Of a DNA stretch of 64,000 nt, positions 1-64,000 are shown one piece after another. Position 1 is the stretch's first letter. Every line of letters starts with the position of its first letter. The notes beneath the pieces are model-generated. The model had not been told where the DNA came from, did no database searches, and saw only the letters and a program-made list of their open reading frames with translations. Origin of the DNA: Ruminiclostridium papyrosolvens DSM 2782 (GTDB taxonomy: Bacteria > Bacillota > Clostridia > Acetivibrionales > DSM-1351); the NCBI RefSeq assembly GCF_029318685.1, contig NZ_CP119677.1, positions 1,488,001 to 1,552,000 of the forward strand. The letters are read 5' to 3'. The translations under genes and the position numbers were made by a program.

Positions 1-567
1 AGTTTAACAGAACTGATTTTGCTGGCAATAGGTTTATCTATGGATGCGTCAGCTGTATCAATATCAAATTCCTTATGTATCAAAAAAATAAAAATAAAAC
101 ATATTTTGCAGATGTCAATAATGTTTGCAGTATTTCAAGGGATAATGCCCTTATTAGGTTATTACGCAGCAAATTCCTTTGAATCTGTCATCAAAAAATT
201 CGACCATTGGATAGCTTTCATTTTGCTTATCATAATTGGAGGAAAAATGCTTCACGAAGCTATAACTGCTGATGAAGAACAGGATTGTTCACTATTTGCA
301 TTAACTTTCAAGTTGTTGACAGTACAGGCAGTTGCAACCAGTATAGATGCCTTGGCGGTAGGAGTGAGCTTATCTGCTTTGAATGTAAATATTTTATATT
401 CAATAACGATTATCAGTGCCATAACTTTTATATGCTGCATAGCTGCAATATTGGTATCTAAAAGGTTTGGCAATTTACTTGGGAAACGTGCAGGAATCGT
501 GGGAGGTTTGATTTTAATAGGGATAGGCATCAAGATATTTGTACAGCACATGTTTTTCGGGGGCTAG
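1..567 (+). CDS. mntP: Putative manganese efflux pump MntP (5' end outside window)
   Basis: Small polytopic membrane protein of the MntP family, which exports Mn2+ from the cytoplasm. The frame is open from base 1 (SLTELILLAIGLSMDASAVS), so only a few N-terminal residues are missing; the TTG at 19 is internal. About six hydrophobic segments are visible. The family's repeated acidic motif appears as GLSMDASAVS near the start and as TSIDALAVGVSLS in the second half, which marks the internal duplication typical of the family. Length of about 188 residues matches. The gene lies just upstream of uvrB in the same direction, but an intervening promoter suggests separate transcription. Confidence 0.88.
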   Translation, partial: SLTELILLAIGLSMDASAVSISNSLCIKKIKIKHILQMSIMFAVFQGIMPLLGYYAANSFESVIKKFDHWIAFILLIIIGGKMLHEAITADEEQDCSLFALTFKLLTVQAVATSIDALAVGVSLSALNVNILYSITIISAITFICCIAAILVSKRFGNLLGKRAGIVGGLILIGIGIKIFVQHMFFGG

Positions 568-577
568 ATATATTTGC

Positions 578-616
578 CAAACGTACGTTTGTTTTTCCTT
601 TGATATGTGGTATAAT
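578..616 (+). promoter_or_regulatory. Candidate LexA (SOS) operator and -10 box of uvrB
   Basis: A perfect 14-bp palindrome, CAAACGTACGTTTG, lies at 578-591, followed by a TATAAT at 611-616. The palindrome overlaps the place where the -35 element should be (TTGTTT at 589-594, 16-bp spacing). Its form resembles the Gram-positive LexA box (CGAAC-N4-GTTCG), with A replacing G in each half. uvrB is a standard SOS gene, so repression by LexA is the likely role. This is inferred from form and position only. Confidence 0.55.
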
Positions 617-710
617 GTTTTTTATATTATATACAGAAGGATAAATATTGTCGGTAACGAAATAGTTGTACTGTTTTACCGGCTGGCAAGTATAGAAAGG
701 TTTGAATCTT

Positions 711-2684
711 ATGAATAAATTTGAAGTTATTTCGCCATACAAGCCCATGGGAGACCAACCGGAAGCTATAGCAAAAATAAGTAAAGCTATACAAGAAGGC
801 CAAAAACATCAGACGCTTTTGGGTGTTACAGGCTCAGGAAAGACATATACAGTGGCAAAAGTTATAGAGCAGGTGCAAAAGCCTACTCTGGTAATTGCAC
901 ACAACAAGACACTTGCAGCTCAACTTTGTAGTGAGTTTAAAGAGTTTTTTCCCAATAATGTAGTTGAATATTTTGTAAGTTATTACGATTACTATCAACC
1001 GGAAGCATATATACCATCAACTGATACGTATATAGAAAAAGATTCTTCTGTAAACGAAGAAATTGATAAATTGAGACACTCCGCCACAGCAGCGCTGTTT
1101 GAGCGAAGGGATGTAATTATTGTTGCCAGTGTTTCCTGTATTTACGGATTGGGAGACCCGGAGGACTACACAGACCTGATGTTGTCCCTTAGAGTAGGTA
1201 TGCAGAAGGACAGGGACGAAGTAATCAGAAAATTGGTAGATATACAGTATGAAAGAAATGAGATAGATTTTAGAAGAGGAAGGTTCAGGGCAAGAGGAGA
1301 TGTTCTGGAGATATTCCCTGCGAACAGCTCCGAAAAGGTATTAAGAGTAGAATTTTTTGGAGATGAGATAGAAAGAATCACGGAAGTAGATTATCTGACA
1401 GGTGAGATAATTGGAACTAGGGAGCACATAGCTGTTTTTCCGGCTTCTCACTACGCTACCACCAGACCTAAAATGGATCGTGCCATGGTAACTATTGAAA
1501 AAGAGCTGGAAGAAAGACTGGAGCAGTTTAAAATGGAAGGCAAACTGCTGGAAGCTCAAAGACTGGAACAAAGAACCAGATATGATTTGGAAATGATGTC
1601 TGAAATAGGCTTCTGTCAAGGCATAGAGAATTATTCACGTCATATAAGCGGCCGTGAACCGGGGAGTTCACCATATACACTTATGGATTATTTTCCTGAT
1701 GATTATCTGCTTGTTATAGATGAATCTCATGTTACGGTATCACAGGTAGGGGCTATGTACAACGGCGACCGTTCCAGAAAAGAATCTCTTGTAGAGTATG
1801 GTTTCAGGCTGCCGTCAGCCTTTGACAACAGGCCGCTTAAATTCCATGAATTTGAGGAACGGGTGAATCAGGTAGTATATGTAAGTGCTACGCCGGCTGT
1901 ATATGAAAGGGAGCATTCCACTCAGATAGTTGAACAGATTTTAAGGCCTACAGGATTAATAGATCCGGAGATTATTATAAGACCTGTGAAAGGTCAGATA
2001 GATGACTTAATCGGTGAAATCAATACCAGGGCTGAGAAGAAACAAAGAGTACTTGTTACGACTCTTACCAAAAAGATGGCAGAGGATTTGACGGACTATA
2101 TGAAGGAACTGGACATAAAGGTTAAGTACCTTCATTCCGACGTTGTAACTTTTGAGAGAATGGAGATAATAAGAGATTTACGTTTGGGAGTATTTGATGT
2201 TCTCATCGGAATAAATCTTTTAAGAGAAGGTCTTGATATTCCTGAGGTCTCACTGGTAGCCATACTTGATGCGGATAAAGAAGGTTTTCTGCGTTCTGAA
2301 ACCTCACTGATACAGACTATAGGAAGAGCTGCCAGAAATTCTGAAGGTAAGGTTATAATGTATGCTGACAATATCACAGGCTCAATGCACAGAGCTATAA
2401 GTGAGACTAACAGAAGACGGCAGATTCAGATGGATTACAATAAAAAGCATGGAATTGTTCCGACTACTATTCAGAAATCAGTAAGAAATGTTCTTGAAGC
2501 CACAAAGGTTGCTGAAGAAGAGGACAAGTATTATGCCGGAAAGAAAGCAACTCATATGTCTGAACAGGAACTTGAAAAGCTTATTGCTAAATTACAGAGT
2601 GAAATGAAGCAGGCAGCAGCTGATTTACAATTTGAACGTGCAGCGGAATTAAGGGATAAGATAGAATCACTCAGGGGGAAGTAA
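711..2684 (+). CDS. uvrB: Excinuclease ABC subunit B
   Basis: UvrB, the damage-verifying helicase-like subunit of nucleotide excision repair; it receives DNA from UvrA and recruits UvrC. The 657 residues contain Walker A (GVTGSGKT, residues 38-45), the beta-hairpin region ([12 protein letters not shown]), a DESH Walker B, helicase motifs V/VI ([19 protein letters not shown]) and a C-terminal UVR domain ([12 protein letters not shown]). The ATG at 711 is chosen over the TTG at 702 because AGAAAGG at 694-700 gives correct spacing only for 711. The stop overlaps the lrgA-like start, so the two are probably co-transcribed. Full length, with no defects seen. Confidence 0.97.
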
Positions 2685-3034
2685 TGAAACTACTAAGGCA
2701 GTTTTTAATTGTACTAATTATTTGCTTTATCGGGGAAGTATTGAACAAAGTAGTACATGTTCCGCTTCCGGGCAGTATCATAGGAATGATATTGCTTTTT
2801 ATTTGCCTGATAACCGGGGTTATCAAATTGGACAAAATAGATGAGATAAGTAAGTTTTTAATAGATCATCTTGCATTCTTTTTTATTCCTGCAGGGGTGG
2901 GACTAATTGGTTATGTAGGGATTTTAAAGAAAAGTATCCTTCCTATATTGGTTATATGTTTTGTTACAACTTTTGTTGTTATGATTGTAACGGGTTGGAC
3001 AATACAGCTAATAAAAAGGAGGAAGGAAAAATGA
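2684..3034 (+). CDS. lrgA: LrgA/CidA-family holin-like protein
   Basis: A 116-residue membrane protein with four hydrophobic segments. It carries the family signature near residues 22-35 (VVHVPLPGSIIGM) followed by IPAGVGLIGYVG. CidA/LrgA proteins are holin-like partners of CidB/LrgB; they have been linked to murein hydrolase control and, more recently, to pyruvate or metabolite transport. The ATG overlaps the uvrB stop by one base, and its stop overlaps the next start (ATGA), so translation is probably coupled. Linkage to a DNA repair gene is unusual and may only reflect transcriptional read-through. Confidence 0.85.
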   Translation: MKLLRQFLIVLIICFIGEVLNKVVHVPLPGSIIGMILLFICLITGVIKLDKIDEISKFLIDHLAFFFIPAGVGLIGYVGILKKSILPILVICFVTTFVVMIVTGWTIQLIKRRKEK

Positions 3035-3726
3035 AAGAAATTATATCGTCACCTTTATTCGCACTGCTTATATCAATATTGGCTTATGAGATTGGTATTT
3101 TTATAAACAAAAAAACAAGGATTGCTTTTTTAAATCCCTTGATGATTGCAATAGCATTGGTTATTGGGGCTTTGCTGGCATTACATATTCCATTGGAGGA
3201 CTATAAGAAGGGAGGAGATTTTATTTCTCTTTTTCTTACACCAGCAACAGTAATACTGGCTGTTCCTTTATATAAGAACATAAATTCCTTAAAAAAAGAC
3301 TATGTTGCGATACTGGGGGGAGTGATCATTGGGTCAGTTACCGCAATTCTGAGTGTGTGGGCTATGTCAGAGGCTTTCAGTCTTTCAAAAGAACTGATTG
3401 CATCTCTGGTACCAAAGTCTATAACTACTCCACTGGGAATTGAATTATCAACTCAGCTGAAAGGAATTCCATCTGTAACGGTAGCTGCCATTATTATAAC
3501 AGGTATATTTGGTGCCGTTTTTGCAGAATGGTTATTAAAGATTTGTAAAATAACGGACAAGACAGCAAAGGGTATTGCTATTGGAACTTCGTCTCATGCG
3601 TTAGGAACAACAAAGGCGGTTGATTTGGGCGAAACAGAAGGAGCTATGAGCGGCTTGGCTATTGGGCTTGCCGGACTTGTAACGGTTATAGTTGCTACTG
3701 TTTTATTCAAATTCGGATTCTTTTAA
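3031..3726 (+). CDS. lrgB: LrgB/CidB-family membrane protein
   Basis: A 231-residue polytopic membrane protein of the LrgB family, partner of the preceding LrgA-like protein. Diagnostic stretches are LVPKSITTPLGIELS in the middle and GTSSHALGTTKAVDLGE near the C-terminus. The ATG at 3031 follows AAAAAGGAGGAAGG and overlaps the lrgA stop by four bases; an in-frame start 75 bases upstream lies inside lrgA and is rejected. LrgAB pairs are linked to control of autolysis and to pyruvate uptake in other Firmicutes; the substrate here cannot be judged. Confidence 0.9.
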   Translation: MKEIISSPLFALLISILAYEIGIFINKKTRIAFLNPLMIAIALVIGALLALHIPLEDYKKGGDFISLFLTPATVILAVPLYKNINSLKKDYVAILGGVIIGSVTAILSVWAMSEAFSLSKELIASLVPKSITTPLGIELSTQLKGIPSVTVAAIIITGIFGAVFAEWLLKICKITDKTAKGIAIGTSSHALGTTKAVDLGETEGAMSGLAIGLAGLVTVIVATVLFKFGFF

Positions 3727-3801
3727 TATAAGACAAGTTTCATACATGTTTTATTTATTTCCGTATATTATTATAAAAATGTACTATAAGGAAGTGAAAA
3801 T

Positions 3802-4494
3802 ATGAAAAACATTTATGTTGTATTATCTTCAACTCCTACTAAAATGGGAAAATTAATAAGGGTATTTACCAGAAGCTTTTATAATCATTCTTCTATAAGT
3901 CTCACGGAGAATCTGAACGAGATGTATTCCTTTGCACGATATAGGGCTTCTAATCCTCTGGTTGGCGGATTTGTTAAAGAATTTCCTGAAAGATTTACTC
4001 TTAGGAAGCAACAGGATGTTTCTATAAAGGTTTTCAGCATACCCGTAACGGAAGAACAGTACGAAACTATTAAATTATTTATATATAAAATAAAAAATGA
4101 CAGTGAAGAGAACATTTACAATTCTTTAGCTGCAATAGGAGTTTTACTTGGGTGTAAGTTTGATACCCACAAGGCATATACCTGCTCTGAATTTGTAGTA
4201 AGAACTCTTGTTGAAGGCAATGTTCTATGGGATTCATGTATTTCTAAAAATGTTATTCCAGACGAAATTCATATGTTTCTTGAAAAATACGCTTCTTATA
4301 GCGGTTGCTTAAACGCCTACAAGCCTATTGCAGGTGTTAATTTTGATGCTAATGATTTCTTTGAAAAAACAGGTGTGGTATATGAAGTTGTATATACCTT
4401 AAATCATTTCTACAGGCTTATAAAGCGAAATTTAGTGTACAGTTTTTATATAAATTCAAAACTTTCACAGATTAATAAAATTTTTACAATTTAG
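3802..4494 (+). CDS. Permuted NlpC/P60-like (YiiX/YebB-type) thiol hydrolase
   Basis: A 230-residue protein whose pattern fits the circularly permuted papain-like NlpC/P60 superfamily. The candidate catalytic His lies early in FYNHSSISL (residue about 29) and the candidate Cys lies later in YTCSEFVVR (residue about 129), in the His-before-Cys order of permuted members such as YiiX. No signal peptide is visible, so a cytoplasmic or membrane-associated role is likelier than wall hydrolysis. Members act on amide or thioester bonds in lipids or peptides; the substrate is unknown. It stands alone between lrgB and the phosphoglucomutase gene, with an AAGGAAGTG ribosome binding site. Confidence 0.65.
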   Translation: MKNIYVVLSSTPTKMGKLIRVFTRSFYNHSSISLTENLNEMYSFARYRASNPLVGGFVKEFPERFTLRKQQDVSIKVFSIPVTEEQYETIKLFIYKIKNDSEENIYNSLAAIGVLLGCKFDTHKAYTCSEFVVRTLVEGNVLWDSCISKNVIPDEIHMFLEKYASYSGCLNAYKPIAGVNFDANDFFEKTGVVYEVVYTLNHFYRLIKRNLVYSFYINSKLSQINKIFTI

Positions 4495-4520
4495 ATTTTA
4501 GTTTGACTTTCTAATCCTCA

Positions 4521-4548
4521 TTGAATTTGATTACATTTATGATATACT
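4521..4548 (+). promoter_or_regulatory. Promoter of the phosphoglucomutase gene
   Basis: TTGAAT at 4521-4526 and TATACT at 4543-4548 are separated by 16 bp, with a TG just before the -10 element (extended -10). It lies 38 bases upstream of the start codon. Housekeeping sigma factor use is inferred from consensus match only. Confidence 0.5.
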
Positions 4549-4585
4549 AATACTCAAATGAAATTTTTAGGAGGTTACTTAAATA

Positions 4586-6316
4586 ATGGAATACCTATCA
4601 AAACTTAACTTTTGGTTGGATAATGATTATTTCGATCAAGACACAAAAAATGAACTTTTGTCCATAAAAAATGATGCCAAGGAAGTGGAAGACAGATTCT
4701 ATAAAAGCCTTGAATTTGGAACCGGAGGACTCAGAGGTATAATCGGAGCCGGAACCAATAGAATTAACATTTACACAGTCAGGGTTGCTTCACAGGGTTT
4801 GGCAAATTATATAAACCATCTGGGAAATCAGGACAAAGGTATAGTTATAGCATATGATTCACGTTTTATGTCACCGGAGTTTTCACTTGAAGCTGCAAAG
4901 GTATTCTGTGCAAACGGTATTAAAGCATATCTGTTTGATGAATTGAGACCTACACCTCAATTGTCATTTGCTGTAAGATACTTAAAAGCTGCTGCCGGAG
5001 TGGTTGTAACTGCAAGTCATAACCCCAAGCAGTACAATGGCTACAAGGTATACGGAGAAGATGGCGGACAGCTTTCTATAGACGGTTCAAATGCCGTTAT
5101 ATCTGAAATAAATAAGATTGAAGACATTACAAAAGTTAATATTATTTCTAAGGAAGAAGCTATAAGCAAAGGCCTCCTTCAAATTATAGGCAGTGAAATT
5201 GATAATGAGTATATTGATATGCTGAAGAAGCTGAGAGTAAATAAGGATGCTGCTGCCAAGGTAGCAGACACGTTCAAAATCGTATATACTCCTCTGCACG
5301 GGGCAGGTAATAAGCCTGTAAGGAGAATACTTGCAGAAAGCGGCTTTAAACACGTTCTGGTTGTCAAGGAGCAGGAACTTCCTGATTCACAGTTCTCAAC
5401 TGTAAAATCCCCGAATCCTGAAGAAAGGTCAGCCTTTGAGCTTGCTATCAAGCTTGCGTCAGATAATGATGTTGATTTGATTATCGGAACTGATCCGGAT
5501 AGCGACAGAGTAGGTGTGGTTGTTAGAAAAAATGATGGAGAATATGCTGTTCTGACAGGTAATCAGACAGGATGTTTGCTGTTGGAATATATACTCACTG
5601 CAATGAAGGAAGAAGCAAAGCTTCCTGCAAACGGCTTTGTTGTAAAAACCATAGTTACCACTGAACTTGCAAGGGTTATTGCCAACTACTATAATATAGA
5701 GCTGGTGGAGGTTCTCACAGGTTTCAAGTTTATCGGAGAACAGATAAAGCTCAGAGACGAAACAGGAAAACAGAAGTACCTGTTTGGCTTTGAAGAAAGT
5801 TACGGTTATCTTGCAGGAACAGATGTAAGAGATAAGGATGCGGTAGTTGCATCAATGCTTATTGCAGAGATGGCTGCTTATTACAAGGCAAAAGGTATTT
5901 CCTTGTATGACGCACTTATAAATGTTTATGAAAAGTACGGCTATTATCTTGAAGGCATCAGTTCCTTTACCCTTGAAGGTAAGGATGGTGTTACAAAAAT
6001 TAAACAAGCCTTGTCAACTATGAGAAACACCAGATATGAAGCATTTGGAGATATCAAGGTTAAGGCTGTCAGAGATTACCACAAATCAGAAAGGTATGTA
6101 ATTGTAAGCGGGACTACAGAGAAAATCCTTTTACCTGAGTCAGACGTGCTTTATTTTGAAATGGAAGACGGTTCATGGTTCTGCGTAAGGCCATCAGGAA
6201 CAGAGCCTAAAATAAAGATTTATTACGGAGTATCAGAAAAGACATTGAATTTGTCTCAGGATAAACTTGAAAAGTTTAAAGCTGGTGTTCTTGATGTTAT
6301 AAAGCCACTCTTATAA
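4586..6316 (+). CDS. Phosphoglucomutase/phosphomannomutase (alpha-D-phosphohexomutase)
   Basis: Cytoplasmic alpha-phosphohexomutase of 576 residues, which interconverts glucose 1-phosphate and glucose 6-phosphate. All four family motifs are present: the phosphoserine loop TASHNPKQYNG (Ser 144), the metal loop DPDSDR, the sugar loop GFEESYGY and the phosphate loop RPSGTEPKIKIYYG. Length and layout resemble Bacillus subtilis PgcA. In this genome context it would convert the glucose 1-phosphate released by the GH94 phosphorylase at 40.9 kb and supply sugar nucleotides. AGGAGG ribosome binding site; own promoter and terminator, so probably monocistronic. Confidence 0.93.
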   Translation: MEYLSKLNFWLDNDYFDQDTKNELLSIKNDAKEVEDRFYKSLEFGTGGLRGIIGAGTNRINIYTVRVASQGLANYINHLGNQDKGIVIAYDSRFMSPEFSLEAAKVFCANGIKAYLFDELRPTPQLSFAVRYLKAAAGVVVTASHNPKQYNGYKVYGEDGGQLSIDGSNAVISEINKIEDITKVNIISKEEAISKGLLQIIGSEIDNEYIDMLKKLRVNKDAAAKVADTFKIVYTPLHGAGNKPVRRILAESGFKHVLVVKEQELPDSQFSTVKSPNPEERSAFELAIKLASDNDVDLIIGTDPDSDRVGVVVRKNDGEYAVLTGNQTGCLLLEYILTAMKEEAKLPANGFVVKTIVTTELARVIANYYNIELVEVLTGFKFIGEQIKLRDETGKQKYLFGFEESYGYLAGTDVRDKDAVVASMLIAEMAAYYKAKGISLYDALINVYEKYGYYLEGISSFTLEGKDGVTKIKQALSTMRNTRYEAFGDIKVKAVRDYHKSERYVIVSGTTEKILLPESDVLYFEMEDGSWFCVRPSGTEPKIKIYYGVSEKTLNLSQDKLEKFKAGVLDVIKPLL

Positions 6317-6327
6317 TATAGCTTTTA

Positions 6328-6371
6328 AAAAGCCATGAAAATCGGTGATATCACCTGATTTTCACGGCTTT
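6328..6371. terminator. Bidirectional terminator
   Basis: A long inverted repeat: AAAGCCATGAAAATC pairs with GATTTTCACGGCTTT around an inner palindrome GGTGATATCACC, flanked by A- and T-rich runs. It lies between the convergent mutase and phosphoesterase genes and can serve both. Confidence 0.8.
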
Positions 6372-6374
6372 ATT

Positions 6375-7184
6375 TTATGGAAGCTGGATTACTGCAATTT
6401 CCGGAACCGAAAAGAAACGGAAAGGAAACAGAACATTACCCAGGCCCCTGTTAATATAAATAACTATTCCGTTAATTTTATGAAGCCCTCTCCTGTAACC
6501 CCTCCTGCAAAGCTGTTCTCTTCTAAGAATTCTGAATTCCAGATGAAAAGGCATCCATATCTGTCCGCCGTGAAAATGTCCGCATAGAAAGTAATCAGTG
6601 TGATGTTGTGATAATGTAAGTAATGTATCCGGGTTATGTGATAGTACAATATTAATATGGTTTTGGAATGAAGAATTTACATTTGCGAATGCTTTAGCCA
6701 AATCGGGCTTTCCTCTTTTCAGGTCATCAATACCAATGATATTGTATGTAGTACTATTTTTGCATATACTTACAGAAGCGTTATTAAGGACAACAGCCCC
6801 GGTCTGTTCCAACTGGTCAATAAAGCCTTCTACGCCTTTATTAATAATTTGATGTGCTTTATGGTCATGGTTCCCAAGTGTGAGGTATACGGGAAAAATA
6901 TCAGCTATTGCTTTTATTAAATCCAAAGCTTTGGGAATATCCTTCTCTGTTTCAATATAATCTCCCGAAATAAGGACTATATCTGGATTTACTTCTTTCA
7001 ATTTGTTTATAAGCTTTTTCTTTTGAATATGAATATGATTTACATGTAAATCGGATAAATGTGCGATTTTAAGACCTTTTGAACTTTTGCTAAAGTTGAT
7101 ATAGTTCTTTTTCAGAAGAGTGGTTTCAAACAACATATAAACCAGCAGAAGTACTATAGTGCTTGTTATTATAATGTAATTCAT
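6375..7184 (-). CDS. Membrane-anchored metallophosphoesterase
   Basis: A 269-residue calcineurin-like phosphoesterase with one N-terminal transmembrane segment (residues 3-22). Metal-ligand motifs appear in order: HLSDLHVN (DxH), LISGDYIE (GDx), TLGNHDHK (GNHD), VLSHNPD and CGHFHGGQ (GHxH). The order and spacing match the YkuE/YkoQ group of Firmicutes, which includes UDP-diacylglucosamine hydrolase-like and orphan phosphodiesterases. The GNHDHK and GHFHGGQIW motifs are intact, so the enzyme should be active; the substrate is unknown. Ribosome binding site AGGAGA; single gene. Confidence 0.85.
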   Translation of the reverse strand: MNYIIITSTIVLLLVYMLFETTLLKKNYINFSKSSKGLKIAHLSDLHVNHIHIQKKKLINKLKEVNPDIVLISGDYIETEKDIPKALDLIKAIADIFPVYLTLGNHDHKAHQIINKGVEGFIDQLEQTGAVVLNNASVSICKNSTTYNIIGIDDLKRGKPDLAKAFANVNSSFQNHINIVLSHNPDTLLTLSQHHTDYFLCGHFHGGQIWMPFHLEFRILRREQLCRRGYRRGLHKINGIVIYINRGLGNVLFPFRFFSVPEIAVIQLP

Positions 7185-7553
7185 TAGTTTCTCCTGTTAT
7201 TTTAATTCATTTTATTAGGTAAGGTTATAGTTAAGTATATTCTAAAATATATTCTTTGTAAAATAAAACAAAATTTTGTTGATATTAATTGGGAAAAAAA
7301 GTATAATTGTTTTGGTAGATACTATAATTTGTCACATCAAGTAACAACTGGGGTTAATTAATATTCAAAATCATAAAATACAACGTAATTCGGTAGTAGT
7401 GTAATTAAACTTTAGATAATGTTTCTACAATTATCACAAAGGTTCCGGATTGTATTTTAATGTCCCGGACTAATATAAATCAAAACCGTGCTATAGCTGT
7501 TATGCCAAGGGGTATGTCCGGCTTAGCGTATGGTTTTTGCTGAAGAGGAAACA
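7185..7553 (+). promoter_or_regulatory. Intergenic region and probable structured leader of the HD-GYP gene
   Basis: 369 bases without a gene. The left part is AT-rich. The right part, about 7440-7553, is richer in GC and can fold: three CCGG tetramers (7445, 7465, 7518) allow alternative pairings, CCGGAC at 7465-7470 is complementary to GTCCGG at 7516-7521, and AAACCGTGCTA near 7482-7492 pairs imperfectly with TAGCGTATGGTTT near 7524-7536, next to the ribosome binding site. No known riboswitch class was recognised; in particular the c-di-GMP-I core was not found. Confidence 0.35.
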
Positions 7554-8606
7554 ATGAGAAAGATTAATATTTCAAACTGCCAGGCAGGAATGACATTGGG
7601 GAAGGCTGTATATTATGATGGTTCATCAATGTTAATTGATGAGGGAACTGTATTGACACCATCTCACTTAGCACAAATTGCCTCTCTTGGTATTACAGAA
7701 TTGTATATTCAGGATAATTTTTCAAAAGATATTGAAGTAAAAGACGTAATAAGAGATATTACCAGGCTGGAAGCCATTCTATTTATGAAGCAAACTATGG
7801 AAAAGTATAGTTTAGAGGGCATGCCACCATCCGGACACATCATTTCAATTGTAGATAAAATTTTAAATGACATACTTGATTCCGAAGAAATAATAGTCAA
7901 CCTGATGGATATAAAGACTTTTGACGGTTATACTTTTTCACACAGTGTAAATGTGTGTATACTGTCATTAATAATAGGTATAAAACTAAAACTTGGACAG
8001 GCTGAACTTCAGGAATTGGGAGTAGGTGCACTTTTGCACGATATAGGCAAAGTACTCATACCTACTGAAATACTGAATAAAAAGTCATCTCTTTCAAATG
8101 ACGAATTTGAAGTAATAAAGCGCCATTCAAAGCTGGGTTTTGACATTCTCAAAAATATACCGGGTATTAGTGATAAGTCTGCGCTGGTTGCATTGAATCA
8201 TCATGAGAGATGCGACGGTAAAGGTTATCCAATGGCTTTGCATAAGGAAGAGATACATCTTTATTCAAAGATAGTAGCTGTGACGGATATATTTGATGCC
8301 TTGACCTCGGACAGGATATATCGTAAGAAAATGGGTACATTTAATGCTATAAATTATCTCGAATCCATTAATAATATGCTCCTTGATTCGCAAATTTTAG
8401 GATGCTTTCTTAACGTTATTCCACCATATCCTATTGGCACCGAGGTTACTTTGAGCAGCGGAGAAAAGGGGATAGTATGCGGTTTGAACAAGTCCCATAT
8501 TCCTATTGTCAGACTTAATGTAAATTCTGATGGAACTTCAAAATATCCATATGAAGAAATAAATCTGGAAAGAAGTAATAATTGCATTATAGTTTCATCA
8601 TGTTAA
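7554..8606 (+). CDS. HD-GYP domain protein (probable c-di-GMP phosphodiesterase)
   Basis: A 350-residue cytoplasmic protein. The N-terminal 60 residues (GMTLGKAVYYDG, LIDEGTVLTPSHL) form the small domain often found before HD-GYP modules. The HD-GYP domain follows, with TFSHSVNV (His 130), LLHDIGK (HD 162-163) and NHHERCDGKGYP (GYP 224-226), all key residues intact. HD-GYP enzymes hydrolyse cyclic di-GMP or related dinucleotides. A C-terminal YPIGTEVTLSSGEKGIV module is common in clostridial members. The ATG at 7554 is preferred over 7530 because AGAGG at 7544-7548 fits it. No sensor or receiver domain is present. Confidence 0.88.
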   Translation: MRKINISNCQAGMTLGKAVYYDGSSMLIDEGTVLTPSHLAQIASLGITELYIQDNFSKDIEVKDVIRDITRLEAILFMKQTMEKYSLEGMPPSGHIISIVDKILNDILDSEEIIVNLMDIKTFDGYTFSHSVNVCILSLIIGIKLKLGQAELQELGVGALLHDIGKVLIPTEILNKKSSLSNDEFEVIKRHSKLGFDILKNIPGISDKSALVALNHHERCDGKGYPMALHKEEIHLYSKIVAVTDIFDALTSDRIYRKKMGTFNAINYLESINNMLLDSQILGCFLNVIPPYPIGTEVTLSSGEKGIVCGLNKSHIPIVRLNVNSDGTSKYPYEEINLERSNNCIIVSSC

Positions 8607-8609
8607 TTA

Positions 8610-8642
8610 AAGCAGAGAGACTTAAAATAGTCATCTCTGCTT
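8610..8642. terminator. Bidirectional terminator
   Basis: AAGCAGAGA pairs with TCTCTGCTT around a 15-base loop, between the convergent HD-GYP and nitrilase-like genes. A T-rich run follows in the + direction. Confidence 0.75.
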
Positions 8643-8659
8643 GTTTAATATCAAAAGAG

Positions 8660-9889
8660 CTATTTTATAGTTCGGGGACTATAAATGTGTATTTGCCCAA
8701 GACCGTGAGGATATAGTTTTTGTCCCTCAGTCGAAGCATTAACGTCTTTAACAATTGAAGCAGGAATATGGTCAGACAGTCTGGGACCGCAGCTTGCATC
8801 AAAACTGAAAGTCTTTAACTGTGAGTGACAGCTGTCTCCGTTTTGTGCATCGCCCTCAATAACATATTCTCCGTCGCAATTAAAAAGTATACCGCCTTGT
8901 TTTGTTGCAGCCGAATCCTTTCTCAAAGACATTCCACAGGATATTACTATTTGTATATCCAATTCCTTTATCTTTTTCTCGGATAAATATCCAAGGAGTC
9001 TTTTTCTGCTATGGTCAAGACAAATTTCAACGCCTATATTCAAGCCTCCGCAGTTAAAAGTAGAGTAGGTTATTGTCTGTACAGGATTATTTGTATCAGA
9101 GACAGGAGGGTAATTAACCATTGTTTGCAGATAATTTTCAACAATGCCTTTTGAAGCCGATGGGTTGTTTAAAATAAAATCTTCTTTTGACTTGAATTGC
9201 TTTTGTATGGAATTGGTATTCTGTCTGTAATAAATAAAACATCTGTTATAAACCATTTTGTTGGCTAAACCGTCACTCATACTCAATACATCCTTAAGTA
9301 AGTCTGAAAGTTCCTGGTCATAATTGTTTTCTGATGCCACTTTTTTATCTATGATTTTCAGCAAGTGAGAGACATTGGGTATACTTTTATTCTTTGCGGA
9401 TTTTTTTAGTATACTGTATACGCTTAAATAATCATCACCAACTTTTGAAAGGGTTTTGTCAGTATCAGTTATACAGTCGGGGATATCGAAGGTAGTCAAA
9501 ATTGAGCCGAATAAGAAAAGCCAATCACTGAAGTCATATTGTTTTTCAAGGGTTTTAATAATATTAATCAGGCCATCACTGATTTTTTTGTACATTTCAT
9601 CGTTTGCTTTTTGGGAATTCATATATGCACCCTTAATCCCTCTCCAGAAGAATTCAGGCAATGCAAATACTTTCAGAGTAGAAGGGTCTTTGTTGATTCC
9701 ACCAATGCTAATTACCTGCTTTAGCACATCTGATACGATTTGCAGACGAGCATTGATGTCATCGCTATCATTCGCAAGGCCAAGATAGATTCCCCAATCG
9801 CTCATTTCTTCAACGGATTCCTTTAACAGTGGGGTGGAGCTTAACACATGGCCAATAAATTGTACATTGGAATACATACTTTCATTCAT
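8660..9889 (-). CDS. Divergent carbon-nitrogen hydrolase (nitrilase)-like protein
   Basis: A 409-residue cytoplasmic protein with no close relative recognised. Two motifs point to the nitrilase fold: FALPEFFWRG (candidate catalytic Glu 79) and NIGVEICLDHSRK (candidate nucleophile Cys 290), the latter matching the GxxICxDxxxP-like signature of the superfamily. A Lys-rich stretch around residues 230-235 could supply the third catalytic residue. A long insert between Glu and Cys makes the protein larger than typical members of about 270-310 residues. The start ATG at 9889 has AGGAGAG at proper spacing; an upstream in-frame start at 9952 has none. Substrate unknown; single gene. Confidence 0.6.
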   Translation of the reverse strand: MNESMYSNVQFIGHVLSSTPLLKESVEEMSDWGIYLGLANDSDDINARLQIVSDVLKQVISIGGINKDPSTLKVFALPEFFWRGIKGAYMNSQKANDEMYKKISDGLINIIKTLEKQYDFSDWLFLFGSILTTFDIPDCITDTDKTLSKVGDDYLSVYSILKKSAKNKSIPNVSHLLKIIDKKVASENNYDQELSDLLKDVLSMSDGLANKMVYNRCFIYYRQNTNSIQKQFKSKEDFILNNPSASKGIVENYLQTMVNYPPVSDTNNPVQTITYSTFNCGGLNIGVEICLDHSRKRLLGYLSEKKIKELDIQIVISCGMSLRKDSAATKQGGILFNCDGEYVIEGDAQNGDSCHSQLKTFSFDASCGPRLSDHIPASIVKDVNASTEGQKLYPHGLGQIHIYSPRTIK

Positions 9890-10071
9890 AGTAATCTCTC
9901 CTGTGTAGTTGTTTTTATTTGAAATAATATACCATATGCCAAAATGTGTCAATTTTTAATTTAAATTACTTTTTTTACAGAATGATAGTGTTATGATTCA
10001 ACAAATAGGTGTTTTTGGTGATTACATTATTGCACCTTGAAGCCATAATTTACTTGAAATAGAAAATAGTT

Positions 10072-10099
10072 ACTATTATACTATAATAGTTGATCAACT
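10072..10099. promoter_or_regulatory. Two overlapping palindromes upstream of a lipoprotein gene
   Basis: ACTATTATA-C-TATAATAGT at 10072-10090 is a perfect inverted repeat around one base, and AGTTGATCAACT at 10088-10099 is a perfect 12-bp palindrome sharing three bases with it. They lie 58-85 bases before the start of the following gene and could be operator half-sites for a dimeric regulator. In AT-rich DNA, chance is also possible for the first one. Confidence 0.35.
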
Positions 10100-10156
10100 A
10101 AAGCTAGCATTTATATATCATAGAAATGTTTCTGACAAACTTTTATGGAGGGTTTT

Positions 10157-11158
10157 ATGAAAATTAAATTTACAGCTTTTTTACTAGTTTTATCACTAAT
10201 AATTTGTTCATGTTCATTTCTGACAAGTGCAACAGACAAAAGTCAAAATAATCAAGTTAGTATTAAACAAGCAGATGGTGTATTATTAGCTAATGGATTT
10301 GATGAAAAATCAATTGCAGAACTAAATTTTGAAGTTAAAATCCGTCTTGCTTCAACATTAATTAATAGCCCAAGTAAAGTTAAATTAACTCACTCAAAAG
10401 TGCAAATTAATGAAGCTGCAATAATTCGAGATTTTCAAAATATGAAAGATGAAAATTTGAAATCTAAATATGGTGTTTCTGATGATACTGTAAAAAAAAT
10501 TCATAATGATATAAAGAAACTTAATGAAAAAACAGATGACCAAATAAAACAAGAATATCAAAAAACTGATAATGAAGTACAAAATATTAGAAAAGTACTA
10601 AATAATAATGAAATGGAATTATCTTCATTAACTTTACAAAGTATTAGCAATATAAATTATCATATGTGGGTTTATGATGATTCAGGAATACTTCATCCTG
10701 TTGAATACTCAGTAAATGCTGAGTTTACATGGGATAGTCAACCATTATTATCTTGGAATTATAGTGACTATGTCGCTTTTGCATGGGCAGGTGACTTAGC
10801 AACGGACTTTACTGATGCACAACAATACAATACTGTGCACTATGTTTACGGAATACAGCACCTTCATAAGAATATTCTGCCAGTTGAAAATCCTGTAAAT
10901 GAAGGGCTCTCTTTTGGATTCAAGCAGTCTATACCATTTAATCAATATGCTTCATATTATCCAAGTTCAGGATTTTTTTGCTTTTCATTATATCAAACAT
11001 CAAAAAATAATCCTGCCAAAACAGGAAAGATAGTGTCACAATATGGTCATCAACATATTGCATTTTCGGGAATGGGATTTTCTCTAAAATCGGCATCAGT
11101 ATCTTTTGGTTCAGCATTCGATACATCTGATCAAGAAACCTTTGGCATTCGATACTAA
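10157..11158 (+). CDS. Predicted lipoprotein of unknown function
   Basis: A 333-residue exported protein. The N-terminus has a short basic start (MKIKF), a hydrophobic core and a lipobox-like LIICSC, so lipidation at Cys 19 or 21 and attachment to the outer membrane face is likely. Residues about 90-160 are charged and probably helical (DEN-, KKIHNDIKKLNEK-rich). The C-terminal half is aromatic-rich (YHMWVYDDSG, LSWNYSDYVAFAWAG, GHQHIAFSGMGFS), suggesting a beta-rich globular domain. The start at 10157 is set by GGAGGG at 10147-10152. The DNA is clearly more AT-rich than its neighbours, which suggests transfer. Family not recognised. Confidence 0.7.
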   Translation: MKIKFTAFLLVLSLIICSCSFLTSATDKSQNNQVSIKQADGVLLANGFDEKSIAELNFEVKIRLASTLINSPSKVKLTHSKVQINEAAIIRDFQNMKDENLKSKYGVSDDTVKKIHNDIKKLNEKTDDQIKQEYQKTDNEVQNIRKVLNNNEMELSSLTLQSISNINYHMWVYDDSGILHPVEYSVNAEFTWDSQPLLSWNYSDYVAFAWAGDLATDFTDAQQYNTVHYVYGIQHLHKNILPVENPVNEGLSFGFKQSIPFNQYASYYPSSGFFCFSLYQTSKNNPAKTGKIVSQYGHQHIAFSGMGFSLKSASVSFGSAFDTSDQETFGIRY

Positions 11159-11176
11159 TAAAGTATGAAAAAGATT

Positions 11177-11228
11177 AAGGGAGAGCTCTTTTACTAGATA
11201 TTTGGTTTCTTTGAAGAAGCTCTCTCTT
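11177..11228 (+). terminator. Terminator after the lipoprotein gene
   Basis: AAGGGAGAGCT pairs with AGCTCTCTCTT (11 bp, including one G-U pair), followed by TAATTT. It lies 19 bases after the stop codon. Confidence 0.65.
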
Positions 11229-11277
11229 TAATTTGAAATAATGCTAAATACAACATAAACATTTGTGGAGGCTTTAT

Positions 11278-11883
11278 TTGAGAAGAAATATTAATGGAAT
11301 TATAATCAGTTTAGCAATTTTATTGTTAATGTTTTATATTTTTATATCGATGGGTTTTAGATTTACTGAAAAATCGGCGATAAAAGCTATTTTTCCTGGT
11401 GATTTAGTCATCAAATCTGAATTGAATAATAATAATAAAGAGATTTATTTACTTTGTGATAACATTAAAACAGAGCTTTTTTATGATATTATTTTAGAAA
11501 GAAAATTTTTTGGGCTATTATATAAATACAAAAGTTCTAATTCTTATAATAAATCTTATGATGAGCCTTTTGTAATGACCGGATCAATAGATTATAAACA
11601 TAAGCGAGGATATTTTGGGTTTAAAATTAATAATGTCAATATAAAATATATATCTATAGGTGTCGATGATTTACAACGTAATATGATTAGTAAAGAAAAC
11701 TTGACTTTAAATTATATTAAGTCGAAGCCGGAACGTTTTAAATACTCACATATTAATTCAAATAAATATGTTACTTTTGTATATGATAATTATGTTCAAA
11801 AAAATTTTGTAATAAGAGCTTTTAATTCTACAGGTAAATTATATATTGAAAAGTACCTAGACAGTAAGATAATGTACTTTTAA
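11278..11883 (+). CDS. Single-pass membrane protein of unknown function
   Basis: A 201-residue protein with one N-terminal transmembrane segment (residues about 6-25, after RRN) and an extracytoplasmic domain rich in Asn, Lys, Ile and Tyr. No family was recognised. The TTG at 11278 is chosen because GGAGG at 11267-11271 lies six bases upstream; the in-frame TTG at 11263 overlaps the Shine-Dalgarno sequence. Like the preceding lipoprotein gene it is markedly AT-rich, and the two may have arrived together. Confidence 0.6.
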   Translation: MRRNINGIIISLAILLLMFYIFISMGFRFTEKSAIKAIFPGDLVIKSELNNNNKEIYLLCDNIKTELFYDIILERKFFGLLYKYKSSNSYNKSYDEPFVMTGSIDYKHKRGYFGFKINNVNIKYISIGVDDLQRNMISKENLTLNYIKSKPERFKYSHINSNKYVTFVYDNYVQKNFVIRAFNSTGKLYIEKYLDSKIMYF

Positions 11884-11910
11884 ACAAAAAAGTGATGAAT
11901 TTATACATAG

Positions 11911-11943
11911 AAAAAGGATTTCACAAATTGTGAAATCCTTTTT
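11911..11943. terminator. Bidirectional terminator
   Basis: AAAAAGGATTTCACA pairs with TGTGAAATCCTTTTT around a four-base loop, with A and T runs on either side. It ends the + strand gene and also lies directly after the 3' end of the minus-strand tRNA-Leu. Confidence 0.85.
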
Positions 11944-11945
11944 CG

Positions 11946-12028
<83 letters not shown>

Positions 12029-12226
12029 ACGAGCAGTTTTTATTATAAAGACATTTGATGGTTTTGTCAACAAAATATTAAATAAATATTTATATTAAGT
12101 CATATTGACTGACAAAAATTTAACTAAGTTACATTTATTAAAAAAAATTGAAATACATGGTACATAAATCTATTTAATTAATATATAATTAGTCTAAATA
12201 ATATTTATCGATGGGAGGTAATGCAA

Positions 12227-12592
12227 ATGACTAACGGTTTTTGGGATGGTGATGATTACGAAGACCATGACCTTCAAAGTGACACTGATTATGACACAGA
12301 TGATATAGAGGATGAAGATTCAGAAGATGATGACACTGAAGATTACGATGATGACGACAGAGATTACGGCGAACATGATGAAGATAAGGAAGAGGATGCC
12401 GAAGATAATGACATGGAAGAGAATTCAGACGTGCATTCTAATCAAAGCATAATAAAACAGAAATCTTCACATAGTCCAAGTTTCCACGGATATGGAAAAT
12501 GTATGCGTTATCTTTGCAACTGTCAACATTTTGAGAGCATATCCGGTAATACTTGCAGTAATTGCGGACATAACTACAGTGACCACTGGTAA
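12227..12592 (+). CDS. Highly acidic protein with C-terminal zinc-binding motif
   Basis: A 121-residue protein of unknown function. Residues about 5-70 are almost wholly Asp, Glu, Asn and Tyr (a disordered polyanion). The last 35 residues carry a Cys/His cluster: KCMRYLCNCQHF then NTCSNCGHNYSDHW, a likely zinc ribbon. The start at 12227 is preferred because GGGAGG at 12213-12218 is too close to the ATG at 12221. It is the first of four co-directional genes with a dynamin-like GTPase. An acidic tail plus zinc ribbon suggests an adaptor or inhibitor role; that is inference. Confidence 0.7.
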   Translation: MTNGFWDGDDYEDHDLQSDTDYDTDDIEDEDSEDDDTEDYDDDDRDYGEHDEDKEEDAEDNDMEENSDVHSNQSIIKQKSSHSPSFHGYGKCMRYLCNCQHFESISGNTCSNCGHNYSDHW

Positions 12593-12635
12593 TTGTAATG
12601 AAATTAAGAAACTTAATATACGAGGGGGGTAAAAT

Positions 12636-14036
12636 ATGGCGTTTGGAGTAGACGATATAATTGTGCTGGTTGTATCAAGACTGGTAACCAGAGCAATTTC
12701 CTCCGTAGCACAAAAGTCATACGACTTTTTTACAGGTAAGGAGCAAAAGGATATACAGAAGAAAAAGGACGAAGCAGCCATTAGCTTTGAGAACAAAAGC
12801 AAGATACAGCTCATTGATCATCAGTTCAGGCTAACGGAAGCAAGAACGCAATTTGAAATGCGCATGGAGGAGTGGAAGCAAAAAACCTTTTATTCCAACT
12901 GCTGGCCTTTAAGAGAACCTTTTGACATGCGCTTTGCCCTTAACACGCCTTTTGAAGGTTGCAGTATTGACGGTAAAGAAGTTATTCCATGCAGGATAAT
13001 CACGTCATTAAAAGATAAAGACCATCCTATTGCAAGAAATATAAACGGAAATCTGTCTTCATTTCTTATAACACATTATAATAGCGTAAGTTCTCACCCT
13101 GTTATATCAGATATAGGAAGTTGGAGAGAGGATGCACCTTCTAATGATGCCTCAATAAATTATCTGTTTTCAGGGCTTCAAGGTCAGCCGGTTCTGGTTT
13201 TTTCACCGGAATTTGTTAATGACGGACAAACAATAATTCTTAAAATATGGTCATGGGGGTTGGGCGAAAAAGTAAATCTCCCTGTGGGAATTGAGTTTGG
13301 CAGTATTAATATAAAGCCCATGTATCTGAATGCTTTATATGAAGAAACTAAAAAGAGTATGGAGCTTATACAGGAGTTGGGAATAAAACCAGAGGGATTT
13401 TATTCTGAAAAACTAATTAATAACATAAAGATTATTAAAATGCTTGAAAAGCTTAGTGAAGAGGATGAGGATAAAAAGGAAATGATTCAGCATCTGTATT
13501 CACAATTATCAGAAACCGATGAAATAAGAGATGTTGTGAAAGAGAAGATATCTAAGCAGGTATCAGGTATATTTTCCTGTTGTGCAGGGATGTATGCCGA
13601 CGCATATCATCTGGTGGAGTATGGAACTGTCCCAAAACTTCCTTTGCTGGTGGGAAGTATACCGGGAGCGAATATGATACGACGTTCCATAGCAGATTTT
13701 TACATATCGTTGCTTTCGGAAATTGAGCAAATCGAAAATTACAGCAAATTATTGCCTGCCATTTATGCAGATACGGCAAATGCGCTAGCCAATATGGGTG
13801 CAACTTACGAGGAAGTTAACAATTACGTAAAGCCTTTGTTGAGCCGTGGGATAAATCTGGTTACATATGGTGATTGCAGTAACTTGTCAAAGTCAAAAAT
13901 CCAAAATATCAGCAGCCTTGATGAGAGCCTTGATAAACTCTTGAGGGACAATGCAGCAAGTTTGGACAAAAGCCTTTTGGATAAGATAAATTCGGTACTA
14001 AAGTCTATACACCACCCGGCCTATCCTATACAGTGA
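12636..14036 (+). CDS. Unknown protein encoded beside dynamin-like GTPase
   Basis: A 466-residue protein with no recognised family. The N-terminal 25 residues are amphipathic to hydrophobic (IIVLVVSRLVTRAISSVA) and could associate with membrane. Residues about 35-85 are charged and probably coiled-coil. A mixed middle region (about 90-235) includes PVLVFSPEFVNDGQ. A helical C-terminal half holds the Cys pair FSCCAGMYADAYHLVEYG and a hydrophobic PLLVGSIPGANM stretch. ATG follows CGAGGGGGGT. It lies 44 bases after the acidic zinc-ribbon gene and 39 bases before the GTPase gene, so an operon is likely. It may be a membrane-proximal partner of the GTPase. Confidence 0.7.
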   Translation: MAFGVDDIIVLVVSRLVTRAISSVAQKSYDFFTGKEQKDIQKKKDEAAISFENKSKIQLIDHQFRLTEARTQFEMRMEEWKQKTFYSNCWPLREPFDMRFALNTPFEGCSIDGKEVIPCRIITSLKDKDHPIARNINGNLSSFLITHYNSVSSHPVISDIGSWREDAPSNDASINYLFSGLQGQPVLVFSPEFVNDGQTIILKIWSWGLGEKVNLPVGIEFGSINIKPMYLNALYEETKKSMELIQELGIKPEGFYSEKLINNIKIIKMLEKLSEEDEDKKEMIQHLYSQLSETDEIRDVVKEKISKQVSGIFSCCAGMYADAYHLVEYGTVPKLPLLVGSIPGANMIRRSIADFYISLLSEIEQIENYSKLLPAIYADTANALANMGATYEEVNNYVKPLLSRGINLVTYGDCSNLSKSKIQNISSLDESLDKLLRDNAASLDKSLLDKINSVLKSIHHPAYPIQ

Positions 14037-14075
14037 CTTGTATAAGATTTGGAAAAGAGATAAGGAGGAGCGTTA

Positions 14076-16694
14076 ATGTACAACAGTGATAAGTTAAAGG
14101 CAACCCAGAAACTCCTGGAGGATTTGGGCAACGGGATGATAGCCCTTTTTAATGAATACAAGGAAGATTTTTTAGGAGATGAGCTGGTTACTTCACAATT
14201 CAAAAGTTTTTTTGAAGAACACAAACGTGCAATGGAAAGGATAAAAAATCCCGTGCTTTCTATTGCTACAATCGGGACTACTTCGTCGGGAAAATCAACA
14301 CTTACAAATGCATTGGCAGGAAAAATGGTAGCTCCCATAGATTCCGGTGAAAAAAGTGCCGGAATTCTGGTTTTGAGAAATTCTAATAAACGGTCTCTTT
14401 ACATAGAAAAAACTAAAAATTCTAAGTGGAAGACAGGCCAGATTAAGCAGGATATTTCAGACGAGGAAACATATAACATTAACAGTGATACAATGAAAAC
14501 ATATTTTGATAACAGAAAGAACTCTGCTCCTCCGAGGATTTACTCAAAAGGGCCTTTGCTTATAGGTTCATCGCCTGAAATGCTTAACCTTCCCGAGGAT
14601 ATATGTGTTGAACTTGTAGACCTTCCGGGACTGAAAAACAGCGGAGACAAGGAAAATCTGAGCGTTATACAGGAGATGCTGACAAGGTCTCTGTGCCTTG
14701 TGGCTATGGACTATAGCCACACAGATGATGAAAACCGCAAAAAGCTTCTGGGAGAACTGAAGGATATAGTGAATTTTCTGGGAGGCAGACAAGATTCCAT
14801 AATTTTTTTGCTTAACAGAGTAGATTTGAGAAATGAGACAGATGTAGAACTTGATTTAAATATATCTAACCTCAAAAAAGAGATTAAAGAAGTACTAGCT
14901 TTGAAAAACGAGCCTGAGATAATACCCTTTACCGCACTGCCCCTTTTCTATGCACAGTGTGCCTGGGGGCCTGTTTCACATAAAGATAAAAACAAGGAGC
15001 CTCAATATCCCAATGATGCTCTGAAATATAACTACAAATGGTTTCTCAAAAGCCTGATGAAGGATTGCTATGATATATATGACAGCAATGCAAATAATGC
15101 TGAACTTGAAAAGTGGCTTTCCGATTTGAGGATTAATGTAAAACACGGTGAAGATTTAAGTGAAGAGGATTTAAGAAAGCTTTTAGACTATACTTACCAA
15201 TGCAGTAACGGCAATCTTCTGTTTAAGAGAATACAGGAGAGGCTTAACAACAGTTTTTCCCAGTTAATTATAATGCCTGCAATATGCGAATTATTCAAAA
15301 TATTCTGTGCACTACACAGTACCTTGAAAACCCTTGGGAGTATCAGAGTTACAAAATCAAAGCTGAGACTTGTAAATTATTATCTTGGTACCGTAAGACT
15401 TAAAAACGAGCTTATAGGCTGTGATAGTGAAGAAGCAGCCAATAGTATTAAAAGGGACTTGAACTCAATATCAGATGAACTGTCAGGGTACGAAAGTAAG
15501 GATATACCTGAGGAGGAGAGAAAAAGAATTGAAAAAGTCAAGTCTGAGGTTTTGTCCTTAAAGGGGGAAATAGAAATATCACCCGGGAGAATAGGTGAAA
15601 AAAAGCAGGAATTTCAGGAAAATCTTCAGGAAATAACAAGGAAGATTAACGAGGGAAAAGGAACATATGATGCAGAACAGTTTGTTAATGACCATGAAGA
15701 AATATTTGGAAGCATTGAGGATTTTTCAAATATGTTTGACTCAGTTGCACACCTCACGGATGAGCTAAGGTTGGGAATAATAGAAATTATAGGGGATTCA
15801 ATTATAAATAATGATACATACGACGAAGTAATGGAAAAAATGGATTTTCTTCCTGTTGAAGTGTCCTCCCGACTTGCAAGGGCATATGATTATGTCAGCA
15901 GAATTATGCTTGGCGGACTGAGGGACAAGGAGGTAGCTAACAATCACTTTGTTATAAAATCCGTAAATAAAACCGAAGAAATTCAGAAGTATATGGAGCG
16001 TTATGATTTTTTAGACGTGGCAATGAACAGGGCGCTTTCTGCAAGAGCGGGGCTGCTTCTCCAATCGTATTCAAATGAGTTGGTGCTTCCTCTAAGAAAT
16101 ATGATTCAGGGACATATAGACGAAATCGCAGAAATATGCCGAAGAAAGCTGGGGATTATCGACCTTGAATTAACTGAAACAATTGAGAATATTCTTCAAG
16201 CTGTGGATATTAACGAACTGTCTTTGCCAGACGGAGTTTTTGAGTTTGCTTCAAAACCTCCCGAGGAAGATATCAGTATAGGTAAAAAAACAGAATGGAA
16301 GACACGGGTAAAGCAAGGTTCATTTTGTGGAAGCGACACCACGGAAACCTATTTGGATTTTGTCGACGTAATGGGGAATGCATATTATTTTCCTAATGGT
16401 GTAGCCTTGAAACAAAAATGGGACTATGGCTTAACCAATGCTAAAGAATTGTTCTGGAAGTATATGTTTGAATGGATGGCTCAACAGCTGAACAGTTACT
16501 CTGATGCATTTTCAGTTTCAATAAATACTCTTATAACTACAGTAAACGCAACGATAAAATCGAAAATAACCATGAGTGAGCAAAAGCATGAAGAGGAAGT
16601 GGGCAGGTGGAATAAAATTTTACTTCAGGCCAATAATGCAGCTGCGGTATCAAATGGTATTAAGGACGTTGCTGTTGACGGGAACGGAGTTTGA
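14076..16694 (+). CDS. Dynamin-like large GTPase
   Basis: An 872-residue protein with a dynamin-family GTPase domain near the N-terminus: G1 GTTSSGKS (67-74), G3 DLPG (182-185) and G4 NRVD (247-250), preceded by a helical segment. The long remainder is mainly helical with a strong coiled-coil region (about 470-530) and matches the neck/trunk layout of bacterial dynamin-like proteins. No transmembrane paddle as in cyanobacterial BDLP is obvious, and there is no fused second GTPase as in Bacillus DynA. Such proteins remodel or protect membranes; some act in phage defence. ATG follows AAGGAGGAG. Neighbouring unknown genes probably encode partners. Confidence 0.85.
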   Translation: MYNSDKLKATQKLLEDLGNGMIALFNEYKEDFLGDELVTSQFKSFFEEHKRAMERIKNPVLSIATIGTTSSGKSTLTNALAGKMVAPIDSGEKSAGILVLRNSNKRSLYIEKTKNSKWKTGQIKQDISDEETYNINSDTMKTYFDNRKNSAPPRIYSKGPLLIGSSPEMLNLPEDICVELVDLPGLKNSGDKENLSVIQEMLTRSLCLVAMDYSHTDDENRKKLLGELKDIVNFLGGRQDSIIFLLNRVDLRNETDVELDLNISNLKKEIKEVLALKNEPEIIPFTALPLFYAQCAWGPVSHKDKNKEPQYPNDALKYNYKWFLKSLMKDCYDIYDSNANNAELEKWLSDLRINVKHGEDLSEEDLRKLLDYTYQCSNGNLLFKRIQERLNNSFSQLIIMPAICELFKIFCALHSTLKTLGSIRVTKSKLRLVNYYLGTVRLKNELIGCDSEEAANSIKRDLNSISDELSGYESKDIPEEERKRIEKVKSEVLSLKGEIEISPGRIGEKKQEFQENLQEITRKINEGKGTYDAEQFVNDHEEIFGSIEDFSNMFDSVAHLTDELRLGIIEIIGDSIINNDTYDEVMEKMDFLPVEVSSRLARAYDYVSRIMLGGLRDKEVANNHFVIKSVNKTEEIQKYMERYDFLDVAMNRALSARAGLLLQSYSNELVLPLRNMIQGHIDEIAEICRRKLGIIDLELTETIENILQAVDINELSLPDGVFEFASKPPEEDISIGKKTEWKTRVKQGSFCGSDTTETYLDFVDVMGNAYYFPNGVALKQKWDYGLTNAKELFWKYMFEWMAQQLNSYSDAFSVSINTLITTVNATIKSKITMSEQKHEEEVGRWNKILLQANNAAAVSNGIKDVAVDGNGV

Positions 16695-16695
16695 G

Positions 16696-17484
16696 ATGAA
16701 AGTAGGCGATAATATTAAAGCTTGGAAAAAAGATTTTGAGACAAAATGGGATTCTTGTGAAAAACAAAAAGACCCGTTAAAATGTGCCGTAAAAATATTA
16801 TCAAGTATTATTCTCTCTGAAACCGCAACAGATAAGGACAATGGAAAAGTAATAGATGCATGCACAGATTACTTCTCTGAATCGTTTGAGCCTTTATATA
16901 TAAATGAAAACAAGAAAAAAGGAGGATTAAGAATGAAGGGTCTTTTTATAGCAGGTCTGGCGATAGTAGGTATATCCATGATTTTTATTTACCAAAGAAA
17001 ATATAACAATGACCAGAAGAAAAATCCCCCGGAAATAGAAAGAAATGAAAAAATAGAGAAAGTTGATAATGTTTATAAACCATCCCATACACCGAATCAA
17101 AATGTATTGATACTGGTACTTAGAGCAGGTAATGAAAGTTGTTTGAATACCTTGAAAGAGAACATGCGGCTTTCAGCTGAAGTTTATGATGAGCTGTACA
17201 AGGCAACCAGATACTTATGGGTAGGAAATGCTAATCAATTTAATAACTCAAAGATAATAAATTGGTTTGACGAAAGTAACAACCAGACACAAGCAAGTAG
17301 TTTGGATGTATATCTGATTAAATTAGCATTAGAAAAAAACTACAGTGGTTTGTTGCAGTCGGCAGACGGACAGGCCAGATTGAGTGCATTTAAACAGCTG
17401 TGTCAGGATGGAGCAAAGATTGAGGAGTTTTCTCCAAGAGTTTCAAATGCTGCCTATGGTACTACCGAGGTATATGAAAAATAG
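16696..17484 (+). CDS. Membrane protein of unknown function, GTPase-linked
   Basis: A 262-residue protein whose start lies one base after the GTPase stop, so translation is probably coupled (GGAACGGAG upstream). Residues 1-78 are soluble and charged; one transmembrane helix follows (about 82-101, LFIAGLAIVGISMIFIY), then a basic/acidic linker and a soluble helical C-terminal domain of about 150 residues. A strong internal Shine-Dalgarno, AAAGGAGG, and ATG at 16933 would give a 183-residue form beginning at the transmembrane helix. No family recognised. The larger open frame from 16576 overlaps the GTPase and is rejected. Confidence 0.7.
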   Translation: MKVGDNIKAWKKDFETKWDSCEKQKDPLKCAVKILSSIILSETATDKDNGKVIDACTDYFSESFEPLYINENKKKGGLRMKGLFIAGLAIVGISMIFIYQRKYNNDQKKNPPEIERNEKIEKVDNVYKPSHTPNQNVLILVLRAGNESCLNTLKENMRLSAEVYDELYKATRYLWVGNANQFNNSKIINWFDESNNQTQASSLDVYLIKLALEKNYSGLLQSADGQARLSAFKQLCQDGAKIEEFSPRVSNAAYGTTEVYEK

Positions 17485-17492
17485 GGACTTGG

Positions 17493-17526
17493 TGGAGGGT
17501 GTATTATTTTATGCTTACATCCTCCA
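17493..17526 (+). terminator. Terminator of the dynamin-like gene cluster
   Basis: TGGAGGGTGTA pairs with TACATCCTCCA (11 bp, one G-U pair), followed after seven bases by a run of T. The right arm overlaps the end of the convergent MFS gene. Confidence 0.7.
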
Positions 17527-18687
17527 TACTCTCATTTTTTTCAAAAAATACAGAGCTATGATTTGTGCACAGCCTATAAACAGCAAAAAATAGTTAAGGC
17601 TTCGGTCATATTTTACAAACCACAGCAAACCTATGAGTATCAGCAGACTTACTACTCTGCCCATATTTAGAATAATCTCTTTATTGATAATATATTCAAG
17701 CCGCAAATCCTCCTGATGCTGAAGACTTATAATGTTGAAGCCGGCAGAAGAAAAAGGAACCATAAAAAAGGGCAGAAATGCAGAGTCCATTATTATAAAT
17801 AACAGCAGAGTTCCGTAACTGATATTGACAACCAATCCCCATACTGCCAAAAACATTAAACCGGCCCCTGCCAGCATTGACTTTAACCTTGATTTTGGCT
17901 TAACCAGCTTTTGCTCAATCACAAAAGCTACCGATGAAATAAGTGAGCCAATAAGTGAAAAAGTACCCACAGACCATTCACTGCCTGTAGTTTTAAAAAC
18001 CAGTACAAATATTAGGAAACCTATAATAACATCTCTAAAGCCCCACGTGAACAGGCCCTTTCTTAAAAAGCTCCAATCGTGAGAGTTTGTACCGATTATC
18101 TTTTTAAAGTCCATCTTCCTTCCGTAATATTCTGCTTTTAATAAAAAGGATACCAATATCAGTACTACGAATAGCAGTAATGAGATAGAAAAGACAATAG
18201 TGTAGCCCATTCCCAGGACATTTTTATTAATTATATAGGCAGAAGATATTGGTGCAACAGCACCGCAGATTCCTGCAATAGAACCATTGTAACCATTAAA
18301 GGTATCCCTGTTTTCAGTTGATGTAAAATCAAAACTCAGAACATGAAATGCAAGCCAATAAAAACCTGCGGCTACCCCGAATAATATTCCAAATATCAGT
18401 ACAAAATTTGAAATTTTGTCTTGAAATAGAAGAATAAGCCCGAATAAGATAATGAAAAAAAGTATTCCCAACCTTAGTGACCAGATACCATTTTTTCTTT
18501 TGGAAAGCCATCCGGCAAAAATGAAGGTGATGGGGAGGAACATATACTGCATGAGATTATATTCTGCTAAAACTATAAAGTTTTTTGATTCTTTCCACAA
18601 TAAGATATTAAGAAAAACATTTGAAATGCCCATTGCAAGTGTGAAAAGGGCACTTACGGTTAACAACAGCTTAGCCTTTTTCGACAT
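17515..18687 (-). CDS. Major facilitator superfamily transporter
   Basis: A 390-residue inner-membrane protein with about 11-12 hydrophobic segments. It has an MFS-like loop after the second helix ([10 protein letters not shown], in the place of motif A) and resembles the YqgE-like group of uncharacterised Firmicute MFS proteins. The substrate cannot be inferred from sequence. ATG follows GGGAGG. It is convergent with the dynamin-like cluster and separated from the upstream TM2 gene by a terminator, so it is probably independently transcribed. Confidence 0.82.
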
Positions 18688-18769
18688 TCAAAACCTCCCA
18701 ATCAGTATTTTGAATGTTTTTATTTTATACAAATAAATTAATATAATACCGTATATTTGTATAAAAAGA

Positions 18770-18808
18770 AAAACGGTAATAATCTCTTAATGAGTCATTA
18801 CCGTTTTT
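18770..18808 (-). terminator. Terminator after the TM2/SPFH genes
   Basis: AAAACGGTAAT pairs with ATTACCGTTTT around a 16-base loop; read on the minus strand it is followed by TTTTCTTTTT. It lies just downstream of the TM2 gene stop. Confidence 0.75.
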
Positions 18809-18832
18809 GTATGTATTAACATTTAAATAAAT

Positions 18833-19288
18833 TTATTGAAATCTTACACGATGTTTTACTTGGAAATTATGGTCATTGGAACACAAATAAACAATACCTT
18901 CGATAAAAGCAATAAAACTTGGAATAAAGGTCCAGCAGAACAACATATAAAGTATACCTTTACCTATTTTGCCCATGTAAAACTTGTGAATTCCAAGTCC
19001 ACCTAAAAATATTGCCAAAAGTCCGGCAACAATTTTGTTTTTTATTGGCCAGGAAGGATCTATGCCATTATTTATATTCTGCTGCTGAGCATATTGCTGT
19101 TGTGCAACACGCTGTTGGTATAGCAGTGCCTCGGCTGCTTGGGGGTCAAACTCCTGCTGTTTAGGAACAGGTCTCTGAGCAGCTGATGGAGCAGAATTTT
19201 GTACGGTCAAAGCTTCACCGCAATATTTACATTCTCTATCACTAAGAGCAGTTGGTGCCCCGCATTGAGGACATTCATTTTGAGCCAT
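18833..19288 (-). CDS. Zinc-ribbon and TM2-domain membrane protein
   Basis: A 151-residue protein with an N-terminal zinc ribbon (CPQCGAP and CKYCGEAL), a Gln/Ala-rich linker (residues about 45-75) and a C-terminal TM2 domain of two helices (KIVAGLLAIFLGGLGIHKFY, then a second helix). The linker looks disordered. TM2 proteins have no settled function, but often sit beside stress or membrane-quality genes. It lies 77 bases downstream of an SPFH/zinc-ribbon gene on the same strand with a shared terminator, so the pair is probably an operon. Confidence 0.85.
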   Translation of the reverse strand: MAQNECPQCGAPTALSDRECKYCGEALTVQNSAPSAAQRPVPKQQEFDPQAAEALLYQQRVAQQQYAQQQNINNGIDPSWPIKNKIVAGLLAIFLGGLGIHKFYMGKIGKGILYMLFCWTFIPSFIAFIEGIVYLCSNDHNFQVKHRVRFQ

Positions 19289-19365
19289 TTTTATACCATC
19301 CTATCTTATTTATTTAATTATACTTTTAAAAAAAATGATATATTACAAAAATTTGATCACACTAA

Positions 19366-20496
19366 TCACAGTTTTTTACCGCATTGTGGGCAAAATTTAG
19401 TGCCTATTGGGATTTCTGTACCGCATTCACAGATCCTGCTTCCCATAGGAGTTCCACATTCAGGACAGAATTTGGGATTGCCGGTTACTAATGCTCCACA
19501 GGAAATACATTTCTTCTTTGGAGTTTCCAACGGCTTTCCACATTCACAGCAAAATTTTGATTTTGCTGAATTTTCAGCACTACAGGAGGGACATGCTAAG
19601 GTTGCAGCATCTGTGGCTGCTTTTGTATTAATGGTGTTATGCATGTCGGAACCCAGAGATGCACCTATTCCAAAACCAACACCTCCTGAAGCAAACACAC
19701 CTGCTACACCTGAATTATTGCCGGCAGCTTGGTCATATACATCAAAAGAACGTTTTGTTACATAACGGTTGTCTCCCATAATTTCGAATTCAGCCTTGCT
19801 TTTTAGAATCTTGTTAATTTCTTCAAAGTCTTCATCGGGGAAATTAATGGATTTTATAATTAAGTTGATTGCAATTAATCCATATTTGGAAAATTCAGGA
19901 GAAATCATTTCAAGGGTGTAATTTGCAATATCATCCAGTCTGGCAGTAATCTCCAATGCAGATATTTTTTGATTTACAATTACATTGGCGATTATGCTTT
20001 TTATCTTCTGAATCAAGATTCCTTTGAAGAAATCTATGACATTGTCAAATTTAATAAAGTCCGCCGGATTCATTACTCCAATCAGTTCACGAAAAAAGGT
20101 TTCATAGTTATCAAGTTTTAAGCCCATCTGGCCAAAAGCACGAACTCTGAGTCTGGTATAATATTTTGGGTCAATTATTTGTACCGGATCAGATGTTCCC
20201 CAGTTGATATCTAGTTTCGTAGTAGTGTTGATATAGAAAATTTCTGCACTGAAAGGGGTTTTTCCTCCAAAAGGCAGATTAACAAAGGCTTTAAGTATTG
20301 GAAGATTTTTAGCATCAAGAGTATAAGTTCCAGGAGAAAATAAATCACAAATCTCTCCGCCTTTAACAAAAACTGCAATTTGTCCTTCACCTACAATAAG
20401 CTGTGTTCCATATACAAGATCTTCGGCCGGATGTTTATAAACAATCCAATCACGGGATCTAAGCCCGTCAAATTTTACTCTATCAATGATAGCCAT
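19366..20496 (-). CDS. SPFH-domain protein with three C-terminal zinc ribbons
   Basis: A 376-residue protein. Residues about 20-245 form an SPFH/band-7-like domain of the YdjI (virion-core-protein-like) type, starting MAIIDRVKFDG and WIVYKHP. A Gly/Ala-rich link follows, then three zinc ribbons: CPSC/CCEC, CISC/CPEC and CEC/CPQC. In Bacillus, YdjI acts with PspA-type proteins in envelope stress. No transmembrane segment is evident, so binding to membrane would be peripheral. ATG at 20496 is chosen because AGGTGAT lies seven bases upstream and the family begins MAIID; GTG 20508 and ATG 20505 overlap the Shine-Dalgarno. Confidence 0.88.
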   Translation of the reverse strand: MAIIDRVKFDGLRSRDWIVYKHPAEDLVYGTQLIVGEGQIAVFVKGGEICDLFSPGTYTLDAKNLPILKAFVNLPFGGKTPFSAEIFYINTTTKLDINWGTSDPVQIIDPKYYTRLRVRAFGQMGLKLDNYETFFRELIGVMNPADFIKFDNVIDFFKGILIQKIKSIIANVIVNQKISALEITARLDDIANYTLEMISPEFSKYGLIAINLIIKSINFPDEDFEEINKILKSKAEFEIMGDNRYVTKRSFDVYDQAAGNNSGVAGVFASGGVGFGIGASLGSDMHNTINTKAATDAATLACPSCSAENSAKSKFCCECGKPLETPKKKCISCGALVTGNPKFCPECGTPMGSRICECGTEIPIGTKFCPQCGKKL

Positions 20497-20528
20497 TTTG
20501 GACATCACCTCACAAAATATTAGTCTTA

Positions 20529-20557
20529 ATTATAGCATAATATACCATACAAATCAA
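20529..20557 (-). promoter_or_regulatory. Promoter of the SPFH gene
   Basis: On the minus strand, TTGATT (20557-20552) and TATAAT (20534-20529) are 17 bp apart, about 30 bases before the start codon. A good housekeeping-type match. Confidence 0.6.
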
Positions 20558-20570
20558 ACCCTTGAGGCTG

Positions 20571-21212
20571 TTAATCTGCAGGGTATACTTCAAATTCATT
20601 CTTGTCAAAATCAAGTATGTTTTATTGTTTCATTTTTGATAATTCTCTTGATAAAGCACTTCGGTTTACACACAAAAAGTCTGCAAGTTCGTCACGTGAA
20701 AAAGGAATCCTGAATCTGTTTTTCCCTGTTCTCTGCACCTGCATATAGAAATAGGCCATGAGCTTTTCACGGGTCGACCTCTGAGAGAGAATCTCTATTT
20801 TGCTATTTAGAAAAATATTTTTTTGTGCAATAAGTGAAAGCATGTTTTCAATAAGCTTGGTGTGAAAGCTGCAGGAGGAGGAACAGGTGGTAACAATCCT
20901 GCTAAAGCCGATATACATTACGGTGCAACCGGTAGTAGTGAGAACTGTTACCGGGCTTTTCGCTAACTTTGCACATGAAAAAGCCTCTCCGAACATGTCT
21001 GCCGTACCGATTTCATATACTATATTTCTGTTGCCCATTATATCTTCTTTAACAATCTGGGCAGAACCGGATAAAATTATACCTACAGAGGATACCTTAT
21101 CTCCTGCCAACAGCAGTATATCATTTTTAGTATAAACCTGTTCATAGGATTCAAGGCATTTTAACATATGAAGAATACTTTCATCGCTTATATTTTGAAA
21201 AATTGCAACTTG
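20571..21212 (-). pseudogene. Crp/Fnr-family regulator remnant (HcpR-like), truncated and with in-frame stop
   Basis: The longest intact piece (ATG 21167 to TAA 20622) encodes 181 residues of a cyclic-nucleotide-binding-like sensor domain, including the TTCSSSCSFHTKLI stretch of regulators found beside hcp genes, and the helix-turn-helix RDELADFLCVNRSALSREL. Two defects are visible. After the TAA at 20624-20622 the frame continues as NILDFDKNEFEVYPAD, which matches the expected family C-terminus, so the TAA looks like a nonsense change. Upstream of ATG 21167 the frame reads VAIFQNISDESILH, also family-like, then meets a stop at 21215-21213 without a start codon. Probably non-functional or impaired. 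Confidence 0.72.
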
Positions 21213-22498
21213 TTAATGGAGTTGCAGCACAGGATAACTACGATATGGAAAATCTCTGGAATGCACACGAGGACATCCGTTCACTGAAATCCCTTATTTT
21301 ATTCGGAATCAGAGGAATGGCTGCTTATGCCTACCATGCATTGGTTCTGGGATATTCCGATGATGAGGTTAACGCATTCTTCTACAAGGCACTAAGAGCT
21401 GTAGGCAGCGACATGGCTATTGACGAACTGCTCTCAATTGTTATGGAAACAGGAGAAGTTAATTTAAAGTGTATGGCACTTCTTGATAAGGCAAATACAG
21501 AAACCTATGGAACTCCTGTACCGACTTCCGTACCAATGACTGTTGAAAAAGGTCCATTTATTGTAATTTCAGGTCACGATCTTTATGATTTATATCTTCT
21601 TCTGGAACAAACAAAGGATAAGGGAATAAACATTTACACTCATGGTGAAATGCTTCCTGCACATGCATATCCTAAGCTTAAGGCATACCCTCATTTAAAG
21701 GGCAACTTCGGTACAGCTTGGCAGAATCAACAGAAGGAATTTGACAATCTTCCGGCTCCCGTACTGTTTACAACAAACTGTCTTATGCCTGTAAAACCAA
21801 GCTATAGTGACAGAGTATTTACAACTGAAGTAGTTGCATATCCAGAAATGGTTCATATAGGAGACGAAAAGAACTTTACTCCTGTAATAAACAAGGCGCT
21901 TGAACTTGGAGGATATAAGGAAGATACAAGATTCACAGGCATCAACGGCGGGGATACATTAACCACCGGTTTTGCCAGAGGAACAGTTCTGTCAGTAGTA
22001 GATAAGGTAATTGATGCCGTTAAGGCAGGAGCAATAAAACACTTCTTCTTGGTAGGAGGATGTGACGGTGCAAAGGTTGGAAGAAATTACTACACAGAAT
22101 TTGTTAATAAAACTCCAAAGGATACCGTAATACTGACACTTGCTTGCGGAAAATACCGTTTCAATGACCTTGATATCGGTGAAATAGGCGGACTTCCAAG
22201 AATTATGGATATGGGACAATGTAATGATGCCTACAGTGCAATACAGGTGGCAGCTGCTTTGTCAAACGCTTTTGAGTGTGAAATCAATGAGTTACCTCTC
22301 TCAATGGTGCTTTCCTGGTACGAACAGAAGGCTGTCTGCATACTGCTGACTCTGCTTTCCCTGGGAATTAAGAACATTTACCTTGGGCCTACACTGCCTG
22401 CATTTGTTTCACAAAATGTACTAAATATATTAGTAGAAAAATTCAACATCAGCCCGATTTCTACTCCTGATGAGGACTTGAAAAAAATTCTCGGATAA
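21203..22498 (+). pseudogene. hcp: Hybrid-cluster protein (hydroxylamine reductase) lacking N-terminal Fe-S domain
   Basis: The 431 codons match the C-terminal four fifths of Hcp, a redox enzyme that reduces NO or hydroxylamine. Hybrid-cluster ligands are kept: ISGHDL, THGEMLPAH, TTNCLMP, GGCDGA, LACGKYR, GQCNDAY and the EQKAV glutamate. Hcp proteins are about 530-550 residues and begin with a Cys-rich motif binding a 4Fe-4S cluster; that part, roughly 110-130 residues, is absent. No ribosome binding site precedes the TTG at 21203, and the bases immediately upstream belong to the divergent regulator gene. A 5' deletion is inferred; a short translated product cannot be excluded. Confidence 0.75.
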
Positions 22499-22513
22499 GC
22501 TTAAAGTAAATTT

Positions 22514-22555
22514 TCCCGGCCTTCCTGTAGGCTTAGTGCTATTAGCTGGCCGGGA
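22514..22555 (+). terminator. Hairpin after hcp remnant
   Basis: TCCCGGCC pairs with GGCCGGGA around a 26-base loop, 15 bases after the stop. The following T content is modest (TTCTCCC), so terminator strength is uncertain. Confidence 0.5.
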
Positions 22556-22641
22556 TTCTCCCAATATATATAATTCTGAGGTTCAATCATTTGTGCGCTT
22601 CCAAAAGCTCATAGATGATTGGACTTTTTCTTGCTGTTTGT

Positions 22642-22670
22642 TTTACATATCCCACTAATTTATGTATAAT
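22642..22670 (+). promoter_or_regulatory. Promoter of mscL
   Basis: TTTACA at 22642-22647 and TATAAT at 22665-22670 with a 17-bp spacer, 52 bases before the start codon. Confidence 0.65.
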
Positions 22671-22722
22671 TTTTGTATATACTAATGAAACTAAAATATA
22701 TAAAAATTAAAAGGATGCTTGT

Positions 22723-23142
22723 ATGAGAAAATCGAAATTCATATCTGAATTTAAAGAGTTTATATCAAGAGGAAATGTAGTGGATTTGGCTGTGGGTGTC
22801 ATAATTGGTTCTGCTTTTACAGCCATAGTTAATTCCCTTGTGAATCAAATTATTATGCCTGTTATCGGATATATAATAGGGGGCATAAACTTTTCTGACT
22901 TTAAATGGACTTTAGAAGAGGCAAAGGGAGATGCACCTGAAGTAGCCGTATATTTCGGCTCGTTTATTCAGCAGATAGTTAATTTTCTCATAATTGCTTT
23001 TGTAGTTTTTATGATGGTAAAGCTTATAAATGTGCTGAAACGTAAAAAGGAAGAAGCAGTAGAAGAAATAAAGGAAGAAAAAGCTTCAAAGGAAGAAATA
23101 TTGCTTACGGAAATAAGGGATTTACTTAAAAAACAATTGTAG
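22723..23142 (+). CDS. mscL: Large-conductance mechanosensitive channel
   Basis: MscL opens in response to membrane tension and releases solutes in hypo-osmotic shock. The 139 residues show the N-terminal amphipathic helix ([13 protein letters not shown]), TM1 with [21 protein letters not shown], a periplasmic loop, TM2 ([19 protein letters not shown]) and the C-terminal charged bundle ([13 protein letters not shown]). All canonical positions are present and length is normal. It has its own promoter and AAAGGATG ribosome binding site and stands alone. Confidence 0.96.
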
Positions 23143-23312
23143 ATTTATTTCATACACATAATGAAGATTTTGTTATACTAACGTCAAAATTTATAATTAT
23201 TGTAACTTGAAAGAGCCATAAATAAGTATAATAGGAAAACGGTTAGAATAAAATAATTGCTTAACTCAACTTTTTTATTAGGGGAAAATTCAATAGAATA
23301 TCAATTAGTGTA

Positions 23313-23513
23313 TTAACAATACTTAAAACTAAACCTTTTACTTACTAAGGCACTTTTTATAGGTTCCCAAATATTTATTATAAAAAATACAAGACACCCA
23401 ACTATTATAGTTGCAATATTAAAGTAATAATTGTTTTTCATAATTGCTGATAAAATAAAGAAAAACATTACACAAATCATAAATACATCTTTTATGCCAA
23501 ACTTTTTATTCAT
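23313..23513 (-). CDS. Small two-helix membrane protein
   Basis: A 66-residue hypothetical protein with two predicted transmembrane helices (VFMICVMFFFILSAIM and IATIIVGCLVFFIINIW) and a basic C-terminus. The ATG at 23513 has a weak GGGGAT upstream. No family recognised. The charge pattern around the helices is sensible, but the Shine-Dalgarno is poor and the region is AT-rich, so expression is uncertain. Confidence 0.45.
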   Translation of the reverse strand: MNKKFGIKDVFMICVMFFFILSAIMKNNYYFNIATIIVGCLVFFIINIWEPIKSALVSKRFSFKYC

Positions 23514-23581
23514 ATTAATCCCCATTTTTTACATATATTATAACGGAATTTACTTCATAAGTATATGATTTTTATATAAAA

Positions 23582-23614
23582 AGAGTGCAGCCCCATGACA
23601 TGGGAATGCACTCT
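23582..23614 (-). terminator. Terminator of the CAP-domain gene
   Basis: AGAGTGCA pairs with TGCACTCT around an inner CCCATGTCATGGG-type hairpin; on the minus strand it is followed by TTTTTATA. It lies 22 bases after the stop codon. Confidence 0.8.
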
Positions 23615-23635
23615 CTCCATACTAGCATTAAATTA

Positions 23636-24604
23636 TTATCCTATAAACTGCTGAGTCCAGTACAATCTTCCGCTGGAGTTCTTTGCTACTCCTACACCAA
23701 TCTGTGTAAAGGATGCTTTAAGGATGTTTGCCCTGTGTCCGGGTGAATTCATCCAACCCTTCATTACTTGTTCAGGTGTAGTCTGTCCCATTGCAATGTT
23801 TTCGCCTGCGGTTCTGTAGCTGATACCATATTTCTTCATCATATCAAAGGGTGAACCGTAAGTCGGTGAATTGTGGTCAAAGTAGCCCAGTTTAGCCATG
23901 TCCTGTGATTTGAGGGTTGCTGTTTTATTTACCTGAGCATTCATTGTTAAAGGTTTTAAACCATTTTTTGCTCTTTCTGCATTAACGAGTTCCACAACTC
24001 TTTTCTGGAAAGCTGCATAGTCACCGCTTACAGCAGGTGTTGCAGCAGGCTTTTGAGGAGCCGGCTTGGTAGCTGATGGTTTTGAAGCAGCAGGCTTAGC
24101 TGCTGATGACCCAGACTTCAAAAATGAATTCAATGCAGACTGAATATCTGAATAATTAGTGTTTTTGGCAGTTGAATTATTACAATTCTTTGTATATGCT
24201 ATTGTTTGCAGCTTATCCATAATATCTGCTGATTCGATATTATTATTGGTAGCTGTAGTCGGCTGATTATAGTTGTTTGGGGCTGTAGTTGTATCAACAT
24301 TATTTTTAGTTGGGCAATTTGTTGATTTTGAAGTATTGGCGTTCACGTTGTTAACTGCTGATTTGTTAACTGCCGCTGTATTGGAGTCATTTTTACTTTG
24401 CGCCGTATTTTGTGAAACTTTAGATATAATTGACTCTAGTGCATTGGATGGTGCTTTAGTTGATTGGCTGATATTTGTTTTATCTTGTGCAGCAATACTT
24501 TCTGCTTTTGTTTTTCCAATTGCAAAACCGTTAAAAGCAAAGGCTGATGCGAATATTGCACATGCAGCTACACTTGAAATGACAATAGATGATTTTTTAT
24601 TCAT
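23636..24604 (-). CDS. Secreted CAP/SCP-domain protein (YkwD-like)
   Basis: A 322-residue exported protein: signal peptide (residues 1 to about 30, KKSSIVISSVAACAIFASAFAF), a long low-complexity Asn/Thr/Ser/Ala linker (about 35-195) ending in Pro/Lys/Ala repeats (SKPSATKPAPQKPAATP), and a C-terminal CAP domain of about 125 residues. CAP motifs are ELVNAERAKNGL, DHNSPTYGSPFDMM, AGENIAMG and MNSPGHRANIL. The function of bacterial CAP proteins in this group is unsettled. ATG follows GGAGGT. The 5' untranslated region is unusually long and structured. Confidence 0.9.
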   Translation of the reverse strand: MNKKSSIVISSVAACAIFASAFAFNGFAIGKTKAESIAAQDKTNISQSTKAPSNALESIISKVSQNTAQSKNDSNTAAVNKSAVNNVNANTSKSTNCPTKNNVDTTTAPNNYNQPTTATNNNIESADIMDKLQTIAYTKNCNNSTAKNTNYSDIQSALNSFLKSGSSAAKPAASKPSATKPAPQKPAATPAVSGDYAAFQKRVVELVNAERAKNGLKPLTMNAQVNKTATLKSQDMAKLGYFDHNSPTYGSPFDMMKKYGISYRTAGENIAMGQTTPEQVMKGWMNSPGHRANILKASFTQIGVGVAKNSSGRLYWTQQFIG

Positions 24605-24993
24605 ATCTTACCTCCATTAGTTTAGATTAATTTTACGTTCTTTCCTTCTTCTTGCCTATAATCAGCGTTCTTGCGACGTTGCTTCTGCCAAAAGAATTAT
24701 CAGCGTAATATTCATCAGCCTACCGGGGTATGGACATTATGTTAACACCAGTGTCCCAATGTAACAACCCCCCAATTTCTTACAGTTAGTATTCGCATAT
24801 CTGTTCATCGTAGTGGTACTTAGTCGCAGGCCTTGCACGTAATGGGATTGCCAGACAATGACTCGAGATTGAAACATTTTCAGGTTAGTTAATATTGCTA
24901 TTTTATTTATTGAAATTGGACAAGGTATTGTTTACTTTTAATAAATAAGGGTATTAATATATTCGAAAAATCCACATTGAAAGGTGAGACACT
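24605..24993 (-). other. Intergenic region with GC-richer, possibly structured leader
   Basis: 389 bases without a confident gene. About 24655-24865 is richer in GC than other spacers here and shows long-range complementarity when read on the minus strand: TGCGAC (near 24823) with GTCGCA (near 24675), and a GGGGGTTG/CATACCCC stem enclosing a GGACA...TGTCC hairpin. Near-direct repeats ACGCTGATAAT and ACGCTGATTAT lie near its downstream end. This may be a structured 5' leader of the CAP-domain gene or the remnant of a lost element. No known riboswitch class was recognised. Confidence 0.35.
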
Positions 24994-25812
24994 ATGGAAT
25001 GGTTAAATAATCAAAATCCTATATTATTGGCGCTTTTTGCTACATTAGGAACTTGGGCGCTAACAGCATTGGGAGCCGCAATGGTTTTCTTTTTCAAAGA
25101 AATAAACCAACGCCTGCTTAATACAATGCTTGGTTTTGCAGCGGGTGTAATGATTGCGGCAAGCTTTTGGTCACTGCTCGCACCTGCAATTGAAATGGCA
25201 GAGAAATCATCAAATATACCTGCTTGGCTTGTTGCCGCTCTGGGCTTTCTGGGAGGTGCGGTTTTTCTTTACATGGCCGATAAGATTATTCCTCATATGC
25301 ATTTAAATTCTAAAGATGGGGAAAGCGAGGGAATATCAACAAAGCTCAGGCGAAGCATACTTCTTGTATTTTCAATAACTTTACATAATATACCTGAGGG
25401 ACTAGCGGTAGGAGTGGCTTTCGGGGCTGCGGCAAATGGATTTAACAATATAACTTTATTGTCTGCAATTGCTGTTGCAATGGGAATTGGAATTCAAAAT
25501 TTTCCTGAGGGTGCTGCTGTGTCAATTCCATTACGACGTGAGGGTTTATCACGTACAAAGAGCTTTCTATACGGTCAGGCTTCTGGTCTTGTTGAGCCAA
25601 TTGCAGGTGTTTTGGGTGCAGCACTAGTAATGTATATTCAGCCTATTCTGCCGTACGCACTTGCTTTTGCGGCGGGAGCAATGATATTTGTTGTTGTGGA
25701 AGAACTCATTCCGGAAGCTCAGAGCGGAGGCCACAAAAGCACACATATGGCCACCGCAGGCTGTATTATAGGGTTTACCGTAATGATGATACTGGATGTT
25801 GCCCTTGGATAG
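24994..25812 (+). CDS. ZIP-family divalent metal transporter
   Basis: A 272-residue inner-membrane transporter with eight hydrophobic segments. The two metal-binding signature helices are clear: ITLHNIPEGLAVGVAFG in TM4 and IGIQNFPEGAAVSIPL in TM5, typical of the GufA/ZupT branch, which takes up Zn, Fe or Mn. A short His-bearing loop (HMHLNSKDGES) lies between TM3 and TM4. ATG follows AAAGGTGAG. Metal preference cannot be told from sequence. Confidence 0.92.
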   Translation: MEWLNNQNPILLALFATLGTWALTALGAAMVFFFKEINQRLLNTMLGFAAGVMIAASFWSLLAPAIEMAEKSSNIPAWLVAALGFLGGAVFLYMADKIIPHMHLNSKDGESEGISTKLRRSILLVFSITLHNIPEGLAVGVAFGAAANGFNNITLLSAIAVAMGIGIQNFPEGAAVSIPLRREGLSRTKSFLYGQASGLVEPIAGVLGAALVMYIQPILPYALAFAAGAMIFVVVEELIPEAQSGGHKSTHMATAGCIIGFTVMMILDVALG

Positions 25813-25819
25813 GCATATA

Positions 25820-26668
25820 TCAACCGGCATTCTTCCTTTTTTCCATTGAAGGAGGAATTCCGTAGTATTTCTTATAAAGTTTGCTGAAGTAAAAGGCATC
25901 ATCATAACCTACATTTCTTGCAACGGTTTTAATAGGCATATCTCCTGATATCAGCAGTTCCCGTGCTTTTGTAAGGCGAATCCTTATCAGATGATTTATT
26001 GGAGATTCACCGGTCTCCTCCTTGAATATTTTAGAAATATAAACCGGGCTCAGGTACATATTGTGAGCTATTCTATACAGAGAAATCTGCTTCATATAAT
26101 TTGAGCTCAGATATTCAAGAATGTCATTTACAATATAAGTCTTTTCCGAGGTTTGAATATCAAGCCTTGTTTTTTCAGTTCTTTCCTTACTGGCAGTCAT
26201 CCCCCTGTGCAACAGTGCAGTCAGTTTCATTATGCTGCTTTTAATAAACAGGTCACAGTAAGGCTCGTTTTTTTCCTGTTCGCTTAGTGTTTCATTAATA
26301 CACTTGATTATTTCAGGTTGATGAAGGGGCAAACTAAAAACGGGCTGGGAGGAGGGCTCAATAAGGAAATTTTCAGGAAGTTCCTTAAACTGTAAATTGC
26401 CCAAAGCATAATTAAACTCCTCAATATTAACTCCCTCAGGAATAATCTTTTTATGTTGTACACCGGGGTTTATAATTATAATATTCCCTTTGGTTACTTC
26501 ATATAATTTATCATCTATTATATATGTAAAATATCCCGACAGGATTATTTTTACTTCCGTAAAGTCGTGGGTATGCAGTGTAATATGGCTTTCGGAATTA
26601 GCAAAATTAATAAAAGCATATAACAATGTTGGATTGAAATTTTCAGCACAGATTTGCGGCTTACACAA
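25820..26668 (-). CDS. AraC-family transcriptional regulator with cupin sensor
   Basis: About 282 residues. The N-terminal half is a cupin-like ligand-binding domain (HITLHTHDFTEVKIILSG, IINPGVQHKKIIPEG); the C-terminal 100 residues are two AraC helix-turn-helix motifs (ISLYRIAHNMYLSPVYISKIF and IKTVARNVGYDDAFYFSKLYK). The TTG at 26668 is chosen because AGGGGGTG lies at proper distance; GTG 26677 is the in-frame alternative. It is divergent from the heterodimeric ABC exporter genes, with about 200 bases between, and probably regulates them in response to a small ligand. It converges with the ZIP gene at a seven-base gap. Confidence 0.87.
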   Translation of the reverse strand: MCKPQICAENFNPTLLYAFINFANSESHITLHTHDFTEVKIILSGYFTYIIDDKLYEVTKGNIIIINPGVQHKKIIPEGVNIEEFNYALGNLQFKELPENFLIEPSSQPVFSLPLHQPEIIKCINETLSEQEKNEPYCDLFIKSSIMKLTALLHRGMTASKERTEKTRLDIQTSEKTYIVNDILEYLSSNYMKQISLYRIAHNMYLSPVYISKIFKEETGESPINHLIRIRLTKARELLISGDMPIKTVARNVGYDDAFYFSKLYKKYYGIPPSMEKRKNAG

Positions 26669-26879
26669 AAGAATCACCCCCTGTTATTTACAATATATAT
26701 GTGTAAAGTAATCCTATCTTATCACAAACTAAATTTTATTCCAATCGGCAAACTATGAAAGTTTCTCTATTAATATTGATAAAAATGTACATTACCAGAT
26801 AAAGAATATCCATTCCATAAGAAAACTTATCAATTATAATTAAAAAGGAAAATTACTGGCATTGTGAAAGGGATTTATT

Positions 26880-28625
26880 ATGGAAAATGTAAAGTGGGTT
26901 TGGATGTATATACGAAAATATAAACTCCGAATGTGTATTGCCCTGATATTTGTTTTGGTAGCTTCGGCTCTTTGTATGGTACCCCCATATGTTTCCGGCA
27001 TAATAATTGACAAGGTAATTAAGCAAAGTCAATATGACCTGCTTTTAAAGCTGTGTATGCTTATGCTAGGAGCTACGGTGATAAAATCTATAATCAGATT
27101 TTCGTATCAGATTATGTTTGAAACCATATCACAGGGAGCTTATATGAAAATCAGGGAGAGTATGTACCAAAAGCTTCAAAATATGGATTTCAAATTTTTT
27201 GACACTACCAGAACCGGTGACATAATGGCTAGAATGACAGGTGATATGGAGACAGTGCGCCATCTTATTGCGTGGGTAATCTACATGGTTTTTGAAAACG
27301 CTACAATATTTATTTTTGCAGTAACATTGTTATTCACAATTAACTGGCAGTTTACTCTGGTTATGCTTCTGGTTGTACCTTTTCTGGCATGGGCTGCTAT
27401 AAGGCTGGCAGGTGAAGTCAGACCAACTTTCGCAGCAATAAGGGAACAATTCTCAAGACTCAATTCTGTTGTGCAGGAAAATATAAGCGGCAACAGAGTA
27501 ATAAAGGCATTTGCAACAGAATACATAGAAATAAGCAAATTTGACAAGGAAAACGAAGCCTATCGTCAGAGAAACATGGCTTCTGCAAAAGTATGGTCAA
27601 AATATCTTCCTGTTATAGATGCTTTGGCGGGAACTCTTTCGCTGATTATACTGATAGCAGGGGGAATACTTACAATTAATAATAAAATAACCATAGGTGA
27701 GTTAGTAACCTTTAACTCTATAGTATGGGCACTGGGTAATCCCATGAGGAATTTCGGCTGGCTTATAAATGACATCCAAAGATTCAACGCATCTGCAGAT
27801 AAAATACGTGAATATCTGAATAATGAATCTGAAATAAGCAATATAGAAAAACCTGCTAAAAAAGAAATAACGGGATTTGTTGAATTCAGAAATGTCAGCT
27901 TTGGTTATGATAATGACGAAGTATTGAAAAATGTCAGCCTCAATGCCAAACCGGGGGAAACGGTTGCAATAATTGGCCCCACAGGGTCTGGAAAATCCAC
28001 TCTTGTAAACCTGATATGCAGATTTTATGATTGCAGCGAAGGAGAAGTACTGGTTGACAACGTGAATGTAAAAGAAATGGATTTAAGAACACTGCGTTCA
28101 AAAGTTTCAGTTGCAATGCAGGATGTATTTCTTTTTTCAGATACAATTGAAGGAAATATCGCCTATGGTGTGCCAGATGCTCCCTATGAGAGCATAAAAC
28201 AGGCAGCAGGTATAGCAGATGCAGATGGTTTTATATCCTCCTTGCCGGAAGGCTATGATACCATCATAGGAGAACGTGGGGTAGGACTTTCCGGCGGTCA
28301 GAGACAGAGAATTGCTTTAGCAAGGGCAATACTCAAAGACCCGTCTATACTTATACTTGACGATACAACCTCCAGTGTTGACATGGAAACGGAATTTGAA
28401 ATCCACAGGACGCTAAGGTCTTTTTACAATAATAAGACCACTTTTATTATCGCACACAGAATATCTTCCGTAAAAAATGCAGACAAAATTATTGTATTGA
28501 ATGGCGGACAGATAATTGAGCAGGGAACACATAAGGAACTACTGAATTTAAAGGGTTATTACTACGATGTTTATCAAAGCCAGTACGGGGACTTTGATGG
28601 TCTTGATGAAAAGGAGGTGGGCTAA
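26880..28625 (+). CDS. ABC exporter half-transporter, degenerate Walker B subunit
   Basis: A 581-residue fusion of six transmembrane helices (1 to about 310) and an ATPase domain: Walker A GPTGSGKST (about 366), signature LSGGQRQR (about 470) and Walker B ILILDDTTS (about 490). The catalytic Glu after Walker B is replaced by Asp (LDD instead of LDE), while the signature is canonical. This asymmetry is the hallmark of heterodimeric type IV exporters (BmrCD, TmrAB). Its partner starts at the next base. Such pumps export drugs, lipids or peptides; the substrate is unknown. Confidence 0.92.
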   Translation: MENVKWVWMYIRKYKLRMCIALIFVLVASALCMVPPYVSGIIIDKVIKQSQYDLLLKLCMLMLGATVIKSIIRFSYQIMFETISQGAYMKIRESMYQKLQNMDFKFFDTTRTGDIMARMTGDMETVRHLIAWVIYMVFENATIFIFAVTLLFTINWQFTLVMLLVVPFLAWAAIRLAGEVRPTFAAIREQFSRLNSVVQENISGNRVIKAFATEYIEISKFDKENEAYRQRNMASAKVWSKYLPVIDALAGTLSLIILIAGGILTINNKITIGELVTFNSIVWALGNPMRNFGWLINDIQRFNASADKIREYLNNESEISNIEKPAKKEITGFVEFRNVSFGYDNDEVLKNVSLNAKPGETVAIIGPTGSGKSTLVNLICRFYDCSEGEVLVDNVNVKEMDLRTLRSKVSVAMQDVFLFSDTIEGNIAYGVPDAPYESIKQAAGIADADGFISSLPEGYDTIIGERGVGLSGGQRQRIALARAILKDPSILILDDTTSSVDMETEFEIHRTLRSFYNNKTTFIIAHRISSVKNADKIIVLNGGQIIEQGTHKELLNLKGYYYDVYQSQYGDFDGLDEKEVG

Positions 28626-30404
28626 ATGGCAAGAAACAAATATGATGTTGATGAAGAATTATTAACAAAATTTAAAATGAAAGACCTTATCCGGCTTTTA
28701 AGATACTTGAAACCATACAAGATGACAATGTTTGTAACGGTCTTATTAATGCTTACTGCAAGCGTGGCTAATCTTGTAGGTCCGCTTCTGGTACAGGATG
28801 CAATGGATTATAAGATACCAGCCGGCAATATAAAAGGACTGGTTTTTCTGTCAGGCATTTTTATAGTCACCTTGATAGTGAATGCAATATGTTTTAAGTT
28901 CAGGGTAATACTCATGTCCCAGCTTGGAAACAATGTAGTTAAAAAGATTAGGGAAGATATATTCTATAAGATTCAGAAGCTTCCTTTTTCCTATTATGAC
29001 AGCCGTCCCCATGGTAAAATACTCGTAAGGGTTGTGAATTATGTAAACTCACTCAGCGACCTGCTTACAAACGGCTTTATAAACTTTATAACAGATATGT
29101 TCACCCTTGTATGTATAATAGTTTTCATGCTCTTTATAAATGTGAAGCTTACCTTAATCAGTATGATTGGACTTCCTCCATTATTTATTTGCATAATGCT
29201 TATAAAAAATATTCAGAGGAAAAATACACAGGCCTTGAGCATGAAGCAGTCAAACCTCAATGCGTATATACATGAAAGCATATGCGGTGTAAAGGTAACA
29301 CAGTCCTTTGCAAGAGAAGAACAGAACCAAGGCATTTTTCATGAATTAAATAAGATTTACAGAAGGGCATGGATGAGATTTGTAAAAGCCAATTTCATAC
29401 TGTGGCCAATAATAGAGACCATTTCCACAATAGGTATAATAATACTTTATTTTGGCGGGATATTTTGGGTAAAGGGAATAACCATAGGTGTCCTCATTGC
29501 TTTTACAAGCTATATTTCAAGGTTCTGGCAGCCCATAACCAATCTGGGAAATTTCTACAACGCAATGATAAATGCCATGGCATATCTGGAAAGAATATTT
29601 GAGACACTGGATGAGGAGGTTTCTATAGAAAATCTGCCGGGAGCCATTCCAATGCCGGAGGTAAAGGGAGCTGTGGAATTCAGAAATGTAAGCTTTAGTT
29701 ATGAAGAAGGCAAAAAGATTCTTGATAATATAAACTTCACATTCCGGTTGGGAAGTACAATAGCATTGGTAGGCCCCACCGGAGCCGGTAAGAGTACCAT
29801 AATTAATCTTCTGAGCAGGTTCTATGATGTCCAGGAGGGCGAGGTGCTGATAGACGGCATAAACATAAGAGATGTACAGCTTGAGACACTGAGAAAACAG
29901 ATGGGAGTTATGCTGCAAGATACTTTTCTTTTCTCAGGCACTGTTATGAGTAACATAAAATATGCAAGACCCGATGCCACCGATGAAGAAGCCATCAGAG
30001 CTGCAAAAACAGTTTGCGCCCATGAATTTATTATGAATATGTCAAATGGCTATTACACTGAAATAAACGAAAGAGGTACAAGGCTGTCAATTGGCGAAAG
30101 GCAGCTTATATCCTTTGCAAGGGCACTTTTGGCAGACCCAAGAATACTGATACTGGATGAAGCAACCTCCAGTATTGACACAAGGACGGAGCTAGCACTG
30201 CAAAAAGGGTTACAGGGCCTTTTGGTTGGAAGAACCTCATTTATTATAGCTCACAGGCTATCAACAATAAAAAATGCTCATTGTATTATGTATGTTGATA
30301 ACGGCTCAATTGTTGAGAGGGGAACACACGATGAGCTGATGGCTGCTAGAGGACACTATTACAATTTATACAATTCACAATTCAGTGTTATGGAAGCAGT
30401 ATAA
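28626..30404 (+). CDS. ABC exporter half-transporter, canonical Walker B subunit
   Basis: A 592-residue half-transporter starting right after the stop of its partner (TAA-ATG, with AAAGGAGGTGG upstream). It has six transmembrane helices, Walker A GPTGAGKST (about 383), Walker B ILILDEATS (about 507) with the catalytic Glu, and a degenerate signature LSIGERQ (about 486) instead of LSGGQ. Thus one ATP site of the heterodimer is canonical (this Walker A/B with the partner's LSGGQ) and one degenerate. Co-expression from the promoter divergent to the AraC regulator is likely. Confidence 0.92.
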   Translation: MARNKYDVDEELLTKFKMKDLIRLLRYLKPYKMTMFVTVLLMLTASVANLVGPLLVQDAMDYKIPAGNIKGLVFLSGIFIVTLIVNAICFKFRVILMSQLGNNVVKKIREDIFYKIQKLPFSYYDSRPHGKILVRVVNYVNSLSDLLTNGFINFITDMFTLVCIIVFMLFINVKLTLISMIGLPPLFICIMLIKNIQRKNTQALSMKQSNLNAYIHESICGVKVTQSFAREEQNQGIFHELNKIYRRAWMRFVKANFILWPIIETISTIGIIILYFGGIFWVKGITIGVLIAFTSYISRFWQPITNLGNFYNAMINAMAYLERIFETLDEEVSIENLPGAIPMPEVKGAVEFRNVSFSYEEGKKILDNINFTFRLGSTIALVGPTGAGKSTIINLLSRFYDVQEGEVLIDGINIRDVQLETLRKQMGVMLQDTFLFSGTVMSNIKYARPDATDEEAIRAAKTVCAHEFIMNMSNGYYTEINERGTRLSIGERQLISFARALLADPRILILDEATSSIDTRTELALQKGLQGLLVGRTSFIIAHRLSTIKNAHCIMYVDNGSIVERGTHDELMAARGHYYNLYNSQFSVMEAV

Positions 30405-30488
30405 AAGTGTTTACATTATGTATTATATTGAATTATTATATAGTTGAATATATAGTAATATAGAATCAATTAACAGGAGGATATAACA

Positions 30489-31553
30489 TTGTCAATAACT
30501 AAGAAGATTTTTGGAAAAATGCCGGATGGTACGCAAGTAGATATTTACACTTTGAAAAATTCAAACAATATGTCTGTAGATATATTAAACTACGGAGGAA
30601 CTATTGTTTCTATACTTATGCCGGATAAAAATGGGAAGATTGCAGATATTGCTTTGGGATTTGACGATATTAAAAGATATATGGAAAATGATGCATATCT
30701 GGGAGCGTTAATAGGAAGACATGGAAATCGTATTGAGGCAGCAGAATTTGAATTAAACGGAAAAGTATATGAACTTGTAAAGAATGATGGAAATAACCAT
30801 CTCCATGGCGGTAAAGTAGGTTTTCATAATGTAATTTGGAATGTTGAAATACATGAAGAAAATGGAGCAGAAAAATTAGTTCTGACTCATACAAGCCCTG
30901 ACGGTGAAGAGAATTACCCCGGTAATCTCAATGTAAAGGTAGAATATTCACTTTCAGAAGACAATGAGCTGAAACTGGACTATAATGCAGTTTCTGATAA
31001 GGACACGGTTGTAAACCTTACAAACCACGCATACTTTAACTTGTCCGGACATGCTTCAGGTGATGTTTTGAAACATCAGATATACATTAATGCAGACAAG
31101 TTTACTCCTGTAAATGATGAATGTATTCCTACGGGAGAAATCAAAGATGTTAAAGGTACTGTAATGGACTTTACAAAAATGAGCAGTTTCGCAGAAGGCA
31201 TTGCAAGCGGCGACGAGCAAATTGTATATGGTCTGGGTTACGACCATAACTGGGCATTGAATACAAATGGAAATATAAATGAAGTTGCCTGTGAGCTGTA
31301 TGAACCGCAAAGCGGTCGTGCTATGCAGGTATTCACAACAAAACCCGGCATACAGTTCTATACAGGAAACCATTTAAATGAGAATGTGGAGCTGATTGGA
31401 AAGAATAATACTGTTTACAACAAGAGAACAGGACTTTGTCTTGAAACACAGTTTTTCCCTAATGCAATGAAGCATAAGAATTTTCCTTCACCTATTCTTA
31501 AAGCAAACGAAACCTATCATTATGTAACTATATATAAATTTTTAAATAAGTAA
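30489..31553 (+). CDS. galM: Aldose 1-epimerase (mutarotase)
   Basis: GalM interconverts alpha and beta anomers of glucose, galactose and other aldoses. The 354 residues carry GRHGNRIEAAEFELNG, NNHLHGGKVGFHNVIW (catalytic His region), VVNLTNHAYFNLSG (second His) and the C-terminal GLCLETQFFPNA (catalytic Glu). The TTG at 30489 has AGGAGG at 30475-30480. It is probably linked to sugar catabolism: GH94 phosphorolysis and cellodextrin hydrolysis yield anomeric mixtures. Confidence 0.94.
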   Translation: MSITKKIFGKMPDGTQVDIYTLKNSNNMSVDILNYGGTIVSILMPDKNGKIADIALGFDDIKRYMENDAYLGALIGRHGNRIEAAEFELNGKVYELVKNDGNNHLHGGKVGFHNVIWNVEIHEENGAEKLVLTHTSPDGEENYPGNLNVKVEYSLSEDNELKLDYNAVSDKDTVVNLTNHAYFNLSGHASGDVLKHQIYINADKFTPVNDECIPTGEIKDVKGTVMDFTKMSSFAEGIASGDEQIVYGLGYDHNWALNTNGNINEVACELYEPQSGRAMQVFTTKPGIQFYTGNHLNENVELIGKNNTVYNKRTGLCLETQFFPNAMKHKNFPSPILKANETYHYVTIYKFLNK

Positions 31554-31560
31554 AATCAAA

Positions 31561-31584
31561 AAGCCCCTGATTCTTCAGGGGCTT
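31561..31584. terminator. Bidirectional terminator
   Basis: AAGCCCCTGA pairs with TCAGGGGCTT around TTCT, with A and T tracts on both sides, between the convergent galM and small zinc-ribbon genes. Confidence 0.85.
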
Positions 31585-31607
31585 CAATTTGCTCTAAGTT
31601 ACGAAAA

Positions 31608-31784
31608 TTACCTTCTGTTAAATCCGCCATTAAAGCTTTTCTGGGATGCCTTCTTAGCTCTTCTGCAGTCAGGGCATCTAGCTGGTTCATTAGTGAATCC
31701 TTTTTCGGCGTAGAATTGTTGCTCGCCAACCGTAAATGTAAAAGTTGCACCGCAATCTTTACAAGTAAGTGTTTTATCTTCCAT
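31608..31784 (-). CDS. Small zinc-ribbon protein
   Basis: A 58-residue protein: MEDKTLTCKDCGATFTF at the start and ARCPDCRRAKK in the second half give a CxxC...CxxC zinc-binding pair, followed by a basic Asn/Gly/Arg tail. The length and layout match the probable zinc-ribbon (zf-trcl) proteins common in Clostridia and other bacteria. AGGAGGT lies at good distance before the ATG. A 64-codon open frame overlapping its end in another phase is a shadow. Function unknown; possibly nucleic acid or ribosome binding. Confidence 0.85.
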   Translation of the reverse strand: MEDKTLTCKDCGATFTFTVGEQQFYAEKGFTNEPARCPDCRRAKKASQKSFNGGFNRR

Positions 31785-32125
31785 GGGACTACCTCCTATA
31801 AAATTTTATTGCTGAGCGTATAAGAACTTAAACATTACGGACCAAAAAGGATGTTATGAATTAGTATAAGAAATTATAAGCTTTGCATCTTTATTATACA
31901 CTTTGAAAAAACAATAATCAATAAATTTAAAGCAATTATTGTAAAAAAATTACATATAAGAATTTAAATGGATTGATAAATTGCAAAGAAATACTTAATT
32001 TACATTATTTTTATATAGAAAGGGCTATTTGATAAAAAATAGTGAAAAATAATTTAATTTCTATTGACAAAAGTAACATTGTACCGTAAAATATCAAATG
32101 TGTCTTGCGGGACATACTTATAGAT
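31785..32125. other. AT-rich intergenic region before tRNA-His
   Basis: 341 bases of very AT-rich DNA. It holds the leader of the minus-strand zinc-ribbon gene and, at its right end, the tRNA-His promoter. No conserved ORF or strong hairpin was seen in between. Confidence 0.6.
32064..32092 (+). promoter_or_regulatory. Promoter of tRNA-His
   Basis: TTGACA at 32064-32069 and TAAAAT at 32087-32092 with a 17-bp spacer, about 34 bases before the mature tRNA 5' end. Confidence 0.75.
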
Positions 32126-32203
<78 letters not shown>

Positions 32204-32215
32204 TATTAAAAGAAA

Positions 32216-32240
32216 AGCCGATAAATTTGATTTATCGGCT
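32216..32240. terminator. Bidirectional terminator
   Basis: AGCCGATAAA pairs with TTTATCGGCT around TTTGA, then CTTTTGC. It serves tRNA-His on the + strand and the MutS2-like gene on the minus strand. Confidence 0.8.
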
Positions 32241-32246
32241 CTTTTG

Positions 32247-34214
32247 CTATTTGTCAGTCTCATCATAGTTGTATTCTATAATCAAGTCAGGATTGTGTTT
32301 TTTTCCCATTTTATGTCTTGTTTTTCGGTTTTCCACAGTATCAAATATTATTGAAAAATCGTAGTCGGGCGGATAGAGCTCACTTGCAGGCACATGCAGC
32401 TTTATTCTTTTGTGGGAGATAAGCTTTTTTTGTCCTTTAATCTGAACACCTAATTCACCTTGCTCATTGGCTTTTTGGTATACCAGTCCCAATTCTTTCT
32501 GAGGAAAGACCATAACGCTGTCTCCTATGTTAAATTTGCTGCATCTGTTTTGAGGCACATCCTTTTTTGGGGTTTCTCTAATAAGTACAGGTGATTTCAA
32601 GTTCCGTTGAATTTCATACTGGTTTTCCTGACCAATAGAGCTTAAAAAAGATTCTTTATTTTCAGAAGCATTAACCTTGGCGCAGTGGTGCTCTTTATAG
32701 GCAGCCTCATGAGCAAGCCTGAGAAGATGAGCAGGAAAACCCAACCTTTTAGCAATATACAGGGCACAGCTTTCTCCGGCCTCACCAATTTCAAGTTGAT
32801 ACAAAGGTTTAAGGCTTTCCTTGTCAAAAGCCATTCTGGCGTTTACAAGACCTGCTGTATTTCTGGCATAGTCCTTTATTTCGGGGTAATGGGTGGTTGC
32901 CACGAAAAGGCAGCCCCTGTTTTTTAGCTCTTCAAGAATTGCCGTTGCTATACCCATACCTTCTGCCGGGTCTGTTCCTGAGCCGACCTCATCCAGCAGG
33001 ACAAGGCTTTCTGCTGTTGACTGTTTTAGGATATCATTAATGGTTGTTATGTGTGCCGAAAAGGTTGATAAATTTTCGGTAATGCTTTGACCGTCGCCGA
33101 TATCGCACAAAATCATATTGTGCATTGAAAATTCACTTCCCGAAGCCGCAGGAACATGAAGTCCGCTTTGAGCCATAATTGAAAGCAATCCTACAGTTTT
33201 AAGGGCAACTGTTTTACCTCCCGTATTGGGGCCTGTTATAACAACTCCTCTGATGCCATTACCAATTTCAAAGTCAAGAGGTACACATTCAGACTGGTTG
33301 AGAAGAGGGTGTCGTCCTGCTTTAATAACAATCCTACGGTTCATATGGATATCAGCTGCATTTGCCTTCATTTGAACAGAAAGCTTAGCCTTGGCAAAAA
33401 AGACATCTAAAGTTTCCATAATATCTGCATTGGTTTTAAAAACCTGCAATTGTTCATCTACCAATGAAGTCAGAGTATATAGTATTTTTCTTTCTTCATT
33501 TTCCTCTTCAACAGCAATAGTAGATATATCATCCTGAAGTCTGCGAACAACAGAAGGCTCAATAAAACATGTTCCTCCCGTGGAGGAGGTTTCTATCAGA
33601 GAACCGGCTACCATGTTCTTATATTCTCTTTTTACCGGCAGCACGAAATGCCCGTTCCTCATAGAAACAAAACTGTCTGCAAACCATAGCTTATTACCCC
33701 TTAAAATACTTTCAAGCTTTGAACGGATTTGCTGATGGGCATTTTCCTTTCTTCTGCGAATATCCCTCAGCTTTGGTGATGCTGCATCATCAACACGTCC
33801 GTTTCTTATTGAACGCTCAATTTCTTCGCAAAGGTCGTTAAGAGCGTCTATTGAGCTGCCATAGTAAGTAATTTCATTCTCTTGGCTTTCAGCCCTTTTT
33901 AGGTATGATTTCATGCGTCTGCAAGCCAGAAGGAACTGTGATACCTCTTCGAATTGTTCAGGAACAAGCATTGCTCCCTTTGCGCATAAATCAAGAATTT
34001 TATCAAGGTCATTCATTGAAGACAGCGGGGGAGTACCCAAGCTTTCAAGAAGCCTCTTTGAATCAGTAGTTTCCTTTATTCTTCTTTTGCATTCATTTTC
34101 CCTCAGGTATGGCTCAAGGAGTGCAAGCCTTTCTTTTGCTTTTGGTGATACTGCATTTTCTTTAAGCATTTCAATTATTTTATTAAACTCGAGTGTTATA
34201 GCATATTTATTCAT
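32247..34214 (-). CDS. MutS2-family ATPase lacking the Smr domain
   Basis: A 655-residue protein of the MutS2 branch. It has the N-terminal core and lever (EFNKIIEML, LSSMNDLDKILDLC), a helical clamp region with FVLPVKREYKN and GGTCFIEP, then the ATPase with Walker A GPNTGGKT (328-335), LSTFSAHI and Walker B LVLLDEVGSGTDP. Full-length MutS2 is about 780 residues and ends in a C-terminal Smr nuclease domain; here the end is a short basic region without the Smr motifs. MutS2 proteins suppress recombination or rescue collided ribosomes. Without Smr the role may differ. AGGAGGG ribosome binding site. Confidence 0.88.
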   Translation of the reverse strand: MNKYAITLEFNKIIEMLKENAVSPKAKERLALLEPYLRENECKRRIKETTDSKRLLESLGTPPLSSMNDLDKILDLCAKGAMLVPEQFEEVSQFLLACRRMKSYLKRAESQENEITYYGSSIDALNDLCEEIERSIRNGRVDDAASPKLRDIRRRKENAHQQIRSKLESILRGNKLWFADSFVSMRNGHFVLPVKREYKNMVAGSLIETSSTGGTCFIEPSVVRRLQDDISTIAVEEENEERKILYTLTSLVDEQLQVFKTNADIMETLDVFFAKAKLSVQMKANAADIHMNRRIVIKAGRHPLLNQSECVPLDFEIGNGIRGVVITGPNTGGKTVALKTVGLLSIMAQSGLHVPAASGSEFSMHNMILCDIGDGQSITENLSTFSAHITTINDILKQSTAESLVLLDEVGSGTDPAEGMGIATAILEELKNRGCLFVATTHYPEIKDYARNTAGLVNARMAFDKESLKPLYQLEIGEAGESCALYIAKRLGFPAHLLRLAHEAAYKEHHCAKVNASENKESFLSSIGQENQYEIQRNLKSPVLIRETPKKDVPQNRCSKFNIGDSVMVFPQKELGLVYQKANEQGELGVQIKGQKKLISHKRIKLHVPASELYPPDYDFSIIFDTVENRKTRHKMGKKHNPDLIIEYNYDETDK

Positions 34215-34325
34215 GATTACCCTCCTGTTATCGGCAGGCAGAGAGGTGTGTCCAATCTGCGTGAAACTTTATTTTAATTATGCGGACACAAAGCTTGTAC
34301 ATACTTTCTCCAGAACGAATAAAAA

Positions 34326-34351
34326 AGCATAACAGGAACAAACCCGTTACG
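34326..34351 (-). terminator. Terminator upstream of MutS2-like gene
   Basis: On the minus strand, GCGTAACGGG pairs with CCTGTTATGC (10 bp, two G-U pairs) and is followed by TTTTTTAT. It lies 110 bases before the MutS2-like start and would end any transcript coming from the tRNA side. Confidence 0.7.
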
Positions 34352-34478
34352 CTTTGCTAAAATCATTTGAATACGGCTAATGACTATATACTAATAAAAA
34401 TGGTTTTGAAGCATATCTGTAATGTACTGAACGTACGAAGCAGGTGTCCGACGATACCAAAACACAGGTATCGTTAAT

Positions 34479-34533
34479 AAAAAGGTACACTAAATAAACA
34501 GGATTACAACCTGTCTAAGAAAAGAACCTTTTT
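34479..34533 (-). terminator. Nested hairpin after a tiny leader ORF
   Basis: On the minus strand, AAAAAGGT pairs with ACCTTTTT around an inner ACAGG/CCTGT hairpin, beginning eight bases after the stop of an 11-codon ORF. The right arm's T run can act as a terminator. Confidence 0.5.
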
Positions 34534-34541
34534 GCAACTAT

Positions 34542-34577
34542 TTAGTTGTTAATCACCTTTACAGATAATACCGACAT
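34542..34577 (-). CDS. Possible 11-residue leader peptide
   Basis: ATG TCG GTA ... TAA encodes MSVLSVKVINN. GGAAGG lies directly upstream at good spacing, and a terminator-like hairpin begins eight bases downstream. The layout recalls ribosome-stalling leader peptides of antibiotic-resistance or amino acid genes, but no matching structural gene follows. Evidence is positional only. Confidence 0.25.
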   Translation of the reverse strand: MSVLSVKVINN

Positions 34578-34664
34578 CAAAACCTTCCTTTCATGTTGAA
34601 ATTTATTTCAGAATAGCATATGCAATTTGAAATTGTCAAGATAACAATTGATAATACAAAAATA

Positions 34665-34697
34665 AAACCCTTCAATCTATTTAAGATTAAAGGGTTT
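34665..34697 (-). terminator. Terminator of the tRNA-Gln/tRNA-Lys unit
   Basis: AAACCCTT pairs with AAGGGTTT around an inner AATCT/AGATT stem; on the minus strand it is followed by TATTTTTGT. It lies immediately after the tRNA-Lys 3' end. Confidence 0.75.
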
Positions 34698-34698
34698 T

Positions 34699-34774
34699 TG
34701 GTGACCCATCGCAGATTCGAACTGCGGACACCTTGATTAAAAGTCAAGTGCTCTGCCAACTGAGCTAATGGGTC
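34699..34774 (-). tRNA. tRNA-Lys (UUU)
   Basis: A 76-base cloverleaf including CCA. Acceptor GACCCAT pairs with ATGGGTC; the anticodon arm TTGAC-TTTTAAT-CAAGG region gives UUU; the T arm contains GTTCGAATC. It lies four bases downstream of tRNA-Gln on the same strand. Confidence 0.95.
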
Positions 34775-34777
34775 AAA

Positions 34778-34854
34778 TGGCTGGGATGGCTGGACTCGAA
34801 CCAACGAAATGCCAGAGTCAAAGTCTGGTGCCTTACCGGCTTGGCTACATCCCA
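34778..34854 (-). tRNA. tRNA-Gln (UUG)
   Basis: A 77-base cloverleaf including CCA. Acceptor TGGGATG pairs with CATCCCA, discriminator G. The anticodon arm CCAGA-CTTTGAC-TCTGG gives UUG, and the T arm has GTTCGAGTC. Co-transcribed with tRNA-Lys. Confidence 0.95.
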
Positions 34855-34924
34855 ACGTCAAGCGCAAAACCTATTATAAAGGGGTTTGCACTTTTTGTCA
34901 AGCTTTATCGAAGAATTTATTTTT

Positions 34925-36544
34925 TTATTTTTGAACTTTAAAATCCTGTGTTGCTATGTCAATAAGTTTAAGGTCTTTGTTTCTTTCTTCTGCCATACGA
35001 ATAGACCATTCGTTTTCAAATAAAATGGAATTTCTTCCTTCTTTATCCTCAACAATAATTGATGTACTTGGCAGGTTTAATTTTCTGGGATCCAGACCTT
35101 CATTCTCAATCCATCTGGCGTGTCTGAAAGGAAGATTCTGTACACGAAGTGATACGCCATATTCATTCTTTAGTCTGTATTCAAGGACTTCAAACTGCAA
35201 GGCACCTACAACACCTATAATTAAGGCTTCTATACCTATATCAATCTGTTTAAATACCTGTATGGCACCTTCCTCGGATAATTGGTCTATGCCCTTAATA
35301 AATTGCTTTCTCTTCATTGTATCGGCAGGAGATACCCTTGCGAAAAATTCGGCAGGGAAGATAGGAATACCTTCAAACCTTACGTTGCCGTTTCCTTCAT
35401 ATAATGTATCACCCAGATTGAAAATGCCCGGATCAAACAAACCAATAATGTCACCGGGATACGCTTCTTCTACGATTGTTCTTTCCTGAGCCATAAACTG
35501 CTGAGGTTGTGAAAGTCGTACATCCTTGCCGGCATTTACATGTTTTACGGTCATACCTTTTGTAAACTTTCCGGAGCATATTCTTATAAAAGCAAGTCTG
35601 TCCCTGTGAGTGGGATTCATATTTGCCTGAATTTTAAATATAAAGCCGGAGAATTTGTCACTTTCCGGGTCAATTTCACCATTGGAAGTTGTCTTGATTC
35701 CCGGTGAAGGAGCTAATTCCAAAAATGACTCAAGAAATGGCTGCACACCGAAATTTGTCATGGCACTTCCGAAGAACATGGGAGTTAATTCACCGCTGCG
35801 AATTTTTTCCTTATCGAATTCGTCTCCTGCCATATCCAAAAGCTCTATATCCTCACAAAGCTTGTCATGGTAATGACTTCCTAAAAGGTCAGCAAATATA
35901 GTATCATCAACTTTACCAACTGTTGACGATACTTGAGTTTGTCCATGAGCACCGCCGTCAAAAAGCTCTATTTGTGAATGCTTTCTATTATATATACCTT
36001 TAAAATCCCCCTCTGTACCTATAGGCCAGTTCATGGGGTAGGAACGTATTCCCAGTACCTGTTCGATTTCTTCCATAAGCTCAAAGGGGTCTTTGCTGGC
36101 ACGGTCCATTTTATTTACAAATGTGAATATGGGAATACCTCTCATTTTACAAACATGAAATAACTTTATTGTTTGTGCTTCCACACCTTTCGCACCGTCA
36201 ATAAGCATGACTGCACTATCAGCGGCAACAAGAGTTCGGTAAGTATCCTCACTGAAGTCCTGATGGCCGGGTGTATCCAATATATTGATACAATAGTCGT
36301 TATATTCAAACTGCATTACACTGGAGGTAACTGATATTCCTCTTTGCTTCTCAATCTCCATCCAGTCGGACACAGCGTATTTATTGGCTTTTCTTGCCTT
36401 AACAGAACCTGCAAGTCGGATAGCTCCTCCATAAAGGAGCAGTTTCTCGGTCAAAGTGGTTTTTCCTGCGTCAGGATGAGAAATAATAGCAAAAGTTTTT
36501 CTGCGAGATACTTCTTTTTTTATTTCATTTTTTAAATCAGGCAT
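34925..36544 (-). CDS. prfC: Peptide chain release factor 3
   Basis: RF3 is a translational GTPase that recycles RF1 and RF2 from the ribosome after termination. The 539 residues show G1 SHPDAGKTT, the switch-I region RGISVTSSV, G3 DTPGHQDF and G4 NKMDR, then the RF3-type domains II and III (GQTQVSS, NLPFRHARWIE). Length and motifs are typical. ATG follows AGAGGT. It precedes the tRNA-Gln/Lys pair by about 70 bases but has a separate start region. Confidence 0.96.
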   Translation of the reverse strand: MPDLKNEIKKEVSRRKTFAIISHPDAGKTTLTEKLLLYGGAIRLAGSVKARKANKYAVSDWMEIEKQRGISVTSSVMQFEYNDYCINILDTPGHQDFSEDTYRTLVAADSAVMLIDGAKGVEAQTIKLFHVCKMRGIPIFTFVNKMDRASKDPFELMEEIEQVLGIRSYPMNWPIGTEGDFKGIYNRKHSQIELFDGGAHGQTQVSSTVGKVDDTIFADLLGSHYHDKLCEDIELLDMAGDEFDKEKIRSGELTPMFFGSAMTNFGVQPFLESFLELAPSPGIKTTSNGEIDPESDKFSGFIFKIQANMNPTHRDRLAFIRICSGKFTKGMTVKHVNAGKDVRLSQPQQFMAQERTIVEEAYPGDIIGLFDPGIFNLGDTLYEGNGNVRFEGIPIFPAEFFARVSPADTMKRKQFIKGIDQLSEEGAIQVFKQIDIGIEALIIGVVGALQFEVLEYRLKNEYGVSLRVQNLPFRHARWIENEGLDPRKLNLPSTSIIVEDKEGRNSILFENEWSIRMAEERNKDLKLIDIATQDFKVQK

Positions 36545-36788
36545 CTTTTATAACCTCTCGAAATTCTATTTATAACCACGTTTCATTGTATATTATAGCC
36601 TTGTTACTGTCAAATAGTAATGAATTTAGAAAATGGTTTTACAATATTTAATATTGTGTGCTAGAATTTACCAAAGACTTTATAAAAACATCATATTTAT
36701 TTGAAAGGGTATTTAAAAATTCTTATAGAATAGTATAATTAGGTAAATGTTATATAAGGTCATATATTAAAGCTTTCGGAGGTTTTGG

Positions 36789-38447
36789 ATGAGCGATAGT
36801 CAAATATTTATTACTATAAAGAATCAAAAGTATGAATTGGAGGATAGCACTACTTTACTGGAGCTAAGTGAACGCTTCAAAAAGGAATATTTATCCACAA
36901 TTGTTGCAGCAAGGGTTAATAATGATATTAAGGAACTTAGCTTCAGAATAAAAGAAGATGCTGAGATAGGTTTTATAGATTTAACCGATGAAGACGGAAT
37001 GAGAATCTACAGGAGAAGCCTGTATTTTATATTTATAATGGCTGTACATGATGTTTTTCCCGATAGAAAAGCAGTGATAACCCATCCCATGAGTAACGGT
37101 GTTTACTGTGAAATAAATGGTGAAGATGAGCTTACTGAGGATGACATTGAGCTGGTAGATAAAAGAATGAGGGAGATAGTCTCAATGAAAATCCCCTTTG
37201 AAAAGAAGGAGATTTCAACAGAAAGTGCGAGAAGGCAGTATAAGGACAGCGGTAAACTTGACAAGTATGAGGTTTTAGAACACAGGCAGAAGCCTTATGT
37301 TACTTCTTACAATTGTGGAGGCTATGAAGATTACTATTATGGATACATGGTACCTGATACAGGGTATATTAATTGTTTTGCTCTGAAGTTCCACAAACCG
37401 GGAGTAGTCATTCAGTATCCGGCAAAGACAGACCCATGTAAACTTCAGACCTTTACTGAGCAGAAAAAGCTGTTTAACGTATTTATTGAGTATAAAAAAT
37501 GGGTAAGGATATTAGATGTTGAAAACATTGGTTCACTTAATGAAATAGTAAAGGCGGGCGAAATAGGTGATCTTATAAGAGTAAGTGAAGCCCTCCATGA
37601 GAAAAAGATTGCTCAGATTGCAGATAAAATAACAAATAATGAAGAGGAAAAAAGAATTGTACTTATTTCAGGCCCATCGTCTTCAGGCAAAACTACCTTT
37701 GCTAACAGGCTGGGGATACAGCTTAGGGTAAACGGTTTTGTACCAAGAACCATTTCTCTTGACAACTACTTTGTAAACAGGGACAAAACTCCTATAGATG
37801 AAGATGGAGAATTTGATTATGAGGCACTTGAAGCTATTGACATTGAGTTGTTTAATGAACATCTTTCAGAATTGCTGAAGGGCAATGAAGTTGAAATACC
37901 TGTCTACAATTTTGAGACCGGCTCAAGAGAACTTAAAGGTAAGAAAATGATTATGAAGGATAATAATATCCTTGTAATAGAAGGAATTCACGGCTTGAAT
38001 GACAAGCTTACCAAATCAGTGTCCTGTGAAGATAAGTATAAAATTTATGTAAGTGCATTAACATCGTTAAGCATTGATGACCATAATAGAATACCGTCAA
38101 CTGATACCAGAATACTAAGAAGAATTGTAAGAGATAATCAATTCAGAGGGTGTTCTGCAATTAATACTATAAACAGGTGGCCTTCAGTGAGAAGGGGTGA
38201 GGAAAAAAACATATTCCCCTTTCAGGAGAATGCAGACATTATGTTTAATTCCTCCCTTGTTTACGAGCTGTGTCTGTTAAAAGTATATGCGGAGCCTTTG
38301 CTGCTAAAACTGGGGCCGGATAATGAGAGATATTCAGAAGTGAAAAGATTAATAGAGTTTTTAAGCTACTTCCTGCCAATAGATGCAAAAGATGTTCCTA
38401 ATAATTCAATTGTAAAAGAGTTTATCGGAGGAAGCTGCTTCTTCTAA
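36789..38447 (+). CDS. TGS-domain/uridine kinase-like fusion (nucleoside kinase)
   Basis: A 552-residue cytoplasmic protein. Residues 1-65 form a TGS-like ubiquitin fold; residues about 66-210 resemble the second additional domain of threonyl-tRNA synthetase (FIMAVHDVFPDRKAVITHPMS); the C-terminal half is a P-loop kinase of the uridine kinase/phosphoribulokinase family (Walker A SGPSSSGKTTFA near 295, RTISLDNYF, VIEGIHGLND). Such fusions are widespread in Clostridia and Thermotogae and are annotated as nucleoside kinases; the acceptor is not established. Start at 36789 after CGGAGG. A DRTGG-like gene follows in the same direction. Confidence 0.88.
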   Translation: MSDSQIFITIKNQKYELEDSTTLLELSERFKKEYLSTIVAARVNNDIKELSFRIKEDAEIGFIDLTDEDGMRIYRRSLYFIFIMAVHDVFPDRKAVITHPMSNGVYCEINGEDELTEDDIELVDKRMREIVSMKIPFEKKEISTESARRQYKDSGKLDKYEVLEHRQKPYVTSYNCGGYEDYYYGYMVPDTGYINCFALKFHKPGVVIQYPAKTDPCKLQTFTEQKKLFNVFIEYKKWVRILDVENIGSLNEIVKAGEIGDLIRVSEALHEKKIAQIADKITNNEEEKRIVLISGPSSSGKTTFANRLGIQLRVNGFVPRTISLDNYFVNRDKTPIDEDGEFDYEALEAIDIELFNEHLSELLKGNEVEIPVYNFETGSRELKGKKMIMKDNNILVIEGIHGLNDKLTKSVSCEDKYKIYVSALTSLSIDDHNRIPSTDTRILRRIVRDNQFRGCSAINTINRWPSVRRGEEKNIFPFQENADIMFNSSLVYELCLLKVYAEPLLLKLGPDNERYSEVKRLIEFLSYFLPIDAKDVPNNSIVKEFIGGSCFF

Positions 38448-38471
38448 AAAAATTTAAAAGCGGTTTCAAGG

Positions 38472-38522
38472 GGCTGTTCTGCCGGAAGGAGAGTCACAAT
38501 TATTCTAAAAAGCAGGGCAGCC
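38472..38522 (+). other. Imperfect hairpin between kinase and DRTGG-like genes
   Basis: GGCTGTTCTGC and GCAGGGCAGCC can pair (11 positions, two G-U) around a 29-base loop, followed after nine bases by TTTTTT. It may weaken read-through from the kinase gene into the next one. Confidence 0.4.
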
Positions 38523-38548
38523 GTGAACATCTTTTTTGGAGGCAAGGT

Positions 38549-38872
38549 ATGACGCTGGAAAAGCTTTTGCAGAAAATTGACGGTAAAGTGATAACGGAAA
38601 ATACAAAAGAGATTACTATTGACAACATTTACATATGTGATTTATTGAGTTGGGTTATGTCCCATGCAAAAAAAGGTGATGCGTGGATTACCGTACTAAC
38701 AAATGTCAATGTACCTGCGGTTGCACTTCTTGCCGAAGTAGCCTGTGTTATTATTCCGGAAGATATTCCGGTGGAGGAACTGACATTAAGAAAAGCCAAG
38801 GAAAACGGCATCATAATAATAGGCACACAATATAGTGCTTTTGATATTTGTAAGAAGTTTATAGAGCAATAG
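38549..38872 (+). CDS. DRTGG-domain-like small protein
   Basis: A 107-residue protein resembling stand-alone DRTGG-domain proteins of Clostridia. Features are LLQKIDGKVITE at the start, NIYICDLLSWVMSHAKKGDAWITVLTNVNVPAVA in the middle and GIIIIGTQYSAFDICKKF at the end. Stand-alone forms often sit beside sensor kinases and hydrogenase-related genes; their ligand is unknown, though fused DRTGG domains bind nucleotides in some enzymes. GGAGG precedes the ATG. No linked hydrogenase genes are seen here. Confidence 0.7.
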   Translation: MTLEKLLQKIDGKVITENTKEITIDNIYICDLLSWVMSHAKKGDAWITVLTNVNVPAVALLAEVACVIIPEDIPVEELTLRKAKENGIIIIGTQYSAFDICKKFIEQ

Positions 38873-38902
38873 TTGGTACAAATTACGGAGGAAAAATCTT
38901 AT

Positions 38903-39700
38903 ATGAATTATATACAAAGCAGCCAGAATTCAACTTTAAAGGAAATCAAGGCCCTGCACCTGAAAAAAAACAGGGATTCTCAGGGCTTATATTTCGTAGA
39001 GGGAATACGATTTGTCAACGATGCCATTGATAACGGACAGGTTATATCAAAAGTAATAGTTTCTGATAAGCTGGAAGGACTTAATGGTGGTAGTGAACTC
39101 ATAGAAAAGGTTAAAGGTGTTTGCAGCGACATAAGTCTTGTTCCCGAAAAATTGTTCAAAGAAGTCTCAGATACTCAGACACCTCAAGGTATTCTTGCAG
39201 TACTTGAAAAGAATCAATTTGATTTTCAGGAGGTTATTGAGAAAGGCAATTCTGTGGTAATACTGGATTGTCTCCAAGACCCCGGCAACGCAGGGACAAT
39301 CATAAGAACTGCGGATGCTGCCGGAATTTCAGCAGTTCTTATGTCAAAAGGCTGCGTTGATCTTTATTCTCCCAAAGTTCTCAGATCTACAATGGGTTCT
39401 GTTTTTCATGTTCCTATATTTGAAGGACTCAATATTACAGAAACTATCCAATTACTTAAACAAAAGGGTTACAAGGTAATAGCATCTCATTTGTCAGGCA
39501 AAAACAATTACTTTCAGGAGGACTTGACAGGCAGGAGCGCTATTATTGTAGGCAATGAAGCAAACGGCATTTCTGATGAAACAGCCAATATGGCAGACAG
39601 TTTGGTGAAAATACCCATGCCTGGCAAGGCTGAATCCTTGAATGCTTCTGTTGCAGCATCTATAATGATTTATGAAATAGTAAGACAAAAAGTCATGTAA
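38903..39700 (+). CDS. TrmH/SpoU-family RNA 2'-O-methyltransferase
   Basis: A 265-residue SAM-dependent methyltransferase of the SPOUT class. The N-terminal substrate-binding domain (STLKEIKALHLKKNRDSQGLYFVEG) is followed by the catalytic domain with motif 1 DPGNAGTIIRTADAAG, motif 2 IIVGNEANGIS and motif 3 IPMPGKAESLNASVAASI. It modifies rRNA or tRNA ribose; which base cannot be told. The ATG at 38903 is chosen because GGAGG precedes it; an in-frame TTG at 38873 overlaps the end of the upstream gene region and lacks a site. Confidence 0.92.
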   Translation: MNYIQSSQNSTLKEIKALHLKKNRDSQGLYFVEGIRFVNDAIDNGQVISKVIVSDKLEGLNGGSELIEKVKGVCSDISLVPEKLFKEVSDTQTPQGILAVLEKNQFDFQEVIEKGNSVVILDCLQDPGNAGTIIRTADAAGISAVLMSKGCVDLYSPKVLRSTMGSVFHVPIFEGLNITETIQLLKQKGYKVIASHLSGKNNYFQEDLTGRSAIIVGNEANGISDETANMADSLVKIPMPGKAESLNASVAASIMIYEIVRQKVM

Positions 39701-39717
39701 ATTTTTGCTATTAGTCC

Positions 39718-39746
39718 TTGTAGATATACCAAAACACATATATAAT
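39718..39746 (+). promoter_or_regulatory. Promoter of the lacI-type gene
   Basis: TTGTAG at 39718-39723 and TATAAT at 39741-39746 with a 17-bp spacer. The operator palindrome starts one base after the -10 element. Confidence 0.65.
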
Positions 39747-39747
39747 A

Positions 39748-39777
39748 TTAATTAATGGGAACGTTCCCATTAATTAA
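39748..39777. promoter_or_regulatory. LacI-family operator (autoregulatory)
   Basis: A perfect 30-bp palindrome centred on GGGAACGTTCCC, with arms extending to TTAATTAAT on the left and its complement on the right. It covers the expected transcription start, just upstream of the regulator's ribosome binding site. The even-length centre with a CG step is typical of LacI-family sites. The same core occurs before the GH94 gene. Confidence 0.85.
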
Positions 39778-39793
39778 GCTTCATGGAGGAATT

Positions 39794-40807
39794 TTGAACA
39801 ATATTTTTGATATAGCTAGAATGGCAGGTGTATCAAAAACCACGGTTTCAAGGGTTATAAATAACCAGCCCGGTGTCCGGGAAGAAACACGTGAAAAGAT
39901 ACAGGAAGCCATAAAAAAGCTGAATTACATTCCTAATCATGCTGCCAGAAGTCTGGTTTCAAGAAAATCCGGTGTTATCGGAGTTGTTTTAAATGAGTTT
40001 AATGCTTCTGTGTATCTCAAACTTGCAAATTATCTGGAAAAATATGCTGCTCTGTATAACTACAATGTAGTTTTTTGCAGCTCAAACGACAATTTCGAGT
40101 CCAAATCCAGATATGTTCAGTATTTTACAGGAGGTGCGGCAGACGGTCTTATACTTTTTGGTAGTGACACAAGAGATAGGGAATTGGTTAAAAAAGTTCT
40201 TAAAACAGGATTTCCGTTAGTATTGATAGAAAATTACTTTGATAATATACAGGTAAATGATGTAATGATTGACAACTTCTCGGGAGCAGTAAATGCTGTC
40301 AACTATCTGGTAAAACTGGGACATCGTAAAATTGCACATATTACCGGAAATATAATCCATAAAGTTGCGCTGGAAAGGCTTAACGGTTATTTAAAAGCCT
40401 TAAACGAAAACGGTATGGTTTACAACAAGGAGTACGTCATTAACACGGATTCCGGTGAGCAAAGTGGATTTAAAGCTGCAGAGAAATTGCTGAAACTAAA
40501 GGAACCTCCCACTGCCATATTTACGTTTAACGATATGCAGGGATATGAGGTGATTCAAAGAGCGGCTGAGTTGGGAATAAGTGTTCCAACGGATTTATCG
40601 GTGGTTGGTTTTGATAATATTTACGATATACTCAGGTTTATACCGTCAAATATTAGGCTCACCTCTATGAAGCAGCCTATGGACAAAGTAGCTGAGGCAG
40701 CTATTAGTTTAATGATGAAGAATATTCATGACATTAATTCAAAGCCTCAGATTATTTCATTTGAAACAGAAATATTTCATGGTACATCTTGTTGTGAAAA
40801 GAAATAG
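39794..40807 (+). CDS. LacI-family transcriptional repressor of the GH94 gene
   Basis: A 337-residue regulator: N-terminal helix-turn-helix and hinge (IFDIARMAGVSKTTVSRVIN, YIPNHAARSLVSRKSG) and a periplasmic-binding-protein-like effector domain (GVVLNEFNAS, ADGLILFGSD, GHRKIAHITG, VVGFDNIYD). The start is taken as TTG 39794 after GGAGGA; the ATG at 39755 lies within the operator and has no ribosome binding site. It probably binds the two GGGAACGTTCCC sites, repressing itself and the phosphorylase, with a cello-oligosaccharide or similar sugar as inducer (inference). Confidence 0.88.
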   Translation: MNNIFDIARMAGVSKTTVSRVINNQPGVREETREKIQEAIKKLNYIPNHAARSLVSRKSGVIGVVLNEFNASVYLKLANYLEKYAALYNYNVVFCSSNDNFESKSRYVQYFTGGAADGLILFGSDTRDRELVKKVLKTGFPLVLIENYFDNIQVNDVMIDNFSGAVNAVNYLVKLGHRKIAHITGNIIHKVALERLNGYLKALNENGMVYNKEYVINTDSGEQSGFKAAEKLLKLKEPPTAIFTFNDMQGYEVIQRAAELGISVPTDLSVVGFDNIYDILRFIPSNIRLTSMKQPMDKVAEAAISLMMKNIHDINSKPQIISFETEIFHGTSCCEKK

Positions 40808-40849
40808 CTGGGTGAAAGCTTTATAAAATAATATATTTTAGCATTAAGA

Positions 40850-40863
40850 TGGGAACGTTCCCA
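40850..40863. promoter_or_regulatory. LacI-family operator before the GH94 gene
   Basis: TGGGAACGTTCCCA, a perfect palindrome with the same 12-bp core as the site before the regulator gene, ends 21 bases before the phosphorylase start codon. It lies between the two genes, downstream of AT-rich promoter-like DNA. Confidence 0.85.
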
Positions 40864-40884
40864 CTTAGTGCAGAGGAGGAAAAT

Positions 40885-43239
40885 ATGAGGTTTGGATATT
40901 TTGATCGACAGAACAGGGAGTATGTTGTTACAAGACCTGACACACCAACGCCATGGATTAATTACATAGGCAGCGGAAATTACGGTGGTATTGTTTCAAA
41001 CACGGGAGGAGGGTACAGTTTTCATAAGGACCCTCAGAATCGCAGGGTAACAAGATACAGATACAACAATATCCCAATGGACAGACCCGGACGTTACATT
41101 TATATTAGAAATAAGGACACTGGGGAATACTGGAACCCCGGATACCAGCCTGTACAGAAGCAACTGGACGGATACAGCTGCCGTCACGGACTTGGATACA
41201 CCGTTTTGACCGGAGAATATAAAGGGGTTATAGGAGAGGTTACATATTTTGTTCCTGACGATAAGAACTTTGAGCTGTGGTTTGTCAAAGTGTCCAATAC
41301 CCGAAGCATAAAGCAGAATCTTCAGGTTTTCGCATACTCCGAATTCTGCTTCTGGGAAGCAATAATGGATCAGCAAAATGTTGACTGGGTTCAGCAGATT
41401 AATCAGGGCAGATATGACGACGGAATTATCACCTGGCATCCCCACCACATCAAAGACAATGCTGCTTTTTTTGCAACAGGTGAAGAAGTAAGCAGCTATG
41501 ATACCAATCTGGAAACCTTTATAGGAAAATATAGATCCGAAGGCAATCCAATTGCAGTAGAACAGGGCGGTTGCAGCAATTCCGTATCTTACAGGACAAA
41601 CGGAGTAGGAGCCTTTTGCATTGATTGTGAGCTTGGCCCAAATGAAGAACGTGAGTTGGTTTTTGTACTTGGTTTTGCAGAAGAAAAATCAGAAATTAAA
41701 AATGACATAAAGGATTATCTTATGCCGGAAAATGCCAAGGCAGCTTTCAGCAGACTACAGGGTTCATGGGGGGATTTTATATCCAAGCTGAATGTTGAAA
41801 CGCCTGATGAGGATATGAATTTATTTGTAAATATATGGAACCAGTATCAGTGTAAAACCACCTTTAACTGGTCAAGATTCGTTTCACTGTATCAACTGGG
41901 TCTGGGAAGAGGTATGGGTATCAGAGACAGTGCACAGGATACACTGGGGGTAATGCATACCATACCTGAGGAGGCTAAGGAGCTTATTATAAAGCTTCTC
42001 AAATGTCAGTACACTGACGGAAGGGCATATCATCTGTTTTTCCCTCTTACAGGAGAAGGGGGACAGGGGGATGCACCAGTCCAGAAATTTGACTGGTACT
42101 CTGATGACCATTTATGGCTAATACTTGCCGTAAATGCTTACATAAAGGAAACGGGAGATTTTGATTTCCTTGATATGGAAGTTTTGTATAATGATAAGAT
42201 TACCTCTCAGACTGTACTTCAGCACCTTGATATGGCCTTGGAATTTACAAATAATAATCGCGGTCCTCACAATATTGCTTTGGCAGGCCGAGCTGACTGG
42301 AATGACACACTTAACCTTGATACAGGTAAGGGTGTTGCTGAAAGTGTATTCACGGCTATGCTTTATTGCAGGGCATTAATAGAAATGATTGAAATACTTG
42401 AATTCTTAAAAAAGAAGGATATGATAGGGAAGTATTCCGGTATGTACGAGGATATGAAAAAAGCCATAAACAACACCTGCTGGGATGGAGAATGGTACAA
42501 GAGGGCTTTTGATGATAATAGTCAGCCTCTTGGCTCAAAGGAAAACAAGTTTGGTAAAATATTTATAAATTCCCAGTCCTGGGCAGTTTTAAGCAAAGTA
42601 GCGGACAAGGGAAGAGAAGAGATGTCAATGGAATCCGTTGAAAAGTATCTGAATTCTAAGTACGGCATTGTAACCATGTATCCTGCTTATACGGAGTATG
42701 ACACCACAAAGGGCGGAGTAACGACATATCCACCGGGCACTAAGGAAAACGGAGGAATTTTCCTTCATACGAATCCTTGGGTTATGATTTCAGAGGTAAT
42801 GCTTGGTCACGGAGACAAGGCTTTTATGTATTACAATCAGATTTTACCGGGTAAAAGGAATGATGATGCTGAGCTTTATGAGGTGGAGCCTTACGTTTAT
42901 TGCCAGAATATACTGGGCAAAGAGCATCCCCAGTTCGGAATAGGCAGAAATTCATGGCTTTCGGGAACGGCTGCATGGAATATGGTTGCTTCCAGTCAGT
43001 ACATACTTGGAATAAGAGCAAACTATGATTCTCTGACGGTAGACCCGTGTATTCCTTCAAACTGGAAAGGTTTTAAAGCTACAAGAGTATTCAGAGGTGC
43101 TACCTATAATATAGAAGTACAAAATCCAAACAGGGTTTGTGCAGGAATATCAAAGATAATTGTAGACGGTGTTGAAGGGGAAAAAATACCTGTATTTGAC
43201 GCCGGAACAGAGCACAATGTAGTGGTTGTTATGAAATAA
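40885..43239 (+). CDS. GH94 disaccharide phosphorylase (cellobiose phosphorylase-like)
   Basis: A 784-residue cytoplasmic enzyme of glycoside hydrolase family 94. It contains the N-terminal beta-sandwich (FGYFDRQNREYVVTRPDTP, PWINYIGSGNYGG), GMGIRDSAQDTLG, the catalytic Asp in GRADWNDTLN (Asp about 474), the phosphate/substrate loop near NPAYTEY-type residues and the C-terminal SWLSGTAAWNM. Family members split beta-linked disaccharides such as cellobiose with phosphate into glucose 1-phosphate and glucose. Start 40885 has GGAGGA; ATG 40849 lies in the operator. GIRDSAQD differs from the GFRDSNQD of characterised cellobiose phosphorylases, so another beta-glucoside could be the substrate. Confidence 0.88.
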   Translation: MRFGYFDRQNREYVVTRPDTPTPWINYIGSGNYGGIVSNTGGGYSFHKDPQNRRVTRYRYNNIPMDRPGRYIYIRNKDTGEYWNPGYQPVQKQLDGYSCRHGLGYTVLTGEYKGVIGEVTYFVPDDKNFELWFVKVSNTRSIKQNLQVFAYSEFCFWEAIMDQQNVDWVQQINQGRYDDGIITWHPHHIKDNAAFFATGEEVSSYDTNLETFIGKYRSEGNPIAVEQGGCSNSVSYRTNGVGAFCIDCELGPNEERELVFVLGFAEEKSEIKNDIKDYLMPENAKAAFSRLQGSWGDFISKLNVETPDEDMNLFVNIWNQYQCKTTFNWSRFVSLYQLGLGRGMGIRDSAQDTLGVMHTIPEEAKELIIKLLKCQYTDGRAYHLFFPLTGEGGQGDAPVQKFDWYSDDHLWLILAVNAYIKETGDFDFLDMEVLYNDKITSQTVLQHLDMALEFTNNNRGPHNIALAGRADWNDTLNLDTGKGVAESVFTAMLYCRALIEMIEILEFLKKKDMIGKYSGMYEDMKKAINNTCWDGEWYKRAFDDNSQPLGSKENKFGKIFINSQSWAVLSKVADKGREEMSMESVEKYLNSKYGIVTMYPAYTEYDTTKGGVTTYPPGTKENGGIFLHTNPWVMISEVMLGHGDKAFMYYNQILPGKRNDDAELYEVEPYVYCQNILGKEHPQFGIGRNSWLSGTAAWNMVASSQYILGIRANYDSLTVDPCIPSNWKGFKATRVFRGATYNIEVQNPNRVCAGISKIIVDGVEGEKIPVFDAGTEHNVVVVMK

Positions 43240-43247
43240 GATAGTAA

Positions 43248-43273
43248 AAAGGGAGTGCCATGGCACTCCCTTT
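43248..43273. terminator. Bidirectional terminator
   Basis: A perfect 26-bp inverted repeat with arms AAAGGGAGTGCCA and TGGCACTCCCTTT and flanking A/T runs, between the GH94 gene and the convergent small membrane-protein gene. Confidence 0.85.
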
Positions 43274-43274
43274 G

Positions 43275-43622
43275 CTAATTCCTTTCTTTTGAGCATACCC
43301 CGTAAATTATAACGAATAGTGAAATAATGAATTGAATTCCAAGCAGGAGCTTTATAACCGGATTTATATCACTTATAATTCCTCCGTGACTTCCACCGTA
43401 TGTCCTGCGGATTATGTTTGAATCACTCAGGGTTATTACTGTCATCATTTCAAATATATTTACAAACAGTAGTGCAATTCCAAATTTCAGCATAGATAAT
43501 CCGGCTTGAGTTATTCTGTATACATGTTTATGAAGATTAGCTCGTTCCACAAGGTCTATATGACAGTCACTGCACTGAGTATAACCTTCTTCATATTCTG
43601 CTTTGCAATTTGGACAAATCAT
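43275..43622 (-). CDS. Zinc-ribbon protein with two transmembrane helices
   Basis: A 115-residue protein: N-terminal zinc ribbon (CPNCKAEYEEGYTQCSDC), then two hydrophobic segments (about 44-62 and 92-110). No named family was recognised beyond the general zinc-ribbon/membrane design common in Firmicutes. AGGAGGT precedes the ATG. It lies just downstream of a coiled-coil gene on the same strand, so the three minus-strand genes here may be co-transcribed. Confidence 0.75.
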   Translation of the reverse strand: MICPNCKAEYEEGYTQCSDCHIDLVERANLHKHVYRITQAGLSMLKFGIALLFVNIFEMMTVITLSDSNIIRRTYGGSHGGIISDINPVIKLLLGIQFIISLFVIIYGVCSKERN

Positions 43623-43643
43623 TATTGCAACCTCCTTAAGAGT

Positions 43644-44588
43644 TTATATTTCTATTGATGAGATTAGGTCTGCTTTTTTGCTTTCATTATCCGAAAGGTT
43701 TCTTTTTAGTTCTTTTCTGCCATTTTCAAGAGCTTTCAATACTTTATTTATTTTATTCATGAGGTTTCTTAGACTTTCAGCATCACTTCGAATCCTGTCT
43801 CTTACTTTTAAATCCGTGAAAATATTATCAAACCAGAAATCAACTGCTCTGGTAGTAGAATCTATTTCGGAATATAGGTATGGGGCTTGCAGATTCACAT
43901 CCTGCAGTTCGTTTTCAAAGGCCTTAACTTGCGAGTTCAATATATTGAAATTTCTTTGGGCTTCTTCAATGTGATTATATTTTGCCGTATGAGTTAAAAG
44001 CCCTCCATCCAGCCATACATCAAGGGTAGCCAGATCTTCTGCCTTGTTGAGATGCTCCATGGCATTATTAGCTGTTCTTAATACATTGTTACCTGCCCTG
44101 ATAGCTTCTTCTGTCTCAACCAGCTGTCCGGAAAGGAACTCATGTTCCTGACTTATTTCCATGTACGTTTTGTATGACTCGGCTGAAATATTGCTTTTTA
44201 TTGATTCCTCACGTTTTGCCAATTCATCCTCTACAGTGCGTTTTAATTTGTAAAGTTCAGACAGCCTCAAATTTAGTTCTGATTCTTGCTTTAGCAATTC
44301 GCTAACATTTTCGGCAGCTCTGTCATATTCCATTTTTGCAGCGAACATTTCCTGAGTTTCCTTATTAACTTTTCCTTCATATTTTCCAAGGAGTTTTCTC
44401 AGAGAGTTTGCCAAAGAATCCTTTTTAATGTTTTCCACGTCCAGGGATTCAGCTTCAAATTTATGAAGAAGAGCATTTACATTGGCCTTTGCATCAGATA
44501 TTTTTTCGCGAAGACTTTCCATTCTGTGTTCCAGTACGGGAAGCACTTCGAGACGATCTTTTATTTCCTGCAATTGATTATTGTCCAT
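43644..44588 (-). CDS. Coiled-coil protein of unknown function
   Basis: A 314-residue soluble, almost entirely helical protein with strong heptad patterns over residues 1-150 (LEHRMESLREKISDAKANVNA) and 205-314, and a short less-charged stretch near AEDLATLDVWLDGGLLTHTAKYNHIEEAQ. No signal peptide or transmembrane helix. The layout recalls structural or scaffold proteins, but no family was recognised. CGGAGGG precedes the ATG. It is flanked by two membrane-protein genes on the same strand. Confidence 0.75.
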   Translation of the reverse strand: MDNNQLQEIKDRLEVLPVLEHRMESLREKISDAKANVNALLHKFEAESLDVENIKKDSLANSLRKLLGKYEGKVNKETQEMFAAKMEYDRAAENVSELLKQESELNLRLSELYKLKRTVEDELAKREESIKSNISAESYKTYMEISQEHEFLSGQLVETEEAIRAGNNVLRTANNAMEHLNKAEDLATLDVWLDGGLLTHTAKYNHIEEAQRNFNILNSQVKAFENELQDVNLQAPYLYSEIDSTTRAVDFWFDNIFTDLKVRDRIRSDAESLRNLMNKINKVLKALENGRKELKRNLSDNESKKADLISSIEI

Positions 44589-44644
44589 TTTAATCCCTCC
44601 GATTAATTAGTTAATACTAGTATAAAGAACCATATTCTATATTA

Positions 44645-45361
44645 TCAAGTAATATGTATAGGCGGTGTATCAACAACATATATTATTTTCTTCAATACAT
44701 CTTCGTTTTCCTTATAAGAATAACTGTCGTTTAAGATTCTAAGACTGGTTCCGTAGTCTATAAGTCCTCTTGAGATAATAGTACCTTTTTTGGTGAGAAT
44801 ATTGTCAACCTTTAATATGTTTTTCCAGAACTGCCTTGATGACCCCAAATCTATCTCCTTGTCGTTTTTAAACTTCAAAACATAGTGAAGCTGTACTTTT
44901 GAACTGGAACGTTTAGTGCTATAGGTACAGTAAACTTCGGCATTATTTATATCCTTCCAGCTATAATTCTGAGTTTTATGAATAAAACCGTTGCTAGAGG
45001 CTATTTCATTTTCATTTACCTTCGTATATGTTGAAAACATTTGAGTTACTATTATTAAGAAAATAACAGAAAGAATCAGAAGGACTTTAATTATACCCAG
45101 TCGTGTAATAATTTTGTATATTGTAGCAGGATAATAACCTGTTTCTTCACGAGACATAATAATAAAAAATACGGTAAAACCGTATAATGCAAATACCCAT
45201 TTTAAAAAGCCCGAACTAACAAACAGTAAATCTCCCGTGGACATAAATGTTTTTTGCTGAATAAAAATAAAAAGATTGTAAAGTATAACTAGAACTATAG
45301 AAATAGGAGTTCCGGTAAATACAAATTTTAACATAAAGCTTATTTTTTCTGCATGATCCAT
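44645..45361 (-). CDS. Membrane protein of unknown function
   Basis: A 238-residue protein with about three transmembrane helices (residues 10-30, 50-67 and 88-110) and a C-terminal soluble domain rich in beta-forming residues (YSWKDINNAEVYCTYSTKR, LHYVLKFKNDKEIDLG). The latter resembles PH-like domains found at the C-terminus of small bacterial membrane proteins, but that is a weak guess. The start at 45361 has GAGG at good spacing; the in-frame ATG at 45424 lacks one. It is first of the three minus-strand genes. Confidence 0.7.
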   Translation of the reverse strand: MDHAEKISFMLKFVFTGTPISIVLVILYNLFIFIQQKTFMSTGDLLFVSSGFLKWVFALYGFTVFFIIMSREETGYYPATIYKIITRLGIIKVLLILSVIFLIIVTQMFSTYTKVNENEIASSNGFIHKTQNYSWKDINNAEVYCTYSTKRSSSKVQLHYVLKFKNDKEIDLGSSRQFWKNILKVDNILTKKGTIISRGLIDYGTSLRILNDSYSYKENEDVLKKIIYVVDTPPIHIT

Positions 45362-45486
45362 GAAAACCTCATAAATTATAAAATATTTCCCAACCATTAT
45401 ATAATCTGGAAAAGCTGTAGTCAAATATAAAGATGCAAATTTCTGCCTTGATTGTTTTGTACTATGTTGCTATAATACCTTTATAT

Positions 45487-45765
45487 ATATGGGTTTGAAA
45501 TTATACTCCAATAGCTATGATGGAGAAAAGTAAGCGAGAGAAGAATATTTTAGAGAGAAGGTATCATCGGCTGAAAGTACCTTTAATATACTACTTGCCC
45601 AAGTTCCCTCCGAAGCTGCAGCTTTGAACCGTTTATTTTTTGTAGAGGCTGCCGGTTAAAACCGTTATATTTGAAAAAAGAGTCCGGGTAAGTTTATCCG
45701 GAAATTCGGGTGGTACCGCGAAGATAACCTTCGTCCCTTTATTGGGGCGGGGGTTTTTTATTTTG
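45487..45765 (+). promoter_or_regulatory. T-box leader (tRNA-Phe sensing) of pheST
   Basis: The T-box core GGGTGGTACCGCG lies at 45708-45720 and is followed by the terminator hairpin (TCGTCCC / GGGGCGG, then a T run near 45754-45762). Stem I is visible upstream: GGAG near 45521 pairs with CTCC near 45608, AAGTA with TACTT near 45590. Between these arms the loop contains TTC (45604-45606), the expected Phe specifier codon. Uncharged tRNA-Phe would stabilise the antiterminator and allow transcription of pheS and pheT. The region before it, 45362-45486, is plain AT-rich spacer. Confidence 0.93.
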
Positions 45766-45796
45766 TGAAAGTAAGTAATGAAAGGAGATAATAGAA

Positions 45797-46828
45797 GTGA
45801 TTGACAAAATCAGTAATTTAAGAGATGCTGCCATAGGCAGGATCAAAGAAGCCGTCAACAGTGCGGAGGTAGAAGAACTCAGAGTAAAACTGCTGGGCAA
45901 AAAAGGTGAATTAACTGAAATGCTAAAAGACCTCAAGAACATGGATATTGAGGAAAGAAAGCAGTTCGGGCAGAAAGCAAATGCACTGAAAACCGAGTTA
46001 ACTGAGATAATTGAAGGAAAATTCAAGGAGCTTAGTGTAAAAGATGTAAAGAAGTCTTTATCCAGCGGATCAAACTTCGATATATCTTTACCGGGTACTA
46101 ACTTCAAGCTTGGTTCTTTGCACCCTGTAACGATTGTACAAAAGGAAATAGAAAGAATATTTACCGGAATGGGCTTCAATATAGTTGATGGTCCTGAGGC
46201 AGAGGAAGAGTTCTTCAATTTTGAAGCATTAAATATACCAAAGCACCATCCGGCAAGAGATATGCAGGACACATACTGGCTGGAAAACGGCTCTTTGCTG
46301 AGAACTCATACATCTCCATGTCAGGTTAGGGCAATGCAGAAGTACGGAGCACCTCTCAAGGTTATTGCTCCGGGAAGATGTTTCAGAAATGAAAGTACTG
46401 ATGCTTCTCATGAAAATACATTCTTTCAGTTAGAAGGAATGATGATTGACAAAAACGTGTCAATTGCAAACCTCATTTATGTAATGAAGCTGCTTTTGTC
46501 CGAAGTTTTTCAAAGAGATGTTAAAATAAGACTAAGACCGGGGTTTTTCCCATTCGTTGAACCGGGTTTTGAGCTTGACTTGAACTGTATGATATGTGGT
46601 GGAAAAGGTTGTCCTACCTGTAAGCATTCAGGCTGGATAGAATTACTGCCTTGCGGAATGGTTCATCCAAATGTACTTCGCTACGGTGGTATAGACACTG
46701 AGGAATATACAGGCTTTGCATTCGGACTTGGACTTACAAGACTTGCAATGATGAAATATGGAATAAGTGATATCCGTGTTCTTAATTCAGGTGATTTAAG
46801 AGCTATGGAACAATTTTCTGTAAGATAG
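45797..46828 (+). CDS. pheS: Phenylalanyl-tRNA synthetase alpha subunit
   Basis: The catalytic alpha chain of the alpha2beta2 class II enzyme that charges tRNA-Phe. The 343 residues comprise an N-terminal coiled coil (ELRVKLLGKKGELTEMLK), motif 2 (RCFRNESTDASHENTFFQLEG) and motif 3 (GFAFGLGLTRLAMMKYG), with FNFEALNIPKHHPARD between. The start is GTG at 45797, following AGGAG. The gene is controlled by the T-box and is 12 bases from pheT. Confidence 0.97.
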   Translation: MIDKISNLRDAAIGRIKEAVNSAEVEELRVKLLGKKGELTEMLKDLKNMDIEERKQFGQKANALKTELTEIIEGKFKELSVKDVKKSLSSGSNFDISLPGTNFKLGSLHPVTIVQKEIERIFTGMGFNIVDGPEAEEEFFNFEALNIPKHHPARDMQDTYWLENGSLLRTHTSPCQVRAMQKYGAPLKVIAPGRCFRNESTDASHENTFFQLEGMMIDKNVSIANLIYVMKLLLSEVFQRDVKIRLRPGFFPFVEPGFELDLNCMICGGKGCPTCKHSGWIELLPCGMVHPNVLRYGGIDTEEYTGFAFGLGLTRLAMMKYGISDIRVLNSGDLRAMEQFSVR

Positions 46829-46840
46829 GAGGGAAAAGGA

Positions 46841-49222
46841 TTGAAAATATCATTAAACTGGATTAAAGATTATGTTGATTTAGAAGGCATTGATATAAAG
46901 GAATTATGGTACAGGTTTACCATGTCCACAGCAGAAGTTGAGGATGTGGAATTTGTAGGACAGGACATTAAAAACGTAGTTGTAGCTAAGGTTTTAAGCG
47001 TAAATCCACATCCTGAATCAAAAAAGTTGAAAATTACACAGGTGGATTCAGGCGATGGTGTAATTCAGATTGTTTGCGGAGCTCCAAATGTAGCAGAGGG
47101 CATTCTTGTACCTTTGGTAAAAATCGGAGGTTCTGTCTGTAAAATACCAAAGATAGGAAAAGCAAAACTTGTAGGAGTTGAAAGCTTTGGTATGCTGTGT
47201 TCAGCTTCAGAGTTGGGAATCAGTGATGATCACAGCGGGCTTCTTGTTCTGGAGGGTGACTACGCACCCGGTACCGACATAAAATCAATAATTGATATTG
47301 ATGATGTAATTATTGAGATAGACAATAAGTCCTTAACAAACAGACCTGACCTGTGGGGACATTATGGAATTGCCCGTGAAATTGCAGCCATATACGGAAG
47401 AGAACTGAAGCCAATGAACCTTGACAGTCTGGAAGGTTCGGAGGATAAGGCAAAACTTGATATAACTGTTGAAGATACGGAGAAATGTCTGAGATATTCA
47501 GGTCTTAAAATAGATGGTGTTAAGAAACTTGAAACTCCTATGAACATGAAGGTAAGGCTTTTCTACTGCGGAATGAGGTCAATATCTCCACTGGTAGATT
47601 TAACTAACTACCTCATGCTTGAAATGGGCCAGCCAATGCATGCGTTTGACTCAAGACAGGTGGAAAGTGGAATAGTTGTACGCTCTACAAAAGAAACTAC
47701 CCCTTTCACAACTCTGGACGGTGTTGAAAGAAAACTCCCTGAAGATGCATTGCTTATTTGTACAAAGGAACGTCCTGTTGCAATAGCAGGTATAATGGGT
47801 GGCGAAAATTCAGAGGTACTGGAAGATACAACTTCAATATTACTGGAATCTGCTACTTTTGAGGGCTCTTCAACCAGAAAAAGCTCAACCAAAATAGGAC
47901 TTCGTACAGAAGCAAGTGCAAGATACGAAAAAATGCTTGACCCCAATATGACAGTTCAGGCAATACAAAGGTTTGTAAAACTTCTTCGTGATATTCAGCC
48001 TGATATACAGTTTACATCAGCTTTGACAGACGTTTATTGTAATGAGCTTGAGCCAATTGATATAGAAATAACCAAACCGTATATCGACAAGTACATCGGA
48101 AACACCCTGACTACCGAAAAAATGGTTGAGATACTCAGGGCTCTGGAATTCAAGGTTGATGTAGACGGAGATACTTTCAGAATAAAAGTTCCTACCTTCA
48201 GAGCAACAAAGGATATAACTATGAAGGTAGATATAATAGAAGAAATAACAAGAGTTTTCGGTTATGATAATATTCAGCCTCAGACTCTTGATATTGCCTT
48301 AAAGCCATTGCAATATAATGAAGAAAGGCTTCTTGACCATAAAATAAAGGAATTGCTTTCAGAAAGATTCGGTGCCTCCGAGGTCAACAGCTATATATGG
48401 TATGATAATACTTTCAATTCTAGAGCAGGTATTGAAACGAATGCACAAGTAAAGGTTCTGAACCCACAGGCTCAGGATTCCAATACCCTGAGAGACAGCA
48501 TGGTTCCGGGAATGCTTTCCTTTGCTGAAAAAAATGAAAAGACATATGACGATTTTTCATTGTTTGAAATTGGAAGTGTATTCAAAGCTGAAACTTCAAA
48601 AGAAAAGTGCGAACAGCACAAGAATATATGTATTTTGGTTGCAAGTAAAATTAAAAGTGAAGACGAGCTTTTCTATGAATTAAAAGGAATGCTCTCCTTT
48701 ATTGCCAAAACTTTAAAAAATGTTGATTTTGAATATACAGCATGTACCAGCGGTTATAACTGGGTTCATCCTATGAAATCAGTTGACGTAAGCTATAACG
48801 GTAATATGATGGGATACATTGCAGCAGTTCACCCCATGATTAAGAAAAACATCGGCAAAAAGCTGAATATTGCAGTCCTCGAGATAAACAGGGATGTACT
48901 CCAGAGTATTGAACAAAAACTGTTTAAATACAAAGAGCCGTCCAAATATCCGGAAGTCCTGCTTGACTACAGCTTCCTTGTTGACAATAGTGTAACATTT
49001 GACAAACTGATGCAGGATATCAGAGGCTTCAAGTCAAAGGTACTAAACGGTTTTGAATTTGTCACAATATACAATGGAAAAGGCTTACCTGAAGGAAAGA
49101 AGAGTATGACTTTCAGATTTGTAATCGGGTCAGATGAAAAAACCCTCTCCAGTGAGGATATAAATGAATTTGCAAACAGTCTGCTAAACTATATGGCAGA
49201 GGTGGGTTATACCCTCAGATAA
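46841..49222 (+). CDS. pheT: Phenylalanyl-tRNA synthetase beta subunit
   Basis: The 793-residue beta chain, responsible for tRNA binding and editing. Domains in order: N-terminal OB-fold tRNA-binding domain (VVVAKVLSVNPHPESKKLKI, residues about 40-150), B3/4 editing domain (RYSGLKIDGV, PMHAFDSRQV), B5 DNA-binding-like domain (KPYIDKYIGNTLTTEKMVEILRAL), catalytic-like core and C-terminal ferredoxin-fold anticodon-binding domain (KYPEVLLDYSFLVDN, FRFVIGSDEKTLSSEDIN). TTG start after AGGAGGG. Length is normal. Confidence 0.97.
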   Translation: MKISLNWIKDYVDLEGIDIKELWYRFTMSTAEVEDVEFVGQDIKNVVVAKVLSVNPHPESKKLKITQVDSGDGVIQIVCGAPNVAEGILVPLVKIGGSVCKIPKIGKAKLVGVESFGMLCSASELGISDDHSGLLVLEGDYAPGTDIKSIIDIDDVIIEIDNKSLTNRPDLWGHYGIAREIAAIYGRELKPMNLDSLEGSEDKAKLDITVEDTEKCLRYSGLKIDGVKKLETPMNMKVRLFYCGMRSISPLVDLTNYLMLEMGQPMHAFDSRQVESGIVVRSTKETTPFTTLDGVERKLPEDALLICTKERPVAIAGIMGGENSEVLEDTTSILLESATFEGSSTRKSSTKIGLRTEASARYEKMLDPNMTVQAIQRFVKLLRDIQPDIQFTSALTDVYCNELEPIDIEITKPYIDKYIGNTLTTEKMVEILRALEFKVDVDGDTFRIKVPTFRATKDITMKVDIIEEITRVFGYDNIQPQTLDIALKPLQYNEERLLDHKIKELLSERFGASEVNSYIWYDNTFNSRAGIETNAQVKVLNPQAQDSNTLRDSMVPGMLSFAEKNEKTYDDFSLFEIGSVFKAETSKEKCEQHKNICILVASKIKSEDELFYELKGMLSFIAKTLKNVDFEYTACTSGYNWVHPMKSVDVSYNGNMMGYIAAVHPMIKKNIGKKLNIAVLEINRDVLQSIEQKLFKYKEPSKYPEVLLDYSFLVDNSVTFDKLMQDIRGFKSKVLNGFEFVTIYNGKGLPEGKKSMTFRFVIGSDEKTLSSEDINEFANSLLNYMAEVGYTLR

Positions 49223-49254
49223 GGATTAAGCAGTTACTATTTCAATTAAAGATA

Positions 49255-49308
49255 AAAAGCACATTAGCGAAATGCCCTTTAACATTGGGTTTTAGCTAAT
49301 GTGCTTTT
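49255..49308. terminator. Bidirectional terminator
   Basis: AAAAGCACATTAGC pairs with GCTAATGTGCTTTT around a 26-base loop, between pheT and the convergent SASP gene. Confidence 0.85.
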
Positions 49309-49321
49309 GTTATTTACACAT

Positions 49322-49549
49322 TTATTGATTTCTCAACTGATTTTCATAGGCTTCAATCATTCTCTTAACCATTTGTCCACCAATAGGACCGCCTTCAGAG
49401 CCATTCTGTTTTGAAGTTAAATCTCCCTTGTAGTGGTCATTGTTCTCTTTGGTGAATTGAGTTCTGCCAATTTCAGCAGCACACTCCATCTTAAACCTGG
49501 TAAGTGCTTCTCTGCTGTCTTCCACAAGTGGTGTTTTAGGTCTCGACAT
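49322..49549 (-). CDS. Alpha/beta-type small acid-soluble spore protein
   Basis: A 75-residue SASP, which coats and protects DNA in dormant spores and is degraded at germination. The protease-site region FKMECAAEIG and the C-terminal GSEGGPIGGQMVKRMIEAYE are diagnostic. AAGGAG precedes the ATG. Expression under the forespore sigma factor G is expected from the family, but no site was verified. It shows the organism is a spore former. Confidence 0.94.
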   Translation of the reverse strand: MSRPKTPLVEDSREALTRFKMECAAEIGRTQFTKENNDHYKGDLTSKQNGSEGGPIGGQMVKRMIEAYENQLRNQ

Positions 49550-49767
49550 AATAATTCTCCTTTTTGCTTATATTATTAACGGAAACAATCCGTCTAAATG
49601 TATTTTTATCAACATTGCAGATTTTGTTACATGTAAATATTACGCAAATTGGTTTAAAGAATATATATTTTGTCACAAAAAAAGGAAATATAACTTTTAT
49701 TTGCTAGTTCCAAATGTTATACTAGTAAAGATAAAATTAGCATAAAGAGCAATTTAGGAGGATACTT

Positions 49768-51120
49768 ATGGAAAGAGTAACATTTGACAGCTCCAAAGCT
49801 TCCGGCTTTGTAAGCGATTACGAGATTAACTATTTCGAAGGCTACGCAGAACAGGCACATAAAATGCTTCATGAAAAAACCGGCCCCGGAAGTGATTTTT
49901 TAGGATGGGTTGATTTACCATTAAATTACGATAAAGATGAATTTGCACGTATAAAGAAGTCCGCTGAGAAAATCAAGTCCGATTCTGATGTACTGATAGT
50001 TATAGGAATCGGAGGTTCTTATCTTGGTGCGAGAGCAGCAATAGAAATGCTATCACATTCTTTTTACAATATGTTGCCAAAGGATAAGAGAAAAACCCCT
50101 GAAATCTACTTTGTAGGAAACAACATCAGTTCAACTTATCTTTCTGACCTTTTAGAATTAATAGAAGGCAAAGAAGTATCAGTTAACGTTATATCAAAAT
50201 CAGGTACAACTACAGAACCAGCAGTGGCTTTCAGAATATTCAAGGAATACATGGAAAACAAGTACGGCAGGCAGGAGGCTCAAAAAAGAATATACGCAAC
50301 TACAGACAAAGCAAGAGGAGCTTTAAAGAAACTTGCTGATGAAGAAGGCTATGAGTCTTTTGTAATTGCTGATGATATAGGTGGCAGATTTTCGGTTCTG
50401 ACAGCTGTTGGACTTCTGCCAATTGCTGTTTGCGGTGCAGATATTGATATGATTATGAAGGGTGCTCTTGACGCATATAATCAGTACAAGGATTTCGATT
50501 TCAAAAACAATGACTGCTACAGATATGCAGCTGCAAGGAATGCACTCTATAACAAGAATAAGACTATTGAGATTATGGTTAACTATGAACCGTCACTTCA
50601 TTTCTTTACTGAATGGTGGAAGCAGCTTTATGGAGAGAGTGAAGGAAAGGATCAGAAGGGCATTTTCCCTGCGGGAGTTGATTTTACAACCGACCTTCAT
50701 TCCATGGGACAGTATGTACAGGATGGTTTAAGAAACCTTTTTGAAACTGTTATAAACATTGGTAAGGCTAAGAAAAGCATAACAATAAAAGAGGATAAGG
50801 ACAACATTGACGGCCTTAACTTCCTTGCAGGAAAAGAAATGGCATTCGTTAACAATAAGGCTTTTGAAGGAACACTCCTTGCTCATACAGATGGAGGAGT
50901 ACCTAATCTTATTGTTAATGTTCCTGAGCTTAATGAGTACTATTTCGGAAACCTTGTATACTTCTTTGAAAAGGCTTGTGGAATAAGCGGATATCTTCTT
51001 GCTGTAAATCCATTTAACCAGCCGGGTGTAGAGGCATACAAGAAAAATATGTTTGCACTCCTTGGTAAACCGGGATTTGAGGAGCAGAAGAAAGAATTGG
51101 AAGCAAGACTTGGTAAGTAA
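49768..51120 (+). CDS. pgi: Glucose-6-phosphate isomerase
   Basis: Pgi interconverts glucose 6-phosphate and fructose 6-phosphate in glycolysis. The 450 residues match the shorter Firmicute form, with [33 protein letters not shown], the active-site region [16 protein letters not shown] and [16 protein letters not shown] near the C-terminus. AGGAGG precedes the ATG. With the mutase and GH94 phosphorylase it completes the path from cellodextrins to fructose 6-phosphate. Confidence 0.96.
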
Positions 51121-51152
51121 ATTATATATATTTTAGTATTAAATCAGAAAAT

Positions 51153-51181
51153 AAACATATGTCCGTGAAGGGCATATGTTT
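51153..51181 (+). terminator. Terminator of pgi
   Basis: AAACATATG pairs with CATATGTTT around an 11-base loop, followed by ATTTTTTT. Confidence 0.8.
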
Positions 51182-51270
51182 ATTTTTTTCGATAAGTATC
51201 CCAAGTATATTCACAATGTTTAAAGCTAAGTATATAATTTAAGCAATAATAGGACATTAAGGAGATTACA

Positions 51271-51855
51271 ATGGACAAATCAGTAAAGCTTAAAATATCG
51301 GAAAACAGAAAAGTAAAAGGTGCAATATCAGATTTTACAATATCGTACTCCTCCAAAAATCCGGATAACAAAAGTGCCAGTAACAAAATAATTTCAGCAT
51401 TTAAAGGCAACCAAAATATTATTATTGAAATAGACAGCTCACTGATGACTTTGGATGAGGATAAAAAGAATCTCTTACTGGGACGTCTGACAGCTACTTT
51501 AGAGAAATTGAACCCCAAATATATAATAAATAAGGTTCATTATGACAAAAAACGTTCATTTTTATCAGTTCCCATTGAAAGTAAAAAAGTTGAGGGTTTG
51601 AAAATAAATATATTTGCCGACCATAACATTTGGGGAAAGGAAGAGTTCACAGATGTGATTCCTGAGTATGGAGTAAGGTACTATATTACAGAGGGATTTA
51701 GTGATTTGGAAACCTTTATGGAAGAGGATGAAGAAGAACGTGGTAACAAGTGCAGTATGGTTATTTTTGATCATATAGTGCTTGGAAGTATGGGAATAAA
51801 TACAACAAAAAGTTTGACAGAATTAAAAAGTATGTTGGATAAAAACATGTTGTAG
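51271..51855 (+). CDS. Unknown conserved-looking protein
   Basis: A 194-residue soluble protein of unknown family. It alternates beta-like and helical stretches (KISENRKVKGAISDFTISYSS, NIIIEIDSSLMTLDEDKKNLL, YGVRYYITEGFSD), then an acidic patch EEDEEERG near residue 152. AGGAG precedes the ATG. Codon use resembles neighbours. It stands alone between pgi and folC with its own upstream spacer. Confidence 0.65.
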   Translation: MDKSVKLKISENRKVKGAISDFTISYSSKNPDNKSASNKIISAFKGNQNIIIEIDSSLMTLDEDKKNLLLGRLTATLEKLNPKYIINKVHYDKKRSFLSVPIESKKVEGLKINIFADHNIWGKEEFTDVIPEYGVRYYITEGFSDLETFMEEDEEERGNKCSMVIFDHIVLGSMGINTTKSLTELKSMLDKNML

Positions 51856-51957
51856 CAGGCGCCTGATGGTTTCTAATTGACTGTATATAAAAAAACTGCT
51901 ATTGTTTACTTATATTATATATATTTGACAATAGGTAATAATTTTTGGAGGTTTACC

Positions 51958-53232
51958 ATGAATTATGAAGCTGCATTGGAATATTTGCATGGTACCCTTA
52001 AGTTTGGCAGTATATTCGGACTTGACAGAATTACAAAACTTTTGGATTTAATGGGCAATCCCCAAAAAAAGCTAAAGTTTATTCATATTGCCGGAACAAA
52101 TGGCAAGGGTTCTACAACAGCATTTATAAGCAACATTTTACTTGAAGCAGGATATAGGACAGGTATGTTTACTTCTCCTTATATTCAAAGATTTACAGAA
52201 AGGATTAAAGTTAACAACACTGAGATATCAAACAATGAACTTGCTGAACAAGTTTTGAAAATAAAGAAAAAAATAGAAGAAATGGTGAGTGATGGATTTG
52301 AACATCCTACAGAGTTTGAAATCATTACAGCCGCTGCTATGGAATATTTCTACACACAGAACTGTGATTTTGTTGTATTGGAAGTAGGCCTTGGAGGTAT
52401 TGTAGATTCTACAAATGTAATAGATTTACCTGAAGTATCGGTTATTACCACAATCAGTATGGATCATATGGATAGATTGGGGGATACTCTCGGGGAGATT
52501 GCAGCTCACAAGGCGGGTATAATAAAACAAAACGGATTGGTTGTGCTTTATCCTCAGGAGCAGGAAGCTGAAGAAGTAATAAATAAGGTAGCCAAAGAGA
52601 AAAATGCAAAGATACATAAAGTAGATTTTTCAACTATATCGAAAAAATCTTTTGGCTTAGAAGGACAAATATTTGAATATAAAGACTTTGAAAATATAAA
52701 AATCGGTTTACTGGGCGATCATCAGATGAGAAATGCTGCCGTTGCAATTGATACCTGCGAACTTTTATGTAATAAAGGTGTTGCTATTACACATAGGAAT
52801 ATATTAGACGGGTTGGAAAACACTACATGGCCCGGCAGGTTGGAAATAATTAACGAAAACCCTTTAGTTATGATAGACGGAGCACATAATCTGGAGGGCG
52901 GTCAGGCTCTGAATTCCGCAATGGACAAGTATTTTATACAAAAGAAAAAGATTTTTATCGTAGGCTTTTTACGTGATAAGGATTTTAAAGGAATAATGGA
53001 TATGTTGAGCAGTAAAGCAGATACTATTATTACCGTCACTCCCAATAATGATAGAGCTGTTCCTTCTGCTGAACTGGCCGAATTTTTAAAGATATATTCT
53101 TGTACCGTAATAGATGGAATAAGTATCCAAAACGGATTACGGATTGCAGTTGGCCTTGCAGATAAAGAAAGCGTTATCTGTGCTTTTGGTTCACTTTATA
53201 TGATTGGAGAAATAAGAGGACATTATAAATAG
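51958..53232 (+). CDS. folC: Folylpolyglutamate synthase/dihydrofolate synthase
   Basis: FolC adds glutamate to dihydropteroate or folate. The 424 residues contain the P-loop HIAGTNGKGSTTAF (about 44-57), the omega-loop region MFTSPYIQRFTERI, TVISMDHM-type metal loop (TTISMDHMDRLG) and the Mur-ligase-like C-terminal domain (WPGRLEIINENPLVMIDGAHNLEG). The start at 51958 is set by TGGAGG; an in-frame TTG-like extension upstream lacks a site. A TPR protein gene follows after 32 bases. Confidence 0.95.
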   Translation: MNYEAALEYLHGTLKFGSIFGLDRITKLLDLMGNPQKKLKFIHIAGTNGKGSTTAFISNILLEAGYRTGMFTSPYIQRFTERIKVNNTEISNNELAEQVLKIKKKIEEMVSDGFEHPTEFEIITAAAMEYFYTQNCDFVVLEVGLGGIVDSTNVIDLPEVSVITTISMDHMDRLGDTLGEIAAHKAGIIKQNGLVVLYPQEQEAEEVINKVAKEKNAKIHKVDFSTISKKSFGLEGQIFEYKDFENIKIGLLGDHQMRNAAVAIDTCELLCNKGVAITHRNILDGLENTTWPGRLEIINENPLVMIDGAHNLEGGQALNSAMDKYFIQKKKIFIVGFLRDKDFKGIMDMLSSKADTIITVTPNNDRAVPSAELAEFLKIYSCTVIDGISIQNGLRIAVGLADKESVICAFGSLYMIGEIRGHYK

Positions 53233-53264
53233 AAAATCAAAACGCTTTGAAGGGAGCTTTTGTT

Positions 53265-54380
53265 ATGGATTTAAAACAGGAAATTAGAAGTTTTACTCCT
53301 ATCGACATAGAAAAACTATCCCAGGAAAAGAACGTGTCCGAAAAGGTAATAGATTCTGTAAAAGGGTATAATAAAGCCATAGAAAATCTGCGTACCGGCA
53401 GCGAAGATATAGCTATGATTGAACTGAAGAAGGTCATTTCAGTTAATCCGGATTTTTTTGAAGCAGTTAATTTACTTGGTTTATGCTATGCATATACAAA
53501 TCAGATAGGTAAGGCGCAAGAACTTTTTGCAAGAGTTGCAGATTCAGAAGGCAATTCAGCTAAAGTTGAAGAATATTTAAATTATATAGGCAGGGAAAGC
53601 ACTTCGGGAAAGGGTGCCGGTAATATAAGAACGGTAAAACCCGAGGTAAGCCCAAAGAACCCAAAGCAAAGAGCCGCAAAACCAAAGAAGCCTACTAACG
53701 AAGAAGTACAGCCTGAATATGTATTAATCAAAAATTTAGGCTCACAATTAAAGAAGCCTTCTGTTGCCGTAACCATAAACATATTAAGCGTTATTTGCCT
53801 TATAGCGGCAATTGCTGTTTTTATGGTAAATTATAAAAATACCCGCAGTAATGAAAGCAGCCCGGATACAACTGTAAATACAAATGAGAAATACAACAAG
53901 GTAGTATCTCAAAATGAAAAACTCAAGAAGGATTTGGATGCAGCCAATTTAAAACTAAAGCAAATACAGCTGTCTTCTCAGTTATCTCAAATATCAGGAT
54001 TATATGGACAATACAAATATGTTGAAGCTGCAGATATGCTTTTAGCATTACCGGCAAAGGACTTATCTGCAGAGAATAAAAAGAAGTATGATTCCATAAA
54101 AGCCAATATACTTAATAGCGCTGCAAACCAATTAACGACAGAAGGAAACAGCTTATTTAACAAGAAAAAATATAAAGAAGCAATTCAAAAGCTTGAAAAG
54201 GTGTTTACTTATGGGGCAAAATGGCCTTTTGGAGATAAGGCCCTCTACGTACTGGGTAAAAGTTATGTGGCAAATAATGAACCTCAAAAGGGTGCAGAAA
54301 CATATAATAAGCTTATAAATGACTATCCGGCTTCAACCTACTCGAGATACGCCAAAAGCAGGCTGGAGTCATTAAAATAA
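53265..54380 (+). CDS. TPR membrane protein
   Basis: A 371-residue protein with a cytoplasmic TPR pair (about 35-105, AIENLRTGSEDIAMIELKKV, AVNLLGLCYAYTNQIGKAQELF), a basic Pro/Lys linker (KNPKQRAAKPKKPTNEE), one transmembrane helix (about 166-190), a coiled coil (KYNKVVSQNEKLKKDLDAANLKL-type) and extracytoplasmic TPRs (GNSLFNKKKYKEAIQKLEKVF, ALYVLGKSYVANNEPQKGAE). The shape resembles YbgF/BamD-like scaffold proteins. Probably an envelope scaffold; the partner is unknown. ATG 53265 follows AAGGGAG. Likely co-transcribed with folC. Confidence 0.82.
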   Translation: MDLKQEIRSFTPIDIEKLSQEKNVSEKVIDSVKGYNKAIENLRTGSEDIAMIELKKVISVNPDFFEAVNLLGLCYAYTNQIGKAQELFARVADSEGNSAKVEEYLNYIGRESTSGKGAGNIRTVKPEVSPKNPKQRAAKPKKPTNEEVQPEYVLIKNLGSQLKKPSVAVTINILSVICLIAAIAVFMVNYKNTRSNESSPDTTVNTNEKYNKVVSQNEKLKKDLDAANLKLKQIQLSSQLSQISGLYGQYKYVEAADMLLALPAKDLSAENKKKYDSIKANILNSAANQLTTEGNSLFNKKKYKEAIQKLEKVFTYGAKWPFGDKALYVLGKSYVANNEPQKGAETYNKLINDYPASTYSRYAKSRLESLK

Positions 54381-54394
54381 TATGCACATGTATA

Positions 54395-54436
54395 AAAAAG
54401 CACTTTTACACCACTAAAGGTATAAGTGCTTTTTTT
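54395..54436 (+). terminator. Terminator after the TPR gene
   Basis: AAGCACTT pairs with AAGTGCTT, extended by ACACC/GGTAT-type inner pairing and followed by TTTTTTT. Confidence 0.8.
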
Positions 54437-54539
54437 GTTACTGCAATTTGTACATGTAGTTAGGGGCTGTACAATATACTAATTAACTTCCTGCCATAAT
54501 ATATATACTTTAGATAGTTTTTTATCGAGGGATATATAT

Positions 54540-55625
54540 ATGTATAAAAGAAGCAGAACAGTAAATATTGTACTTAGCGGAGGCGGAATAAAAGGTATAG
54601 CCTTTGCAGGAGCCTATGAGGAAATTGAAAAAAAGTATAAAAGAACAGGCAATGTTGCCGGTGTTTCAGCGGGTGCACTGGTTGGGGCACTTATAGGAGC
54701 AGGGTATACTTCTGGTGAGTTAGGAAGGATTATGAAGGAGTTTGATTTTAGTTCATTTTCTGATATGGGGGAAATCCCAATGGATATTTCCATTGCTAAC
54801 AGCATGAGAAGTATAGAGCGTGAAAAGAAGACTCTTAGTGAAAGTGATTTGGAAACATTACTTCACCGTCAGGATTATGCTGAACTAAATCTTGTCAGAA
54901 AATCCAAGGAAGATTTTGTTGGATCAAGAGGAAACTTTCTTGTAAATCTGATTGCATTCAGTAAAAAGAATGCGTTTTTGAATGGTGAGCTATTGGAAAG
55001 CTGGGTTTCTCAGCTCCTTGCCAATAAGGGAATACACACCTTTAGTGATTTCAGAGGTGGAATAGCAGATAAGGTTAATCCCAGAGGGTACAAAGTGAGA
55101 ATGACTGCTGTTGATGCCAATACAGGCAAAGTAATTGTTCTTCCCGATGACATGGCACTGTATAATATTGACCCTGATAAACTGGAGGTTGCAAAGGCGG
55201 TAAGAATGAGTGCTTGTGTACCATTTGTTTTTGACCCGGTTACAATTGACTACAAAGACGCCGGAAACAAGTCTAAAACTCATTATATAATAGATGGTGG
55301 TGTTCTTGATAACTTTCCGGTCTGGCTCATTGACAGCACCGAAAACAATGTAATTATAGGACTAAAACTGGAAGGCAAGGAACCAAAGGGTCTGGGCTCA
55401 GCTGAACTTATACTGAAAAAATTACTCCATTCTTCCCATGACACGGGAGTTCCCAAAAACTCCTACAACATAGATAATATTGCTCATATAAATACCGGGG
55501 ATATCTCATTTTTGGATTTTGACATATCAGAGAATGATTCACTTTATCTCTATAATCAAGGCAAACTGGCTGTTCAGAAGCTTTTTGTCAGTATGCAAAA
55601 GAAAACCAGAGGATGGAGATTTTAG
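54540..55625 (+). CDS. Patatin-like phospholipase
   Basis: A 361-residue serine acylhydrolase. The oxyanion motif GGGIKG (14-19), nucleophile motif GVSAG (41-45, Ser 43) and catalytic Asp in DGGVLDNFPVW (about 253) form the complete patatin Ser/Asp dyad. A long insert (about 75-175) separates the motifs. No signal peptide, so it probably acts on the inner leaflet or in the cytoplasm. Substrate (phospholipid or neutral lipid) unknown. Weak Shine-Dalgarno (GAGGGAT). Confidence 0.9.
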   Translation: MYKRSRTVNIVLSGGGIKGIAFAGAYEEIEKKYKRTGNVAGVSAGALVGALIGAGYTSGELGRIMKEFDFSSFSDMGEIPMDISIANSMRSIEREKKTLSESDLETLLHRQDYAELNLVRKSKEDFVGSRGNFLVNLIAFSKKNAFLNGELLESWVSQLLANKGIHTFSDFRGGIADKVNPRGYKVRMTAVDANTGKVIVLPDDMALYNIDPDKLEVAKAVRMSACVPFVFDPVTIDYKDAGNKSKTHYIIDGGVLDNFPVWLIDSTENNVIIGLKLEGKEPKGLGSAELILKKLLHSSHDTGVPKNSYNIDNIAHINTGDISFLDFDISENDSLYLYNQGKLAVQKLFVSMQKKTRGWRF

Positions 55626-55651
55626 AGTAAATAGCTTTATTTGCTATATTA

Positions 55652-55753
55652 ATGTTAACTGCTTCGTTGCTTTTTTTCGGATTTTATTATATTATTAAAT
55701 TTAATGAGAATAAGAAAGCTAAGGTACTAAAAAATAAAGAATATATCTCATAA
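55652..55753 (+). CDS. Possible 33-residue membrane peptide
   Basis: ATG at 55652 opens a 33-codon frame with one hydrophobic helix (LTASLLFFGFYYIIKF) and a basic tail (NENKKAKVLKNKEY). No Shine-Dalgarno is visible, so evidence is limited to amino acid pattern and location in an otherwise empty 160-base gap. Confidence 0.25.
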   Translation: MLTASLLFFGFYYIIKFNENKKAKVLKNKEYIS

Positions 55754-55787
55754 TAATATATAGTTGGGTATTTGGCAGGAGGTAAAA

Positions 55788-57311
55788 ATGTTATATCGAA
55801 GCACAAGAGGAAGTTGCAGAAGCGTTAGTGCTGCTGAAGCTATAAAGAGAGGTATTGCAGCAGATGGAGGTTTGTTCGTACCTGAAAAGACAGTTCAGTT
55901 TAATCTTGAGCAAATAGCTCTTATGAGTGAATTGAGTTATCAGGAAAGAGCGGTTAAGATACTGGAAGGGTATTTGGATGATTATACTTTCGAGGAACTT
56001 TCAGAGTGTGTAAACAAGGCTTATACCGCTGAGAAATTTGAAAGCAATGATATTGCTCCTTTGCATAAGCTTTATGATTCGGTAAATGTACTGGAACTGT
56101 GGCACGGGCCTACAAGTGCATTCAAAGATATGGCTCTGCAAATACTTCCGCATTTTCTTGTTAAAGCGCTCAAGAAAACCGGGGAAAAAGAAGAGATAGT
56201 TATTCTTGTGGCAACGTCAGGAGATACAGGTAAAGCAGCTCTTGAAGGCTTTAAGGATGTAAAAGGTACAAAGATTATTGTATTTTTCCCAAGTGAAGGC
56301 GTAAGTCAGGTTCAGAAAATGCAAATGGTTACCCAAGAGGGTGGTAATGTCTACGCTATAGCTGTAAACGGTAATTTTGATGATGCTCAGAATGGTGTAA
56401 AAAGAATATTCGGTGATGAGGATGTATCTGTATTAATGGAAGAAAATGGATACAAATTCTCTTCTGCAAACTCCATAAACTGGGGCAGACTTGTTCCGCA
56501 AATTGTTTATTATTTTTCAGCATATGCTGATATGATAAAGAACGGTGAAATTAAAGCAGGTGAAAAGATTAATTTTGTAGTTCCTACAGGTAATTTCGGT
56601 AATATATTGGCAGCATATTATGCTATGCAGATGGGCTTACCTGTTAACAAGCTTATTTGTGCTTCAAATGACAATAATGTGCTTACAGATTTTATTAATA
56701 CAGGTGAATACAATAAAAACAGAGAATTTAAAAAGACTTTGTCTCCTTCAATGGATATTCTCATTTCTAGCAATCTGGAACGACTTTTGTATCTTATAAC
56801 TGATTATAATGCCGAAAAGGTTTGCGACTGGATGAACAAGCTTAAAATGGAAGGTTCATATACTGTAGACCAGGATACGAAAAAGAAAATCCAGAATATA
56901 CTCTGGGCAGGTTATTCAAATGACAGTGATACTTTAAAAACAATTGAAAGTGTTTATCAGGAGACAGGATATGTAGTTGACACACATACTGCGGTTGCAG
57001 TGGATGTATATGACAAATATGTTATCTCCACAAGTGATGTTACAAAAGCAGTTATCGTTTCTACAGCTAGTCCTTTCAAGTTTAATGAAAGCGTTGTAAA
57101 AGCAATCGCAGGAGAAGAAACCATTAAAGGAAAGACTGAGTTCGAGCTGCTGTCTGTACTGTCTGAAAAGTCAGGCCTTAAGATCCCTGCTCCATTAAAG
57201 GAATTGGATAAAAAGCCTGTTCTTCACAAGGGTTTTTGTGAACCTATAAACATGATTGATAAGGTTAAGGATGCATTAAATATTCAAGAAAATATCAAAA
57301 CAGAAAAATAA
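55788..57311 (+). CDS. thrC: Threonine synthase
   Basis: PLP enzyme making threonine from O-phosphohomoserine. The 507 residues show the N-terminal GLFVPEK motif, the PLP-lysine segment PTSAFKDMALQ, the phosphate loop ATSGDTGKAALEG and VPTGNFGNILA. The long form resembles the ThrC class of Clostridia. The ATG at 55788 follows AGGAGG; ATG 55764 upstream lacks a site. It heads an aspartate-family group with the ACT protein and hom. Confidence 0.95.
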   Translation: MLYRSTRGSCRSVSAAEAIKRGIAADGGLFVPEKTVQFNLEQIALMSELSYQERAVKILEGYLDDYTFEELSECVNKAYTAEKFESNDIAPLHKLYDSVNVLELWHGPTSAFKDMALQILPHFLVKALKKTGEKEEIVILVATSGDTGKAALEGFKDVKGTKIIVFFPSEGVSQVQKMQMVTQEGGNVYAIAVNGNFDDAQNGVKRIFGDEDVSVLMEENGYKFSSANSINWGRLVPQIVYYFSAYADMIKNGEIKAGEKINFVVPTGNFGNILAAYYAMQMGLPVNKLICASNDNNVLTDFINTGEYNKNREFKKTLSPSMDILISSNLERLLYLITDYNAEKVCDWMNKLKMEGSYTVDQDTKKKIQNILWAGYSNDSDTLKTIESVYQETGYVVDTHTAVAVDVYDKYVISTSDVTKAVIVSTASPFKFNESVVKAIAGEETIKGKTEFELLSVLSEKSGLKIPAPLKELDKKPVLHKGFCEPINMIDKVKDALNIQENIKTEK

Positions 57312-57322
57312 ATATAAATATA

Positions 57323-57359
57323 AAAAAAGGCACTAATCTTGTATGATTAGTGCTTTTTT
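57323..57359 (+). terminator. Terminator after thrC
   Basis: AAAGGCACTAATC pairs with GATTAGTGCTTTT around TTGTAT, followed by T residues. Confidence 0.8.
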
Positions 57360-57437
57360 AGTTGCATAAAAAGAAGAAATATGCTAACATTACACCAAGG
57401 AAACACAATTGTACGTATCACACGGACAGGAGAAAAT

Positions 57438-57878
57438 ATGAAACAAGAATCTATATTTTTTTTAGTTGATTCATTTATTTTACCCGACATATTTTCAAAG
57501 GTTATAGAAGTTAAGAAGATTCTTAGTCTAGGTAAAATAAAAACTGTTAACGATGCCGTCAAAGAAGTAGGAATCAGCAGAAGCGCCTACTACAAATACA
57601 AAGATTATGTTTTCCCTTTTAATGAGACATCAAGGGGTAAGGTTATAACGTTATTTTTCGTTGTAGAAGACTTTTCGGGCATTCTATCGAGTATTATGAA
57701 TAAAATTGCTTCAGCCAGTGCAAATATATTGACAATTAACCAGAACATACCTATAAACGGGTTGGCAGATGTGACAATTTCTATTGAAACTATGAATATG
57801 AAAATAGATATTCAAAATCTTTTAACAGAGATTAGCAAGGTTGAGGGTGTCAGAAAAAGTGAAATATTAGCTAGGTAA
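57438..57878 (+). CDS. pheB: ACT-domain protein, UPF0735/PheB-like
   Basis: A 146-residue protein with an N-terminal helix-turn-helix-like segment (KTVNDAVKEVGISRSAYYKYKDYVFPF) and a C-terminal ACT domain (VVEDFSGILSSIMNKIASASANI). This is the UPF0735 arrangement of Bacillus PheB, encoded next to pheA or hom in many Firmicutes. ACT domains bind amino acids; a regulatory role in aspartate or aromatic amino acid synthesis is inferred. ATG 57438 follows CAGGAG; the upstream ATG 57381 lacks a site. It lies 35 bases before hom. Confidence 0.88.
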   Translation: MKQESIFFLVDSFILPDIFSKVIEVKKILSLGKIKTVNDAVKEVGISRSAYYKYKDYVFPFNETSRGKVITLFFVVEDFSGILSSIMNKIASASANILTINQNIPINGLADVTISIETMNMKIDIQNLLTEISKVEGVRKSEILAR

Positions 57879-57912
57879 TCAGCAAAATGTTATTTATCGC
57901 AGGAGGGTTTTT

Positions 57913-59157
57913 ATGGTGAACGTGGCTATTTTAGGATACGGAGTTGTTGGCTCCGGTGTTGCAGAGGTTATTAAGAAAAATAGTGAAAGCATAAGACAGC
58001 GTGCAGGAACAGAGATAAAAGTAAAATGGATATTAGATATAAGAGATTTTCCGGGTAGTCCGGATAAAGATGTGCTTACTAAAAATGCAGATGATGTATT
58101 CAACGACAGTGAAGTTAGTATTGTAGTAGAAACCATAGGAGGGGCAAGGATTGCCCATGAATTTACAAAGAGAGCTCTTATGGCCGGAAAAAGTGTTGTA
58201 ACCTCCAACAAGGAGCTAGTTGCAACCCATGGACCGGAGTTGCTGCAAATGGCAAAGGAAAATGGTGTCAGCTACCTGTTTGAAGCCAGCGTTGGAGGTG
58301 GTATTCCTATAATCCGTCCTTTAAACCAATGTCTGGCAGCTAATGAGATAAACGGTATAACAGGAATACTAAACGGAACTACAAATTATATACTGACTCA
58401 AATGAAAAAAGAAGGCAAAAGCTTTGAAGCTGCACTCAAAGAAGCTCAGCAGAACGGTTATGCGGAACAGAACCCAACAGCTGATGTTGAGGGACATGAT
58501 GCTTGCAGGAAAATTGCTATTTTATCATCTATTGCGTACAACGAATTTGTCGATTGTGAGAATATTTATACTGAAGGTATAACAAAGATAACTGTAGATG
58601 ATATGAAATATGCAGATGCAATAGATGGTGTTATAAAGTTGATTGCTGTTAGCAAAAAATCAGGCGGAAAGATATTTGCACGTGTTTCACCTGCAATTGT
58701 GCGCAATGAACATCCTCTTTCTAATGTGGAAGATGTTTTTAATGCTATTGTTGTTAATGGTGACGCCGTAGGAGATGCAATGTTCTATGGAAGAGGGGCA
58801 GGTAAATTGCCTACTGCAAGTGCTGTTGTAGCCGATGTTATAGACATAGCAAAGCATCCTGATTCTGGAACAGCAGGTGTGTGGGTGAGAACAGAGGAAA
58901 ACAATATACTGCCCATCGAAGAAAGTACTGCCAGATTTTTGGTTAGGGTAAATGCAAAAAATATAGCTGATGCAAAGAAGGATATTCTATCAGTATTTGG
59001 TGAAACTGACTTTGTAGAATTACATTCCAAAGCAAACGATAATGAATTTGCTTTTATAAGTGGCAAAATAGCAGAAAGCGAATTTGCTGCAAAGCTTGAT
59101 AAACTTGAATCTGTCCCTGACATTACAGTATTAAACAGAATAAGGATTGAAGAATAA
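57913..59157 (+). CDS. hom: Homoserine dehydrogenase
   Basis: Reduces aspartate semialdehyde to homoserine. The 414 residues include the NAD(P)-binding loop ILGYGVVGSGVAEVI, VVTSNKELVA, the substrate domain GGGIPIIRPL, GILNGTTNYILTQM and NPTADVEGHDACRKIAIL, and a C-terminal ACT-like regulatory domain (FLVRVNAKNIADAKKDILSV). AGGAGGG precedes the ATG. The next gene begins directly after the stop. Confidence 0.96.
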   Translation: MVNVAILGYGVVGSGVAEVIKKNSESIRQRAGTEIKVKWILDIRDFPGSPDKDVLTKNADDVFNDSEVSIVVETIGGARIAHEFTKRALMAGKSVVTSNKELVATHGPELLQMAKENGVSYLFEASVGGGIPIIRPLNQCLAANEINGITGILNGTTNYILTQMKKEGKSFEAALKEAQQNGYAEQNPTADVEGHDACRKIAILSSIAYNEFVDCENIYTEGITKITVDDMKYADAIDGVIKLIAVSKKSGGKIFARVSPAIVRNEHPLSNVEDVFNAIVVNGDAVGDAMFYGRGAGKLPTASAVVADVIDIAKHPDSGTAGVWVRTEENNILPIEESTARFLVRVNAKNIADAKKDILSVFGETDFVELHSKANDNEFAFISGKIAESEFAAKLDKLESVPDITVLNRIRIEE

Positions 59158-59697
59158 ATGAGAATTACCACAAAAAAATTAGTACTTTGTGCATTAATGA
59201 CGGCGATAGTTTTTTTGATTACATTTACTCCGTTTTTGCAGATTCCCAGTCCGATGACTCAGGGTTACTATAATATAGGTGATGCAGCAATAATGATTGC
59301 TGCTATTCTTTTAGGACGAAAGGTAGGATTTATTGCAGGTGGAATCGGCTCCTTATTGGCCGATGTTGTGACAGGGTATTATATATATGCTCCAGCAACC
59401 TTGATAGTAAAGGGAATTGAGGGATATATAATAGGAGCAATTGCCAATAAGAAAAATGGTGTTCCGTCTCGCCTGAGACAGGCAGTAGCTGTTACAGCCG
59501 GTGGCTTGGAGATGGTTCTTGGTTACTTTATATATCAAGCGACTGTTATAAGAATGATTAACCCTACTTTGGGAATGGCAAGTATTATTGCCGACATTCC
59601 GGGAAATCTGATTCAGGGAGCAATTAGTGCAGTTCTTGCATTGGTTTTTCTTACTGTATTATACAGGACAAACACAGTTAAGAATTTATTACGTTGA
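59158..59697 (+). CDS. ECF transporter S component, substrate unknown
   Basis: A 179-residue membrane protein with about five to six helices, of the energy-coupling-factor substrate-binding (S) family. It starts MRITTKKLVLCALMTAIVF, has GYYNIGDAAIMIAAILLGRKVGFIAGGIGSLLADVVTGYY and ends VLALVFLTVLYRTN. S components bind vitamins or metals and use a shared EcfAA'T module; no energising genes are here. The ATG follows the hom stop directly, so translation is coupled. A link to PLP or amino acid-related ligand is only a guess from context. Confidence 0.85.
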   Translation: MRITTKKLVLCALMTAIVFLITFTPFLQIPSPMTQGYYNIGDAAIMIAAILLGRKVGFIAGGIGSLLADVVTGYYIYAPATLIVKGIEGYIIGAIANKKNGVPSRLRQAVAVTAGGLEMVLGYFIYQATVIRMINPTLGMASIIADIPGNLIQGAISAVLALVFLTVLYRTNTVKNLLR

Positions 59698-59703
59698 ATA
59701 AAG

Positions 59704-59736
59704 AAAGCCGGAAGATTAATAGATTTCCGGCTTTTT
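59704..59736. terminator. Bidirectional terminator
   Basis: AAAGCCGGAA pairs with TTCCGGCTTT around GATTAATAGAT, with TT after it. It closes the thrC-hom group and the convergent minus-strand gene. Confidence 0.85.
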
Positions 59737-59744
59737 GCTACTCT

Positions 59745-61142
59745 TTAATTTTTCAATACGTCAGCATCAATTTCGCAGAGGTCTTTCGTAACCAGCCTGA
59801 CTGCAAAATCAGTGTTTTTAGCCAAAGAAGCCTTAGGAATACTAATTATTTGTACTCCTTTTCTGCAAGGCGTGCCATTAATAATTATATTGTTTTCATA
59901 CAAATGTACCGAATCAACAGAGAAATTTTTTATTAAGAAGCCGGCATTATTTTTGCTTATGGAAGGACTTTTTTCAAAAAAGCCCAGTTCGCCATACAAA
60001 TCCTTAAGAACATCAATATCAGAAGGCAGTGCAAAAACTTCCTTCATATTAAGATATATTTTTCTTGGCAAATAGCACCATTCAAGATCATAGTTTTTCT
60101 TCCAGTCAGGATGGTAAACAGGGCTTTTGTAATTCAAGTTATTGTAAAGAAGTTTATGTCCAATAGGTTTAGAGCTGTTAAAGGCTTCTTCCAAATCTAT
60201 GTTTGTATCAAGGACATCCGAGGTCTGATAGCCTCCATTTTGCTGAAAATAGATTTCCTGAGAGGAGTCTGAAATATAGTGTGTCAATTCCTGACGCAAC
60301 TGGACATTTTGTTTAGTTAAATCGGCGTTGTTTTTTGAATATGTTAGTACAGTATCATCGTCAATACCGTAATCCTCATTTGTATTTCCGCTATTGCCCA
60401 AAGCTATATTTTGGTAATCCAGTTCATAGCCCGCCGGAGTGCAAAGCTGTACAGTTATATTGTTATAATCTTCATAGTTATTTATATCCTCTTTTTTTAT
60501 TGCAACTATGTGAACACCCTTTTCTAAAGGTTTTCCAAAAAAGACAATCCTATTTCCATACTTAACTGCATTTTCAATATCATAATCATAAATAAGAAAG
60601 TTCAGGTAGTTTTCATTATCTATAGATATGTTAGGATAGAACCCCAATTCACCTTCTATATCTAAAACATTAGCTGAATTTCCGGTGTAAGCAAATAATT
60701 TATGTCTTGCATAGATTATTTTACGGGGAAGGTAGAGCCACCCGCGATAATAAGCCTGTTTCCATGAATTCACATAAATAGGTCTTAAATATTCCTCGTC
60801 GGAGTAAATTGTAGTATAAGAAAGAGTGTATCCAGAATTTTGTATGTTTACAGGCTTGGTATCTACAGCTCCGGAGGGATTGTTCACAATACTTGTTTTT
60901 CTGAAATTATCTTCATATAGGATTTTATTATCTCCGGGAACTATGGAAGATAAAATTTCTTTTAACCGTTTATTTTCACTTTGAGACTTGGATAGATTCT
61001 GTGGCTTTGCGGGAGTATCATTAACTGTAGTTTTTGGAAAATTAAGCATTGATATTAAGGCAGCAGATAGTATAATAAATATAACAGATATAGCCAGTAT
61101 TAGAAGCTTTTGTTTATTAGTTATCATAATAAGCCGATTCAT
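59745..61142 (-). CDS. Membrane-anchored protein with internally duplicated domain
   Basis: A 465-residue protein: one N-terminal transmembrane helix (about 12-32, LLILAISVIFIILSAALIS) and an extracytoplasmic part with two homologous units. Unit 1 (about 105-245) has YVNSWKQAYYRGWLYLPRKI, EGELGFYPNISI and KPLEKGVHIVAI; unit 2 (about 310-460) has YHPDWKKNYDLEWCYLPRKI, YGELGFFEKSPSI and TPCRKGVQIISI. Spacing between the copies is similar. No family recognised; the repeats suggest a ligand-binding or wall-associated role. AGGAGG precedes the ATG. Confidence 0.72.
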   Translation of the reverse strand: MNRLIMITNKQKLLILAISVIFIILSAALISMLNFPKTTVNDTPAKPQNLSKSQSENKRLKEILSSIVPGDNKILYEDNFRKTSIVNNPSGAVDTKPVNIQNSGYTLSYTTIYSDEEYLRPIYVNSWKQAYYRGWLYLPRKIIYARHKLFAYTGNSANVLDIEGELGFYPNISIDNENYLNFLIYDYDIENAVKYGNRIVFFGKPLEKGVHIVAIKKEDINNYEDYNNITVQLCTPAGYELDYQNIALGNSGNTNEDYGIDDDTVLTYSKNNADLTKQNVQLRQELTHYISDSSQEIYFQQNGGYQTSDVLDTNIDLEEAFNSSKPIGHKLLYNNLNYKSPVYHPDWKKNYDLEWCYLPRKIYLNMKEVFALPSDIDVLKDLYGELGFFEKSPSISKNNAGFLIKNFSVDSVHLYENNIIINGTPCRKGVQIISIPKASLAKNTDFAVRLVTKDLCEIDADVLKN

Positions 61143-61342
61143 ATATTCCTCCTTATAAACTTTGGTAATACGCTTGTCACAATATATAGTTATTCATTTA
61201 TATGGGATTATAGAATTGGATTAATATAGAATACGTAGCTTTTGCAGAACCTTGACTGATTTATAAAAAGCTGTTATTGTATCTTTATAATAAATAATTT
61301 TATGCAGAATATTTTTGCTTTATAAGTTGAGGAGTTTTAACT

Positions 61343-61651
61343 ATGAATTCCAAATTAAGGGATGAACATACAGACAGTTTATTTGATGCAATTTTACTTT
61401 TAAAGAATAGGGAAGAATGTTATAATTTTTTTGAAGATCTTTGTACTATTGCAGAATTGAAGGCTTTGGCACAAAGACTTCAAGTAGCAAAAATGTTAAG
61501 GGAAAAGAGAACCTATACGGAGATTTGTGAGCAAACCGGGGCCAGTACGGCTACCATAAGCAGAGTTAACAGATGTCTTGTATATGGTGCTGACGGGTAT
61601 AATATCGTACTTGATAGATTGCAAGAGAAAGATGGGCAAATGAATGTTTAA
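61343..61651 (+). CDS. yerC: YerC/TrpR-like transcriptional regulator
   Basis: A 102-residue TrpR-fold DNA-binding protein of the YerC/YecD family. The core FFEDLCTIAELKALAQRLQVAKML, the helix-turn-helix TYTEICEQTGASTATISRVNRCL and the closing YGADGYNIVLDRL are typical, and the length matches. YerC homologues often lie near mismatch-repair or nucleotide genes; ligand unknown. GAGG precedes the ATG. Its stop overlaps the next gene by eight bases. Confidence 0.9.
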   Translation: MNSKLRDEHTDSLFDAILLLKNREECYNFFEDLCTIAELKALAQRLQVAKMLREKRTYTEICEQTGASTATISRVNRCLVYGADGYNIVLDRLQEKDGQMNV

Positions 61652-62051
61652 GAAGCTTTTTTTAAGTATAATCATATTATCTGCTTTAGCCTCTGAGAAT
61701 GGGGTTTATAATGCTGCCGATTTATTTGACTTATACTTGGTAAATCTTACACATCTTGATATGATTCAGGAAAGCAGAAGTGCTGTTTCTGTTTTGGAAT
61801 CCCAGAAAGAGGCTTCTGTAAGCAGAAAAGGAAGGCCACTTTCATTTTTCAAGGCAATTTCCGCAGAAGCTTTAAATAAGGAAATGCCAAATAATAATAG
61901 ACATGGGGAACTTGCGTTGCTGATGTCTATTTCTATTGTAATTCTAAGTCTTTTGGTATTAGCTTATCTTAATTCAAATACAAACAGGGCTTTTTCTACT
62001 AAAAGGCTTTTGTTCAGCCAATCTGATTCTTCACCGCCTGTCTGCTGCTAA
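61644..62051 (+). CDS. Small membrane protein of unknown function
   Basis: A 135-residue protein overlapping the end of the YerC-like gene by eight bases. It has an N-terminal hydrophobic segment (FKKLFLSIIILSALA, possibly a signal sequence), a soluble middle, and a second transmembrane helix near residues 92-108 (LALLMSISIVILSLLVLAYL), ending in Cys-Cys. The Shine-Dalgarno is weak. Located directly before secA. Family not recognised. Confidence 0.5.
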   Translation: MFKKLFLSIIILSALASENGVYNAADLFDLYLVNLTHLDMIQESRSAVSVLESQKEASVSRKGRPLSFFKAISAEALNKEMPNNNRHGELALLMSISIVILSLLVLAYLNSNTNRAFSTKRLLFSQSDSSPPVCC

Positions 62052-62141
62052 TTTTAAAATTATCCCACAAATGATGGGTTATTTTCGTGCAGCCAGATTT
62101 ATTAAAAAATTATCCCGTTGCGGGTCATGGAGGATTATGTT

Positions 62142-64000
62142 ATGGTTAAAAATTTTATAGAAAAAATTATTGGGTCATATAGCGACAGAGAATTAAAAAG
62201 GATTTATCCGATTATAGATAAAATCGAGGCATTTGAGCCGGAGATACAGAAATTAACAGATACAGAGCTTAAAGCTAAAACACCTGAATTTAAAGGGCGT
62301 CTTGCCAATGGTGAGACCTTGGATGATATTTTACCGGAAGCTTTTGCTGTTGTTCGTGAGGCTTCAAAAAGAGTATTGGGTATGAGACACTTCAGAGTTC
62401 AGCTCATTGGTGGTCTTGTATTGCATCAGGGTAGAATTTCAGAAATGAAAACAGGTGAAGGTAAGACCCTTGTTGCTACATTACCTGTATATCTCAATGC
62501 CCTATCTGGAAAAGGAGTTCATGTAGTAACCGTAAATGATTACCTTGCAAGACGTGACAGCGAGTGGATGGGAAAAATATATAACTTCTTGGGATTGACT
62601 GTAGGTCTTATCGTACATGATATGGAAAATGAGGATAGGCGTGCGGCATATAACTGTGATATAACTTACTGTACAAATAACGAACTGGGTTTTGATTATT
62701 TGAGAGATAACATGGTTATATACAAGGAAGACAGAGTACAGAGAGACTTGAACTATGCCATAGTGGATGAGGTTGACTCCATCCTCATAGATGAAGCCAG
62801 AACACCTCTTATAATTTCAGGTATGGGTGATAAGTCCACCGATTTATACAAAAGAGCAAATTCCTTTGCTTCAAAACTGAGAGCAAAAGTAATTACACAA
62901 ATGGACGACAAGGTTGACGCCGATGAAGTATTTGACGAGGACTACATTGTAGATGAAAAAGCACATACAACGGTAATTACGTCAAATGGTATAAAGAAGG
63001 CGGAGCAGTATTTCGGAATAGAAAACCTCTCCGACCCTGAAAATATGACAATTTCACACCATGTTAATCAGGCATTGAAGGCACATGGTCTTATGAAAAG
63101 AGATAAGGACTACGTTGTTAATAACGGAGAAGTCACTATTGTTGATGAGTTTACAGGAAGACTTATGTACGGAAGACGTTACAGCGACGGTCTCCATCAG
63201 GCAATAGAAGCAAAAGAAGGCGTAAAGGTAGAAAGAGAAAGTAAGACACTTGCAACCATTACATTCCAGAACTATTTCAGAATGTACAGCAAGCTGGCAG
63301 GTATGACAGGTACTGCTCAGACAGAAGAAGATGAATTCAACACAATATACAAACTGGATGTTATCATAATTCCTACAAATAGGGAAATGGCAAGAAAAGA
63401 CCATCCGGATGTTGTTTATAAAAACGAAATTGGTAAATTTAATGCAGTTATAGAAGATGTTGTACAGTGTCATGAAAAAGGTCAGCCGGTATTGATTGGT
63501 ACAATATCAATTGAAAAATCAGAATTCTTAAGTACTATGCTTAAGAGAAAAGGTATTCCTCATCAGGTATTGAATGCAAAATACCATGACAAGGAAGCTG
63601 AGATTATTGCTCAGGCAGGTAAATTTGGAGCAGTAACCATTGCAACTAACATGGCAGGTAGAGGTACCGATATAGTTCTTGGCGGTAATGCTGAGTATAT
63701 GTCAAAACAGGAAATGCGTAAGATGGGTTATGACGAGGAACTTATAAATGCGTCAACCAGCTACAACGAAACAACTGACGAACTGATTATTGAAGCAAGA
63801 GAGCAGTTCACAAAACTAAATAACAAGTTTAAGGATATTATAAATAAAGAGAGAGAAAAAGTTGTTGAAGCCGGCGGATTGCATATTATAGGTACTGAGA
63901 GACATGAATCCAGACGTATAGACAATCAGTTGAGAGGACGTGCAGGTCGTCAGGGAGACGCCGGTTCATCTAGATTTTTCATTTCACTTGAAGACGATTT
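62142..64000 (+). CDS. secA: Preprotein translocase ATPase SecA (3' end outside window)
   Basis: SecA drives protein export through SecYEG using ATP. The first 619 codons lie in the window and run to its edge. Visible motifs: Walker [42 protein letters not shown], the [12 protein letters not shown] Walker B, the preprotein-binding insert, [24 protein letters not shown], and in NBD2 [14 protein letters not shown] and [18 protein letters not shown] 62142 follows GGAGG; the nearby ATG at 62137 is out of frame. Full-length SecA is about 840-910 residues, so the tail is missing. Confidence 0.96.

Follow-up and report, generated by a model that had tools for sequence, protein, structure and literature searches.

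A four-gene operon of Ruminiclostridium with a single dynamin-like GTPase whose adjoining membrane-protein gene recurs beside a dynamin gene on a Nostoc plasmid

Introduction

What does a single dynamin-like GTPase do when its gene lies among genes of no recognised family, and do those genes work with it? The question is raised by four genes, here called G1 to G4, in a 64,000-base stretch of the Ruminiclostridium papyrosolvens DSM 2782 chromosome (the window; G000:C1:1488001-1552000 of a single-contig genome of 5,027,861 bases). A sequence-only reading had proposed that the four products form one membrane-remodelling or defence module not described under a known name. Bacterial dynamins have been described as working mostly in dynamin pairs (PMC6104087).

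Here we find that the operon is real, and that the pair made up of the GTPase and the membrane protein encoded after it is real as well. Both are of a kind already known among bacterial dynamin systems and are undescribed as far as our literature searches show: these searches, made mostly without subscription journals, returned no paper on the operon, and Pfam, NCBIfam and PADLOC yielded no named system for it. Because the same pair occurs next to phage-defence genes on a plasmid of a cyanobacterium, it may represent a module for defence or membrane protection that is built on a dynamin and so far undescribed. If a lone dynamin is truly tied, across phyla, to a membrane protein that is no dynamin, this would be a different way for a dynamin to find its membrane, and G3 and G4 would then make a small, testable system.

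Results

The four genes occupy positions 12227-17484 of the window, all on the + strand and closely spaced (Table 1), with intergenic gaps of 43, 39 and 1 bases for G1/G2, G2/G3 and G3/G4, respectively (earlier given as 44, 39 and 1, of which the second and third hold), and with a purine-rich stretch resembling a ribosome-binding site 5' of each gene. The frames are uninterrupted in three species and have dN/dS values of 0.07-0.36, and therefore are not chance open reading frames. Open reading frames, Pfam and motifs agree on what had been read from the sequence, a co-directional four-gene cluster with one intact dynamin-like GTPase. The three partners had been called unrecognised, and they are: for G1, G2 and G4, nothing in Pfam or NCBIfam exceeds a curated cut-off, and nothing in PADLOC scores better than 0.005. 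The segment 17480-17555 has a folding energy of -21.3 kcal/mol (z -3.66), which none of 200 shuffles equals. Its hairpin has a loop of 12 bases, is followed a few bases downstream by a T-run, and overlaps the convergent MFS gene at that gene's 3' end. A shared terminator, as had been claimed, thus has the fold in its favour and the consensus terminator scan, which lists none directly 3' of G4 on the + strand, against it; we regard it as plausible that the hairpin is a terminator shared with the MFS gene.

Table 1. Features of the operon and its borders (window positions)
Feature	Position	Strand	Basis
G1, 121-residue acidic protein with zinc-ribbon-like tail	12227..12592	+	open reading frame; tail conservation
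G2, 466-residue protein of no known family, N-terminus moderately hydrophobic; putative third component in Ruminiclostridium	12636..14036	+	
G3, 872-residue dynamin-like GTPase with intact motifs G1, G3 and G4	14076..16694	+	Pfam; alignment
G4, 262-residue single-pass membrane protein with conserved C-terminal domain; Nostoc homologue also 3' of a GTPase gene	16696..17484	+	
Probable terminator hairpin, common to the convergent MFS gene; limits approximate	17492..17527	+	folding of 17480-17555
Operon upstream region, alignable by eye in the three block-bearing genomes; no promoter identified	12075..12226	+	
tRNA-Leu gene bordering the block	11946..12028	-	

G3 belongs to the dynamin superfamily by its G domain. 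It contains one Dynamin_N stretch (Pfam, 3.6e-13; 50.3 bits vs. a curated cut-off of 27), and its GTPase motifs GTTSSGKST (residues 67-75), DLPG (182-185) and NRVD (247-250, the G4 motif) are invariant in all four aligned homologues, in agreement with the earlier description of motifs G1, G3 and G4 as intact. Among solved structures, the only relevant sequence match is BDLP1 of Nostoc punctiforme (PDB 2j68), which has the same G domain and matches in the G domain alone (0.0059 with the single sequence; 2.6e-4 with a four-sequence profile, positions 42-255). The membrane paddle of BDLP1 is part of the protein itself, whereas G3 has no strongly hydrophobic segment, the best one scoring 1.71 (from residue 397).

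The product of the next gene, which starts one base after the GTPase gene, is a single-pass protein, as had been read from the sequence: in G4 a single segment is strongly hydrophobic, 19 residues long from residue 80 and with a mean Kyte-Doolittle value of 2.18. (Its match to a de novo coiled-coil PDB entry, at 0.0076, is meaningless.) For G2, the membrane-seeking N-terminus proposed earlier survives as a possible helix and not as a clear transmembrane segment, the best hydrophobic segment starting at residue 7-8 and having a mean Kyte-Doolittle value of only 1.58. G1 is as unusually acidic as had been noticed (41 acidic and 6 basic residues of 121) and ends in a zinc-ribbon-like tail with the motif CxC...CxxCGH...DHW; its last 39 residues are 100% identical in R. 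papyrosolvens C7 (G006) and 97% identical in G007, while the acidic part drifts.

The four genes have the same three strong holders. Strong matches to G3 occur in 3 of 11 genomes of the genus, the same three of 58 genomes of the order, and the same three again in a class sample of 391 genomes, with a weak fourth in G778; the window's own genome (G000), G006 and G007 are likewise the strong holders of the G1 tail, G2 and G4. Phylum samples gave the window's own genome and otherwise weak, G-domain-type matches (three of 398 and two of 368 genomes in all), and a contig scan of genomes returned R. papyrosolvens C7 alone. Since about two to six candidates were scored per genome in the larger scans, absence there is not proof. 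The G1 tail has no match in the other 55 of the 58 genomes of the order (E<=0.01); its matches to seven phage records, at 0.7-0.8, are chance, and it matches no plasmid. A scan for G2 among 291 genomes gave the three strong matches and two weak ones, in G445 (8.7e-4; 9.1e-5 with a profile) and G674 (3.7e-4; 2.4e-5 with a profile), which fall on different parts of G2 and were set aside as chance, their loci (L043, L044) containing neither a G3 nor a G4 match. A scan for G4 among 391 genomes gave the three strong matches and two weak ones to its N-terminal part (2.2e-5 to 2.1e-4), in G663 and G700, neither of which matched G3 in the class scan. Beyond weak isolated matches, G1 and G2 were found only in the three Ruminiclostridium holders, in each of which they accompany G3 and G4; no genome outside the genus was found to hold all four.

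Other dynamins of the phylum proved to be of other lineages: two in G013 (26-29% identity over the G domain), one in G369 (1.6e-6) and the one in G778 (6.6e-11, residues 21-114). Loci of other dynamins (L040-L042) contain no G2 or G4 profile match; one of them, L040, contains three dynamin- or GTPase-like genes. Viral contig scans and a phage record search gave no relative of the G3-G4 pair.

We compared the locus in six of the ten other genomes of the genus; in the remaining four, which were left out, the closest relative of the downstream SPFH gene is only 35% identical, or there is none. In G006 and G007 the complete block occurs, with its gene order unchanged and with the same tRNA-Leu and MFS genes as neighbours. 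G002 (4,068,724 bases) has none of the four, and its tRNA-Leu and MFS genes lie about 130 bases apart. The G002 junction retains the last codons of G4, with 27 of 31 bases identical and the reading frame preserved; elsewhere on either strand of the 18,001-base G002 locus the G4 end matches in at most 19 of 31 positions, and other 30-base stretches of the block, upstream of 17400, match the G002 interval in at most 20 of 30 positions. This remnant of G4 indicates that the block was most likely ancestral and deleted in one step, and we conclude that, to judge from the junction, it was most likely deleted in G002 as one dispensable unit. The order constant in all three holders and the absence of the whole block, with a G4 scar, in a fourth genome bear out the operon-like unit first proposed from gene spacing. 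G001, G008 and G010 also are without the four genes; their downstream genes are differently arranged (MFS and TM2 genes more than 5 kb apart in G001 and G010; MFS gene not found in the stretch fetched from G008), and they therefore are uninformative on gain or loss. In G007, a recombinase-bearing insert lies at the 3' end of the tRNA-Leu gene.

All four genes are kept by selection. Pairwise dN/dS among G000, G006 and G007 is 0.07-0.08 for G3, 0.11-0.14 for G2 (conserved nearly as strongly as the GTPase), 0.13-0.28 for G4 and 0.30-0.36 for G1 (G006 copy taken one codon early), G1 and G4 being the fastest-changing genes of the block; four flanking genes give 0.05-0.15. Values of dS are 0.26-0.82 in the block and 0.16-0.57 in the flanks, overlapping or with the block slightly higher, which argues for vertical inheritance within the three species, with no recent move. 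On the strength of the flank-like dS and the G4 remnant in G002 we rejected a recent gain of the block.

A search of G3 against 72,556 plasmid records by tblastn matched a single one, NZ_CP040300.1, a conjugative plasmid from the cyanobacterium Nostoc sp. TCL26-01. The plasmid encodes an 837-residue dynamin with 30% identity to residues 6-858 of G3 (342 bits), and the next gene encodes a 282-residue homologue of G4 (27% identity over 195 columns; 52.8 bits, 1e-12 in a single comparison), with which G4 has the motifs YLW-G and SPR in common. The Nostoc G4 homologue has one hydrophobic segment (2.08), placed as in G4, and the best segment of the Nostoc dynamin reaches 1.20 (at 391), in the same region as that of G3. 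In controls, 2,000 shuffles of the Nostoc G4 homologue reach at most 25.0 bits against G4, and a G4 profile from the three Ruminiclostridium sequences, run over 1,779 stop-to-stop open reading frames of 52 partly overlapping loci, matches only the orthologues and the Nostoc protein (1.3e-13). A partial G4-like protein of a Gloeothece plasmid (3e-7, residues 2-125 of the Nostoc homologue) is without a dynamin; like the weak matches in G663 and G700, it was set aside as chance and yet is counted as contrary evidence in the Discussion.

The third gene of the Nostoc locus begins 14 bases further on and encodes a 429-residue protein, of which the N-terminal third matches JukB (1.1e-13, residues 8-125). 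About half a kilobase beyond are genes matching HmaC (1.8e-97), DUF7680 and HmaB (6.4e-73), and an ArdA antirestriction gene lies upstream; the plasmid is mobile and the locus a defence island. Two further plasmid proteins that resemble the JukB-like one adjoin helicase and methylase or restriction genes. Neither G1 nor G2 has a counterpart among the annotated genes of the Nostoc locus. No likeness to JukB was found in G2 itself: it has no PADLOC match to JukB, and comparison with the Nostoc third protein gave a profile probability of 0.1% and a BLASTP value of 2.8. The PADLOC model PDC-M11A, reaching at best 0.0013 with G2 in two of three orthologues, is too weak to use. JukA has no match among G1-G4 or the three Nostoc proteins scanned, and the JukB model has none in G000, in a search made without a positive control.

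Adjacent homologues of G3 and G4 thus occur in a distant lineage, at one locus. The sole full-length distant homologue of G3 that was found is accompanied by G4 and by neither G1 nor G2, so the earlier claim that all four form one conserved module fails outside Ruminiclostridium while its two-gene core stands. We conclude that the homology of adjacent genes makes a well-supported case for G3-G4 as an ancient pair, apparently conserved across phyla.

Discussion

Our leading reading, which we hold tentatively, is that the operon is a dispensable unit for single-dynamin membrane defence, with G3 and G4 as a two-protein core and an exchangeable third protein. G3 would contact bitopic G4 and be held by it at the membrane in trans, a proposal made because G3 and its Nostoc homologue have no strongly hydrophobic segment and G4 and its homologue have one each. 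The core would work with a third protein: G2 here as putative effector, and in Nostoc the JukB-like, probably pore-forming protein. Small, acidic, zinc-ribbon-like G1 may regulate the core in Ruminiclostridium; the sequence-only reading had supposed that it could be a soluble inhibitor or adaptor. The trigger would be membrane perturbation, most likely through phage infection; on G4-marked membrane, GTP-loaded G3 would assemble and would stabilise or remodel the site, or deliver the third protein there; phage release or replication would fail. This core with an exchangeable membrane-acting component is proposed by analogy with the effectors of Juk systems and the lysis delay caused by DynA. 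In Juk, the jumbo phage killer system, JukB is recruited by a sensor and forms pores on the phage vesicle, and varied effectors are described for such a sensor (PMC13282480); the description drawn on here includes no dynamin. DynA, also a Firmicute dynamin acting at the membrane, protects Bacillus subtilis against phage by delaying lysis of infected cells (PMC8844932).

The surroundings of the Nostoc pair suggest a role in defence; only one such distant locus was found, and that context is therefore a single case. Counting against the leading reading are also the lack of Nostoc counterparts of G1 and G2, the partial G4-like proteins without a dynamin, the vertical inheritance of the block, the lack of a recognised defence gene beside it and the finding of no viral relatives. 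Other dynamins serve membrane repair and vesicle release (PMC6104087, PMC4159319).

Membrane maintenance in place of phage defence is possible, if somewhat unlikely: under envelope stress the GTPase would patch or fuse damaged membrane, G4 being its receptor and G1 and G2 accessory factors. Surveillance and fusion of membranes is a general task of DynA (PMC8844932), membrane repair has been speculated for the Campylobacter DLP1/DLP2 pair (PMC6104087), and the block is inherited vertically at one chromosomal site with no defence neighbours in the window, none having been recognised among the nine flanking proteins scanned (a flanking HD-domain protein matches Cas10 models weakly, at 1.3e-4). 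A maintenance role fits less well with a block that is dispensable and patchy, present in 3 of 11 genomes of the genus and apparently deleted in G002, and with a distant relative that sits in a conjugative-plasmid defence island with a JukB-like gene.

It is improbable that G3 and G4 alone are the system and that G1 and G2 merely share their transcript, with roles elsewhere. The lack of both at the Nostoc locus and the failure of G2 to match the third protein of Nostoc favour such a division, but the 43- and 39-base gaps, the order common to G000, G006 and G007, the conservation of G2 and the joint loss of the block tell against it.

If the leading reading is extended, the operon might, though we consider this unlikely, stand for a family of immune modules in which one dynamin has a single-pass protein of its own to dock it at the membrane and drives a membrane effector that can be exchanged (JukB-like in cyanobacteria, G2 in clostridia). 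Equally speculative is the idea that the logic of such a module could be a bacterial counterpart of dynamin-related antiviral GTPases that recruit factors to membranes. A third gene that is truly a swappable effector would link dynamins to pore-forming immunity and would make the G3-G4 pair a search handle for more systems.

A part in vesicle release, secretion or a developmental membrane process such as sporulation is very unlikely: mutants in LeoA/LeoB release about half as many vesicles (PMC4159319), but no secretion or sporulation gene lies in the block or next to it among the flanking proteins scanned, and the relative sits on a cyanobacterial plasmid. Least probable of all is an Eleos (LeoA/LeoBC) dynamin-like defence system with one dynamin lost or diverged, since the likeness, a dynamin-like GTPase in an accessory operon with weak to moderate PADLOC similarity (no cut-off shown; LeoBC 4.3e-5 and LeoA 0.0041 for G3, LeoA 8.2e-12 and LeoBC 2.9e-6 for the Nostoc dynamin), is outweighed by dynamin number (two in Eleos, one in each operon here, with no second dynamin beside either GTPase), by a score of 15.2 bits for G3 vs. 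a cut-off of 325 in the NCBIfam LeoA-family model NF041922, and by a partner that is a non-GTPase conserved across phyla. We know of no G4-, G2- or G1-like partner in Eleos. The same two grounds exclude DynA, which consists of two fused dynamins whereas G3 has one Dynamin_N stretch, and whose NCBIfam model NF052648 gives G3 19.9 bits vs. a cut-off of 1600. Campylobacter DLP1/DLP2 resembles the locus in that a dynamin and its partner come from the same operon (PMC6104087), and differs in that both partners are dynamins, whereas G4 is not.

tRNA-Leu is an integration site in Ruminiclostridium

In one of the compared genomes of the genus, G007, the 3' end of tRNA-Leu contains the end of a serine recombinase gene, and approximately 42 kb separates tRNA-Leu from an upstream gene that elsewhere is its near neighbour. 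Because of this recombinase end and this separation, we conclude that tRNA-Leu of Ruminiclostridium is an integration site.

Two further stretches lie beside tRNA-Leu. A pair of low-GC genes encodes products of 337 aa, with a lipoprotein-like start, and 206 aa; neither product has a Pfam match above cut-off, and the stretches fetched from G002, G006 (R. papyrosolvens C7), and G007 contain no match to the pair. The gene for a 430-aa protein with no Pfam match is a further variable gene adjoining tRNA-Leu: copies are present in G006 and G007, and none was found in the G002 stretch examined.

Features in the window and in fetched loci (L)
Feature	Position	Detail
430-aa protein gene	window 8660-9952	
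Low-GC gene pair	window 10145-11883	
tRNA-Leu	window 11946-12028 (-); also L037 6476-7948 and L051	integration site
TM2/zinc-ribbon, SPFH/zinc-ribbon, CRP-like genes	window 18833-21167	consecutive
G778 cluster	L040 9815-16850	three dynamin- or GTPase-like genes and one coiled-coil-like gene, consecutive
G013 dynamin-like genes	L041 12612-17000	two, side by side; open frames 726 and 717 aa
Relatives of Nostoc JukB-like protein	L045 7962-9131; L046 7962-8921	E 5e-9 and 4e-4

Other dynamin clusters and neighbouring genes

The G778 cluster is clostridial and different from the G1-G4 block, and the G013 layout is the usual paired arrangement. In Chlorohelix and Pseudomonas luteola, the relatives of the Nostoc JukB-like protein are plasmid-encoded, and their neighbours are helicase, methylase, or restriction genes; the Nostoc protein also has a match in one unannotated phage record (5e-6). 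Downstream of the block, the row of TM2/zinc-ribbon, SPFH/zinc-ribbon, and CRP-like genes is kept in all six genus genomes compared.
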